Shown in pieces: positions 1-64,000 of a stretch of DNA of 64,000 nucleotides (the first letter of the stretch is position 1; the number at the start of each line of letters is the position of its first letter). The translations under genes were made by a program, and so were the position numbers. The notes beneath the pieces were generated by a model. That model had not been told where the DNA came from, ran no database searches, and saw nothing but the letters and a program-made list of their open reading frames with translations. The stretch lies in the NCBI GenBank assembly GCA_030248225.1, contig JASANE010012823.1, positions 62,001 to 126,000 on the forward strand. Direction: 5' to 3'. Origin of the DNA: Trileptium ribeirensis (taxonomy: Eukaryota > Nematoda > Enoplea > Enoplida > Thoracostomopsidae).

Positions 1-1511
1 TGATTGATTGATCCCAATCATTTTTTACAGCAAAGGCAGTTATTATAACTCCATAAGCTTTCCACTGTGTATCGATGCGGTAACAGTTGTTCATCAGGGT
101 TGTTTAGTTTATTGCGACAAACCGTTATGGACCATGTTCTGTTGAATTAAGGCTTACTGTGTGCTCGTCACTGCCACTAGTATATTTTCGAAGTGGTGTT
201 ACGCCTAATGTTTTGTGTTTGATAAATTCGGTGTAACAGTTATTAATCAGTGTTGTTTAGTATATTGCGATAAGCCGTTTTGGACTTTGTGTTATTGAAT
301 TAAGGTTTTCTGTGTGCACATTACTAGTACTTGTCATTTTCGAGGTGGAATTACACTTAATTTTTTGTGTTTGATAAATTCGGTCAAATTCCCGTCTTCC
401 TGGAATCTTTAACACTAAATAATCCACGGTCAATTAATGAAAATAGTATGACCATTATAATTACATGCTTAAAGTGTAATATCCGTGATTCCTTCCTCCA
501 GTGACCAAACACGGGAAGTTTTGAAATCTATAAAAAATTTTTTTGGGAAAATTGTAATTTTAAGAGTCATTTTTACACTGCATGCCTCTTGCGTTTTGAC
601 TTACTGTATTTGATGCATACCAACCAAATAATTGTTTTATGGTATTTAGCAACTCAACAACCTATAGAGACATTCTAATTACCTACTATTGAAAAATTAG
701 CAAAATTTTTACTATTTTGGAGCCAAACTTTTCTAACTATTGCTCCGGTACCGTTGCGCAGGCTCAAGAACTCATCCAATCTGGGACTAAGACAGCTAAA
801 CCAATGTGTTTAGCGGGTTAAATAACTATATAATCCATCATTCACATCCAACAAGTACAAATCTTACTTTGTCAAAATATGAAAAAAAATTTTAATGTCA
901 ACATGTTAAAAAAATTTAATGTCACTTTTGATGTATTTTTGCATTTTGGCTCAAAGCTCGAAAACACCTCTTCTGATGAAAATGCAAACGTTGTACTTCT
1001 CGATCTATGGATTTATTTTTCTATATTGAGGTCTCATTTTTCGAACCGATGTGTGTGACAAGAGTTATAAATATATTGCTGTTGGACAGCAAATGGCTAA
1101 AATCAGAGTGTCCAATTCGTGTCATGCATATCAGATTATATTAGGAAATCTTTGAGAATGACAAGAAGCAATGTGTGCTATTGATGTATATTACACATAA
1201 TGCATCAAGTCATTTTCGGAGAAATTTCAAGGAGTAATATTAGGATATTTTTTCCGTATGCTACATGTTTTAGATATTTTAAGGTACTTGTAACAATCTT
1301 TTACAAAAATATTTTCACGCTTTAGTACAACGTTTTAGCATTAGAAACTGGTGATAAAATTTTCTAGAGGGGTGAATGGGATTGGGTTCCAGGCTCAGGG
1401 AGAATAATCCCCCTTATGAGCATGTAATGAGCTTGATATGGCCGGGATTTTGATTTTGGGTTTAACTGTATAAGTTAGTAAGGCGTTGCATGCCGTTTGT
1501 GCCCATTTTAG
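1..1511. other. ARMH3 intron, left edge of window
   Basis: AT-rich sequence without a recognisable exon. It starts with a short TGAT microsatellite, as often seen at retroposon tails, and contains a two-copy tandem duplication (81-385). Confidence 0.6.
81..385. repeat. Two-copy tandem duplication, period about 153 bp
   Basis: Copies start at 81 and 234 and share the blocks taacagtt, tgttgtttag, ttgaattaagg and tttgtgtttgataaattcgg. They are clearly diverged, so the duplication is old. Confidence 0.75.
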
Positions 1512-1598
1512 GTACTTGGCTCTGCAACGCTACGTTCAGAGTTTGGACATGATGCAGTGCTTCTGCTTGCTCTCTTGATTAATTACAGGAAATACGAG
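1512..1598 (+). CDS. ARMH3: ARMH3 exon (first in window)
   Basis: Phase 0 to 0, 29 codons, acceptor ttttag, donor gtaaat. Contains [19 protein letters not shown], matching the conserved vertebrate segment ending NYRKYE. No earlier exon was recognised in 1-1500, so the gene continues left of the window. Confidence 0.93.
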
Positions 1599-4500
1599 GT
1601 AAATTTTTGATATTGTATTCATGACGATTAGTACTAGTGGAACCGCATACCTGTTTAATTGCTAACAGATTTTTATGTAATGTTAACTGTGTCACTTAAT
1701 CTGTTGATAGAAAGATGTTGAATACGTTGTTGCATTTAATTTTTATAATATACTGGTGTTGTAAATAAATCTTTTATTTTTGAGAAAGCAGCGTAGCTGT
1801 TCAAGAGTTCAAAACTTGCATTTTAGCATCTTGACTATACTGTAAGGTGCCTTTTATACATACTTGCTGTGCATCCGAATTTCGAAGTGTTTAGATTATA
1901 ATTATCTATGTTGCCGCTCTTCATGAAGAGATTGTGAGAAAAGTTATTACAAAATTCTGGTTTCGGAGCCACCCCAAAACTGGATCTTCGTATCTGGCTC
2001 GCCCAGAGTGCCATTTAGGTTCGTTAAAAAGCAAATTAGATCAAATTTGACACTCTAGCGATTTGGTGGACACTTTTTCTCCGTATGCCGCTAAAATTGG
2101 GCTAAAATTGGGCTATTTTTTGTATCTAACACGCTAAATATGCTATTTAGGTCCGTTAAAAAGCGAACTTGATCAAATTGGGCAGTCTAATGACCTTGTT
2201 AACACTATTTCGAATACTTAACTGCCTTTCTGTGCTCCTAAAATTGGGCTAATCGTGTTTATGCGGCCCAAAAATTATTTTTTTCGTATCTGGCTTGCGC
2301 AAAGTGAGGTTTAACTCCGTTAAAAAGTAAACTTTATCCAATTGGGCACTCTAGAGACTTTGTAAACACTATTTCCAGTACCTAGCTAGATTCTTATTTC
2401 CCTAATGTTGGACTAATATAGCTCGCCCAAAAAGTCGTTTTGGTCCGTTAAAAAGCAAGTTTGATCTAACTGGGCACTCTGGCAACTTTGTAAATACTGT
2501 TAATTGCAGTACTTAGCTACCTTTATATACCCCTAAAATGCGCTAAACGTGTTTGTGGGCCTACAAATTCGATTTTTCGTATATGATCCGCAAGTGTGAT
2601 TTACGTCCGTTAGAAATGCAAACTTGATAAAATTGGGCACTCTAATGATTTTATGAACACTATTTCCAGTATATGCCAGTAAAATTGCGCTAATTGTGTG
2701 TCTGAGGGCCCAAAAATTCGATTTTTGGTATATGGCTCCCCGAATCTGCGATTGATTTTGTAGTAAATTGTTTCGAAGTCGTCTCTTACTCAATTTTACT
2801 AAAAGAACCTGTTTCTGTGCGAGCTCGTATGAGGATTTAACATTATGTAGTACAATTTTGTCACAGAAATCTTTTGCCAAGCTACGATGAACCGGGGAGC
2901 CCAAAATTTAGCCAGGGGCAAGTAGAAATGCCAAGGGGCACCCACCCAGTTCGGAGAGGAGAGCCCAGGGTGAAAAATCTGCACAAAATTCCCGTTTAGA
3001 CTGTTATAAAATGTTATGATAATCTAGCATCCGCGCTTACCAAGTGTTTGTGGTTTTCGTTTGTTTGATACAGCATAATTATTTATTCAGAAGCTCTGAC
3101 AGTGATGTTGGCTATTTTTTTAATAAATGCGGGAGAATTTATACAGCTTCGAATGTACATTTCAATGATAACCATGTTACCTCGTATTGTTTGTCACCAG
3201 TGTTCTCGCTGTGTATTTACAACGAATCCTCAGCGATGGTTTTCAAGGCTAGCATATTGCCACGTATTTGTTTTTGGTGTTGAATGTCGGACAATAATTG
3301 TGGATGGTTATGGTTATTTTACTTGCGTTGTACCACTTTCATCGCAAAATGGCCTCAACCAGAATAACTTAATCAATAATCAGTACTTGTCATATAAAAA
3401 TATTAAACCTTTTAGAATGTAAATCCTTATATTGTGAAGCTTTCGATTCTCGATGATGAGTTGGCGCTAAATGTAAGTTTTATAATATTTTGTTTTGACT
3501 TTGTGAGAGCGTGAATTATTTGCGTTTTTCTAAGACTCGTGATACAAGGCTACTTTTATAGTGTTACGACTACCGTACGACTGTCATGGTGTTAAAGACT
3601 CTTTCTAGGTTAGTGGTATTTAGCCATGTCCATTTGGAACACCTATAGTTTTGTTTATAGCATAACAGGTAACACTGTAGATTAGATGCTGCAAAGCGTG
3701 AAATACTACGTTGGGTTTGGCACCAGTTGCCACTACACCACAAAAATTTGCCATGTGCGTCATCCTTACTTGTAAATAAACCACAACATATTTTGAACCA
3801 TTGGAGAGGTTTATGATTTTCACTTGTAGTTACTATTCAGGCTAGTGCAGCACTTTGAAAGAAAGAATGTTGACGTTTACACAGTTATATTTTAGGTTAT
3901 CTTTTCATAAATAGGCAACTTACTAACGTTTTCATACCACTTGTGTGTAGCTAATGAGCAGTCTTGTTCGTTTACGGTTGAATTTTCGCAAATATTTAAC
4001 AACCGTTGAGATTATTGCGCAAGAAAAACGTATTCCTACTAGCTTTCGTTTCGTTACATTGACTAATATAATGCTATGTCATCTGTAGGAATGCTGAAAA
4101 ACATTAGACAGATATTTATTTTTTACTCTTTAATAATATTACTCTAGACCCTTAACTTTGTTAGTGTTATGTCTTGTGCAGATTTTTCACCCAATGTGTA
4201 ATACTTTGTGTTTTAAGATACTTATGTTACAGGGATACAGCCATGTGATCTCTCATGTATTTTCTAATTACAATCGGTACGTTTAGAATAAATTACATAC
4301 AATATTGTATTGTAACTGTGAACCTGGCAATAATAGTTTTTGCCAGTGTTTATTGTTGCTTTATTATAATCGGGCAATAATTTTTTAGAAACATTGTTTC
4401 TTTGCATACTGTTTTTTGAAGCTAAAAATGACTTAATAGTAATAACTAGTACTAAAGTACTCTAAGTTTTCCATAATAATGTTTCGCCTTGCACTATACG

Positions 4501-7500
4501 ATCACAAAACACTGTTGTGGGCTCATTAAAGTATACTTAAGCATGTTAAAACTACTTTTATGAGACATAACAATAATTTACTAATTATTGTAATGGACAT
4601 GGTGCTTTGTCTGCATACACTAAAAAGTAAACAGCTTTCATTTACATATTCTTGCGGTTTTTTCCAAATTATACTGTCCTTCAACTACGATTACATATTT
4701 CGCAAATGTTGTGTTAATGCTACAATGGCTCTTTGGTAAGCCTGAGTACAACGATATTCTAAGTTGTCGTCTGTACAACAATATATTATTAAGAATAATT
4801 TTATCTGAAAGATTTGTTAGATGTGGCATATGTGTTTCCAGGAAAATGGTTTCTGTTAATGGAAAATAAGTGTTTATTCATAAGCGTGATTCTCGAGGAT
4901 ATCCACACATATAACAGCATTTTTTGGCCAAAGCCACTATACGACCACCGGCTAGTCTGTTACAAAAATGCCTCCCGTACGATATATAAAAATGTTAGTT
5001 TTTGGTATAAAGTTATTTCCCCTGCTATTTAACATGGCTTCTTCTCTTTCAGGAATATCCAGAGGAATCTTCAGGAAGCGGAACCTAGTGGCTTATTTTC
5101 CGCCATTACGAACATGGTAAGCATTTTTCTTCATTATGTTTTTTCTGTATTTTGCAACATCAACGGTTCAATATTACAAGATGTAAATCTAACATCGTTT
5201 CTGTGATACAATTTTACTGAATTTTTGAAAATTTTTTATTTACATGTCAGTTTTGCTGTTTTTTTTGAAGTGGCTTAATTTTTGAACACCTGCGCTATGA
5301 AAAGTGCGCACAGTTTCTAAGATAATTGGAAGCGTCGAAAAACGGTAATAAGTTTTATGCCGGAAAGCTTTTTTATTAAGCTAAAGCTACATGTCGTGTC
5401 TACAGGGCAACACGTTTCAGCTATCCGACACTCTTCTGGCTAGTCCAAAGTGGGCGGGGGCGACATTTTCAGCTGCCCCCGGCTACTACCCCCAGCAAAA
5501 ATTCGCGCACCCCCGGCTCAAAGTCCCCGCTGAGGAAAATTTACGTCTAAACGTGAGAAAATCCGGCAAAAAATTGTCTCCCGGCAAAATCCGGTACCCC
5601 TGCAGGTAAGCCGGGGAGCGGCTATAATTTCCGAAGTTTGGACTAACCATCTCTTATTGCATGATTTTCGCATATAGACGAATCGAATCTATACAGTTAT
5701 TTACAGTGGCACGATGGTTGAATGGTTAGAGCATTTAACTTGTAATATACTGGCCGTGTGTTCGACTCCCGCTCTGACCATAAGATTGCAGCAATCATCT
5801 TGAGCAAGGGATTAAGGTACCTTGTGCTCCAGCCAACTCAGCTGTTCATCCTTAACTGGTAGATAAATGGATAGCAGCTTGCTACGAAAATCACCAGCTT
5901 GGTACCCCACAAGGCTCTGCTTATCGCTCCAGACCTCATTAGGGCCGAAAAGTGGGGTCACGGAGATCGGCACCGCTCCCAGCTGCGCTATTTCGCGGTG
6001 AAAACATTTGATTTGATGGATTGAGTTATTTACAGCATACTTTGCAAAAATAATTAAAATTGTTCGATTGCTATTCGCGAACGATTCCCGAAAACTATAT
6101 TTTTGCTTCTGTCCGTAAATTTAGATTAAGCTTGTATGTATTATTTACCCCAATTTGCTTAGGCAGTCGTCAGCAACGGCACAAAAATTATTCATTCCTA
6201 TGCATTTTTCTGACATTACCATGGACATTTTGTTAAAAGAAAACAAAATTTTGCTTTACGGATCGTGATAAACTGATAAATCATTTTGTCATACGCAGCT
6301 AGAATACTGTTGATGGATTTAGTTAACCAGAGAAACAACAACTTACTTTATTTTAATCTAAACCTGTTTGTAATTAGATTAATATGCTATAACAGCTATG
6401 TAAGCTAAGCAATATTATACAGAACTATTCTGAAGTGTTGCACTTGTTACTGATGATCATGATCGCAAAACCAAACCCTACCGTGTTTTATTTAATGAAG
6501 TTTAGTTTATCTCGTTACCCAAAAAATTGTGAACGTTTCAGGTTGGAAATATGTTTGTGCCTCAAGAAGATTCGTTAAAATCCGTTATGTAAGTGTTAGT
6601 TGTTATTAAAATTACGCCCCAAAAACGACTCACATTTGGAGAGACGTTGATGGAACAGCGATGTGCTGTTTCCACGGTTTGGAGCGTACCATGGTTTTTG
6701 TATCAGTTTTCCAGCTTTCGTTTTTGATAGAACTAATTTGGATGATTCATTGAAAACCGTCGCCTTTTAGTTCTTTAGTCAGTCTTGCGCATTTCAATCA
6801 ATGGAGAGCTGACGTATTTAAAATAATCTTGCCGATACTTTCGCTGTCCTCGAACCTTGTAAAAAATCCTTTTCCAATAGATTTTTACGCATTCTATAAA
6901 ATTTCTTACAACAAATCCAAATTTTATAGATATTCTTTTTTTAAATTTGTCTTGCTGATATTTTTAGAAGACTTACTGATAATGCGCTGTGATGAGTGCA
7001 AATAAAAATTCAAATTTCAAAACAAAAAAAATTTGATATCCTTAATTTGTCACAATTTGTTATTCGATATCATTCGGCATTGAAAATGAGCCTGATCAAG
7101 CGAACCGTCCCAAAGTGAAGCAGAAAGGAAACTAAACCGTTAATGTTCTAAAATTAGAACAGACGGAAAGTATTAATATCAAACAAACAAACAAAATAAT
7201 CTAGGCCGTAACAATGGTAGCTGCGGATAATTTTAGTAGCATACAGTACTCGCCAGAAATTGCTGTTGCTGGCTCGATCTTCGCCCACTGCTCGAAACGT
7301 TTTATAGCATTGCTCGCTCGCTCGAAAGGCGACAAACATTTCTGGCTTGTACTGTAGGTTGTATTTCGCCTAGCGGGCTCGTGCTTGAACAGTTAGTTAA
7401 AATGTAAATCACCGTAGATGTTTATGTTTCTTAATCACGATATTTTTGTGCTGAAAAAAACAGCATTAGTGCTAAAATACATGACTATCTTCTGGCTATG

Positions 7501-10500
7501 CTCAGAACTTGCTATTTCGGCCACTTGTTAATCGATATTTATCTTTTTCTGAGGTACAAAATTACAGCCTAAGCCTATGCTCGGGCGCCACATCAGTAAG
7601 CTGTCCAATTTTTTTGTCAAATAATAACATTGACCGCTTCTGTCGTGTTAGAATTTCCAATCGTAATAAGGATCGTCGGTCAAAATTTTTGATGGTAGAC
7701 TTCATTTTCAAAACATTTTTGTTTAAAAATTCTTAAAAAATTTTGGCAAGACAAACCTCTCCACATGACCAAAATTATAACCATGTACCCCGTCTATGGG
7801 GAACCGAAAATATGTGATGGAATTCCCCAGGTAAGTTGAGAGTGGCACCGTTCCCCAAAGTTCAATGGGGATTTTATACTTGCAATTTTTCGTGTTTTTC
7901 ATGCTTTACAGCAGTTATCGTTGTTTTGCTGCATATTTATTTATTTACCTACTGAAACTATGTTTTTACTTAATTTACTTAAAATTTTGTAATGAACACT
8001 CGAAATATATACAGTAATATTGAGTTAAAATTGTTTATTGTCACGACGGGCATTTTTGGGGTCACCGAAAAATACCTGGGAGTGTTGGGGGGTTTACCTG
8101 GGGAAGCCAAAATTTGGGGGCGTGACCTGGGTGAGTCGCTGAAACCTGGAGTGAGCTTGAGAAACCTGCCTCCTCTCAGGATTTTCCCTCTGTGAAGAGC
8201 CCAGCAAGCCATAATTGTCCTCACAATTCGCTTAAAATTTTGCCGGGGACATGAACTTGTGGAGGGCAAAATTTTCGCAGCGAACTTGAACTACAGAGGA
8301 AATAAAAAATGCTAGGGTGCCTTACGCCGCCATTGCAACAACACATTGGTTTCACTTAATCGGAGGTTCGCTTGATTTTTTTTTAAAACTGGAAATTTAG
8401 ATAAAAAATATAACAATAGTTTGTGTTGTGTATGGTCGCAAATTATTACAAATATATTAATTTGTAAAATAAAATAATTGCCGATGAATCTGTTGTTGTT
8501 TCTGTTTACAGCTGTGGTAGGTAGTTTAATTATTAACATTACTTAATTTTGGACTATTTTGGTTCTTTTTGAGACTAAATTAGGAACACATATCTAATAA
8601 GAAATCGAATAGTCACAGAGTGTCTATTATTCCTTTCATTTATTATGGATTGCAGGATCATGTTATCTTCTTTATGACTTGAGGATAGTATTGTAAACGC
8701 CGTAACCCGTGACAAAAGCTGCATTTGCGCAGCTCATCGTTAGCTTAGCTGCTTCTAAATCCGCGTACCCAATCTGAACGAGTTTTGCCATGAAAAAGAC
8801 ACTTGTTTCATGCGAAATACAGACACTGAGACGAAGATTTAGCCGTTAAATTTATAATTCTTTGTGATGTTTCAATTTATGTGTGCGTTTTTGTGAAACT
8901 TAATTCAAATGCACCCTGTTTTGCACAACAAACTCTTGTATGAAATAGAAAAGCTGAACGTTTCACGTGTTAATAATCCTGGTTTACATGAATATGTTCT
9001 GTATCTGTCCTTTACTGTTTTAGATCTGACGAATCAATGCTCCTCGCGATGTATGAAACTGTGCATTTGAATCGAAATTTTATAACTACACTGACGCATG
9101 TACGTTTTATTTGGAACTACGATTATGGACGGAAATAAAGGCAAATTTTCACCGAATCGTTCGCAAAAAATCTCGAACAACGATTGAGCGACTGCTAATT
9201 TTTCGAGAACGATTCACGAGAAGGCAGCTTTTATTTTTGTGCGGAACTGTACTTCGATTCTGTGGCTTTTCTTTATAGCTAATTTTCACAATGAAAAGAG
9301 ATATAACAGACACAAAAACATAAAATTGACAATTTTTAATAGTAAAAATTTGTTCTAACAGTGATTGACGCTTCAAGTACATTTTAACTATTGACCTATA
9401 ACTTGAAAAATTTCACTTTAATTTATTAAATTTTTACGAATATATAAAGGGTCATTATTGTTTTGAAACGTGCCGAAAATGGAGTTTAAGCTGTTTTGTG
9501 TGTATTACTGATATAATACTGTCTTTCGGCGATAGACACTCAGTGTGCCAGTAATTTGCAACTTCATAATAGCCGTTCAGCGTAGCGCAGCCATACAGGC
9601 TTCGTCTTTCTCACTGTCTGATTAAGTAGTAGTTCACTACAATTCCGGCCAGAAATAAAAGTGACTGTATCTGCTCGCCAAAAAAATAACGGCTTTTCAG
9701 TTTGCTATTTTCGAATCTCTCGAACTATTATTTGCTTTTATTTTTGTCCGTAACTGTTAATATGATCGTAGGATAATATAATATCTATTGAAAGTATGCA
9801 CTTCATATTGTTCACAATGGCGTGGAATGTGTTGTGATTTCGATTTTTAGTAGTCGAGGTTTATAGTGCCAAAATGCTGACTTTTATTGCTGTTTCCACA
9901 CGATTACTCTGTGGGTCGCTCTTGGGTTTTCATGAAAACTCTTGTGCTATTACTGCTCAATATACTTTTTTCTTCAACCTGGCCTCAGTAATAACTGCTG
10001 CACAGTAATTTCGTTTGTAAAATTTTGCCAACATTAATGAGTGGAACTGATGTTAGCTGCATGCAGTAATCGACAACAATGACTGTAGCTCGCTCGAAGA
10101 AAATTTTTCTAAAAACAGCATTTGTTACTTATTTTATGAGTTTCAAAATCTCGAGCGAGCCACTCGCTCGCGGCTCTCTTGAAATGCGATAGTCATTTCT
10201 TCCACGTGCTCTACATTTTTGTAGTAAATGTTCCAAACTAGGGGGTAATAATACTATATGCCCGTCTGAAATGACCGCTACTTGCTCGGCTTTTGCTCGA
10301 AGTTACTAGTGGAGAAGTGACACAAGTTTCTGGCATGCACTGTATTTAAACTATCGTTGTTATTCTAGTTACCGCCGGATCCAGCATCAAGCAATGGCGC
10401 CACAAGCGATGCAGTAGTTGTCAATACCCAAAGTAGCTATGTTTATATATAATTTGATTTTTTGATACATGACTATCCTTCGCTGTAGTCGTAATGGTTG

Positions 10501-13500
10501 ACGGGTGCGGTTTATTTTTGAACACATTTGGTTCATAGTTTACGTATATTATTTTGTTACATTTCAAGCGCTATTAACAACACTGAGTTTGGTTAATTAT
10601 ATATTCATTTATACTGATGAGGATTATACGGTTCAAGCTTATATGTAATTCAACTGAATACGGTTCAAGCTAACATTGTACGCGCATCCTCGGATGATCA
10701 CGTTCTTTATGCGACTATATACGTACATTTTTGGTTTGGGCTTTACTGAATTTTTATCCAGTTTACCGCATGCTCAACACCCAATACTGTTTGTATTACG
10801 TCTATCTTACACACGTAGTACATCTATCCCTCTAATTTTTCAACAATACGTTTCACTTAGACAACAGATGTATAACTAAGAAACCGTAGAATTCGATGAA
10901 CTTAAATGATGATAAATAAGTACTACGTTGAACATGGTAATATTTAGTGTTTCTATCGTTATTCGTTACATCCGTTACTACATAATATCGGACGGACTTA
11001 TAAACCCAGTAATTACTAATTAAACCAAAACAAAAACTACTGTATAATCTTTTCATTCCTTTTTTACAAAAATTTATATTATCATACTGATTGCCATTAT
11101 CGTGGTGCTGGGGTACACTACGTCGGATAGGTATGTAAAAAGCATACTATCTACTAGCTGGTCATAGTGCCAAACATCCAACGTCGAATAGTACAGCCGT
11201 GGCACATTTGTAATCTTAGTTATCGTAGATACCTAAAAGGTTTAATTAGAAATTTATTTTTTGAAAATTTCATGATAAAAACACAGTGGTCGATTTGAAT
11301 TTTACTTTCCCCACAGGTATATTGGTGCACACTTATTCATAGTTCGAAAATTATACAATGATTACAATTACGTACAAATTATTACATATTATACTAGCTT
11401 CATATTTATTAAGTGAAACTGTTTAAAATAATGGACACTATAGACAAAGCTATTTATGTATCTGTGCCATTCCTTGCAAACTAGGCGATCGACGCAAGCG
11501 TAATATGCTTAATAACTTTCCGCTAAAATTAGTATTTTTCATCTTGGTCACTCATAACTTCACGCGATTATGTACTTTCATCGAGAGTATGCTGGTTTAT
11601 TAATGTTGGTCATCCTAGCTGTTATCGATAAACCGGATTTAATTACTAACCTGGGGGACTAAATGGTGCGCTCTGAGATGTTACACGATTTATGCTGATG
11701 TCGGACAGGCGATGACGTCTGTTAGGTAATATGAAAATTGAAATTCGTATTCGTCACAGTTATAATCAGAACATGCTCATTTGACTCCTAGAACTGCGGT
11801 CACGGGCAAAAGTAAATGCTCAAAATACGGGCGCTGAAGGACTCAAATGCGTCCGGTAGCGCGTTTGTCTTTCCGTGCCTGCACATATTTTTGTCCGTGA
11901 CTGTGCCTCATGTGCAGCACCAACTAGCTATACAATGTCTGTTTGAGAAATTTAGCAGACATTTAAATTAATTATGAAATTTTTTATTTCTAATCTTGTT
12001 AAAATAAAATTATACAAGAGGCTGACTAGGTTGACCGCAAAAATTGTTATTGTTAGCTGAATTTTTTCTGTTTCATTAATGTAGCAAAAATTATGAAAAT
12101 TTTACTTCTATTTGCTGCGCAATAGTGATAGACACTAACGTGTATCGTTCCTTGTTGTGTTAACTGTGGTTCCACTTTCTTACTATTGAAAATAATGGGT
12201 GGATGGTTATTCTGTGTCGTGGTAAGTTTGTCTTTGAATTACATAAAGCTATAGCTACTTAATGTATCTTAGGCGTGGTCTGTGTACTTATTAAACTCAC
12301 AGTCTTTCACAGCGCGTTTAACAGTTTAGGAAAAATGTTCCTTCCATTAATATTTTTAGGTCCACAAAGCGCGATCGAATATCCGACCAATTTACTCGTG
12401 GCCTTCTTAACGTATTGCAGCGTTATTATGCAAGACTTAAAAGGTAATATTTATCATTTGTTTTATTGATTAGCCATATAGTAACTGTCCATATTATGTA
12501 CTCAAAACAGGTAAGCAAGTGCGTTTAAACCCAATGGTATGAGCGCACGTTTAACTTGTTCACCTAGCGCGTGCGCTGTTATTTTGTTTTGGACTAATCT
12601 CGCTTTCCTTAAGAATAAAACGTCTATAACAAGATGGAGAGTATTCCAGCAATACTGAATTTGACGCTTTTAGATTTCACCCCATGCCTAGGTAACTATA
12701 ATAGTGTCCGTGCAAAAGATATAGTGTCTGTAATGTTTATTAGACAAATCGGGCTTTCGTGAATTTGCAGCTGCACCGTTATCCTCGCCTGAATAAGAAC
12801 CAGTGAGTTTGTCATTAAACATTTATTATCAATAGTGTACATGCTAGAATCATTGATCAAATATAGACGACCCGATATTTTTTGGTGTTAAAATAATATA
12901 TTACCTGATTGAAATTAAAAATTCAGGTTGCAGTATTCGCTAGAGAAGACTGTCACGTTATAGCTAATTGAATGCAAAAAAAAAATTTATACATCATAGA
13001 ACAACTTTTGGAACAAACTTCGAACGTCTATTTTTAATATTGAAGAAACAGCACTGATGCTTTGTCAAAGCCGCTGTTTGCAGATCTTTATCGAACCGGG
13101 GGATTTTCGGTTTATTTCTGGTCAGCCCTCATTTGTTCGAAACTGTGCGGTCATTTCCGAAATGTGTGGCCTAATATTTTTATACTAGCGCATTAATTTA
13201 TATTTTAGCGCGAATGATGGAGCTACTTAAGCACTGCACATTGTTTCGGTAAAAAGGCAAAAGGGTTCTTTTTAAAAGTTTTTTTACTGACAATATCGTA
13301 ATAATAATTTAATATTTTTATAAAAAGTGACTAGCGCATTAATTTATATTTTAGCGCGAATGGTGGAGTTACATAAGCTCTGCACATTGCTTCAGTAAAA
13401 AGGCAAAAGGGTACTTTTTAAAAGTTTTTTACATTTAACACCTAATCTAAAAGTGTTTTGAGATTTTATGCTCTACTTCAGGCGAAAGGAATCAAAACTC

Positions 13501-16500
13501 TGCCAAACTATGCATGATCATACTCACTTGTGTGGCCGAGGTTAGCTCAGGCAGAGTTTATTTGTGTGGAATTATTCAGTTGTTTACATATCTAATTTTT
13601 ACTCTTATTTGATGCTTTATAATATTGTCTGCTCCGCCTGCTCCTACTCCTCTTTTACAAAATTTAATGCTTTTAACTTTTTGTCAGTCATACTTTTCGG
13701 AATGGGCAGCTTTATCTTTATGTCATAACTTTTGAACCATTAGATGGATTTGGGTGATTTCTTTTTATTGAGTGCCTCATAAGCTGGGTTACCTATGGGT
13801 ATCCATTTTAGGTTAGCCACGACATATTGACAGAAAATGACGAGCAAAATGCCAGAAAACGGAGTAACTTAACAACGCGTTGATGTATTTTGCTGCTTGT
13901 CAAATAACTTAAACTAAAGCTCGGTATGATGGTTGAGGGCCCCCGCTAGCCGAATTCCAGTGGCCGTGGTCGCGAATTAGCACGTATCGGTTGAAAGTCC
14001 GCAGGCTGGGTTTCGCGCTAGTCTGAACAATAATTATTATGCAAATTGATAACTAATATTACTAAAAACAAAAAGTGTTCTTTTTACCTTTTGCGGCGAA
14101 ACAAAATACATTGAAGAATTTTATGAACAAATATTATTTACTTTTATTAGAAAACATTACTGGAGTCTCTACTGAATAATAACAAGATTACTGGTGGTTA
14201 TGATGGTAAAGTACCAAAGTAGATCGTCGGACTGGTAGAATATCAGGTGTTTTTTATAAACATAGTATGTTTTTTCATAATTTCCGACAGGTAAACGTTA
14301 TGATATCGCACACTAATGTAACGTATGAGTTATTATTACTATTAAATTATATTTTTGTAGGATCAGTATGCAAACACGCTTATGCATGACAGCAATATGA
14401 CGTTTGCGGTGCTTCTTTATCGAGCTGTAAGTCGCGTGTAATTGTATATAAACCTTAAAGACATTATTATAGCCAGAAATTATTTACAAGTTCGATCGAA
14501 ATCGACGGATATTTCGCTTAATTTCGGTTAATCGAAATTTCTACCTGCTGCGATTTCGACCCATTTTTGATGAAACAAAATTTGAATTATTTTCGATTGT
14601 AGTGCAACTAAATAAAACTCAAATGTATAAAATTTCGATCAAATAAGATTTTGATAAATTGCTATTAATTAACGAAATTTCGAGAGATTGCGATGTTGAT
14701 TGTTTTCGAGTGCACTTTATTTTTGACTGGCCGTTGGGTGCAAGCGAATGTGTGTAAGACCCATTGGTCTTACTTCCCTTGGCGGTCGAACAAGAAATCA
14801 AAATTTTACTAACAATAAAACGTAGCGACTAATAAGGAACATGTCGGCAGCGCAGCATACGACTGACTGCAATGACAGAAGATATAACTAAGACGCAAGA
14901 CGTAGAAAGGACTTGCCTATTATATACAAATTAAGAGAATGCAAACTATTTTTTCAAATTTGGGACCAGTTTCAATGCTGTTTCAATATCAAGGATTTTC
15001 AGTTATTATCAAAAGCAGCTTCCTAACCAGACCGGTTTTTGGCTGCTATAATCGCATCTTTGTTTCAGGTAGTGAGTGTAAATTTTTTAGAAGTTTTGAT
15101 TTTCGAATGTCATTCTTAGTTAACAACATTACCTACGGTACACGCCAAATATTACTACCGCCTTTCAATGTGAGCACGCGTTGAGCCAGCATCGAGCAGG
15201 CAGTGTTATAACATGTTTTGAGCAGCAAGGCAACTGGGTCGTTTCTGGCGGATTCTACATAGATTCATTGCACTCTCGCCATTCAACGTTTATCTTTTTG
15301 AACATATTACATGAGGATGCGTTGTGATAGTAGATTAGGCCTATTGTTCTCACTGAGGGTTGATGTGTACTCAATTGTAATAAAAATACAAATGCGTTGG
15401 AGTAGAAGTCTTGCTATTATGGTGTGTTCACATTGCGTTCGTTGTCATTCGATCCGGTTTAGGCGTATATTGCATAATTATCATAGAGTGTTTCGGTTTT
15501 ACATCCGATCCGATCCGATAGAACGTGCACAATAATTTTATTGGATATGAAACATACGGTGTAGGGTGAAATGCATACACACTCAAATAAGGTACGTGAA
15601 AAGTTTGGATCTATCGGGTCGGCTCGGAAGAAATTTGAACACAAATCAGACCGGAACGCTTTGAATCGGACGCAATGTGAACACAGCCTTACGGTACGTA
15701 CTACCTCGTTACGAAAAATATCATAGTGCTAAACTCGAAAGCTGTTATATATAACAATTTGCTTTACAACAAAGGTAAGTGCAGGCGGAAATAACGGGCG
15801 TTCCGATATGGAACACACTAAGACGACCACCTTATGTCGAAATATATATATACGATGATGCTCCTGGTCTTAGTGGGCTTATGCGCGTTCACAGTTTGAA
15901 CGCAGCACTATTATAAGCAAGTTTTTTTTGTAAGATAGGAACCAACGCGCGTTCAGTGTTGAACACAGCGCAGTTCCAAATTTACAAAACAAATTGGTAC
16001 GCCCGAATGTATTAGCCAAATAGCACAACACTGAAATTTTATCGGAACCAGTAACAACGAAGACACACTGTTGCAGAGCAGAGAACTTTTATATAGCGCA
16101 GATGTTTTGGCTACGAAATATAAATTCGAAATATAAATATGCTACATGGATTTGCGAAATGCCAGAAAGAACAACAAAAACCACCGCACAACAAAACAAT
16201 ACGCGGGCCTTAAAAATTGCTTTTATAACAATAATACTCTAATAATAATAATAATAATCATAATAATAAAAATAATACTCATGATTGTTACATTTGCCCC
16301 TCCCCCGAGAAAAGTGGACGTCCTCGTGCACCATACAGTCAGTTATTTTCTTTTCTGTTGTCGCTTCTTCTCCAACCATTTTAGAGTCTACGCTCTCGTG
16401 CCCCAGCGCCCATGTGCTTTCGTTTTTTTCTCGGTCCACTTTGGTGTTGTTCGGCGCTCGGCAAACCGGAACTGGTGCTCGGTTGATCCATCCAAGAAGC

Positions 16501-19500
16501 CGCATACGTGAAGTTGTCTGCCGTCGGCATAATTTGTGTTATTGGAACTTGGACAGTATGACTCGCTGTGGCCGGCGAAAAAATAAATCCGACTGTGGCT
16601 GCACGTGCTATGTCACTAATGTTAGCTTGATAAGTAGCACAATTATCGAACAAATACACCATTTCATACGAAGGAAGTAAAAATGAGCGCTTTAAATTTT
16701 CCGCCCACGGTGGTAGATCCAATTCAGGTTTAAAAGCATTTAATCGAGGGTCACGCTGACTAACTGTTGGCTCTTGATATGTTGCATAGGTTGTCGCGCG
16801 AAAAAACACCAAATGCCTTGCAAAACGAGGTAAAGCTCGATTTGGCGACGAAACCGGTCTTTTGTTTGGATCCCGCGGATCAGATAATTTCACAGTTGCG
16901 ACGCGTGGTATTGTTTTCCAATAAAAACTAGTATCGTACGGATTATAATCGCTACTGTCATCGGTAATGAAACGCATCGGCGGCCGCAAACTTACCGAAT
17001 TAGCATTGGAGCTGCAATCCAAATGTTCAGGACTTGACGGCCGTTGGGGAGATCAAAGACCAACATCAGCCGGTGATATTGGCCGTGCCTGCGCTTTCCG
17101 ATTGTGTTTTCTTGGATCCGGATAACTAGCAGGCAAATATGATTCAATCCTTGCTACTTCTGCAGTAGAGTCCAACACCACACGGTGCTCTAAAGACCGA
17201 TTTAAAGGTATTGTACGCGGCCGACAATGATCCGCAAAAAACTCATGCTCTTCCTCCGGCTCCAGCAAATTAATAACATCCCCTTGATCACTGTCACTGT
17301 TCATGTTAGTCTAGTTGCTGTTTGATTAGATGAAAAAATTTTATAACGCACAACCCGATTCGAATATTAGTTATATCAGCATAATAGTAGCAATAATATA
17401 AATAATACTCCGTGCACAATTAATCTAAAATATAGAAATTCATCCCCAAAATACATATAAGCAAATTAAATATGTAGAATATATAGGTAATTGGCTATGG
17501 CCTAGTGAAGTCCTAAATTTCGAGAACGTAGATTATATGAAATTATATTAATATTAATGCGATTGTTTCAAGATTAAATGAAGTGAACGCTATTTCCGTA
17601 GTCTGAAATTATATCTAGATTTTCCCGTAGTTAGTTTACAATGAAGCCTGCGTCTAGGACTTAATTTAGCCACACCGCTGTCAAGGTTGACCGGATAATC
17701 TGTACCTGTAGGGAGTGGTAATGCATCATCTATTACGTCTTTCGCAGTAGATTGCAGCGAATTTTCCGAACTACTATACTTTAACTCTTCAACATTAGGA
17801 CGCGGTATTAGTTCCTTCCCTGTTTTCTCAGCCTGTGCACTGTCATTGTCCGCCTTACGATAGTAAACGTTATGTTTAGATTTAATTTCTGGGCTCAAAT
17901 TGTCGTCTGTGTTGTAGTTGATTCGCTGACAAGATACTGTGGGAGCTAATTAGAGACGTCGCACATTAACACGCATTCCCACAGATTTTGTTGACTTCAC
18001 CACTGGTTCAATTGACGCTCCAGTTCCATCTTCGGAAATTTTAACTATGCGGTAAGGTCCCCGCCAGTGTCTCGCTAGCTTTTTCGATTTTCCTGCTACA
18101 GTGGGAACATGTAGATATACACGATCACCCTCTACGAATGGCAACGTACGGGCTCTCCTATCGTGCTGCGACTTCTGTCTTTCTTGTGTCAATGCAACCT
18201 GTTTCTTCGCTACTTCCCATGATCGAACTAATCGATGAGCCATATCGGGAACATAGTCCTGCACGGTAGTCGACACTTGATTTCGGTAGAGCAGATCTAT
18301 TGGCAGAACTGGGTCCCGCCCAAAATTCAAGTAATAGGGCGATTCCATAGTAGTTTCATGAACGCTACTGCGGTAAGCAAAACATACGTAAGGTAGTATT
18401 TCATCCCAATCCGACTGGCTGCTGTTGATGAAAAGACTTAACATTGTTTCCAATGTTCTGTTAAAACGTTCGACCATACCATCACACATAGGATGGTACG
18501 CCGTCGTGAATAACTTTTGGATTCCCAGTAACCGACATGTCTCCATCATCAATTCAGATGTGAAATTGCGACCTTTGTCTGTGAGCAATTTGCACGGTAC
18601 TCCGAAACGACAAAATACTTGTTCCACGAGAACTTTCGCCACTGTTGCAGCTTTCGTGTCCTGTAACGCACAGCATTCGACCCATTTCGTGAAATAATCC
18701 ATTACTACGATAATATAGATATTGCCAGCACTAGACTTCGGAAGTGGACCCAGTATGTCACATGCTATCATATGCCACGGATATTCAACTGCAATCGGTT
18801 GCAATTGCGGTATTGTTTTAGCTTTCGGTGGTTTCCTCGTAATGCAACTCGGGCATTCTTTACACCATTTCACAACGTCAGAATAAACTGTCGGCCAGTA
18901 GTACCTTTCAGTAACTTTCTTGTAAGTTTTACGAATTCCGAGGTGTCCACCGAAAAGATGGTCATGGCATGCTACCATAATATCTTTTCGCAACGATTCT
19001 GGTATATAAAGTTGTTCTTGTTGATGTACATTACTTTTACGATAGAGCAGTCCGTTCCTAATAAACCACGGCTCACATGCGCACTCCCCTAGATTTGAAA
19101 TCGACTTGCACATGTCACTAGCCAGTTTATCGGCTATCTGCTTCTCCCGAATGACATCCTGTTCAGTCTCTTTGTTCTCTGAAGTGAGCGGTATCAATTC
19201 TGACGTTGTTACGTTAACGTATGCTATACTTTCTGTCTTCGGGTTAGCCAAGTTAGAACAATATTCGCAAATATCGGTCTTTAGTTCAAAATCTGGATAA
19301 TTGCTATCGGGCCTTCGTGAAAGTGCATCAGCGTTCCGATTTTCTTTTCCGGGCCTATGAACTATATTAAAATTATAGCCTTGAAGCATCAAGCTCCATC
19401 TACAAACTCGACCATGCGGATCTTTCATTGTTAACAACCATTTAAGTGGTTGGTGATCCGTAACGACTGAAAACTGGCGTCCATAAAGATATGGTCGAAA

Positions 19501-22500
19501 ATATTTGATCGCCCAGACCACGGATAACGCTTCTCGTTCAATTACGGAGTAGTTCCTTTCGGCTTTCGTCAATGTTCTGCTCGCGAACGAGACAGGATGT
19601 TCCTTGCCATCGGCGGCTTCTTGACTAAGGACAGCTCCTATTGCGGTGTCACTGGCGTCCGTTTGTAACGTAAATGGCTTTGTGAAGTCGGGAAAGACCA
19701 ATATTGGTGCCGTCGTTAGTAACTTCTTAATTTTATCAAACGATTGTTGACAATCCGGCGTCCACTTAAACTTCACGTTTTTCTTGTATAACGAATGCAA
19801 CGGACCGGCCAATTTTGCAAAACACCAAACAAATTGCCTATAATATGACGCCAGACCCATAAAACTTCGCGCTTCTTTCGCATTTTTAGGAATAGGCCAT
19901 GTCAAAATCTTGTTCACCTTAGAACATTCCGGAAAATAACCATCTCTCGACAGAATATGTCCTAAGTACGGTATTGATTCTTTACCGAAGTGACACTTTT
20001 TCAACTTGAGCTTCAAATTTGCTAAACGCAGTCTTTGAAATACTTGTTGCAAACGTGACAGCAATTCATCGGCGGTCGAACCCATCACTAAGATGTCGTC
20101 TAAGTATACCAAACAAACTTTCCAGTCCAAACCAGCAAGCACAGACTCCATGAGCCTCTGAAATGTAGCTGGTGCATTTGTCAAACCGAAAGGCATTTTG
20201 CGGAATTGAAATAAGCCATCATACGTAATGAACGCTGTTTTGGATCGGCTATTTTGCTCCATTTCAATTTGATGATAGCCACTTTGCATATCCAATGAAC
20301 AGAAATATTTTGCATTACCGAGCGATCCCAGTGCATCATCAATTCGTTTCATCGGATAACTGTCGCGCCGTGTGATAGCATTTAGTTTGCGATAATCAAC
20401 GCAGAACCTGTACGTTCCATCTTTCTTCGGTACCAGCACAATCGGTGATGCCCATTCACTAGTCGACGGCTCGATTATACCACTTTTAAGCATATCTTTT
20501 ATCTTCTGAGACACAACTTCACGTAATGCAAAAGGTGTTCTGTAGGGTCTCTGTCGAAACGGAAGAGCACTGCCGATGTCTATTTCATGCTTCACACTGC
20601 GTGCTATACCCAAATCATGATCACCACTGGAAAAGATATCTGCATATTCATAAAGCAACGATTTGAGCTTCTCTTGATCACTGCCGCTTAGCGTACATTC
20701 GGATAGATCCAAATCTTTAAGATTAGGCGGATACGTCGTCGAGTTTCCTTCCGTTATAGAAAATATGTTAATGAAGGAGTCCGGCGCTCTCGCTTGTACA
20801 TCCAAATTTCGTTCTTGGTCAGCCGTTAATTTGGTGCCAACCGCAATCCGTGTGCCTTGATACATTTTCACGGGGGAACTAGCCGGATTCATTACCCGAA
20901 CAGGAACACTATGGTCAGCTGCGCGAATACTAACAGTATTGGCAACCACAATGTTGCTTGAATCATTATCCAACGACGGTTGTTCAACCAAAATCGGACC
21001 ACTGTCTAACTGTTCGGCTTTCGCAAGTATTATCATTTCCGACCTCGGCGGAACACTGACAGTGTCAATTAGTGTGATATACGACTGAACTGGTTGTGCC
21101 GTATCAGTGGAATCTTTCATTGCAATCATCTGATTGTTAAAACACATTCGATTCATCGAATAGTCCAAGCTGAATGACCCGAGATTCTTCAGAAAATCCC
21201 TTCCCAATATAATTTCGTAGGGAAGATTTACAGCCACCGCCAGCGGACCATGAAATCTAGTTGCACCGAGTAGCACTGTTGCACCAATTGCCCCCACTAT
21301 ATTCATCAAGTGACCACTGGCTGATCGTATGTTGCACCCTATATTAGGTGTCATCTCGCTTTCCCGAGACTTGGATTGGGGGAGATTAGGTAATCGTGCG
21401 AGAGCATGTTCATCAATTAACGATATCTGGGAACCTGTATCAATGAGTGCTACCATTGGCACATCATTGACTTTGATACACACAGTCCCATTGGATTGTG
21501 TTGGTAGTCCAACGTGATCCAGATTATATGGTCGAAACTCCGTAGCTGTGTCTTTACTCACTGACACTGCAGGCAGTGATTGTCGGTTCATTTGTTGAGA
21601 CACTGTTGTTACGCCGTGTAATTCATTTGACGACGCTTGATGGTTTCCAGACAGCAGGATTGTCCTTATTAGATTACCATTGTTTCCAACGATGTTTTGT
21701 ATTCGATTCTTTAATAGTTTCCAAATAATTTTTAGCACCACCGATGTTGAAACGTACAGGCAGCATATAAAGACCCAAACTTGTGTCGAGTCGACAACCC
21801 ATCCTCTTGAAAATCCAAATAATCCTTTTTGCACTATTGTAGCTGCTGTTTGACTGGCCGCTTCTGACGGCGACGTGTATTGTCCGTTAAGGCCAAGTTT
21901 CGATAGCACTTGCTGTTGTTGATGATACGTGACGAATACATCATTTAATGAAATTCGCGAACGAATTTCGCTAAGACGATACATTACAACCGGATGAAAC
22001 AAGACATCAGGTATGTGATCGTATCGATGACTAGTCCACTGTAAAGGCAACTGTCGATACTCTGTCGCCTGTTGTAGCTCTCCTGTCTGCAAATAGATGT
22101 ATGAATGCTCGCGAAGTGTAAACGGAATTCCATCAACCGCTTTACACTGAATATCGGCGCCAATCGTACCGATGACGTTCGTATGTGGGTTCATGTATGC
22201 TCGCTGATGATGACCACCAATAGTGACTTGCATCGGTATATGCTTGTTGCAAGTCTCATTCATCGGTTTGACCACATACTCGCCATCTTCGAGCTCTTGA
22301 CAGGGCCAAGTTTCCACGAAGTTTCCGCCAGATATAGCAACCAGGTTACCATGGTTAAGTATGCTCCGCATAGCTAACGTCGGATTTTCCAATAAAAATG
22401 ATTCCCCCGTATGGTATAACGCTTTCATGTTACGACATACATCGTTAACTGCGTGAGCAAACATTGTCCGTATTTGTTCATTTACATGAACTTCAAGCGC

Positions 22501-25500
22501 CTGGAGACTCGAAGCTAGCAATTCTGCAGAAACAAAACTAACTGGTACACTGTTCGATAATTGTCTCTTCGGTCGAACTGCATTAGTTATTCCCATGTTC
22601 GAGACTATAACTTTACCTTTATGTAGTCTTTGCTTGAAACTGCTTGTTCCAAATGCACTTTCTGCCAGTATTTCGACTGGAATGCCTTGATCAGACATTA
22701 TCAATCGCTTCCCATCACAAGTTGAAATGGTACCAGCATTTCCAAAAGTCAAGGCAAGTAGTCCATTTTCGGATAACCATTTAGAACCCACCTGATTGCC
22801 TTTCATTTTCTGCCACGGAATGTATTCACAGTTGCCAGTCTTGTTCGGTTTCCAAATAATAAATTTTCCGCCGTCTAACGTGCAAGAACCAGTCTGGTAC
22901 TTGCAATGTGTTACGTCACTAGCCGCTGATTGTGGGTTGTTATCACCATGATGTTGATACAATCGGGTTTCGTAAAGAAAGCAGTTAGTAACAGTGAATG
23001 TTTTCCACGAGCAACAGTGTATACCACCGCCAGGATAGTACCAGTCTAATTTATTGTTGGTAGACCATACTCGACCAAATCTCGTCAGAGAGCCCGCTGA
23101 ACAAGTTTTGAACTGTTGCATTCTTCGGCATTCGGCTTCTGTAACTAACTCTTCCAAACTCTCTGATTTCTTTAAGTTTTCGTCGTTGAAGAAATACGTA
23201 AACGTTTTGACCGTACTAGTAAGCTTGGAGCACAGCCACGCCTTGCTGATATATTGTAGTATGTTATGTTTGTAAAGCAAATAATCTACTTTCCTGAAGG
23301 GTTCCTTCGATTCAATTTCTGAGATGTTGCACGCCACCGCATCAGGCAACTGCCACAATTGCCCTCTTGCCGTTGGATTGCACACGAGCGGGTTGGGAAA
23401 AATCACCTTGGTGTGACCAACCGTGACCAATATGAGCATGCAGAATACGGGGAAAAGTACCATCGTCGATACAGACCGCGCCATACCCGTCTTGATACTG
23501 CCGCTTTGCGATGAACTTCTTATTTTCGTCAGGTTGGGCAAGCTACAGGTTGCAATTGGTTCAGGGTCTGTCATATTGTGCTTCAAAGACTCATTAATAG
23601 GTTCAGTGGAAACCAGTGGATCGTGCGATGTCTCTTGTTCGGGATTACCAACTTTCGTAGATTCAGTTTCCAGTCGATCCAACACTGTCTTTACGCGTTT
23701 GCGATCCTCAGTCGTCAGTGAAGCATTAGAGATTGCCGCTTTGACGCCAGTCTGATTCTGCGGACTTTGATTAGTTGAAATCGGGAATGAACATCTACTT
23801 CGATTTTGCTTAGTTCGATATCGTCTTTCTTGAGACTCGCGGAAATCAACCGTTCTATGCCACTCATCAGTCTCTGCTTCTGTCATCAATTCAAGCTGAT
23901 ATTGACGTCTAGTTAGCGGTCGTGACCATGGAGCATCTGGATGCTGCTGCGCTTCCGGTAACTTCTGAAATTGTGAAGCGTTGGGACTAAACAGCAACAT
24001 CTGATCCACAACGGCTCCTATTCGATATGACGTTAATGGTTGACTTGCATGTGGAGGATCAATAATTCCCATTAATTCGGTATTGAAACCGTGCACACGG
24101 TACGAAAACGAGTGCGCCAATTTCAACATACCGTGGTCCGACAAATAAGGCACGTGATAAGTCAGATTGCAAATACTTGCTTCACCGGTGAACAAATAGT
24201 CGTTTTCTAGTACACTGTATTGTATGTTAGTAGGCTGCATTCGATCGATGTTCTGCTTGAGGCATTGGCGGAAATAATCTACTTTATAGCCTGGAACATC
24301 ACGACGGTCTAAGACGTTGGACCAATACACACATTCAATTTGAGCGTTCCGTTCATTGACAAATGCATGGACACGGCGAATCGCACGCATGATTTTCGTA
24401 TTCAATTCGTCATCCGAGGGCCAACTGCACGCACCATCGGTGGCCACTAGATCATTCGAGCCACTATGAATTACGATGGTCCACCGATTATTGGTCGTTG
24501 ACGCCGCTGAAGCAAACGCTGTCTCCAACAACTTATCCACATCCTCAATGCTGGCACCTGCACTGTATTTCAATATAGTCGACGAATTTGGACATAGATG
24601 TTGTAATTGCGAATCACCGACAAAGAGGAATTTATTCAAGTCCCTCGTTTCAGCGTTTCGTCTGTGTTGAGAACATTTTGATGCAGTCGATGGTTGTTTT
24701 CGTAGTCGCGCTGCTCGATTACTGTCGCCGTTTTTTAAAGAATTATGAAGAGTTTGTCTGTAGTTGTCCCTGGTTGCTGACAATCCTACATTACTGTTCT
24801 TTCCATTCGTTGTGCCGCCTGTTGCTGATTTGCCATATCCCTGTGGTTCATCGTTTGACTTTACGATTTTTCTCCCGTGCTCATCTAAATGTTGTTTACC
24901 ATCTGGTTCGTTCACCCGTTGTCCATTTAGTATCACTATTTGAGGTAAATAACGTACCCACGAACGAAGTTGACCAGGTTACGGGATCAGCGCCCAGATT
25001 ACTGTTCGTGTCATTTGTCTTTGAATCGGGCAATTGTTCTTCAACTAATGCGTTGTTACTGGCGGTGATACGTCTTGTCGTATTACTTGTGCGGTAATTT
25101 ACGCCCTGTTGGTTGCGCAACTGCCTATTGTGTGCTCTGCATTCGGTTGTTGAGTGCCCCGTCATTCTATGAAAATCGCAGTACTTATTCACTTGGCGGT
25201 TTGAACAATGCAGCGCGGTATGTCCTGACTTTCCACACACTTGGCAAATGGGGCGATTGTTAAGCGTAAATCTTTGCCTGCCGTACATAACACCGGAGTT
25301 GAAGTTACGTTGGGGATTGCCAGAGAAGTTGTTAGGAAAACGTGGCACGGGCACTGGTTTAGAAAACCTAGTTGGCATTGCCGGTTGACGCGCACTGTAC
25401 ACCTGTTCGCTAAAGGAATTCACAGTCTTACTGAGATTGTCAATCTGCGTTGCCATACGGTCGATGGTAGAAGTACTACCATCTTGCCAATTGCGAGGCG

Positions 25501-28500
25501 ATGCAACGAAGTTGCGATTTCCACCTTCCAATACTGAAATTCTAGCTTGTAATGCGTGAACGTTAGCCGCAAGTTCGTCTTCGGCGCCCAATTTGGTTTC
25601 AATGCGTTCGGCCGCTAATACAGCTTCGCTCATAGTCTTGGGTCCCATGACTTTAACTTCCTCCCGTATTCTTGGTTTAAGCCCAGCAATGAACTTATTT
25701 CTCAAGTTTGTTTGCTTTTCGGTTTCTACTGTCATATACGTTAACGCCGATTGTGCTAACTCACTCAACACCTGAGCGTATTCGTTAACCGTTTCAGTAG
25801 ACCGCTGTGATCTGATATCGTACTGATCACTTAGAAATCGCTTTCGATCCTCCGTCATTAGAGCTGCTTCCAATTCCGGTACTAGTCGGCCATAATCTGT
25901 GCGAATGACTTCACTGAGATTGTTGAACACAAACTTAGCGTGTCCTGTCAAATGCACGCCAAGCAATACTGCTTTATTTTCCTGGGGCCAACCGTTTGCA
26001 GCAAACTTAACCTCGAACTCATTCTGCTTCCATGCCTTGAAATCTTCTCCTTTGCCCCCGCCAAAAGGCGAAATGGGCAAGTTTGGTCCCCGCAAAGCCA
26101 TATCTGACCTAGGCGATACACTAGCAATCTTTGATTTGTCAAATTCTGATTTTAAAACGTTCTCACACTTCTCAAATCTCTGGTTTAGTTGATCAGAATC
26201 AGCCTTTATCGTATTGTCCAGTGTTGCTAATAATGTACTGTGATGCTCAATTTGCGTTGTAATAACATCCAATCTCTGAGTGACTGACTTCTGAAAATCG
26301 GCGAGTTGTAAGTCGACACGTGTCAATGTCCTTTGATCGAGGCGTCCGTCGCGAGCTGATGCGGCACCGAGTGTTTCACCGCTTGACAAACTGCCTTTTC
26401 GACGATCCGTTATCGACTATTAACGTCAGAGTTTGGTTTGCAGTTCTCTATTGTCCGTATGGTGAACGTTGCAATGCACAGGCTTGGCGAATGAAACTAA
26501 TTGCAACGATGATTGAAACGAGACGGGTTGCAATGATATAGTCGAACCCCACCGTTGCTACCAATATAACAATTTGCTTTACAACAAAGGTAAGTGCAGG
26601 CGGAAATAACGGGCGTTCCGATATGGAACACACTAAGACGACCACCTTATGTCGAAATATATATATACGATGATGCTCCTGGTCTTAGTGGGCTTATGCG
26701 CGTTCACAGTTTGAACGCAGCACTATTATAAGCAAGTATTTTTGTAACGTAGGAACCAACGCGCGTTCAGTGTTGAACACAGCGCAGTTCCAAAGTTACA
26801 AAACAAATTGGTACGCCCGAATGTATTAGCAAAATAGCACAACACTGAAATTTTATCGGAACCAGTAACAACGAAGACACACTGTTGCAGAGCAGAGAAC
26901 TTTTATATAGCGCAGATGTTTTGGCTACGAAATATAAATATGCTACATGGATTTGCGAAATGCCAGAAAGAACAACAAAAACCACCGCACAACAAAACAA
27001 TACGCGGGCCTTAAAAATTGGTTTTATAACAATAATACTCTAATAATAATAATAATAATCATAATAATAATAATAATAATACTCATGATTGTTACATATA
27101 TAACATTATGGTGCCATACGTTGGAGAAATCGATGCTGTAAAGCAGTCGAGCATTCTAAAATGCGAACAGCAACTTTGTGCTTGGAAACTGACGTGCATG
27201 CTATGTGGATTTATTTGTTTTAATTTTGTATTTCTTCGTTTGAAATATTAATTTAATTATGTTTTGCTTCGTTTGCAATATTATTATTACAGCCTATTAC
27301 ATAGGTGTCAATGGGGTTATGGAGGCTCCCCCTACCGTACGGTCGAACCCCCTCAAGCCAAATTTACCCCCCCATTGTAGGCGACGCGCCAAAAGCCTAT
27401 GAAATATTTTAGCAGTGAAATTTGGTAAAAATTGGGACGTAACATGGGAAATTAGAAAAAATTTATCGCAAATTGGCAAAAGCTGGGAAAATGTTTTAGT
27501 TCCTAATTATGCACCACCACTTTTTTCCCGGGCACCCTCCATTTTTCAAAGTCTTACGACGCCCCTGTTTAATTTATGCCTAACACGCAATGTGTTAACA
27601 AACTAGCTATAGCTGTACAGTGCCGCATGCTACGTAATGGACTTTGCAAAGCGTCTTATTGACTGGATTTGAAAATGTGAAATAACACTTTCAGTTGGTT
27701 ACACTACGAAAGTTAGAGCCAGATCATAAACGACATTTTTTCAGTAATTGAATTTTTAAGTAACCGATATGTAGACAATCGTTTCCGCTTCATTTGCTAT
27801 TATTCGTGCTTCGCGCAGTCCATTTTATTCGCAATCAACACTAAGTAGTATGCAATCTTCCCTTTCGGTAACTTGAGCATAGCGTTGATCACAAAATGTC
27901 TGGCGAGAGCGTAATGATTACGATGCATATTATATTTGCTTTAGAAAAATTGGGTTTACAAAAGTGTAGTATAATAGATCGAGTTACGTAGATACGAATG
28001 CTATCATTGCATAGTGCTCGCTGGAAATGAGTGCAAGAGATGAAAACTTTCGCTCAATGTTAGTTCGAAAAATTATAAATTTTATACCAAAGGTTTATAA
28101 ACTTTTGTTCGAGGTCTGTTCAGAAGTAATTCTCATTAAATGCAGTGTTAGAATCTTCGTCGAGAATCCTTCAACAGTGTTGTTCAAGTGCAAGTAAATT
28201 ATTGGCATTTGATGTTTGGTCGATGTTCGTTCTTTCTTTCGAAACTCTGCGGCCATTTCTTGTGTGAGTACGGTATATGTATGTTCTGTCAATTTCTGTG
28301 CAGTAGGCTAATATTATGCGGTTTCTTTTGTGACTTTCCAGCCGATGCGTCATCGTCGCGCAGGATTTGACAAACAAATCACAATACGTCGCCCTCTTGC
28401 CTGTGGCGTTCTTGATTTATGTGTTGAATTTGTGCTTAGTCATATGATGCGCAAGCTGCCGTTTGAATTATATCTGTAAGTTACGGCAACATTTTTTCAA

Positions 28501-31500
28501 ATAAGCCTTTAACTGTGCAAAAATTCTTTTTGTCACGCATAACTACTTATTGGGTTTATGAATTTCTACATTTTTTATTATATGTTGCGAGATAAGATCT
28601 GAGCATTTACATAGCTCTGAAGTGTGCGCTGCTGCAGTGATTCCTTGCCTACTACACATTCCTTAAGCGCGCATAAAACCGAACCCAGACAAAATCGAAC
28701 GATGTCGCAATATATCAACCTTCGCTTAAGGGAAATTCGTTAAATTAAACGCAAACTAACACTTTTTTATTAAAAATATTTAACGCAATCGAAATTCGTT
28801 AATCGCAAACGATGGACTTTGGTTTAAATGAAAAGGATCGAAATCAAACGGAACTTCGTCCGATTTTTGTACACATATAATTCCTTTTAGATGTGTCGGT
28901 TAACAGTGAACCTATAACCAGAAGTTGACTTGGGTTCATAACCTCACTCCTCAAGCTTCGACAGGCATGTTATTACTTATCTGTGAAGCTTCAGATCCAA
29001 TAATTTTGCATCAGACAGTCATATTTTTCATGTTTATTTTTGCAATTTAGTTGGCTGCGGAGGTTCTATACGTTTGGGACAGTTGAATACGATGAAAGTG
29101 ACAGTATTTGTGTTGTACTCTGAAAATATTGTTGAATTGCATGATTATTATACTGTGTTTCTAGGACTTTAGTAAAGGTCGGCTCTTGTGGAATTATTGT
29201 AGCAATTCCGAATTTTATTCTGTTGATGCTGCCTGTTACAGTGCGTTGGCGAAATTGATGGAAATAACTCAGTTTTTACATTTTTATACAATAACATTTT
29301 TTATATTCACGATAGAGTAGACTTCCTATGGTGTTGTAAAATCACGCCCTTAAACTTCCAGCTTTTTCTTCCGATTTGTATTATTTGCGCTACTTATTTT
29401 GTGTGGACTTCAGTAACTATTGTTTATTTAATTATTATAGTTTATCACACATCGCTGATGTTGATGTTAACTACTATTGTTTAGGCACTGCCTCGGTGTA
29501 ATCCATCGCATTCTATGTTATCAGAAAAAATGCCGCGTCCGTTTAAAATACACTTGGCGCGAACTTGTTAATGGTAAGTGTTTTTGTGAGTAGATTAGAT
29601 TAGCAGCTGGCCTGATTATAATGTTCTTGCAAACTAAGCAAGTCCAATGTACCAAAGGGTCACATCTTAATAATTAATATCTGGTCACGATTATCGGTTC
29701 ACGATTGTGTTTGATGATGGCTAAGAGAACGTTTTTCCTGTCCTAATAATAGAAACAACTGTATTTCACAGGTATCCGTTATTTATTTCCAGTTACCCCT
29801 GAAGCCCAGCACTCCACTGCCCCGGAGCCCTAAAAATTTTTCAGTAAATAACAGAACTTCAAGAAGTTGAAAGAAAACTGAGGAAAACTGGTGAGACTAA
29901 GGAGAGCCTCTGTGTGCTGACTGTGTCGTTTGATGAATTTTCATGTTATGTAGTATATAGCAATGTACTGCTTGCATTCAGCTTCGGTAACCTTTCTGAC
30001 AAAAAATGTATTTTATTACGATCAATGTTTTCAAATAAAATCAATTTTCTTCGTGTGTTTTAAAGCAAAAATAAATATTTAGTAAAAAATTGTGCGTTAT
30101 GAAACTGTGTTAGCAGTAAAAAGCAAGCATGAGCTAAATAGTATAGTCTTGGTTATATCTTTTCTTGTAACTGTCGTGCAAATATTTTCAGTCTTTGTGC
30201 AGTACTTTGGCATCAGAAATAGTGGTTGCGAATTTAAAAAAAAATTTTTAAATATAGAAAACGTAAATTTTGTGTCATTTTAGGTCACGGATTTAGTGTA
30301 ACATAAATAGTTTCGGACATCGGATCAACATGGTGGTTTTCAAAAAGCGGGATGTCCCCAACCCGCACTGTGAACATACCAGACAATATTGATTTCTTTT
30401 ATTTATTCTTAGCTTTGGTGTCTCTTCTTCGGTTCCTGGTGAATCACGAAACGCATCTGATTCAGAAATACGATATTTTTGTGCTCTCTCAAAAGGTATA
30501 GTATTTAAAATTAACTTAAGTATTAAAGGTATAAATTTCCTAGTTGGTACATGTGTTAATTCGACATACATTCACAAATTTTTGTAATATAAAAGCACAC
30601 CTTGTTACCTAATCGCTGGTGTATGAACTTTGAATTATGGTCGTCCAGACGTCAATCAAAGCTTAACCTAGAAATGCCATCATCGTCATTTGTAAAATTA
30701 TTTGCGGTACCTGCCGTCTGATGACATTATGCTTGTTGTGAATAGCAATTTCCGAGGAACATATATTATGTAAGTTGCCTGTTCAGACATAATTTTGCAG
30801 ATACTATTAAAGTAGCAATTTTCTATCAATCCTATTTTTGAAAATGATTTGATTATTCAGCTGTGTAATTCCATTAATTCTATACTTTTTCTTTTTATAC
30901 AGCTGCGTTAAAATTATTTTAATCTATGTTATCTGTTCCTGTGATATGGCATGAATAGCAATATTTTGCTTTATATTAGGGTAATCTAAATGTCGTTGTT
31001 AACGTATAATTTGCTTAGCACAGTAACCAAATCTGCAAATTCAGAGATGTGCGTATTTGGAATAACCATTAATGTCATAGATGCTATTGGGTGGATAGTA
31101 CTGTTGTAGCCTTTCTACTGATCGCGTACCAAGCAACTAGCGAACGGACGGTGGTCATTGATGTTTGTTAATATGTCTGACCTCCCCGGCAGCACGTTTT
31201 TTGAGCACTTCTAGGGCATTATCGCAAGGAAAGGTTTCCTTGACCACTCCAGTGTTTTGATGAAACATCAAAAATAATCTTTCTACTATACTAATACTTG
31301 TGTTTTGATCATTCATGATCAAATTATATATACATATTTGCAAATTCGGCCGCGCTGCACTGGTAGCACTTCTATTAATAATGCTCTAGCTACGGATTAG
31401 ACGGAAGATATTTTTTGTTTATGGTGTTGGTCGTTTACTAATGGCCGTTGACAGCACAGCGGTAGGCAGCTGAAAGTCAAACGTTTTAAAAAAAATTATA

Positions 31501-34500
31501 TAACTGTTGTCGTTGTTGGATTTAATAAATCAATTCATCTATTGTTATTGGCACATTAAGTACAGGCAACATTGTATTATTAATATTTTTCAGGTAGTGA
31601 ATATCATGAATCTTGTCATTACTTTCGGTGACAGCTTCTTGCCGAGTCCAGCAACGTACGACGAACTTTATTACGAAATTATTCGTAACGCTGAAATATT
31701 TGAAAGCTTATACTCCATGTGTGAGTGTTGAAATGACATGTTTTCGTTTGTTTTTGACAAATTTATATATGTATAGTAACTATCTAATATTAGGTTGTTG
31801 TGCCAGTGGTATCAAACGTAAAATCGGTCTCAAGAAATGCACCTATTCCATAATTTAGAGTTTCAACGGTATTATGACAACAAAGATATCATTTTCCGTA
31901 TTTTAAATATGTTTTATTCAGCTGTACCATGTGCCTAAACCCCTGTGAGTATACACTTTTTATTTTGAGATTAAAAATGTTAATGTTTGGAATTGTGGTG
32001 TTAAGGGTTGTAATAAATTAATTCTGCAATTCGAAAATCACAAGTTGTTAGATACATTATTAGTTGTACGGAATATAGTTGTTAGAGTTAACAATGATGT
32101 TACCAGTGGCTATCAGTAAGGCGCTAACCAAGATGAATTTACTATATTAAGAGCAGATGTGAAGAGTACAATATAATTATAGTAGTTGCCTTAAATCACT
32201 TTTACCTGTCTATGACCAGTTTAACTGGAGGAACATAAAGTACTGTAACAGTAACCACCAGAAAACGTCAAAAACGACTAATTTGGCAACTGATTTCAAT
32301 TATCTTGTTCAACTGCTCACTTAAAAGTAAGTTAAACTGCTTACTTAAAAACTGATTTTAGTGATTTTTAGCTCCGCGCGGGAAAATTTGGGGATTTTTT
32401 TAGCCAAAACAGGGAAACATTAGCATTTTAACATATCAAACAAAATTTTGTAAATTTTTATTGGCGCGTGACGGAAAAGTATTTGGGGCGCATGAACTGG
32501 GAGAGGCCAAAATTTACCTGGTGGGCATGGACTTTAGGGAATCTGAGGAAGGTCGAATACCTGGGGGGTGCGTCTCCTTACTTGGAGAAGCCAGGTTGGG
32601 GGTTTACGTGTGTGAGAAAGGGGTTTACGTGCATGGGAAACTCGTTGACGGTGTTAGTTTTTTCTAACTTGTGCGGTATTGTGTGATATCCGCTTATAGC
32701 ATATCGACGTATGCAGTTGAAAACTTATTGGCTGTGCAAAGGCATTATAGGTTTACCTATGCTTCACTACGCTCTGCAATCCCGATAGAGTTACTAGTGT
32801 TTGTTATATTACGTTTCCTATATTTTTTCAGCTTTGCGTTATACGTCAAGTGATGGCGGCTGTAAGCATTCAGCATTAAAACTGTGCAGTCACCTTGTTA
32901 ATATTCGGTATGCTTATTTTGAAGTCTAAATGTGAACAATTGAAATATATAGATCAGTTACATATATTTGAGAGGTATAAGCCGGAACATTTTAGCGTTT
33001 TAGCCTGCTTTTAATACATTACATATGCACGTACATACGAACAGAGTAGCATCGCGGATGTAACCTATAAAATTATTGGTTGCATGACGAAAAGATGTGT
33101 AAAACGCTTGGGGATTGCATGGCTGCTGCAACCAACACAATATAATGTGCATTTAAAATATTTCTATATTTGCGGTAGCCGAAAAAGGAATATATTCTTA
33201 TTTAGCGACAATTAGTACTCCTTAAGGACACGTGGAACACAAAACGTTAATAATTGCCGTTGTAGTTGTGATTATATTATGATAGTTTTATTTGGATTTG
33301 GCAGTAGCGTTGTTTTCGGCTTCTACCGTCCAGCCATGCACAAAGGGAAAGTGACTGCAGATCCGTATACCCAGTAGAAGGATACATTAATATACATAGT
33401 AATAATATGTTTTAACACTTATTGCATTGTCTAATTAGTTCGGCATTCCGTAATGTAATTGGAACATTTTATGATTAATCTGACTCAATATTGGAATGGT
33501 CAAAAGTTATATTGTGACTCGTAATCTGTTAATATAACGACAGAAGATCTAAATTTTGTATCATTTTGGAAATATTGTGAATTAACGCCGCACCGCTAGG
33601 CATTCATGGTAGCTTATTACCTCATTTATCTTTCGAACCGACATTATCCTCCGCTAAATGACAGTAATGTATATCATATTTACAAAGTTTCGCCTTAGAG
33701 GTATCGCCTTAAAGCTTACTAAACACTCAATAGTTCCACTGACACAGGAATGCTGCTGTAAAATATATGACGTATACACGTGCTGTTAAGACCGTCAGTC
33801 ATGCGTGCGCGAAAGAGGCCGTTGAGCTTGATAGATTCCGAAGCGTTGCTCAACATTTGCTCGAACCAAACTGAGATTGCGACCTCCTACCTTGAACATG
33901 TACCCGTTTATGGTGACGGACATGAGTATAATTACGAAGGAATTTCAAAACCGTCACCGCTAAATCTATACATCACGAAGCTTTTTGGTTAATTTTAGAG
34001 CAATCATTAATCACTTTTCGCCAAAGATAGACAATCATGGCAGCAGTCTTACGGAGCAACAAGTATGTGCATAGTTTGAACACTTTATCTCTGACTAGAC
34101 AACAGAATTAATTTTTAACCTTGAATGTGAAGTGTTGCATTTGATCAGCGTGCAGTGTTGAATGTACATGGACTTTAGATTCGGAGTTATGAGCTTTTAA
34201 AATTATGCTGCCTCAATTATTGCCAGATGTTGAAGAAAACATCCGTTCTTAGCAAAGCCTGTTTACCACCATTGTTTGTGCAAAGGGGCAGTTTTAATAA
34301 TTCAATTCTAAAGTAGAGCATTTGGAAACAAATTTAATACTGAGAAATTCTGATGCTTTATGATAAATTTTATCTCATAAATCTAAAATGGTCTTTAGTG
34401 AAATCTTAGATATCCGTCGTTGCTTGGAGGCAATATCGGTTTGACATTTTTGACTTTTGCAGTAATTTTCGATTTTTGATCCAGCATTTACTACTTGCGA

Positions 34501-37500
34501 AACGCATTGCGTTTACGGTGTTTTTAAGATAAATTTCTGAGCCATAACGTTCAAAATTCAGGCATATACTTCAAAAATAAACTATGTTTCGATCAGAAAT
34601 CTCTGCTTACGATACTGCACGAATTCGTGTTCAGCTGCAAAAAAGTGCGCCGAACAAGTGTTGCAATTTTGAAAGTGCGCTTAACAAATAAAAACAATAC
34701 TTTTGAAAGATTGAAACGTTTTTGGTATAAAATTTGCTTGCTGCATTCGTTAGTTGTTGCTTTTTGTCTTTTATCGTACCGTGCACTGTGCATATGTTAT
34801 GGTAAAGGGCAGCACAACACTCTAATTCAGACGTTTTCTTTGTTCTGCATTTAAGCAGTGAAACCATATCAACAAAGCAAGACAATCCGATGTTAAGCTT
34901 TTGTATTCAAACGTCAAGTATCAACCAACTTGGCTGGAATCTTGTGTGGTTTCTGGCATTATTGTACTATTTAGCTACAATACGTACGTAACTGAATGCA
35001 ATGCCAACGTTTTGTCATGGTTTTTGATTCAAAACATGTGGCATGGTCGTGGTGTCATCTGGACCAATCGTGATTATTTGCTATTTCAGTATGGAAAACC
35101 TGGAATACCTTGACAGTTAACTACATATGGAAAAATAGTAATATTCTTATGCCACTTAAATTTCTTCCAGGATTTGCCTTCTACTGCAACTATTTGATGC
35201 TTTCGTTGTTATTTGTGGCCTACATGATGCTATAATTAGTCAATTTTATTTATATTTTTCGTGTACCTGGCTTGTCCACAGCCTTCCCGAAATTGATGCG
35301 CAAGTAAACTTAAGTGATCCTGCCTACCATCCTGTTTTGTATAAAAATTGTTGCGGAACGCTTGTTGACCAGTTGAAATTCGGCGTAAAACTTCGCGAAC
35401 ACATTGCTCGCCATTGAAATCAAACCATTTTGTCTTCGATAAAAATCAAGCAAAATTACCCAAATTTTTGAGAACGAAAATTGGCTGAATTTTAATTAAA
35501 CCGGTTTATTCGCGAACATCAAGAGCTCAACTACAAGTTAGGTTTGCTTGTGACATCAATTTTGTATTAAATTTGTTCAATAACACTGAGTAAACCAAAT
35601 TTAAATGATTAGACATTAGCAAACCGAATTGATGCAAATTGAAAACGCTGAAATTCTGGCACTTGGATTTGATTTTGTCAGCATTCGGTTAGTCTAAAAA
35701 TTCAGAATTCTGAATGAAATTCAGTCTATTTTCGGTAACAAGTTTTGCGATTCGATATCCGATATGTAATTTACAAAATAGGATGGTTGGTGGGGTCGCA
35801 TAAAGTTTATTCACGCATGAGGTTTGGGAACATTGATGGGGTGGAGCAATGAATATTGATTAGAAAATTTGGAGGTTTGCTGAACAAAATTATGTTCAAC
35901 TTACTACGTGTTTACATATTGTCAGACACTTTTAAATGCCGTACATGTATTTTCAAGCCGCAAAACAGCTTTTTACCTTTAGGAAAAGTAATGGACATTA
36001 AAAAAATTTGTATACAGAAAACAGGAATTGAGAGAATTTAGTGAAATCTCAAACTTAGTCGAAGACGGGGGTTCCGGGCAAGCGAGGGACGATTATAGGG
36101 GATTTAAAAAGTAGGGGTCCCCCGTCACCTCTCACAATGGACAGGCCAATGTTCTAATAATAATTGAATATTAGCGCAAGTCTGAAATCTAGAAGCTGTA
36201 TAGCGCTAATGCTTCCTTTGTTTAAAGTTTTGTATTTAATCCAAACTAAAAGATTAACTTCTTAACCTGTGTGATCCTAACATACATAATGTGTACATTT
36301 AATTTAAAAAGTATACCTATCTTGTTTTGGTCACAATGAGCAAACTCAAGACATATATCGATGGCTGTCTGTTTTTTGTAAATAAGTTGCCGGCTGTGTA
36401 ATTTCTATGCGTTGTACACAAGACGATGAAAGAACTGACAGTTGCGGCAATCACCGCAAATAAACTATGGCAGGTCGACGTTGGTAGTACCAAATATTTT
36501 AAACGGGCGGATTCAGGGTTCGCTGCTTCATAGGCTAGTAACGAATATATCAGTGATGCAGAAACGCTGGCATTTTGCGTTGGTTCTCAGAACATATCAT
36601 TGATATTACCTGGAATTTTTGTCGTGAGTTACGTGGAAGCCTTATATGTGGAAAATTTGGAAAATAATAAGATAAAAGTCCTCGAGGACCTTGATTTTAT
36701 AACGGTGATACTTATTTATAAAGGGCTAGATAGTTCTGTATGCTTAGTGTATCAAGTACAGTATTCGCCAGAAATGAGTCTTGTTGCTTCGATGTTCGCT
36801 CGAAGATCGTTCGATGACTTCAAAAGTTTGTTCGAAACGTGCTCGAATTAAGATCGATACGTATTTGAAATTTTCGCATGCCTTTTTTAATATGCTCGAG
36901 AGTAGTTCGAAAAATTTTCATGGTTTGTTCGAGAATAAATAAATGTTGTTCAATGTACGTTCGTTCGAAAGGTGACACTCATTTCTTTCGAGTACTATAT
37001 CTTTGGCGTGGCTGGCGCTAATATACCAAAATTTAGATTTCTCCTCATGGTATTCTCGTCGTTCTTAACAGCTTGTCTCGCCCAGCAAGACAAACATGTT
37101 TTACTGTGCCGTGTGACTCGTCTGTTTTACATATTTGAACTACGATGGCTATATCTGTCATGCGCGAGTAAACTTAAGATAACCCCGACAACCATCGTAT
37201 TTTGTAATTTTGTATAAAAATTGTTACGGAACACTTTTTGGCCAACACACAGCTCGCGGTTAAAATTTTGCCATTTTGTATTGGCGAAAATTCAAGTGAA
37301 ATTACTCTAATTTTTGAGAACGAAAATTTTTCGAATTTGAATTAAGCCGGCTTTGTTCGCTAGCACCAAGAGCTTAACCACGGGATCGATTTGCTTGTGA
37401 TTTCACTTGCATTATTCTCGAACGCTCAACAATCCAAATTTCAATAATTAGGCATTAGGGAACCGAATTTCTGCAAATTGGAAACGAACAAAGGGTATAA

Positions 37501-40500
37501 TTTCTGGCATTTGGATTTGATTTTGACAATTTTCGGTTAGGGAAAAATTTAGCCTATTTTCCGTTACAAGGGTTTGCGATTCGATATCGCTTATGACAAA
37601 ATAGGATGGTTGGTGTGGTCACCTTAAGTTTAATGCCACATCAATCACAAATACAAACCATTAGTTTATTAATGTATTTTGTGGCGGCTATATTGTCAAC
37701 TTTATTACACAGCAGCGCATTAACATATCTAGTTCTGGATTCGCTTTTTGTTTTAGCAATAAATTTTTTTTCAACCATAATTATATTCAATTTTCACGAT
37801 AGTTGGGCATGCGCCGACCGAGGCGTTTGTATTTGTAATTTGTCAGAGAAAATTTTACTAAATTGAAACCACATATACAACACTGTTGTACCATTTTAGC
37901 TTTATATATATGCTATATACAAGGTTTCTAAATTTTCACATATAACGTGTATGTTTAGATTTCGTTAATGTGGTTGTAACTTAAATTAGGAAACTGGTAA
38001 ACTGGCTAAAATGAAACAATACATTTTATTCAACATAGGATACGATTTAGATGACGGAGTAATGATTACTCGTTTTGTGTATTATGTTATTTTTGTTATA
38101 GGTACTAACAGTCATTCGTGAAAATTACGATAGTCTCAATCTCAAACTGCAAGAAAACCTAGATGTATTTGAACGATACAACGAGCAACCGAAAGAGACG
38201 ACATTTTTTATTGAAATGGTTAGTTTAGTTTCCCCGTCACGGATGCCGTCCGGTTCTGAATGTGTTAGAATTATGTTGCCGTCAAATAATGTTTCGAGTT
38301 AAGCAGATGCCATTGTTTATAGTCTTTCTAATACATAAATGTCATCCACGTGGTCATGTGGCGCAGTGGTTAGAGCGCAAGTCTCATATTCATGAGACCG
38401 TGCGCTCGAGCATCCTGTGCGTATTCTTGTGCGAAGCCAAGACCACGTTGCTCCACGGTACCCACTTGTAAAATGGTACGAGTTTGCTCGAATGATAAAC
38501 AGAGTTTCCTTGTCGGAACTATCGTTCTTTCACGGCTTGAGCTTCGGCAACTCATGCTGTGATTGCCACGAAACGGGAGATAAGCGCCTGCAACCTAATT
38601 ATAAACTTGGGAACCTTAATACCATAACGTTAATCATGTTTGGTTCGAAAACGGAAATAGCTGTGTTTTAGAGTGAAAAGCTCATTCTTTGTGCCATATA
38701 TTATATAGCCTCTTTGTAGTTATTCTATTATGTAATACATTAGGCAATTTATACGGCAGTTGGTAGATAAATGAGAAAGCAGACTGTTTCGATGCATGTA
38801 AGTTGTTCTTAACGCGATTCCGGCTGACGACACATATTAGTATAACATTTAGTGATAATAGGACTTAGCTTAGATTTTTATTATCAAGTTATTTGTTGCT
38901 AATTTTGAATGAATCCTTTATGAGTTTATAATTTGATAATATTACATTTTCGATTGAGAATAGGTAAAATGCACATAACAGTCGGTTGTTATAGTAAATG
39001 TTTGATCTCATAAAACTTGCCTGTCCACAGTGTCCGAAAAGTGGAAACTTTGGGGCCCCAAGTTGTAGTTTTAGGAGGAAGTTTTATAATGGGTAACAAT
39101 AATTTGTGTTCTACATATGCTACGTACATGCATGTTTCCATATTCTAAGATATTGTAACTGCAGTATAAATAGTAGTTATTTCGTGCTATTATAACACAG
39201 CGTCCCGGTATTAGAAACAATATGAATTTAACTAAACATGTGGGTTTCATATTTGTGTGGAAAGAACATGATTATTTGAATAGCGGGAGCTCTTAGAAAG
39301 AACACATCCAGTGTTGTGATAGTTTTATCTTTCAACAAGATTGAAAGATACCAACGAAGCGAGCATGAGCTTATCTTGACTCCGCGTGGTTAACACAGCA
39401 CGTTGCTTCAAAATAGAGCACAGCACAAGACTCGTCTTCAAATGTTGCGATGGCATGAATAGATTACGTTTTATAACTCCGGTAGAATGTTTTGACAACT
39501 TTGTAATATATATATATATATATAACTGTCTAATATAAATCAGAGCAAGTATAGTAAGCTTTCTAATTAATAAGACTTAGTACCCTGGTATATGCAATAC
39601 ATACAACCAAGGATGCATTAGAGTAGAGTATGGCACTTCCCTGCACTCACATGTACACCTGTGTCTGATGATGCGGGCGCTTTCGGCCTGACCCCCACTT
39701 TTAGGGGATAATCATGCACAGACCACCACCCCCCAGTTTTTGGATGGGGCAACTCCGACCGCTCCCCAGTTTTAGGGGGGTAGTCATGCACAGACCCCAG
39801 TTTTATGGGAATCAATCATGCAATAGTATCGTATATGTAATACATACAACCAAGAGTGTATTTAATCTCTAATGCACTCTTGGTACAAGTAATCGCTCAT
39901 TATAATATGACATTATATAGTCGCCAAATGGTGATATTTTCGCTTAATAATACATGAAGATTAAACGATTTTAGTGTCAAACCATAGATGTCGACCAGGG
40001 ATAGGTCAGCCGGAAGAGCGCCTGCTTGCGGATCCGAATGCCACTCCAGCCCGACTTTTCAGTGGCTGGTTTTCGCATCCCTTAGCTTACAAGCTCCTAT
40101 CGCTAGGCCTAAATGAAACATATAACCTAGCAAGTACTCCAGAATTTATGAAAAAAACATTATATAGCTTGCATCCACATTTTTAATTATTATGTTGTTC
40201 ACAGTGTCATTAGAAGCATACCATAAGTGTAATGTGCCACAAAAACGTTACTAGATGCTTCCCTGGTGCCGTTGGGTTTCTAGCTATTGCAAACGCTAAT
40301 CAAAACAGTTATTGTCGTAATGATACTTTGAAAACGCAACATGATGTTGATCTATCTCATCTTAAACCATTTAATTTTTAATATGGCACTATTTCTGTGT
40401 GTACATAACTTGCGATGCCATTATGACATGAATTAAACGCACAATTACACGCATGGAAGTTAACGCACTGAATTTTCTGGCACTTTTCAAACAAAAAAAC

Positions 40501-41249
40501 GAATTTAAAAAGTATTTGTGTCGAATCAGTGTAGCGGAGATATTAGTTACGGATTGTAGAAAGCATTTAATATATAGCAGCTGGCCGGAATGTTTGCAAA
40601 CCTGTATATTAAAATACTCCTTTGTCCAGGAAACTTTATATCACTGGGACATGTAATTAGATGCAGTACTGAATGGTTGGGAATACTTGAACCATTTTGT
40701 ATTAGCTCGGTGTCCATGTAAGTACAACTAATAACATATATGACGACGGGTGTTTATTGGAGCATGAACTAACTTTACATAAAGAAACTACAAAACGATA
40801 AGCACAAATTGACCCGAAATTCAACGCAGTTCATATGAATCTATAACTTCATACCTTAGTGAATTGATGTTTGAGCCACGTTTTCATATAGTGCAAGGTA
40901 GGCTGTTGCCTATGTCACCTTTTGGAGTCGGACGTTGTATCGTTAGCAAAAAGGTACAGCTAAGTGCAGACGATTGGGTGCGTTAGCACCCCCTAGGACA
41001 GGCTTAGTATAGGGCTCATCTTAAGGATCCTTGCTTAAGCTAAGGCTTAATAAAATGGGGAACGATATAGCATGTATTTCCGTAAATCCAGCGGTTAACA
41101 TTATTTTTTATTCTTTTCCTTGTTTGGTGTTTCAGTTGCGGCTGATCAGTCGAGAAACTCGACAAAATTTACGGTCATTGCGCTTCGATCCGGCTGTATA
41201 CCATAGAGACTTTCCGCTTATTGTGTCATCTTCAACCACTCCTTCGTAA
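1512..41249 (+). CDS. ARMH3: ARMH3 (C10orf76/DUF1741) orthologue, 3' part, 18 exons
   Basis: This is the C-terminal part of an armadillo-like helical protein. In mammals ARMH3 is a cytosolic, Golgi-recruited partner of PI4KB and GBF1. I rebuilt it from 18 short + strand exons, each with AG/GT borders and compatible phases, summing to 1452 nt (483 codons plus stop). Recalled vertebrate landmarks appear in the right order: [106 protein letters not shown] and a basic tail. The vertebrate protein is about 690 aa, so some 200 N-terminal residues lie left of the window. The 13.9-kb intron between 14426 and 28342 carries an antisense Gypsy element. Family assignment is very secure; individual borders were placed by eye. 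Confidence 0.95.
1975..2760. repeat. Degenerate tandem array, five units of about 130-165 bp
   Basis: The block tccgttaaaaagc recurs at about 2021, 2152, 2316, 2444 and 2605. Each copy is followed by ttgatcaaattgggcactct-like text, then gactttgtaaacactatttcc and aaaattgggcta. It lies in the ARMH3 intron 1599-3415. No ORF or terminal repeat was seen. Confidence 0.8.
3416..3472 (+). CDS. ARMH3: ARMH3 exon
   Basis: Phase 0 to 0, 19 codons, acceptor ccttttag, donor gtaagt. Encodes [19 protein letters not shown], one of the most conserved ARMH3 stretches and directly continuous with the previous exon. Confidence 0.95.
4233..4276 (+). CDS. ARMH3: ARMH3 small exon (44 nt)
   Basis: Acceptor gttacag, donor gtacgt; starts in phase 0 and leaves two bases (CG). 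Encodes [14 protein letters not shown] plus the first two bases of an Arg codon. The position matches the vertebrate GMGLVIAQALSEYN segment. Confidence 0.88.
5053..5116 (+). CDS. ARMH3: ARMH3 exon
   Basis: One base completes the Arg codon, then 21 codons; acceptor ctctttcag, donor gtaagc. Encodes [21 protein letters not shown], which aligns with the vertebrate segment ending SGFFSALTNM. Confidence 0.92.
5706..6027 (+). repeat. tRNA-derived SINE
   Basis: The head looks like a Pol III promoter: A-box-like tggttgaatgg and B-box-like gtgttcgactcccg about 35 bp apart. A SINE-like body (ccttgtgctccagcc, gctgcgctatttcgcgg) follows, with a tail rich in ttgatttgatgg. The acceptor stem does not fold as a real tRNA, so this is a retroposon. 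It lies in an ARMH3 intron. Confidence 0.7.
6542..6588 (+). CDS. ARMH3: ARMH3 exon (47 nt)
   Basis: Acceptor gtttcag, donor gtaagt; phase 0 start, two bases left over. Encodes [15 protein letters not shown], continuing the TNM-VGNMF motif. Confidence 0.92.
7242..7356. mobile_element. MITE, family with TIR TACAGTACTCGCCAGAAAT
   Basis: The left end tacagtactcgccagaaat and the right end atttctggcttgtactgta form inverted repeats around 115 bp of CGCTCGAA-rich sequence. Three related copies occur in the window. The TA-type ends suggest a Tc1/mariner-like non-autonomous element. Confidence 0.65.
9024..9099 (+). CDS. ARMH3: ARMH3 exon
   Basis: Acceptor tactgttttag, donor gtacgt; one base completes an Ile codon, then 25 codons. 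Contains [16 protein letters not shown], matching the vertebrate [16 protein letters not shown]. Confidence 0.95.
9120..9252. mobile_element. MITE, family with TIR ACAGTTACGGACAAAAATAAAAGC
   Basis: About 130 bp with imperfect inverted ends: tatggacggaaataaag on the left and cttttatttttgtgcggaac on the right. Related copies lie at 9636-9758 and 11794-11905. No coding capacity. Confidence 0.55.
9636..9758. mobile_element. MITE, same ACAGTTACGGAC family
   Basis: The right end, read inverted, is acagttacggacaaaaat; the left end is the diverged acaattccggccagaaataa. About 120 bp, within the ARMH3 intron 9100-10368. Confidence 0.55.
10061..10214. mobile_element. MITE, CGCCAGAAATGA family (diverged)
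   Basis: The left end gcagtaatcgacaacaatga and the inverted right end gtagagcacgtggaagaaat are related to the termini of the element at 7242. The interior contains the CGCTCGAA motifs typical of this family. Confidence 0.45.
10252..10344. mobile_element. MITE, CGCCAGAAATGA family (short)
   Basis: About 93 bp. The left end is tactatatgcccgtctgaaa; the inverted right end is tacagtgcatgccagaaact. The right end lies about 25 bp upstream of an ARMH3 exon. Confidence 0.5.
10369..10432 (+). CDS. ARMH3: ARMH3 exon, Pro/Ser-rich linker
   Basis: Acceptor ttattctag; 21 codons plus one base. Encodes a low-complexity linker ([16 protein letters not shown]) at the place of the Pro/Thr-rich linker in vertebrates. 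The donor (gtagct) is weak. It was chosen because the next exon needs exactly one incoming base; the gtagtt 15 bases earlier would break phase. Confidence 0.72.
11794..11905. mobile_element. MITE, ACAGTTACGGAC family (short)
   Basis: The left end gcggtcacgggcaaaagtaa pairs with the inverted right end acagtcacggacaaaaatat, about 112 bp apart. It lies in the ARMH3 intron 10433-12359, where I saw nothing else. Confidence 0.6.
12360..12443 (+). CDS. ARMH3: ARMH3 exon
   Basis: Acceptor tatttttag, donor gtaata; two bases in, 27 codons, one base out. Encodes [19 protein letters not shown], matching the vertebrate SNLLITFLKYSSIVMQDTK. A second frame is also open but does not match the family. Confidence 0.95.
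13175..13430. repeat. Two-copy tandem duplication, period 146 bp
   Basis: The block ctagcgcattaatttatatt recurs at 13185 and 13331. Each copy continues with agcgcgaatg, then aaaaaggcaaaaggg and a poly-T run. It ends about 50 bp before the ARMH3 exon at 13482. Confidence 0.8.
13482..13540 (+). CDS. ARMH3: ARMH3 exon
   Basis: Acceptor ctacttcag, donor gttagc; two bases complete a Gly codon, then 19 codons. Contains [12 protein letters not shown], matching the vertebrate KLCLIILTCIAE. Confidence 0.95.
14361..14426 (+). CDS. ARMH3: ARMH3 exon
   Basis: Acceptor tttttgtag, donor gtaagt; 22 codons in phase 0. Contains [15 protein letters not shown], matching the vertebrate DQYANAFLHDDNMNF. The following intron carries the Gypsy element. 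Confidence 0.95.
15420..15688. mobile_element. PIF/Harbinger-like MITE
   Basis: TIRs tggtgtgttcacattgcgtt and (inverted) ggctgtgttcacattgcgtc are flanked by TTA on both sides (15417-15419 and 15689-15691), the 3-bp target duplication typical of PIF/Harbinger. 269 bp, non-coding. A related element lies at 49789. Confidence 0.7.
15752..16292 (-). repeat. 3' LTR (left copy)
   Basis: 541 bp. On the element strand it starts TGTAACAATC and ends CAAATTGTTA. It differs from the other LTR by an internal 13-bp duplication near 16128 (aaatataaattcg), a few substitutions and the AAT microsatellite length. A TATA-like box lies at 16087-16095. Confidence 0.95.
16293..16306 (-). other. Polypurine tract
   Basis: GGGGGAGGGGCAAA on the minus strand, directly against the start of the 3' LTR, where plus-strand DNA priming is expected. 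Confidence 0.85.
16381..17304 (-). CDS. ORF3, accessory protein with nuclear-localisation-like tail, one internal TGA
   Basis: Starts at ATG 17304 and runs 308 codons in the same frame as pol, with one internal TGA (17053-17055). The first 83 residues are acidic ([16 protein letters not shown]). The second part (about 224 residues after the TGA) is Pro/Arg-rich with [10 protein letters not shown] and SQRDPRL. It ends with a basic PRKKRK cluster and GARERR, which look like a nuclear localisation signal. I recognise no family. There is no signal peptide or membrane segment, so it is not an env, although it sits where env usually lies. The TGA may be read through, spliced around or a mutation. 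Confidence 0.55.
17305..17589. other. Non-coding spacer in the Gypsy element
   Basis: AT-rich 285 bp between the pol extension and ORF3, with stops in all frames. It could hold a promoter or splice acceptor for ORF3; no clear motif was seen. Confidence 0.5.
17590..17949 (-). CDS. In-frame C-terminal extension of pol beyond one TAA
   Basis: Directly after the pol TAA the same frame stays open for 119 codons to a stop at 17590. The segment is polar, with a Ser/Asp-rich middle and an Arg/Lys-rich end ([15 protein letters not shown]), like the tails of many Gypsy integrases. There is no ATG at its start. It is either made by readthrough or was cut off by a recent nonsense change; the sequence alone does not decide. 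Confidence 0.5.
   Translation of the reverse strand, partial: LAPTVSCQRINYNTDDNLSPEIKSKHNVYYRKADNDSAQAEKTGKELIPRPNVEELKYSSSENSLQSTAKDVIDDALPLPTGTDYPVNLDSGVAKLSPRRRLHCKLTTGKSRYNFRLRK
17950..24978 (-). CDS. pol: SGNH-Env-PR-RT-RNaseH-IN polyprotein of the Gypsy element
   Basis: The frame opens at 24978 after a TAA and overlaps the gag end by about 83 nt in the +1 frame. There is no ATG near the overlap (a GTG at 24936 is the first near-start codon), so it is probably expressed by frameshifting. Numbering residues from that GTG: SGNH-like domain about 100-285; env-like glycoprotein 485-1090; aspartic protease with LIDTGSQ at 1164-1170 and IILGRDF near 1242; RT with FCVDYRKLN at 1511 and YLDD at 1611-1614; RNase H with D1760, E1802, D1827 and D1870; integrase with an HHCC finger about 1990-2030 and D2060, D2120, E2156 (D-35-E); and a GPY module near 2293. 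All catalytic residues are present and 2328 codons are uninterrupted. The stop is TAA at 17950-17952. Confidence 0.96.
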   Translation of the reverse strand, partial: PGQLRSWVRYLPQIVILNGQRVNEPDGKQHLDEHGRKIVKSNDEPQGYGKSATGGTTNGKNSNVGLSATRDNYRQTLHNSLKNGDSNRAARLRKQPSTASKCSQHRRNAETRDLNKFLFVGDSQLQHLCPNSSTILKYSAGASIEDVDKLLETAFASAASTTNNRWTIVIHSGSNDLVATDGACSWPSDDELNTKIMRAIRRVHAFVNERNAQIECVYWSNVLDRRDVPGYKVDYFRQCLKQNIDRMQPTNIQYSVLENDYLFTGEASICNLTYHVPYLSDHGMLKLAHSFSYRVHGFNTELMGIIDPPHASQPLTSYRIGAVVDQMLLFSPNASQFQKLPEAQQHPDAPWSRPLTRRQYQLELMTEAETDEWHRTVDFRESQERRYRTKQNRSRCSFPISTNQSPQNQTGVKAAISNASLTTEDRKRVKTVLDRLETESTKVGNPEQETSHDPLVSTEPINESLKHNMTDPEPIATCSLPNLTKIRSSSQSGSIKTGMARSVSTMVLFPVFCMLILVTVGHTKVIFPNPLVCNPTARGQLWQLPDAVACNISEIESKEPFRKVDYLLYKHNILQYISKAWLCSKLTSTVKTFTYFFNDENLKKSESLEELVTEAECRRMQQFKTCSAGSLTRFGRVWSTNNKLDWYYPGGGIHCCSWKTFTVTNCFLYETRLYQHHGDNNPQSAASDVTHCKYQTGSCTLDGGKFIIWKPNKTGNCEYIPWQKMKGNQVGSKWLSENGLLALTFGNAGTISTCDGKRLIMSDQGIPVEILAESAFGTSSFKQRLHKGKVIVSNMGITNAVRPKRQLSNSVPVSFVSAELLASSLQALEVHVNEQIRTMFAHAVNDVCRNMKALYHTGESFLLENPTLAMRSILNHGNLVAISGGNFVETWPCQELEDGEYVVKPMNETCNKHIPMQVTIGGHHQRAYMNPHTNVIGTIGADIQCKAVDGIPFTLREHSYIYLQTGELQQATEYRQLPLQWTSHRYDHIPDVLFHPVVMYRLSEIRSRISLNDVFVTYHQQQQVLSKLGLNGQYTSPSEAASQTAATIVQKGLFGFSRGWVVDSTQVWVFICCLYVSTSVVLKIIWKLLKNRIQNIVGNNGNLIRTILLSGNHQASSNELHGVTTVSQQMNRQSLPAVSVSKDTATEFRPYNLDHVGLPTQSNGTVCIKVNDVPMVALIDTGSQISLIDEHALARLPNLPQSKSRESEMTPNIGCNIRSASGHLMNIVGAIGATVLLGATRFHGPLAVAVNLPYEIILGRDFLKNLGSFSLDYSMNRMCFNNQMIAMKDSTDTAQPVQSYITLIDTVSVPPRSEMIILAKAEQLDSGPILVEQPSLDNDSSNIVVANTVSIRAADHSVPVRVMNPASSPVKMYQGTRIAVGTKLTADQERNLDVQARAPDSFINIFSITEGNSTTYPPNLKDLDLSECTLSGSDQEKLKSLLYEYADIFSSGDHDLGIARSVKHEIDIGSALPFRQRPYRTPFALREVVSQKIKDMLKSGIIEPSTSEWASPIVLVPKKDGTYRFCVDYRKLNAITRRDSYPMKRIDDALGSLGNAKYFCSLDMQSGYHQIEMEQNSRSKTAFITYDGLFQFRKMPFGLTNAPATFQRLMESVLAGLDWKVCLVYLDDILVMGSTADELLSRLQQVFQRLRLANLKLKLKKCHFGKESIPYLGHILSRDGYFPECSKVNKILTWPIPKNAKEARSFMGLASYYRQFVWCFAKLAGPLHSLYKKNVKFKWTPDCQQSFDKIKKLLTTAPILVFPDFTKPFTLQTDASDTAIGAVLSQEAADGKEHPVSFASRTLTKAERNYSVIEREALSVVWAIKYFRPYLYGRQFSVVTDHQPLKWLLTMKDPHGRVCRWSLMLQGYNFNIVHRPGKENRNADALSRRPDSNYPDFELKTDICEYCSNLANPKTESIAYVNVTTSELIPLTSENKETEQDVIREKQIADKLASDMCKSISNLGECACEPWFIRNGLLYRKSNVHQQEQLYIPESLRKDIMVACHDHLFGGHLGIRKTYKKVTERYYWPTVYSDVVKWCKECPSCITRKPPKAKTIPQLQPIAVEYPWHMIACDILGPLPKSSAGNIYIIVVMDYFTKWVECCALQDTKAATVAKVLVEQVFCRFGVPCKLLTDKGRNFTSELMMETCRLLGIQKLFTTAYHPMCDGMVERFNRTLETMLSLFINSSQSDWDEILPYVCFAYRSSVHETTMESPYYLNFGRDPVLPIDLLYRNQVSTTVQDYVPDMAHRLVRSWEVAKKQVALTQERQKSQHDRRARTLPFVEGDRVYLHVPTVAGKSKKLARHWRGPYRIVKISEDGTGASIEPVVKSTKSVGMRVNVRRL
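21667..23484 (-). other. env: Envelope-like type I membrane glycoprotein module
   Basis: Residues 485-1090 of the polyprotein (numbered from the GTG at 24936). They begin at an internal ATG (23484-23482) and a strongly hydrophobic signal-peptide-like segment (about 490-508). A Cys-rich ectodomain with several N-x-S/T sites follows. A furin-type R-P-K-R site at 788-791 is followed by a helix-prone stretch. A second Cys-containing domain (about 875-935) comes next, then a single transmembrane segment (about 1053-1075) and a short basic tail. The layout is that of a cleaved viral fusion glycoprotein. The source family is not clear to me; a mononegavirus-type G (for example chuvirus-like) is only a weak impression. 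Protease starts about 75 residues downstream, in frame. Confidence 0.8.
24082..24639 (-). other. SGNH/GDSL hydrolase-like domain within the polyprotein
   Basis: Residues about 100-285 (counted from the GTG at 24936). [12 protein letters not shown] supplies the block I Gly-Asp-Ser and IHSGSNDL supplies the Gly-x-Asn-Asp block, at usual SGNH spacing. The C-terminal catalytic pair is less clear: a [14 protein letters not shown] segment takes the position of DxxH. No signal peptide precedes the domain, so it should be cytosolic. It could be an esterase or a non-catalytic relic. The class is a pattern-based inference. Confidence 0.6.
24896..26389 (-). CDS. gag: Gag polyprotein of the Gypsy element
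   Basis: 497 aa. Residues about 25-85 are a predicted coiled coil. Residues about 115-270 match the retrotransposon Gag capsid pattern ([32 protein letters not shown]). Two zinc knuckles follow: a canonical C382-x2-C385-x4-H390-x4-C395 and a variant C404-x2-H407-x4-H412-x4-C417, in which His replaces the second Cys. It forms the particle and binds the RNA. The stop (TAA) lies inside the start of the pol frame, which is +1 relative to gag. Confidence 0.92.
   Translation of the reverse strand: MSSGETLGAASARDGRLDQRTLTRVDLQLADFQKSVTQRLDVITTQIEHHSTLLATLDNTIKADSDQLNQRFEKCENVLKSEFDKSKIASVSPRSDMALRGPNLPISPFGGGKGEDFKAWKQNEFEVKFAANGWPQENKAVLLGVHLTGHAKFVFNNLSEVIRTDYGRLVPELEAALMTEDRKRFLSDQYDIRSQRSTETVNEYAQVLSELAQSALTYMTVETEKQTNLRNKFIAGLKPRIREEVKVMGPKTMSEAVLAAERIETKLGAEDELAANVHALQARISVLEGGNRNFVASPRNWQDGSTSTIDRMATQIDNLSKTVNSFSEQVYSARQPAMPTRFSKPVPVPRFPNNFSGNPQRNFNSGVMYGRQRFTLNNRPICQVCGKSGHTALHCSNRQVNKYCDFHRMTGHSTTECRAHNRQLRNQQGVNYRTSNTTRRITASNNALVEEQLPDSKTNDTNSNLGADPVTWSTSFVGTLFTSNSDTKWTTGERTRW
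26546..26563 (-). other. Primer binding site
   Basis: Three bases inside the 5' LTR the minus strand reads TGGTAGCAACGGTGGGGT. This is the complement of a tRNA 3' end with CCA, and it continues into a TTCGA T-loop. I did not assign the tRNA isotype. Confidence 0.75.
26567..27096 (-). repeat. 5' LTR (right copy)
   Basis: 530 bp, near-identical to the left copy. On the minus strand TATATAAAA (26901-26909) is a good candidate core promoter, directing the element transcript leftwards, opposite to ARMH3. Confidence 0.95.
26901..26909 (-). promoter_or_regulatory. LTR TATA box
   Basis: TATATAAAA on the minus strand inside the 5' LTR, upstream of the primer site and gag. The copy in the other LTR is at 16087-16095. 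Confidence 0.55.
27101..28341. other. ARMH3 intron remainder right of the Gypsy element
   Basis: AT-rich and without exons. A GC-richer patch at about 27300-27567 ends with cgacgcccctg. Read inverted this is CAGGGGCGTCG, a terminus style seen in hAT-like elements; a second such end is at 54250-54260. Confidence 0.4.
28342..28475 (+). CDS. ARMH3: ARMH3 exon after the Gypsy-bearing intron
   Basis: Acceptor gactttccag, donor gtaagt; 44 codons plus two bases. Encodes [11 protein letters not shown] and then [20 protein letters not shown], matching the vertebrate PMRHRKK and [20 protein letters not shown] segments. Confidence 0.96.
29485..29573 (+). CDS. ARMH3: ARMH3 exon
   Basis: Acceptor attgtttag, donor gtaagt; one base in, 29 codons, one base out. 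Contains [18 protein letters not shown], almost identical to vertebrates and the strongest family signature in the gene. Confidence 0.97.
30413..30495 (+). CDS. ARMH3: ARMH3 exon
   Basis: Acceptor tttattcttag, donor gtatag; two bases in, 27 codons. Encodes [20 protein letters not shown], matching the vertebrate [20 protein letters not shown]. Confidence 0.93.
31594..31720 (+). CDS. ARMH3: ARMH3 exon
   Basis: Acceptor atttttcag, donor gtgagt; 42 codons plus one base. Contains [20 protein letters not shown], matching the vertebrate [20 protein letters not shown], and ends with LYSM. Confidence 0.97.
32832..32907 (+). CDS. ARMH3: ARMH3 exon
   Basis: Acceptor tattttttcag, donor gtatgc; two bases in, 24 codons, two bases out. 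Ends LCSHLVNI plus a split Arg, as in the vertebrate THALVNIR. The first half is divergent. Confidence 0.88.
33999..34062 (+). CDS. ARMH3: ARMH3 exon
   Basis: Acceptor taattttag, donor gtatgt; one base completes Arg, then 21 codons. Encodes [21 protein letters not shown], matching the vertebrate AIINHFNPKIE and LSEEQ motifs. Confidence 0.94.
35304..35810. mobile_element. Non-autonomous DNA element with TIRs, copy 1
   Basis: The left end taaacttaagtgatcctgcc, then taccatcctgttttgta, matches the inverted right end taaactttatgcgaccccac, then caaccatcctattttgta. The whole unit aligns with 37170-37632, so this is a family. No ORF. It lies in the ARMH3 intron 34063-38101. Confidence 0.65.
36757..36999. 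mobile_element. MITE, CGCCAGAAATGA family (longest copy)
   Basis: The left end tacagtattcgccagaaatg and the right segment catttctttcgagtactata are inverted. The interior is rich in TTCGAA and CGCTCGAA. Same family as 7242-7356. Confidence 0.55.
37170..37632. mobile_element. Non-autonomous DNA element with TIRs, copy 2
   Basis: Same orientation as and clearly diverged from the copy at 35304. Shared blocks include gtataaaaattgttgcggaa-like text, gcatttggatttgattttg, tttgcgattcgatatcg and aaaataggatggttggtg. Confidence 0.65.
38102..38218 (+). CDS. ARMH3: ARMH3 exon
   Basis: Acceptor ttgttatag, donor gttagt; 39 codons in phase 0. Contains [20 protein letters not shown], then KETTFFIEM, matching the vertebrate [20 protein letters not shown] and EAAFFKEL. 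Confidence 0.96.
38350..38620 (+). repeat. tRNA-derived SINE
   Basis: Head gtggcgcagtggttagagcg (A box), then gtgcgctcgagcatcc (B-box-like), then a body with ccacggtacccacttgtaaa and a tail with cgggagataagcgcc and gcaacc. It lacks a full acceptor stem. It sits in the last ARMH3 intron, about 130 bp after an exon. Confidence 0.75.
39600..39890. repeat. GC-rich minisatellite patch bounded by a short inverted repeat
   Basis: About 39690-39830 repeats cccagttttaggggg and catgcacagaccccag-like units. It is flanked by ccaaggatgcattagag (39609) and its inverted partner ctctaatgcactcttgg (39869). An (AT)n microsatellite precedes it at 39508-39525. Confidence 0.55.
41136..41249 (+). CDS. ARMH3: ARMH3 terminal exon
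   Basis: Acceptor ggtgtttcag; 37 codons then TAA. Starts [15 protein letters not shown], corresponding to the vertebrate VRSISTNVRRNLAFH near the C-terminus. No convincing AATAAA was seen in the next few hundred bases. Confidence 0.92.
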   Translation: MRLISRETRQNLRSLRFDPAVYHRDFPLIVSSSTTPS

Positions 41250-42426
41250 CCGGTCCATTTTGTTGACTCTAGAAATTACTTCATTCGAAAATGAACGCAA
41301 AATACAAACAGAAATATCATATTTGCGTTAAATTACATATCTTAATATGTAAACAGCATATATTTATCGATTGGGCTACTAGGATGCTATCGCGCTACAA
41401 TACGACGCTTGTGGTAAACGGCTTCTGTTTGCAACGCGTTCATGCCCGAAGCAAATTTGTGTATATGTCGTACAATATGTAACTTGCTGGCGCGGGGGAT
41501 AGAAAAAGGAACAAGTGCAGCCGGGGCACGCGAACCACCGGGCTATCTGAGGAATATTCCTTGGTGAACCCCACAATGCGAGCGAATCAATGAACGTTCA
41601 AACGTACGCATAGGACAAACTTTATATGCCCTGGGCCCATTTGGAGTTAGTGGCTGGCAAAGGGTTTGTTACGGCGATAGGATAATATTTGTGTTTGCTT
41701 ATAAAGGTGGTTCGAGATGCAATGAATCACAAAACTTATATATAATGTATCGTGTAAGTTTATCGTGGTTCAGTTTGATAAACATACTGAAAGTGACAGT
41801 TTTTGCACATGGAAACTCTACAGCTCATTGAAGTACTATGAAATTGTATTCATCACTTTACGATCTATCTATTTTACGAATATGTGAACTTGATTGAACA
41901 ACTCGGGAAACTTTAGCATTCTCTACTTAAAGTTTGCATTTTTATTGTTCCGACAGAGCATATCGGACGAAAAAATTTAGCTTCGTCCTACCCCAAGTGC
42001 AGACAGTAAATCTTTGTGTATGAGTTCGAATCATATTAGTTATGTCATTACGTTATCGTAAATTGGGTGACGCAACTGAGGCAGTCCCTCAAGCCTTCCG
42101 AATCCTATCAATAGTTTTGTCAAAATACGAAATGTGGTTAGTTATTTTTGTGTAACTTTTTAGTGCATAATAAGGTGTATGTCGGACATAAACAGTGACT
42201 GTCAAAAATTTTTTTTCCAAAATCCTACTCATATATATAATTCCTAAATGGCGCATGCATCTCTACGTACAGCGGCTATTTGGTGTTATCACCATCATTT
42301 TTTCAATTTGTGATCAGTTGTAAGTGGAGCCATACCCTTTTAGATCTTATCTGTTTATTTATTACATGTCAGTCTATTTTTTGTGTAACAGGATCTTTCA
42401 TCTGGTCTATATCTCACATGGACAGT

Positions 42427-42506
42427 GTGAGTATGGGCAATGCATAACAGTTCTGTGTAATAAGGCTGGCTTGACCGGTAATAAACTATGTTGATGTTGT
42501 TGTTGT
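42427..42506 (+). repeat. Dispersed repeat, copy 1
   Basis: 80 bp nearly identical to 51387-51459 (shared gcataacagttctrtgtaat and ggcttgaccggtaataaact), ending in a TTG-repeat tail. It looks like the 3' end of a retroposon. Confidence 0.7.
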
Positions 42507-45162
42507 AACTCGGGAAACTGGAATAAATTAGCCATGTCGAATCATATATAAAATTTTCCACGATTGTTGGCAATTTGCAATAAATTCTTTCTTAATAGAT
42601 CCAAGTTTTATCAAATTTTAACCCAATGTTCATGCTAATTTTGCCTGTTTGCTAAAATTTCCTGCGCAGCTGCTACTCCGGGGGTGGGGTGGTTGGTTGG
42701 TGTGGGAGAAAGTGCGCACAACCTTCAGGGAAATCGCAGATTTTATTTGGGACTACGTGTCTAAGGCGTCTGTCGACACCGATGCCCTTACGCCTACGCC
42801 TGTTCGTCATGTCAGTTGGCATTATTTCCAACCATGACCACATATTTATACAATTCATGATTTTCACTTTATGGTCGTGGTGACGATTTGCCATAAAATA
42901 CACGTAGGCGCTGTGCTCGATCACTAATTGTAGTAATTACTGAATGTATTTACAATGCGTAATGTAATTATATCTCTTGATCTCAAACATATGGCAAATC
43001 ATGTCAGTTATCAAGGCCATCAATCAATGCGCGAAACATGAGATTTTGACTGACAAGGCTAGTAACAGCAAAAATATTAAGTAGGCGGACATAAATGTTA
43101 TATATATACGATTGAATGGCACGTTTGTAGAACGGGTACAAAGTGCAAAATTTATTAATCTACCCAAATTGCGGGTTGCCCGTTAAAAAGTGCCTCCCTG
43201 CGTTTACCAACACTGGTAGCAAAACTAAGAATTTTTGCAGTTTACTTCGTGAATTTGAAACAACCGCGATGTACGCGCCTACACTGCGCTCATAACACTG
43301 ATTCCTTTAAAATCTGGAAAACGCAAAACACGATTTCGACACCCGAAATAAGCCCGGAACAGCAAAGGATTACTGAAGCTACCAACAAAACTATCTTAAT
43401 CCCGACATTCAGGGAACACTTTTTCAGTACGAATTTATACGGGAATGTTCAATCGTGAAAAATGGTATACCGTTCACATCAACCTGACAATTTCGCTGTA
43501 CTTCAATTCTCGCTACATTTATTTTGAAGAACGATCACAAGTATAGAACTAAACTGATCCTAAAATTTGTATTCATGTTTTGTCGTTCGTAGGAGAAATA
43601 TTTTGCACGGAAGGCCTAAACGTTGAACAAAAGCGGAAAATCCGAAGTTTGGTTAGTATGGTTGACGAGCTGTAACGACCAGCAATAAAAGAAGCTCGTT
43701 CCATTTTTTTGAGCGGTATACTTTCGTACAGGCTGAAAAAACAACAGCTTAGTGTTACGTGGCGGCACCTTCATATAAAGACAAAGAGCCGAACGCTAGG
43801 TTGGAGCACATACTTGTCTAAGATCTGTCGGCGTGGGAATAATGCTTGAAATCTTAGGAAACCTCAAATCGCAATACATATTTTGTTTTCTAATTTGCGA
43901 TTAACGCTGCCAAATTCCATGCTACTTTTGCGAAAACAATGGGGCAAGCGATGGTCACTCGTACGTAAACTTGTAGGCGGATCGTGTATGGATTGGAAGG
44001 TCCACGGTCGTGGCATGCCAGATAAAGAGGAGAGGATTATCTCACTTGAGGCTTAAATGCCCGCCCGGGAGAGGCAACATCGATCCTGCAACTCTTCGAG
44101 AGCGCGCGAAAAACTTTGGTAAAAATCCAGGAAGGTTAATGGCACAAATCGGCGGATCAGCATTCTAACATAGAAGCGTAGCCTTCTATTTGTCCTCTTG
44201 AGTTGCAATAAAATACGATAAAACCGGTAGAAAAAGAAGGGAACTTAAGACAAACTTATCCCAAACGAAGAATAATACGAGGTTTTGAGTTCCTAAAAAT
44301 GGCTCTAGTGCAGACAAAGGATGCGGTAGTAATCTACAATAAATGTTTAGAGAACAGCTGAAATTAGGTGCTTGGGGAGACATTATCCCTACGACAGACT
44401 TGGTGTAAACCTTATATATAATGGCTTAGAGTACCAACAGCGGTCCATCTATCTTCCTTTTCACTTATTGCATTATCCTGAAGGCTTTCTCAACACAAGT
44501 GCCTTAAAAAGTAAAGAAAATTTACCCTGCGAAAAAACTAGTTGTGTAATCATAAATTAAAGGAAATGAATATAACGGCGTTGTCAGAATAGAACGCCTG
44601 AGAAACTTATTTTATGCGCATCTAGACTGTCCTGCCTATTTTTAGTAAAGTACTTGTATCCGAAAAATATTCCTTACCGATGTGTCTCAAACCCCCAAAA
44701 ATGCGTTCCCTGGTGCAACTTCCATATACGCACAAATGTCTACGAAGGTGCTATCTGTTGGCTATACGGTCGTCTCTGACACCTAACAAAGTGGGAGGCC
44801 GTAATAAAGAACAAACCATGACCTAAATATCGAAATTTTGAAAACCCTAGATTTTACCAAAAATTATTGGACATGAGAACAATAAAATGTGGGCAAACGA
44901 ACGCATAACTAAAGCATACCTCGTGAAACTTGGGTCGCTGCGTAAGACCACAATAGAGAGTAAAAAAGACCTGTATACTGCCGCCGAAATAGGCTTGAGA
45001 TATAGATTTATTTACAAACACTATTCATACGAGAAAAGATAATGAATAATAAAGATCTAGTCATGTTGAAAGGCGTACGTAAAAACAGCCTAGTGGCGGA
45101 AACCCCAAATATGTAGTTGCAACATGAGGGGGCACTACCATTGACCCTTTAGCGTGTTAAGC

Positions 45163-45370
45163 CTGCAATATATGCGCAATTTCGGTACGAAACAGATGCG
45201 AGCACAATAGGCTATATGCTGGGCTGTGTTCTAGAGGTGAGCAGGCCATGATACCCAAATAGCCGAACCTGGTGTATCTACAAAGCTCTACAGCATAAAA
45301 GGACCCGCTGTAAAGATATGAAAAAAGTATTGGCCACGTTCAACAACTCGTCCTGGAGCGAGCGATAGGC
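45163..45370 (+). pseudogene. Degraded retroelement RNase H-like fragment
   Basis: One frame reads FRYETDASTIGYMLGCVLE, the form of the RNase H start in Gypsy pol (F.LETDAS..GAVL). It then hits TGA, and KDMKKVLA, in another frame, resembles the EKEVLA segment. The matches are short and frame-broken, so this is a tentative relic. Confidence 0.35.
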
Positions 45371-45745
45371 GATCCAATAAGACAACAGCGTGTGAGTCTA
45401 GCTCCTACTAAGTGTGGAATGGCAACTGCTAGGTATCGCCGTATACAATGAAATGCAATTAAATGTTTGCAATTGATCCCGCAAGGCAGAGTCCACGCTG
45501 TGTCCGATATGATCGGGAATGCACAATTTGGTCCATCTCAATCGGATATCAAAAACCGAGTAGTAACAACACGTTGTAGTATTCGGACGAACAGGAACGG
45601 ATGCGCGATGCTAACACGGTTAACTGCGATGAAGAGAACATATACATTATATACAAGAGAATAATACATTATATACACAACGTCTAACACCACAATGAAC
45701 ATTGTCAAACTGTTCAATCGAATACCGACAGTCACAAGAGGAGGA

Positions 45746-45954
45746 CTATTTCTTGGCGGAAGCCCTTTTAGCTTTCGGCTTCTTCGTAGCTTTCTTGGAC
45801 GGCGAACGCTTTTTGGTCGGAGACTTTTTCGGCTTTGCAGCGGACGATTTTTTGGGCTTCCCGGCTTTCTTCGGCGACTTTTTCTTTATTGCTCCAGCCG
45901 CGGATGTTGCGGTTTTCTTTGGCTTGCTGTGAGTGCGTGCCTTCTTCGAAGGGG
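45746..45954 (-). CDS. Histone H1 exon 3
   Basis: Acceptor ttattttcag; two bases complete a Ser codon, then 68 codons and TAG. Encodes the Lys-rich C-terminal tail. The longer ORFs in the other frames here are by-products of its lysine codons. Confidence 0.95.
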
Positions 45955-48900
45955 CTGAAAATAATGCAATGTATATCGCTCAAATCGGTGCCAAATAGGG
46001 ATTAACCGGAATTGTAGTTCGGCTAATTTCCGCCGGAGTCTAAAATCCAGCCTCACGTCTCATCATTGCAAATTTATATAAACACGCGCATATAACTGCT
46101 ATATGATAGCATGTTTGGCAAATTATAACAATCATGAAATCAGTAGACATACATGTATACAAACAAAAGAAATATATTTTCGCCTTAAAAAACAGGAACA
46201 AGACTGTTTCATTTATGGATTAGATTGTTAGCTAATTTTGTGTAAAAATATGATAAATTACGCTAAGGACATGAACTTGGAACTTCAATTCGAATTTGCC
46301 AGTTTTGCAGGAACCGGAATTTAGCTTACGTTCCGGTCTCATGTCTGTTGCCTCGGCTTTCGTTCTGATATCTTCGATTAACTCAAATATTTTCCCATAG
46401 CTATTTCACGACCACTACGCCAACTTGAAACATTAGAAGGTCATAACTCGCAAAGCCAGGAGAAACAGCGCCAGTGTGGTCACACTGCGCTTAGGGACAA
46501 TGTTAATGCAAGTCCCTGAGCCCAAAATAACAATTACAACTCTACAGCTATTTAATCATATATCAATGACCAAAAAGACGAATAACTGGGAAATTTATAA
46601 ATCACAAATAATAAAAGAGTCCCCATACATCGGAGAGTGAGCTTTACGTTGCAAGACCCCAACCCTTGCCCCGCGCATACCACACCAGTACAACATTCTT
46701 GCGTGATGCTGCGATTGTAGTTAGCAACAATATAAACCTATATCCACATTCTAATACATGCCCCTCATACGCATCCATCAACATTATAGTTGTATCCGGG
46801 TCCGGTTACCGACAATACCCAGACTGCTTGTCTGCGATGCCGATGTAATGGCGTACAATAACCTACAGACATGAGGTCAAATTAATTCAACGTGCAAAAA
46901 TGTTGCGTTGCGTTGTAGTTTGTACGCAACGCATCGGGCTATCACACAAAACTTTGCAGACCTAATCTAGGCTTTAGCATACGACTACATATTTGAAAAA
47001 ATAATAAATTTCACATGTTTATTCCTGAAATTTAGCATTCATAAGGCCTCGGTTCAGGTCAATTTGGGTTCCGGTTGCTCACCAATACATATCATCAGTT
47101 ACATAATAACCGGAAGCGAAACTGTAATTTTAAAACGGCAACGGAATCTGGAATTTAGAAATGTGTAAGACGTAAGTAAAATGCGTACCATAACAAATGA
47201 AAAAAGAAATAAACGTAGTGTGGATTTTTAAAATGTGTTGAAACAACTGCTACAAACAATCCAACTAGTATTGATGTCAACGTAAGCTGGGATCTGGGTC
47301 GATGAACAATTCCTGCGACAAAATAAAGTAGTAGCAGTATATCGTGTATTAACGGGCATTGGATGTTGCAGCTCGAAGGATTTTGCGTATTACAAGGGTT
47401 CGAAGAATTCTCGAGAAATACTGACAATGTCAAATACACACGACTGAAGGAATACACTTGTCCATATTTATGTTTTACAGGGCAGCTTGATGTTGTAAAA
47501 CTTGACCAGCTACTGCGTGATACAGCTTATAAAATTCTCAAAAATCTGTTCTATCAAAAAATGTTTTATGAGGTTTACAAGTTTTTGACTCAAATCACAA
47601 GTGGATTGAATAAGACGATAATGTATATACTGCGAATCAACATATGTACAAAATCCATTGTAATCTTAACCAAATCAAACTAACAATTGAACAAGAGGCC
47701 ATTGCCATAGGGAACGCCGGTCTTACCCACAAAAATCTACGCCCTTCGCCGATATCACAAAATGCTGTAGTTACATTTTAATTATTGGAGGGTCAGTGTG
47801 CGTGCCATAAACATAATTATGGCGCCGAAACGGTTTTAGCAATCTCAGCGGTACATGTAAAACGAATCATGTCAAGGGGAGACTTGGCATCGGAACCACA
47901 AAAAATTGACAATTGAATTTGGCGACCAGGCTAAGCGATAAAATATTCAATCGACGGACTTGGCAAGATCTTATAAAACTGTTCAACTGTCACTAAGCAT
48001 AAATAAAATTTGACAAATGTTTGAAAACGACGCTGATACAAAAGTTGCAGCTCCCGATAACAGGCATCTAATATATATTGTATATGCTGAATCGAACACT
48101 GTAGCGGTAACTAGAACTAAAAGCGGTGAAATACACAAAATAAAGGCGACCCCAAGCAACTAAAAATTCAAAGTCTACAATATGTGCCAAGTTGTGATAA
48201 TATGAGCAGGAAATTATTGCAACAGCAGATGCGATTATGCGTCGAATAAAACTTAGCGAAATTAAGCTGAATAATTACATGATTGCCATGGACGAAACGA
48301 AAGGCATATGGACAGTTGCTGATGGCTACCTTAGTAAACTCCACTCGCTACGCATAACCAAAACGGACTTCGGTCCAAATGAGACACTCTCTACTGCAGG
48401 TATCCCAATATTAGCAATACCGGTGTAAAAAAGCTGACAATAAACTAAACTTACATCGCTTCTTCGCAACTTTGGTTTTCTTTTCGGCTTTATCGCCAAG
48501 ACGGAACCTGCCAGACGCGCCAAGCGATGTGGGTTTGGTGTGCTTCAATGATCCCGTTTTCAATCCGTTCCGAAGAGCAATCTTCAAGTGGCTATTGATC
48601 ATTTTCGGATCCTGGCTCAGCTTGAAATTGGCCAACAAATACTTGAGAATCGCATCGCGTGACGAGCCATTTCTGTCCTGAAACCAACAAAGAAAATAGC
48701 TTGAAAGAAAACAAAGTGCTAAATTGTATATAGCTGCAGACGTTTCCAGAGGGCGTGAACCGGGGGAGGGGCGCCCGATTTTGTCAAGAGAAAAAGCTTA
48801 AAAATCGTTGCGACTTTTTTGTTTTTTGTCAGAACAGAATTTTAATACAAATTTTGATCAAATTGTATGTACTTTGGACCAATTGGAAAGAAGTTGGTAA

Positions 48901-51900
48901 TATGTGGTTAACCGGAGGAGGCCAAAATTTAGCAAGCAGACATGAACCGATGGGCATCTGTTCAGAACCAGGGGGAACGAAAAAATACCAAGTCCTCCAA
49001 GTTAGAGAGCACAGGTTAATGGTATATATAGCAGAAAAGACAAACAATACCCTGAACACAAATAATAACGACAATGATATACATGCCTGGAAAAAATAGC
49101 AAAATTATGATGCACGACATGTAATATATAAATGCTCCGATTTTATCAGACAAAATTGAAATTCTAGAACTTACCCGGACGAAGGGACCCTTCATATAAT
49201 TACAAAAAGAACAGTACTTAGAGCAGTTGGGTCAAGCGCAACAGCCAGTGGCACATCATCCTAACTTACCATCTATACGAACCACACGTTTATTTACACA
49301 TAATTTTCCAGCCAAGCCAAATAATTATAGTTCTCGACAAAATGATTATATATGCGCAGAGACTCGTTCTTGATTTCATTGGACAAACGAAATCTTTTCC
49401 AGATGAATCTTCGGTTTTCGCACAGATTCCCCGGTTTAGGTATCAACTTTCCCGTTTCTCCATCTTTCTATCCACTTATATACGGTTTGTGAGAACCTTG
49501 TGGATATGGATAGAACATAGATGGTAATAGGGGCAGTGGGTTACTTCCAAAGGGTCGGACCCCCAGCTACTCCCCTCCGGGTGGTGCGCCACTGGCGGGA
49601 GCCCCCGACTTAGGCTAAAAAATGTAACTCACCTACCAATGTTTTGCTAAAACGGTGCCCTATATTCCCGATTTCGCGAAGTCGCAAAAGTTTGTCCACG
49701 CCTAGTACGAGGCCGTGGTAATACCAAAACTTGAACTGAAGAGTGTCTGACCCGCAGGAAATATAAGTACCCATGCAACGTAGTCTAAAGGCGTGTTCAC
49801 ACGCTCACTTTTTGCTCAAATTTTGATCAAAATTTGAAAGCATCTTTTTTGCTTTTTTGGTAAGCTTGAACGTGTGAACACTGTTCAAACTTTTCAAGAA
49901 TACTCCTGTAACCAATCATGGACGAGAGGTATTACGTGAAAAAGTTTCAGCTCAAATTTTGAAATATTGCCTTTTTTCTTTAAAAATTACTGTCAAATTT
50001 TGATCAAAATTTGCTCAAATTCTGAGCAAAAAGTTTGAGCGTGTGAACACGCCTTAACAAATGTCGACCCTGGAAAAAAGCTTGTTTTACGCCTCTGGAC
50101 TGAGCATACCGAAAACGGTATAGCATGCATTTCACTCCGAAGTCACATTGGCGCAATTACTGTGTGTACTCATGAACATATCATAACATACTGCGTCAAA
50201 TCGAATGTGCTTACAAAGCTTGGAGCGTAGAATACACACGTTCGCTCTATCTCCAGTCGCCTACCTTTACTACAGATAGGTTTGTTGCATGTTCTTCTGT
50301 AGAAAACTTAAAATTATTGGTTTATATGATTCTAAGAGAAAATAATAGATAAAAGGTAATTTTCTGAGCAGTGGTCAGAGACACTGTTTAGGCTAGCGTT
50401 GGACAAACAGTGCGCGTCAGTTAGATCACAATGTTGATAACTTTATAATCAGAATGGTATAAATGAGAAACACCGTGATGCTGCTGGCACAGTTTAAATA
50501 AATACAGTTCATTGCCAAGAAAGCAGTTTCTAGCTGCGTTGCAGATAAAGTTAGTTTACTTCAATTTAGACTGATTTACCAAGTTTACAAGCGCACTGGC
50601 GGGTGCCTGACGCAATCTATGTTAGCCAAGCATACCCTAAGTACTTCTGCGTAAGCCATACTCTGTTACCGAGTTGGACCGGTTTAATTCAAACGTATCC
50701 CACAGACGTCTGGATGTGTAAAATAGCTGCTACAAGCATCGACCTGGCTTTGATTTAACAAACTCCTGCAGGTTATTATGAAAAATTCCTGCTCAAATTA
50801 TGTGTCCTACTTACGTTTCACACGGCAAATTGGTTAGTTAATCTTTTCTTTTGCTTGGTTGTATTGGAGCTTGATCATTGTATAATATATATTACATATG
50901 TTTGGATTACAGGATGAATCAAAAAACGTGGAAAATTTCAAACAAAATTTTTAAACCGGTATTGCGGTTCCGGTATGGGTTTTGCCCCTTGCCGGAACCG
51001 CAGCCGGAACCGGAATCCCGGTTACTCCCTGACCCCCATGGTTAAACTGAGGTCTCCGTCTCAGGTTGCTTGGCAAAATCAGCGCACCCCCGGTGCCTCC
51101 AACCGTCCTTGCTCATAGCATCGTGCTTAATTTGGACACGTTGACAGCAAAACTCCAGTGGGAGCTTGGAACGCAAATATGTTTTCGGAAACTCTTAAAA
51201 CTCGTATATATCTCTCAATGCACTTGAAATGTAATAGACACCTATAAACCAGGCGTAAATGGAGGCGTTCACTCCCTTTCTATTTTATCCATTAGCTTCC
51301 TGTATCTAATTTAATACTATCTGTGTTGCTAAATTTCCAGCGCATAGTACGATCAATTTCTATATAAGTACAATCTTTATCTTTATGTGAGTATGGACAA
51401 TGCATAACAGTTCTATGTAATAAGGCTGGCTTGACCGGTAATAAACTATGTTGTTGTTATAATCCACGGCTATTTCAGGTGGGGCCATACCAATTTTGTG
51501 TTGAAAGGTGTACCAGTTATTTACGTTTAATTATACCGTTCCCAATTACTTATACAACATCCAGGGCGTTATTTGTAAAGTCTCTGACCTCTAGCAACAC
51601 GCTGAACCGCTCGATAAACCAGAGACAGCTCGCCGAAAAGGGGCCGGTCCTCCAACTTAATAACCACACTCAGGCAATTTTCATTCCTTTGGAGGTACAG
51701 AGAGCAACATTTTGGTATCCGCCCTAAATCCCCATAACTCTGCTCGTTGAAAATATTAGTGTATTTATTACGATCGAAAGCGGGATAATTTATATCAGCC
51801 CAAAAAATTTGTGCCCTGCCGAAAGGAGGGCTGGCGAACGCAGGGCCCCCACCCCTATATCTATATAAAAAACTGTAAGTGCGGAAAATGAAAAACTCGT

Positions 51901-52247
51901 ATTTCAGAATGAAGCATTCTAGATGACCGTCTTGTTGATGGAAAACGTTCACTTACAGACTATTTTTTGCATTCGGCGATGCAGGCCGAAAAGCTCGGTC
52001 GAGGTAAACTGAAGAAGGGTCAAATGCATCACAAACAGAATGTGTTTCTTCCTAGTTACAATCAATCTCAATTCTCTACCAAAACAAAGCCGTGTTTCCT
52101 ATTCATGAAAATCAGAGCTGAAACGTCCAGCAAATCACCTACCTTGAGTCCCACAATCGCCCTCTTAACCATATCTCCATATGTAGGATGCGAAGCCGGA
52201 GCTTTAGTCTTTTTGGGACTATGCCGAACAGCAGTAGTTGCAGCCAT
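45746..52247 (-). CDS. Histone H1, three exons
   Basis: Linker histone of 178 codons built from three minus-strand exons (52143-52247, 48455-48677, 45746-45954) with clean GT/AG borders and matching phases. N-terminal tail is 1-19. The winged-helix globular domain is about 20-97 (HPTYGDMVKRAIVGLK, then GSSRDAILKYLLANFKL, then INSHLKIALRNGLKTGSLK and GASGRFRLG). The Lys/Ala/Pro-rich tail carries SPKK, SPTKK and SPSKK motifs, the usual DNA-binding and CDK-site pattern. It binds linker DNA at the nucleosome. Two introns, one inside the globular domain, are unusual for H1, since replication-dependent H1 genes are intronless. No histone 3' stem-loop was found after the stop, which points to a polyadenylated replacement-type variant. 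Confidence 0.95.
45955..48454. other. Histone H1 intron 2
   Basis: 2.5 kb of AT-rich intron. No gene, RNA or clear repeat recognised. Confidence 0.6.
48455..48677 (-). CDS. Histone H1 exon 2
   Basis: Acceptor gtttcag, donor gtaagt on the minus strand; 74 codons plus one base. Starts DRNGSSRDAILKYL and holds the rest of the winged helix through GASGRFRLGDK, then the start of the basic tail. Confidence 0.96.
49789..50054. mobile_element. PIF/Harbinger-like MITE
   Basis: Near-perfect TIRs aggcgtgttcacacgctcac and (inverted) aggcgtgttcacacgctcaa, with TAA target duplications (49786-49788, 50055-50057). 266 bp; the interior is rich in the palindrome caaattttgatcaaaatttg. Confidence 0.78.
51387..51459 (+). 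repeat. Dispersed repeat, copy 2
   Basis: Second copy of the repeat at 42427, with the same tail (aactatgttgttgtt), inside the first histone H1 intron. Confidence 0.7.
52143..52247 (-). CDS. Histone H1 exon 1
   Basis: ATG at 52247-52245, 35 codons, donor gtaggt on the minus strand. Encodes the short N-terminal tail (SPKKTKAPASHP) and the first helix of the globular domain, ending IVGLK in phase 0. Confidence 0.94.
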
Positions 52248-52374
52248 TTTTAAAAACCAATTTGAAACTCCCGCGAAAACAAGATAGCGATATAATATAA
52301 TAGACTGACAAACCAAACACAGCGCTCAGCGTAATAATAAACACAAAATGAGAAACAACACGGCGTGTTGGTTG

Positions 52375-52382
52375 TATATATA
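52375..52382 (-). promoter_or_regulatory. Histone H1 TATA box
   Basis: TATATATA on the minus strand (context CTCTTATATATACAACC), about 130 bp upstream of the ATG. Transcription would start near 52345-52350. Confidence 0.55.
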
Positions 52383-55300
52383 AGAGATGACAAAACCTCG
52401 CGCTGGTAGGGTGTATGTTTCCAAACTGCTTTCGTACGACGCTCGCTACAACATAAATAAAGTTTAAAGGTGTCGCGGATTTAGGCTCATAACTTGGCAC
52501 CTACTGCATGCAATTCAGGTCGAGTGGTATCGTTCGATAGCAGAGATTCTGTTCTACACAATGATGTTATTACTGTTTAGTTTTACAAATGAAAACATCA
52601 CTTAGAAGCCAAGGAATGTTGAAATATAGTGATATTTAATCGATCTATCGTGTCTTTAAGACGGGTGGTACGCTACCGGTCATACGTATGACCCAATTAT
52701 CGCACTAATTTGGTAGCACAATAGCTTTTACGCTCACATAGAGCTGTATAGACAGTATATTGTGTTGTTATAGGGTTTAAGAGGAGATATTCTTGTGCGT
52801 ATTTAATACAGTGTTTCGTGCGTCGCAAAATTTGAGTTACATTATCGCCTTAGCGCGTTCTGATACCTTAGCACTGTGGAATGAGTTTTTTGTTTATTTT
52901 ATAATAAACGCCGCGAATTTGACATTTAGGCCTGAAAAAATGGGTTGTTAGGTCTCAGCTTCAGGACAAGGGAGATAACAGCAAAGACTTGTATACCCGC
53001 ATGTGTTCATCCTTCATGGTTAATTTGGCCTGAATTTGCATAAGGTTAGAGGATGAAATGAAAATTAGCATAATTACAAGTTTTATAAAATAAAGTTTTG
53101 AAAATAGGGTTTTCCAGTGACAACAGTTGAAGATGTAGAGCGAGCAAGCTTAGTCTCAAAACCACTCCAGCTCGCGCCAAGACAAATATTTTGAGCTCTC
53201 AGTAACATCCATCCGACCAGCCCTTGTTGAGATATAAGTATCACAGCATTTATCCTAATTAAATATTGTGAGGCGCAACTAACAACAACGTAGTTGGGAA
53301 TTTAAATAATACAAGGCCCATTACCTACGGTAATTGGAAACCCTCAAATAGTTTTTTTGCGTAAATTCACCACTCAGCGGTCCGAACATGTGTACAATGT
53401 AGATGTTTAACAGCGGTCCTGTGGACTCTTCTGATAGAAGTGCTTTATGTGTTAATTGGATTAAAGTTTTGAGCTGTGCAAAAAGTGCAGTGCGCTATTC
53501 AGAAGTGAAGGTGCGCTAGTGGAAAATGGTGCTGGTCGAAAAGTGGTGACCGGCTCCGCCGACTTATTTTAGCGCCACTGACCGTGTATCACGATATCAG
53601 CAGTCCGTTTGAGCTTGCGAAGATAAGCTGAGAATTGTCACTCTAATCCACTAAGATGGGCCCACTGAAGTAGTAAAATAAATCAGAGGTACGGGAACTG
53701 TCAGGGCAGGTGCCTCCGCGTAATCAAGCTGAAACGCCGCTTTGGTTCTGCCTCCCACCCCTCTCCCTCTTCCAAAAAATATACGCAGGTGATGTGATGC
53801 TTCTTATTTCGGATGAGATATTACATTTTAGGAATGAGCTTTATACGTGTTCCTAACTAAGCTTTACTTACCACTCCAGACGTGTTTTATCTTACTTTCC
53901 ACCGAAGTATTTCCTTTAGCGTACCCGAGATGTGTTTTAACTTGGCTTGCTGAAACCCCCCCCCACCCCGGCTAAGTACAAAATCCTTCCTGGGTGTCTG
54001 GGATCAATGCATAAATACATTATAGAATCTGTAATGGCCAGGAAATTTATATACCTGTAAACGTATTCATTCAACATTTTGAACAATGTTAAACAGGGAC
54101 AGAGGTGTCACCAGAGCGGTGGTCAGAGGGTCGGCCTTCCCACTTTTTACTGACAAACGTGAAAAAATTAACTGATGATGTAATAACAAAACGAATGTAA
54201 ACGACCGACCTCCTCTAGTTTGCCCCCCCCCCCACTTTTGAAGGGCTTGCGACGCCCCTGAATAGGAATTCTCAAGACATCCTGTAAAGATAGGCCTAGA
54301 CTTAAGCTTTGCTTTGCCTTTGCTACCGGTGACCATACGTAACCCAAAAATATAGTAAATTTGCATTATTATGGTCCAAATGGATATTTTCTGAACCAAT
54401 CGCCTTATCGAGCTTTGCGGACTGGTCAAAATTGACGATTATCCTGTTGAGGTGGTAACCGAAAACACCTAGTTATGAGCAGTGCATGCTGGATACTATG
54501 AGTTTATATACATACACGCATAGCCAACTTCCTAGATTTATGGGGATCGACCTACATATCCGTCCGTAAGGCCTCTATATACGTATATACATATGTGATC
54601 AACATGACAAATTTTTTGAGAGGTGCATGCCAGACATATTTCTAAATATATACATAATTGACCAGCTTGCTACATCTCTGTCAGAACGACCTGCATGGCC
54701 ATACCAAGACATATTTCTGAGGTACCACGTCCCCCGCTCCACTCCCACCCCCGTGGTTGCGCCCCTGCAACGGTGATTGCTTGTTATAATATGCTAGGTG
54801 ATTGGCGTATCATTGGAGTACAGCCAATAACATTTCCAATGATGAATACGAGCACAGCATAACTGGGCAATCAAACAGTACATCAAATGTAATTTTAAAA
54901 ATATTAGAAATATTTTTGTTGATCTCAACCCTGGTCACCCGCCCTCATAAACTTGTGGATCCGCCAGTGCCGACTTGGCATCTTTATTCGAGATCGTCGC
55001 AAAAGGCTCTTTGTCGACAATGAAGAGAATCGTGTTTTCCCAAAGGTGCGCGTTGGTACACTCCGTAAGGTATGAAATCATATGAGTTCTCGGTAGAGTG
55101 TACACGTACCGTGCATAATCCTACACGTCCAGCTATCAGCATTATTGACGAAATGACTAGATGGTTCTTCCTGGTTAGCGGTACTAAAAAGATGCAGTGG
55201 ACACGTTTTGTGAATTATGCCATTATAGCTTGGTGGGTCTTTTTAGCACCCGCTGTAGAAATTATCTACTATAAGTGATTTTCTTTAGTGGGCACTTTAT

Positions 55301-57245
55301 GGTCTCATTTATTGTGCAGTGGACCCTGTTACCAAAATAACTAAATTGTTTCCTTCACTGAGCGCTGTTCAAATGAGTGGATTGTTCGTTTGCTTTAACG
55401 GGTTCTGTCCAAAAGGCTGTGTTAGTAGGTATCCTTGCGAAAACTAAGCGTCTTATTGGATGACTCTCAGCCCATTTCACATTATTCAAGCTATAAACAT
55501 TTCATTTAAGGTAGCTTGTTGGGCGGTAAGGGGTGAGTTACGAAAGTGTGTCTCTTTATTTCTCCTCTACCCTCGCCAGCAAATCCCACTAGCAAAATTC
55601 ATAATTAAGGAGCTAAATGTGTAAGAATAGTTTAATGCATCATTTATCTTGATGTGTGCCTACAGCCCGATTCTGTCACAGAGCCAATTCAGGCACATCC
55701 ACATCCGACCCTTCATACATAAAATAAATAGCTAAGCTATGCTAGTATGTTTGTACGAGCCAGGAGTGGCCATGTCTCAGGGTTTGATAGCCGGGACGGA
55801 CTACAGAAAAAATATTTATTACATTCAGTTTTAGCAGATTGTGTTACAGGTAAAACATTTCGCTCTCGGCCCAAAAATGCTCGATTAGCAGTAATTAACG
55901 AGAGACGAATAAATGCAAGTGAAATAAATACGCCAATATCGCTATTTTGAAATTTTTTTTGTTTGAAAGCCTTTTACAAGCCAACCTAGTATCTATGTAA
56001 AACACGCTCTTTTGTGCATGAAAATTACATTAATGTAACTGGAAGGATGTCTTACGAATATATGACCGTAAATATCACCAATTTCGATTTTTTAGCGATT
56101 TTCTAATGTCATCGTATATGTCTGGCCTTTAGAGCAGATGCCGGCCCTTGTAACAATTTATCGGCCTCGGTTTACTATTAGCTAAATATATTTATAGGGT
56201 TTGGCTAGGCCCAAAAACGTCACATTAGCTAGTCGCAGCTAGCCAAACATGGCTTTAGAGACGCGACAGACTTACAATATCCGGCCCTGCTGCACACATC
56301 TTAAGGTAAATGATGCATAAAGTCAATAATGATAAACTGCTAAACCCCCAGTACAAGTACAATTTGTGGGCTACGCGGGCCTGAAAAAATTCTTTGAACT
56401 CGAGGGTACAGGGCGGTGTGGCGGCGGAAACGCCTTCAGAGGCTTGGGTACCCGCGGGTTAAAAAATTTGCGCGCGCACAACTCTGTGTTTTTCTTGAAG
56501 CAATAAGTCGGCCTTCGGACACACTAAGAAAGTGGACACATATACAAGATATTGGATTCGTCATCGACGGTGGGAATGTTATTGAATGCAGGGAGATAGA
56601 AAGCCTCGTACCGAGGTTCCCGACCTCGAGGTGCCGACCTTCTTATCTTAGATTCCGAGTTTTTGTGCAGTGTTATCCAATATCCTTAATTATTTTTCGA
56701 ATATTCGATGTTTTGGCGTTTTGACCAGTCATTTTCAACGAAACTATGAGTATATGTCCCTGTGTCATATAATATATTCTCATATATATTTTATGTTAAA
56801 TTTGGTTTACTTCCGAAAGCATCTCTACTACAATTCTTAAAATATAACCTTTTAAACTGCAATTAAATTGCTCATTTATAAGTTTGTATTTGAATCAAAT
56901 TCATGACGTACATTGTTTTACACCCTATGGTACTAGACAAATTGCGGCAGCTTAATATTGATAAAGGATTTTATAATTTTCAAATTGTTAAAATTTGTTT
57001 TAAAATAGCATCATTAAAAATTAGCACTATTTCGTTGCAAATCCGTCCCAACTAGTAAATATCTAAAAAGATTCATATGAACGTATTTATATATCTTTAT
57101 ATTACAAAGACGTTATATTCAATTTACATGAATTAATGTGAAGGTCTTGCGAAGATCAAAATATTTTAGTTGAAATATGATAAACTCAAATTTTTTTAAT
57201 TTTGGTTAACCTCATGTGTCAAACAACAAACATATAATCTTAAAA
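52383..57245. other. Intergenic region upstream of histone H1
   Basis: No gene recognised. Several GC-rich patches (about 53700-53990, 54100-54260, 54720-54780) look like old transposon ends. One, at 54250-54260, has the cgacgcccctg terminus. Short ORFs at 54.8-55.9 kb carry no domain I can name. Confidence 0.5.
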
Positions 57246-57253
57246 GCATTATG

Positions 57254-58692
57254 GGCATAAGTCTAATATCGGGGCCCAAGAAATGAAAAAAATTTTTTGC
57301 TCCGATTTGCCTAAAATTTTGCATACGGGGGTTTTCCAGTATGGGGAATTCATTTTTGACACTTTTAGCGAAAAAAAATTTTTGACCAAAAAAAATTTTT
57401 TTTGACCCAAAAAATTTTGAAAAAAATTTTTTTTTCAAAAAGTCACCCAAAACCATTTTTTGATGCCAACGGAAAAATCGGACATGCTGCGGGTTTCTTT
57501 TTGGATTTGATGCAGTGCAGCTTGGTGAGCGCAACTAAGCAGCATCTCTTAAATTTCGTCGAGAGTCTTTTTATTTTTTCTCACGCTTGCTATCTGGCTT
57601 TGTAATTGTTGCCTCGTCTTCTCACATTTTCGTTTACTTTTTTCTCACGCTAGCTAATTTTGTAACACTTTCATCGTTTACCGCCTGCTTAGTTTTTGTT
57701 TTGATCCGAATGCACTTTGGAAATGGATGTTTTTCCGATTAACAGAACAGCTAAAGGACGAACGAGCTGCCGTTGCATTTTTGCCACACGGCGTGACGTC
57801 ATACACACTAGAGTGAGTGCCCGGTTTGTGCACGTGAAATGACCATGACACAGGATGCCTGTGTGGCTGGTTTCAAGTGGCGTTGGCCCCCAAAAGCATG
57901 CCAAGCAAAGTATTTTGACCAACAGTTACTTACGCAACCACCAGATTGCCGCCAAAGAAGGTCGTCATGCTGATCTACTTCTGGGCCGCGGAGGTCAAAT
58001 ACAAGCAGATTGAATTCCTCGTAAACGTGGCGCACAATACGGTTATTGATTACATGCAGTACCTCCGTGATATCTGTAGCTGGAAGCTTTTGCAAGATCC
58101 AGTTCGCCTTGAGCGATTACCGGGGCTGTCTGCCAAATAGACGAGAGCGTCATGGTCAAACGGAAATACAACCGCGGCAGACTGCAGCGTGAACGATGGG
58201 TCTTCGGCATATATGATGTCCTTGTAAAGGAGGGCTATTTTAGTGCTTTGTCGACGACCGTTCTGCAGCAACCCTGCTACCGAAGTGTTACAAAATTAGC
58301 TAGCGTGAGAAAAAGTAAACGAAATGTGAGAAGACGAGGCAACAATTACAAAGCCAGATAGCAAGCGTGAGAAAAAATAAAGACTCTCGACGAAATTTAA
58401 GAGATGCTGCTTAGTTGCGCTCACCAAGCTGCACTGCATCAAATCCAAAAAGTAAGTTGAATATGTTGATTTTTCTGTTGGGCCATCAAAAAATGGTTTA
58501 ATTTCGGCAAAAAAAATTTTTTTTAGAAAATTTTTGGGTAGAAAAAAAATTTTTTTGGTCAAAAAATTTTTTTTTCGCTAAAAGTGTCAAAAATGAATTC
58601 CCCATACTGGAAAACCCCCGTATGCAAAATTTTAGGCAAATCGGAGCAAAAAATTTTTTTCATTTCTTGGGCCCCGATATTAGACTTATGCC
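57254..58692 (+). mobile_element. Merlin-like DNA transposon remnant with very long TIRs
   Basis: 1439 bp flanked by the 8-bp direct repeat GCATTATG (57246-57253 and 58693-58700). Termini are GGCATAAGTCTAATATCGGG and its inverse. The inverted arms extend far inward, about 400 bp on each side (to about 57672 and from about 58278), including ttgatgcagtgcagcttggt and its inverse. Between the arms lies a decayed + strand transposase fragment of the Merlin/IS1016 type. An 8-bp duplication and GG-terminal TIRs agree with Merlin. Confidence 0.88.
57720..58275 (+). pseudogene. Merlin-type transposase remnant
   Basis: Pieces in different frames: LKDERAAVAFL, a CPVC zinc-finger-like start, LIYFWAAEVKYKQIEFL, and QIDESVMVKRKYNRGR followed by WVFGIYDVL. 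The last two are hallmark segments of ISXO2/Merlin transposases, and the Asp in QIDES is the first catalytic residue. The reading frame is broken several times and the sequence runs into the right inverted arm before the second Asp and the Glu, so it cannot be active. Confidence 0.8.
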
Positions 58693-58744
58693 GCATTATG
58701 TTTATTTGGGAATTGGTTGCAATTAGTGTTAGATAACCGCCGTG

Positions 58745-59775
58745 AAAGCTGTCGGCCGGCCGTTAAACAAAAAGCCTGGCGAAGATTGTCCCAGGCCACG
58801 TCTGAATTCCGGCCGTCGGCCAGCGGCTGGTCGATCACAATTTCTGACCGTTAACCGCCGCAAATTCGTCGGCGGTCCGTTAGCGGCCGGCTGTTAATAC
58901 TTCGCTGCAATCACTACTGGATCCAGACGGTGGCAAAGAAGATAGAGTCAGACCTAAGTCCTGTTATCTAAAATTTGTGAAAAAAATACAAAATATGAAC
59001 AGTGTCAAAAAATTTGTTGATCAAGGATGGAGCTTTGGCCGAGGGCCATAGGTGGTGAAGAACCACCGGCTTTGAGGGGATAGATTTTCTCGGGTGCTTT
59101 TGGCCATCACGCTATTTTCTTTCCAATTTTTGTCTTTCACCCTATTTTTGCAAAATTTTACGGCGCCGGAAGCGCGCAGTCGGCCAGCAGGGCGAAGGGA
59201 AAGGGTGATGAGTCCCTCTTTAAAAAGACCTGGATCTGCCAGTGGTTACAATTGACAGTCGTGAAATTCGTTGTTCAGCAGTTATGGGTTTTCGCTTGGT
59301 CGGCCGTGGTCTGTACTGTTACTACTATATACCAACAGCATATGAACTATAAACCGCACTACTGGAACTTCATTAACCAACATGCAAGGATTTTGCACAA
59401 ACTAGTGTCACCATGTCATGTTAAATATATACGTTTATTTTTAAACTAACATACCCGCCAATGTTTGATAAACCTCAAAGTCGGATGTCGTCTAGCACTA
59501 AGTATATTGCAGTCTCGCTTTTGTCAGCCTACGCGTAAAGATTCGGCACTTGCTATAGCACGCCGTGTAAAACCTTTAGACAAAAATAATTTTGAATACA
59601 TGCTGAAAAATCATTTACAAATATTAAATTCATATCGTAGTAAGAGAATCTTCTTAGCAGTCAGCCGTATATTTGCCGTCGCTTAGCCATTGAATAGCCG
59701 GCTTGCCATTGAGCTGTCTGTCCACCGTTAGCCCTCGACGAAAATTTTAACGGCCGTCGATGGCTGGGAATTTGA
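58745..59775. repeat. GC-rich arrays of GGCCGTTA/CGGCCG motifs bracketing 0.8 kb
   Basis: Clusters at 58745-58910 and 59650-59775 hold many copies of cggccg, ggccgtta and taacggcc in both orientations around AT-rich sequence. They resemble sub-terminal repeats of a DNA transposon, but I could not define exact ends. Confidence 0.35.
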
Positions 59776-60316
59776 CTTCAAAACCTGAAGCTGAACAACA
59801 CTAGTTGGGATCGAACAAACTGTGTAATGGCAGTTTATTACGAGTATAGCAAAGTTTTCAAATTGAACTGTTGTGTTGCGCGCACCATATGTCAAAGCAA
59901 CAGCTACCTTGGTTAGAATCACAAGTTGATTAAACTTTAACCCCTACAGAATCAGGAAGTCAAAATATTCAAAAATTGCTATTCATTTTATAATTAGCAA
60001 CGTAGTAAAATCGATGCAGTATTCGAGCCACATTTTCATTCTATTTGGTATAAATTTGGATGTCCATTAACCTAAGCGCGCCATTCAAAACTCAGAGTTA
60101 CAGAAACATCTGGGAGAGGGCTCTTCGTTGCACGAAATGTGGAGGCGGCAGCTCCCCCTCCGCTATCTTGTGTCCACCTGTTTTCGCAACTATCGTTGGC
60201 CTTTAGTGCACTACATTCGAGGAAAATAATACAGAATTTTTGTGCCAAATCCCACAGCTTTATAGAGATGTATCACCCAACCAATTGCTCGCTTATGCCA
60301 TTTTTCCGCAAAAAAA

Positions 60317-60558
60317 TAGTCAACTAGCTGTGCCTTTTGTGACTTTTGGCTTTGTTCAAGCTGAAGTTTGCGACGCCGACGGTCCAAACAAATTTTTGTT
60401 TGTTTCCGCAGTATAATGACAGTTGATTACATAGCCAAGCATGAAGATACTGTTTCTGGTTTTTTTGTTGTTTTTCTTTTTTGTTTGTCTTTTTTCAGTT
60501 ATTCAAGACTAATAATTTGTATGGTAGTTGGGAATTTGCCGATATAGGCGCTTAGTAT
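60317..60558 (+). repeat. Dispersed repeat arm, + orientation
   Basis: Aligns with the inverse of 62868-63124. Shared blocks: agctgaagtttgcgacgccg and acggtcc, a T/G-rich tract, tagttgggaatttgcc and aggcgcttagta. No coding content. Confidence 0.75.
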
Positions 60559-60712
60559 GTCATATTACTATAGTATATATTAATAAATGCACGATCGTAG
60601 ATGATTCGCCAACTCAGCCGACTATAATGTATAAATATTGAAACCAATCAGATCAACAATAATTATTATTATTAACTATTACAGTGAGCAAGTGGCATCA
60701 AAACGATGTCTG

Positions 60713-60911
60713 CTATACAGATTTTCTTCGCGGACGACATGTTGTGTCTTGCTGTTTTTGTGAGCCCAACGTATCAGCTGCAGCAGTATTCGGGACAGAA
60801 TTGAATCGACTCGTAATGAAAGACTCTTTGACAAATTGATCTGTTTGATCGTCGCGTATTCCATCGAATAAATCTTCTGCATCGATTGTTGTTGAAAGAA
60901 TTATATTTTCG
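60713..60911 (-). CDS. Terminal exon of an unidentified gene
   Basis: On the minus strand the acceptor ttacaaaattacag is followed by one base and 65 codons to TAG (60713-60715). The peptide is polar and protein-like (ENIILSTTIDAEDLFDG; later TCRPRRKSV at the end). The RRKSV end fits a kinase-type phosphorylation motif and a disordered C-terminus. I do not recognise the family. Joined in phase to the partial exon at 63979 it would read on without a stop, which supports one gene running off the right edge. Confidence 0.5.
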
Positions 60912-61690
60912 CTGTAATTTTGTAAATATACAATACCTAAATACGTTAGTCTGGTTTAAATGGATATTCGTGGGTTATTCTTTCGTCAAATCTATTTACA
61001 TTCTTAAAATTATTGGCAGCATATATTTCACAAACTAGCTCGAAATTTACGACTCCGTTTCCTAGAAACGCTTTTCAGAATCACGTTCCTTCATCGCAGT
61101 TTTATTCACCCTTAGACCGCGGACACAGCTGTCGGACTCAGCATGTCATTTGATGAACACCGACAAACTTGCAAATTGGGCTACTGAGAAAATATGCATA
61201 CATGCTGATAGGGGAGAGGGGGATTATCCCCTGAGAGTTGCCCACCCTTGGGGCTTCGCCGACGCCATGAGAGGTAGTCTGATTTTTCTGATCCGTTTTT
61301 CAAAATATGCGAATGTGCAAGTGCAAAAATTTGGTCGACAGGAGTTCTGTTCGCATTTGTTAAACTGCAAATAGCGATGACAAAACTGTGTGTGCTAGTT
61401 TTTGCACGGTTCACTTTAAAACTTCACAAAAAAACTACCTTCGTGTACGTATTTGAAACTAACTCATACATACCTAGCGGCTGTGATCATTTGCTAAACA
61501 CTGACGGCGTAATGTCCGTTTGCTTCTGGTTTTAAGTTTTCGAAGTTTCGTTGAAAATACCTATTTCACTTATATGCCTCAGTCCGTTTGCTATCGATTT
61601 TTGAATCGAAATATGATTTCAACACTACCCTTAGAGTTATATCTCTCGCTGGTTTCTATTTTGATTTACCATATCGGTAGTACGCTCACT

Positions 61691-61960
61691 TTCGCTTACG
61701 GAACCGGGCAACTATACAATGCTAACAGACCACGTATATTCGGTTTCGCTTACGGAACCGGACAACTATACAATTCTAACAAACAATATATATTCGGTTT
61801 CGGTTATGGACCCGGACAACTATACAATTCTCACAGCCAATGTAAATTCAAATTTGCTTAGGTAATCGGATAACGAAAAATGCAAACAGACCACGTATAT
61901 TCGGTTTCGCTTAAGGGATCGGACAACTATAACACAATGCTAACAGACCGTGAGAAAATT
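61691..61960. repeat. Tandem array, five units of 54 bp
   Basis: Units start at 61691, 61745, 61799, 61853 and 61906, with the core ttcgcttacggaaccggaca then actatacaat. The first three keep an open + strand frame of 18-residue repeats (FAYGTGQLYN type); later units carry stops. Most likely a minisatellite. Confidence 0.8.
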
Positions 61961-62867
61961 CGTTTATCGCGTGTTTTATTTACATTTGCAAACTCTATGG
62001 TGGGTAGAAGGTAAAATTCGAGAGCTGCCGACGGTTTAAGGGGGACCCTTATTGGTATTTTTGACAAATCCATTCACACAAAACTTAACACGCTCATTTT
62101 CCACATCCCACGCATAGGATGAAGGTCTGTATAACGTCACACCCACATCCCGCATGTGGGATGCGACACTACTAATTTAGTTGCACACAATGGCGTGTAG
62201 CAACTCTAAAATAAAAAAATGGCGTGCCATAAAAACATTCGGATCCCATATGTGGGGCGTGGGCATGAAGCAAGAGTTCTCGTTTGGACCATATGCTTCA
62301 GCGTCTGAAAATACTGGGCACTGAATTGCGTTAAATTGGCTTACACTGCTGTCTATACTATTTACATTTTATAACCACATTGTTTCGACTATATCAGCTT
62401 AGCCGGGCTCGTGATATGTCGCAGTTCCCCACTGCTCTGTAGCCGATTGTGGTTTGATCGCCCAGTCAGATGCGGTCCACGAATGATATTAAATTTCCTT
62501 TTGCCTTAAAATGGAATATTTAAGATCTTTTTTATTTTCAGTAGGGTTCCCACCGTGTGACGCAATATTAGAAGCAGCGAGCGCTACGTATAAAATATTA
62601 TAGGTTTGGTTATCTTGATGCTAGGCGCGTGGAAATATTGGTTGAGACCACAAAAGGAAAGCGAATTTAAAAACGTTTTAAATCAGTCAAATCAGTTTAC
62701 GATGTGTCTTAAATCAAAGTACTACAGGAAATGGTTACTTTCCTGAAATTAGGTAGCTAACTCTTTGAAGTACATTGAAATTAGATGGCCTTAAATGTTG
62801 AGTCATATTCCTCCAACAACTAAATCCACAGAAAGAATTGCGTGCAAGCGCGCAGATTAAAATATAA

Positions 62868-63124
62868 GTACTAAGCGCCTAGGTGGGCAAATTCCCAACT
62901 ATTGTAAACATTGTTGGACTTTAATGATCATTGATAAAATGAGAAACAAAACAGAAAAAACAAACAAAATCCGAAACAAAATGTTCATGCCTAACTATGT
63001 AATAAATTGCCATTATACTCTAGTCGCCATAACATTATAGTGCAGAAATTCGATTGGACCGTCGGCGGCGCAAACTTCAGCCTGAACATAGCCAAAAGTA
63101 GTAAAAGGCACAACTATGTGACCA
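62868..63124 (-). repeat. Dispersed repeat arm, - orientation
   Basis: Inverted partner of 60317-60558. Together they flank 2.3 kb that includes the terminal exon at 60713. Confidence 0.75.
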
Positions 63125-63978
63125 TATTAATAAAATAGCACGCTTCTTATCTATAAGACTGTGGTTTTGTCACAAAATTCAGTATTTTTCTCAAATTTAG
63201 TGCACTAAAGGTCTAACGGTAGTTGGGAATAATTTGGTGTATAACTTAGGATATAATTCAATTATATATAAGAACAGTGTTGCTGACCGGTCTATTGCAT
63301 CACATTATCTAGTGTGTGCCTAAACAACCGATGGCTCAAGTTATATATCCGGGACCCAAAACGATATATGTTATCTTCGATTATGATATATACATATTAA
63401 GTATTTTATCATGACTGTTACACACTGGACGGAACGGTGATCACTACTAATATTATGTAATCAACCTACCGTGCCCTGAAATTGTGTCTTTTTGAAATAT
63501 TTGGCTCCGCTTTTGTTTACTTCATGATGAAACTATCAATTCAGTATATTTCGCCCAGCTTTCAAGAATATGATTTCTACGCTGTTATATCACGTCGCAT
63601 TGCATTTTAAACGTGGTGATATTCAGTACGTCTAACTTTTCTATCATTTTCAAAACTGAATTATCTGCCGAGAAAGGATAAAATCATCTCAACTAAACAA
63701 TTTGGTTTCAGAGAAAATAAAATTATGACCTCGGCTTGCTAGTGCTTCAACTTTCAGTTGAATTCATTGGGAATTAATGAATTTTGGAGTTCTTATTTTG
63801 CTACTGATTCACCTTTCAAATAGAAAAATAGTTATAGTAAACATTTATATAGAATATATTTTATTTAAAATAGATACAGTTTGTGGTACTTTGAAGTTCG
63901 CCGCTCATGACACTTTGCTTACGCACAAAATGCTAAAATTGATGTAAAAGCCACAAATTGTAAGAAACCTATACTTAC

Positions 63979-64000
63979 AGCGACCGTTGCCTTCGAAGCG
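63979..64000 (-). CDS. Partial exon at window edge
   Basis: The last 22 bases precede a strong minus-strand donor (gtaagt at 63978-63973). If it splices to the exon at 60911 the phase-compatible reading is LRRQRS, then a Leu codon split by the intron. Too short to identify alone. Confidence 0.35.

What the first reader, a model, noticed from the sequence alone, without database searches (positions are those of the whole stretch)
17950..24978. Envelope-like glycoprotein embedded between gag and protease, in frame with pol
Seen directly: one uninterrupted frame of about 2340 codons runs SGNH-like, env-like (signal peptide, furin-type site, Cys-rich ectodomain, anchor), protease, RT, RNase H, integrase, all catalytic residues intact, in an element with near-identical LTRs. 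Established: retroviruses, errantiviruses and other env-bearing LTR elements place env after pol. Inference: this lineage acquired a glycoprotein by a separate route and expresses it as part of Gag-Pol or from an internal ATG. It may be an undescribed retroelement architecture.
Basis: partly seen in the sequence, partly recalled or inferred. Interest (0 to 1): 0.88.

Follow-up and report, generated by a model that had tools for sequence, protein, structure and literature searches.

The report
Retroelement envelope gene inside Gag-Pol
An animal-type genome carries a diverse family of virus-like jumping elements whose membrane-fusion (envelope) protein sits in the middle of the Gag-Pol protein instead of after it, which suggests an unusual way of making an enveloped, retrovirus-like particle.

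Summary
The minus-strand element at 15750-27096 has near-identical LTRs (7 substitutions in 529 columns), a gag ORF, and one open frame running SGNH-like, envelope-like, PR, RT, RNase H, IN. The envelope-like module is a gB/chuvirus-type fusion glycoprotein (Pfam Monjiviricetes_fusion, 28.1 bits, cut-off 27; its family profile finds gB in the PDB, E 1.6e-6). It is no one-off: at least 73 places in the host genome, 35-100% identity. In 20 of 20 fetched copies (of 72 others, chosen mostly for long frames) it lies between Gag and PR; in 15 of 20 Gag to IN share one frame. Envelope and RT trees share three of four main clades, and two usable pairs show purifying selection. No shared start codon or splice acceptor precedes it, so I favour an internal signal peptide plus anchor threading one Gag-Env-Pol polyprotein through the ER membrane, flavivirus-fashion (inferred; no RNA or protein data). 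The "SGNH" domain lacks the catalytic serine in 13 of 15 copies and is not found in some. Ten literature searches found no such arrangement, but the key 2025 survey could not be read; the search for envelope-less relatives did not complete; the host is unidentified.

The parts
26565..27096 (-). 5' LTR (starts TGTAACAATC, ends TTGTTATA)
26541..26564 (-). putative primer-binding site region just after the 5' LTR (TTGGTAGCAACGGTGGGG...); tRNA not identified
   Evidence: sequence shown; inference
24896..26416 (-). gag ORF (506 codons open plus stop), CCHC knuckle CQVCGKSGHTALHC; weak Retrotrans_gag/Ty3_capsid matches, below their cut-offs
17950..24978 (-). open frame of 2342 codons plus stop: SGNH-like, Env-like, PR, RT, RNase H, IN
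23944..24663 (-). SGNH-like domain (GDSQLQ, GSND, SDH); serine not conserved in relatives
21682..23481 (-). Env-like module: leader about residues 4-22 of P0002, furin-type RPKRQ about 303-307, anchor about 568-586; PF24664 Monjiviricetes_fusion
21157..21516 (-). retroviral-type aspartic protease (DTG)
19882..20661 (-). reverse transcriptase (YLDD); nearest solved relative Ty3 RT
19282..19881 (-). RNase H
17953..19116 (-). integrase (H2C2, rve core, GPY in the C-terminal part)
17593..17949 (-). 119 codons in frame after the Pol stop, ending YNFRLRK; looks like the usual Pol C-terminus of relatives, cut off here by the stop
16381..17052 (-). ORF3 of unknown function (223 codons stop to stop), no Pfam match; short basic C-terminal motif shared with an ORF at the same place in one other copy
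16293..16310 (-). polypurine tract next to the 3' LTR
   Evidence: sequence
15750..16292 (-). 3' LTR (with a 13-nt tandem duplication relative to the 5' LTR)

Best explanation
This is a member of a diverse lineage of Ty3/gypsy-type (Metaviridae-type) LTR elements that fixed a gB/chuvirus-type (class III, by relation) fusion glycoprotein between Gag and protease. SHOWN: position, order, frame continuity, broad co-inheritance with RT, purifying selection in the two usable pairs. INFERRED: the element makes one Gag-(SGNH-like)-Env-PR-RT-RH-IN polyprotein. The hydrophobic leader of Env works as an internal signal peptide, the ectodomain goes into the ER lumen, and the C-terminal anchor returns the chain to the cytosol. 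Two membrane-active segments leave Gag and Pol on the same, cytosolic side. Signal peptidase would free Gag-SGNH at the leader, the element's own protease would cut between the anchor and PR, and furin would cut the ectodomain. Gag, Env and Pol would then start out at the same membrane in fixed ratio, as in a flavivirus or alphavirus polyprotein (recalled), without a spliced env mRNA.
For: Own genome: 75 env matches at 73 places (73 of 576 candidates scored, so a lower bound); 28 of 75 rows are stop-free in open frames of at least 2000 codons, 15 of 75 at least 2800. Order GAG-(SGNH)-ENV-PR-RT-RH-IN in 20 of 20 fetched copies; all modules in one frame in 15 of 20, and in 13 of these 15 the stop-free frame covers the whole Gag match through IN (starts and ends). 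Among 18 copies (window plus 17; L022, L027, L028 dropped) ENV/PR and PR/RT share a frame in 18 of 18, GAG/ENV in 16 of 18, SGNH/ENV in 15 of the 15 with SGNH. Linkers (GAG match to ENV match 55-659 codons, SGNH included where present; ENV to PR 55-99) hold no stop in 20 of 21 copies, window included. The RT tree recovers three of the four main groups of the ENV tree and does not resolve the fourth. NG86 omega, window vs L021: ENV 0.20, SGNH 0.21, RT 0.09; L029 vs L039: ENV 0.08 with dS 2.0. No shared Met before the leader; strong 3'ss-like sites within 900 nt upstream in 18 copies: 1 found, 3.6 expected from shuffles. Leader hydrophobic in 19 of 20 copies, anchor over the same threshold in 16 of 20.
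Against: No RNA, protein or topology data. The window copy and L040 have gag in another frame from the rest, so these two cannot give a single polyprotein without a frameshift; L028 has a stop inside its Gag match and L021's open frame begins about 7 codons into it. Four of 20 anchors (L023, L024, L036, L040) and one leader (L036) fall under my hydropathy threshold of 1.5, while three SGNH pieces (L025, L032, L040, up to 1.85), four PR pieces (L021, L022, L037, L038), one RT piece (L033) and one IN piece (L027) exceed it, and the linkers were not scanned; so the count of membrane segments is not clean. A looser splice scan found acceptor-like sites in 3 of 21 copies, two of them (L017, L031) near the same place, about 150 nt upstream. 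An equimolar Gag:Pol ratio would be unusual for a particle, so some process that makes extra Gag is probably missing from this picture. The splice-site scans are crude. The fetched copies were chosen mostly for long frames.
Confidence: 0.6

Rival explanations
1. Env is made from a spliced subgenomic mRNA, as in retroviruses and errantiviruses; the start codon comes from a leader or gag exon joined in frame upstream of Env, giving an Env-Pol chain that PR then cuts.
For: Retroviral and errantiviral precedent (recalled). Lack of a local Met does not exclude a spliced-in start codon. A loose scan finds acceptor-like sites in 3 of 21 copies, two near -150 nt.
Against: No acceptor-like site shared by the copies before env. 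It gives no reason for the Gag-Env frame to stay open and in phase in 16 of 18 copies.
Confidence: 0.25
2. Env behaves as a retained intron: splicing it out joins Gag to PR (Gag-Pol mRNA), while unspliced RNA gives Gag-Env.
For: It would solve the Gag:Pol ratio problem. Not tested directly.
Against: The ENV to PR linker is open and in phase in all 18 copies counted, which such splicing would not need.
Confidence: 0.06
3. The glycoprotein is used inside the cell (membrane anchoring of particles or cell-to-cell passage) and not for free enveloped virions.
For: Fusion to Gag-Pol ties particle assembly to membranes; nothing here shows extracellular particles.
Against: In the alignment of 20 copies plus P0007 the basic cleavage site (R306 invariant, R303 in at least 90%), 18-24 Cys per protein and the gB-like ectodomain are kept, as expected of a surface fusogen.
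Confidence: 0.15
4. One-off insertion, passenger sequence or assembly error at the env/PR junction.
For: None found.
Against: 73 places, 20 of 20 fetched with the same order, omega well below 1 in both usable pairs.
Confidence: 0.01

Closest known systems
Dingle elements of the annelid Dimorphilus (Ty3/gypsy; PMC7854359, passages seen)
   Same: Ty3/gypsy-type pol with an env likened to herpesvirus gB
   Different: That protein is described as found downstream from the integrase; here it lies between Gag and PR
Anakin elements of mosquitoes (BEL/Pao; PMC7642597, passages seen)
   Same: Chuvirus-type (gB-like) glycoprotein captured by an LTR element
   Different: Pao-family pol. The passages place the env-like protein of Roo, Tas and Cer-7 downstream of the polyprotein; where it lies in Anakin itself I did not see stated. 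PMC10084718 (abstract and passages seen) found no clear capture by Gypsy elements
Errantiviruses / env-carrying gypsy elements
   Same: Ty3/gypsy pol plus a fusion protein
   Different: Baculovirus-type env (passage of PMC12440569), placed after pol (recalled)
Bdelloid LTR elements TelKA and Vesta (PMC5408684, passages seen)
   Same: LTR elements that captured a negative-strand-virus fusion protein (TelKA) or a GDSL/SGNH ORF (Vesta)
   Different: Both as separate ORF3 downstream of pol; paramyxovirus-F type; SGNH residues said to be intact there, not in this lineage
Flavivirus / alphavirus polyproteins (recalled)
   Same: Proposed way of working: capsid, internal signal, glycoprotein and anchor in one chain
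   Different: No relation by descent; no reverse transcription

Membership tests
Metaviridae (Ty3/gypsy) | LTRs, polypurine tract, PR-RT-RH-IN order | tested here: met
Metaviridae (Ty3/gypsy) | RT closest to Ty3-type RT | tested here: met
   RT profile against PDB: Ty3 first (4ol8 E 7e-66, 7q5b 1e-64), then 'Enzymatic polyprotein' 8r0s (9.2e-41), 'Peptidase A9' 7kse (2.2e-31) and 'Pr125Pol' 7o0h; the remaining listed RTs at 9e-15 or weaker. No tree with BEL/Pao or other gypsy lineages was made
Metaviridae (Ty3/gypsy) | GPY/F module in IN | tested here: met
   RGPYR seen and in the consensus; that it marks these elements (with exceptions, and shared with some others) is from PMC12440569 passages
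Errantivirus | env after pol | tested here: not met
   ORF3 after pol in the window has no Pfam match
Errantivirus | baculovirus-F-type env | tested here: not met
   Pfam at E 0.01 gives Monjiviricetes_fusion, gB, BDV_G and one weak Lysyl_oxidase, no F-type family
Retroviridae | gag-pol-env order | tested here: not met
Retroviridae | tether plus second RNase H | not tested
   only one RNase H region was looked for
Jingchuvirales/Monjiviricetes fusion glycoprotein (PF24664) | profile match above curated cut-off | tested here: met
   window 28.1 and P0007 54.3 bits vs 27; 19 of 21 at E 0.01; of five copies re-scanned, L023 passes (35.5), L034, L026 and L036 lie under the cut-off, L017 matches only gB, under its cut-off
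Jingchuvirales/Monjiviricetes fusion glycoprotein (PF24664) | class III fold | tested here: inconclusive
   sequence profile finds gB; the predicted model has mean pLDDT 30 and is unusable
SGNH/GDSL hydrolase | catalytic Ser in block I | tested here: not met
   Ser in 2 of 15 (window and L021), otherwise D, E, M or G
SGNH/GDSL hydrolase | SGNH fold | tested here: inconclusive
   Pfam Lipase_GDSL_2 in 2 of 15, best E 0.031; PDB profile search without a relevant hit; model pLDDT 49; several GDSL esterases among the Foldseek hits, none of all hits at E 0.001 or better
Dingle | gB-like env downstream of IN | tested here: not met
   env lies before PR

The most novel reading that the evidence does not exclude
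A retroelement lineage that abandoned the separate env gene and thread-inserts a single Gag-Env-Pol polyprotein into the ER like a flavivirus, so that capsid, fusogen and reverse transcriptase are delivered to one membrane in fixed ratio. It would be a second solution to being an enveloped reverse-transcribing virus.
Probability: 0.45. Interest if true: 0.88.

Novelty: new variant of a known kind. Interest (0 to 1): 0.76.

Why it matters
Where the passages I saw state the place of env in a retroelement, it lies after pol (Dingle, TelKA, Roo, Tas, Cer-7); that this is general is recalled. A successful, diversified lineage with env inside Gag-Pol would show that the order is not required and would offer a natural case of a reverse-transcribing element with a polyprotein strategy for envelope production. 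It also adds a Ty3/gypsy capture of a gB/chuvirus-type fusogen; a 2023 survey found no clear Gypsy capture of Jingchuvirales glycoproteins (PMC10084718 passages).

Tried and rejected
Rejected: one-off insertion or assembly error; env from its own conserved ATG; an active SGNH esterase as a lineage trait. Led nowhere: protein database searches: env alone gave 1 hit, P0007, of unknown origin; SGNH gave 0; the env profile gave 0 even though P0007 was in it, so that search is not trustworthy as a negative. IMG/VR scans with env, RNase H-IN, SGNH, env profile and RT profile: no relative (5 of 8 used). Env model with 2 sequences unusable. Rfam and tRNA scans of the window empty. Host not identified. 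Never answered: whole-genome RT search, so I do not know whether close RT relatives without env exist. Of 87 SGNH match rows, 42 were tied to a listed env, 1 more lies on an env contig, and 44 have no listed env near them; of 75 env rows, 33 have no listed SGNH upstream. As only 73 of 576 env candidates were scored, the 44 are not evidence of env-less copies, and I could not fetch them.

Literature: 10 searches. Seen as abstract and passages: PMC12440569, PMC10084718. Seen as passages: PMC7854359, PMC7642597, PMC5408684, PMC8742986, PMC13172572, PMC12859917. No paper was read whole. Not held: Chary & Hayashi 2025; seen only as a citation and as a summary in a meeting report, which does not say where env lies.
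Full report
WHAT IS THERE. The element lies on the minus strand, 15750-27096. Its LTRs (532 and 543 nt) differ by 7 substitutions in 529 aligned columns and 17 gap columns, including a 13-nt duplication in the 3' copy, so the insertion is fairly young. A polypurine tract abuts the 3' LTR. The gag ORF (24896-26416) has a CCHC knuckle and weak capsid matches below cut-off. The long frame (17953-24978; stop codon 17950-17952) gives, in pieces, SGNH-like, Env-like, PR, RT, RNase H and IN. Pol is in the +1 frame relative to gag, with 83 nt overlap. In the closest relative (L021, env 92% identical) gag and the other modules are in one frame, except that the first 26 residues of the window's open gag frame match there in another frame. 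So the window's frame difference is either a broken frame or a programmed shift; I cannot tell which. Pol seems to stop early in the window copy: 119 more in-frame codons follow, ending in a YNxRxRK tail like that of the L023/L042 copy, and L021's frame also runs on.

THE ENV MODULE. Pfam PF24664 (Monjiviricetes fusion) is matched at 28.1 bits against a cut-off of 27. In the alignment of 20 copies (window included) plus database protein P0007, 19 of 21 match PF24664, 4 match herpesvirus gB and 2 match Borna disease virus G at E 0.01; of five copies re-scanned singly, only L023 passes the PF24664 cut-off and L017 matches only gB, under its cut-off. The profile of this alignment finds four gB sequences in the PDB (best E 1.6e-6), with the stretch from the cleavage site onward as the main one and a second (WKP..TE.C..KW) upstream (the call names them only as glycoprotein B). 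Copies share the leader, most Cys, the basic cleavage site (R306 invariant, R303 in at least 90%) and a C-terminal anchor segment with an invariant CC. The only database relative, P0007 (32% identical, 701 aa, 3020-nt contig), begins inside the module, so it shows no leader, and has a long tail after the anchor; I do not know its source. A structure model was attempted and is unusable (mean pLDDT 30).

NOT A ONE-OFF. The host genome (687 Mb, 20,229 contigs) holds 75 env matches at 73 places, identity 35-100%, with 73 of 576 candidates scored; 48 of 75 rows have no stop in the match, 28 of these sit in frames of at least 2000 codons and 15 in frames of at least 2800. I fetched 20 other copies of 72, chosen mostly for long frames. 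All 20 have GAG before ENV before PR, RT, RNase H and IN. SGNH is found in 16 of 20; it is not found in L034, L036 and L038 (in the last two only about 55 codons separate the Gag and Env matches), nor in the broken copy L022. All modules share one frame in 15 of 20; in 13 of these the stop-free frame covers the Gag match through IN, while L028 has a stop inside its Gag match and L021's open frame starts about 7 codons into it. After dropping near-duplicates L027 and L028 and broken L022, and adding the window, 18 copies remain (some still close relatives): ENV/PR in the same frame 18 of 18, GAG/ENV 16 of 18. The joining stretches have no stop in 20 of 21. By chance alone each junction would be in phase one time in three, so the fused frame is being kept.

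SELECTION AND HISTORY. Between the window and L021 omega is 0.20 for ENV, 0.21 for SGNH, 0.33 for PR, 0.63 for the linker and about 0.09-0.10 for RT, RNase H and IN; gag was not computed for this pair. For L029/L039 ENV is 0.08 with dS 2.0. Only these two pairs fell in the usable distance range. In the ENV tree of 18 copies the main groups are (window, L021, L023, L024), (L029, L039, L035, L040, L032), (L034, L036, L037, L038) and (L025, L026, L030, L031, L033). The RT tree recovers the first, the second without L032, and the third; of the fourth it recovers only L031 with L033 and leaves the rest unresolved. Pairwise-distance correlation ENV/RT is 0.53; over all module pairs it runs from 0.18 to 0.74. 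So env has broadly travelled with pol through the radiation of this lineage. The trees have no outgroup.

HOW IT PROBABLY WORKS. The leader is hydrophobic in 19 of 20 copies, but no Met position is shared ahead of it, and 4 of 21 copies have no Met within 60 codons before the NPLxC motif. Acceptor-like sites ahead of env are not enriched (1 found, 3.6 expected); a looser scan found them in 3 of 21 copies, two near -150 nt. Together with the protected fused frame this points to translation through Gag into Env and on into Pol. Such a chain makes topological sense only if the leader translocates the ectodomain and the anchor brings the chain back; that is the flavivirus/alphavirus way, recalled, and inferred here. 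Weak points: four anchors and one leader fall below my threshold of 1.5; three SGNH, four PR, one RT and one IN piece exceed it; the linkers were not scanned; and the Gag:Pol ratio is unexplained. A spliced mRNA with a start codon from gag remains the main rival.

THE SGNH-LIKE DOMAIN. Block motifs are recognisable, but the serine is present in 2 of 15 (window and L021, one family) and the block V histidine also varies. Fold evidence is weak. It seems dispensable (not found in three otherwise good copies), although omega is 0.21 in the one close pair, so it looks like a degenerate or re-purposed module that is still under constraint. Missing catalytic residues in a GDSL derivative of another retroelement (Athena-L) are reported in PMC5408684.

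AGAINST WHAT IS KNOWN. gB-like env in a Ty3/gypsy element is known (Dingle, after IN), chuvirus glycoprotein in BEL/Pao is known (Anakin), and GDSL ORFs in LTR elements are known (Vesta, after pol). None in the passages I saw is described with env before PR. I therefore rate it a new variant of a known kind, with the caveat that Chary & Hayashi 2025 could not be read and that no other genome could be examined.

Noticed in passing
window 16381-17052 (-); L042 1183-1824 (+): A poorly conserved ORF3 lies between pol and the 3' LTR; its C-terminal basic motif (RKKRKHMGAGARER) resembles the end of an ORF at the same place in another copy (RRKRKRTGKSARER; tblastn E 0.33). Possibly an RNA-binding or nuclear-localisation accessory protein (guess).
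   Followed up: partly
window 17593-17952 (-): The Pol stop looks premature relative to relatives; the usual C-terminal tail follows in frame.
   Followed up: partly
window 57199-57602 and 58299-58723: The same translated stretches recur on opposite strands, suggesting an inverted-repeat (foldback or MITE-like) element around about 57.2-58.7 kb.
   Followed up: no
window 45749-45979 (-): Lysine-rich, histone-H1-tail-like open frame (resemblance recalled).
   Followed up: no
window 61505-61858 (+): Open frame with about 18-residue tandem repeats (FAYGTGQLYN...).
   Followed up: no
   Followed up: partly
window 24588-25097 (+): Antisense open frame of 169 codons across the gag/SGNH junction; probably chance.
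   Followed up: no
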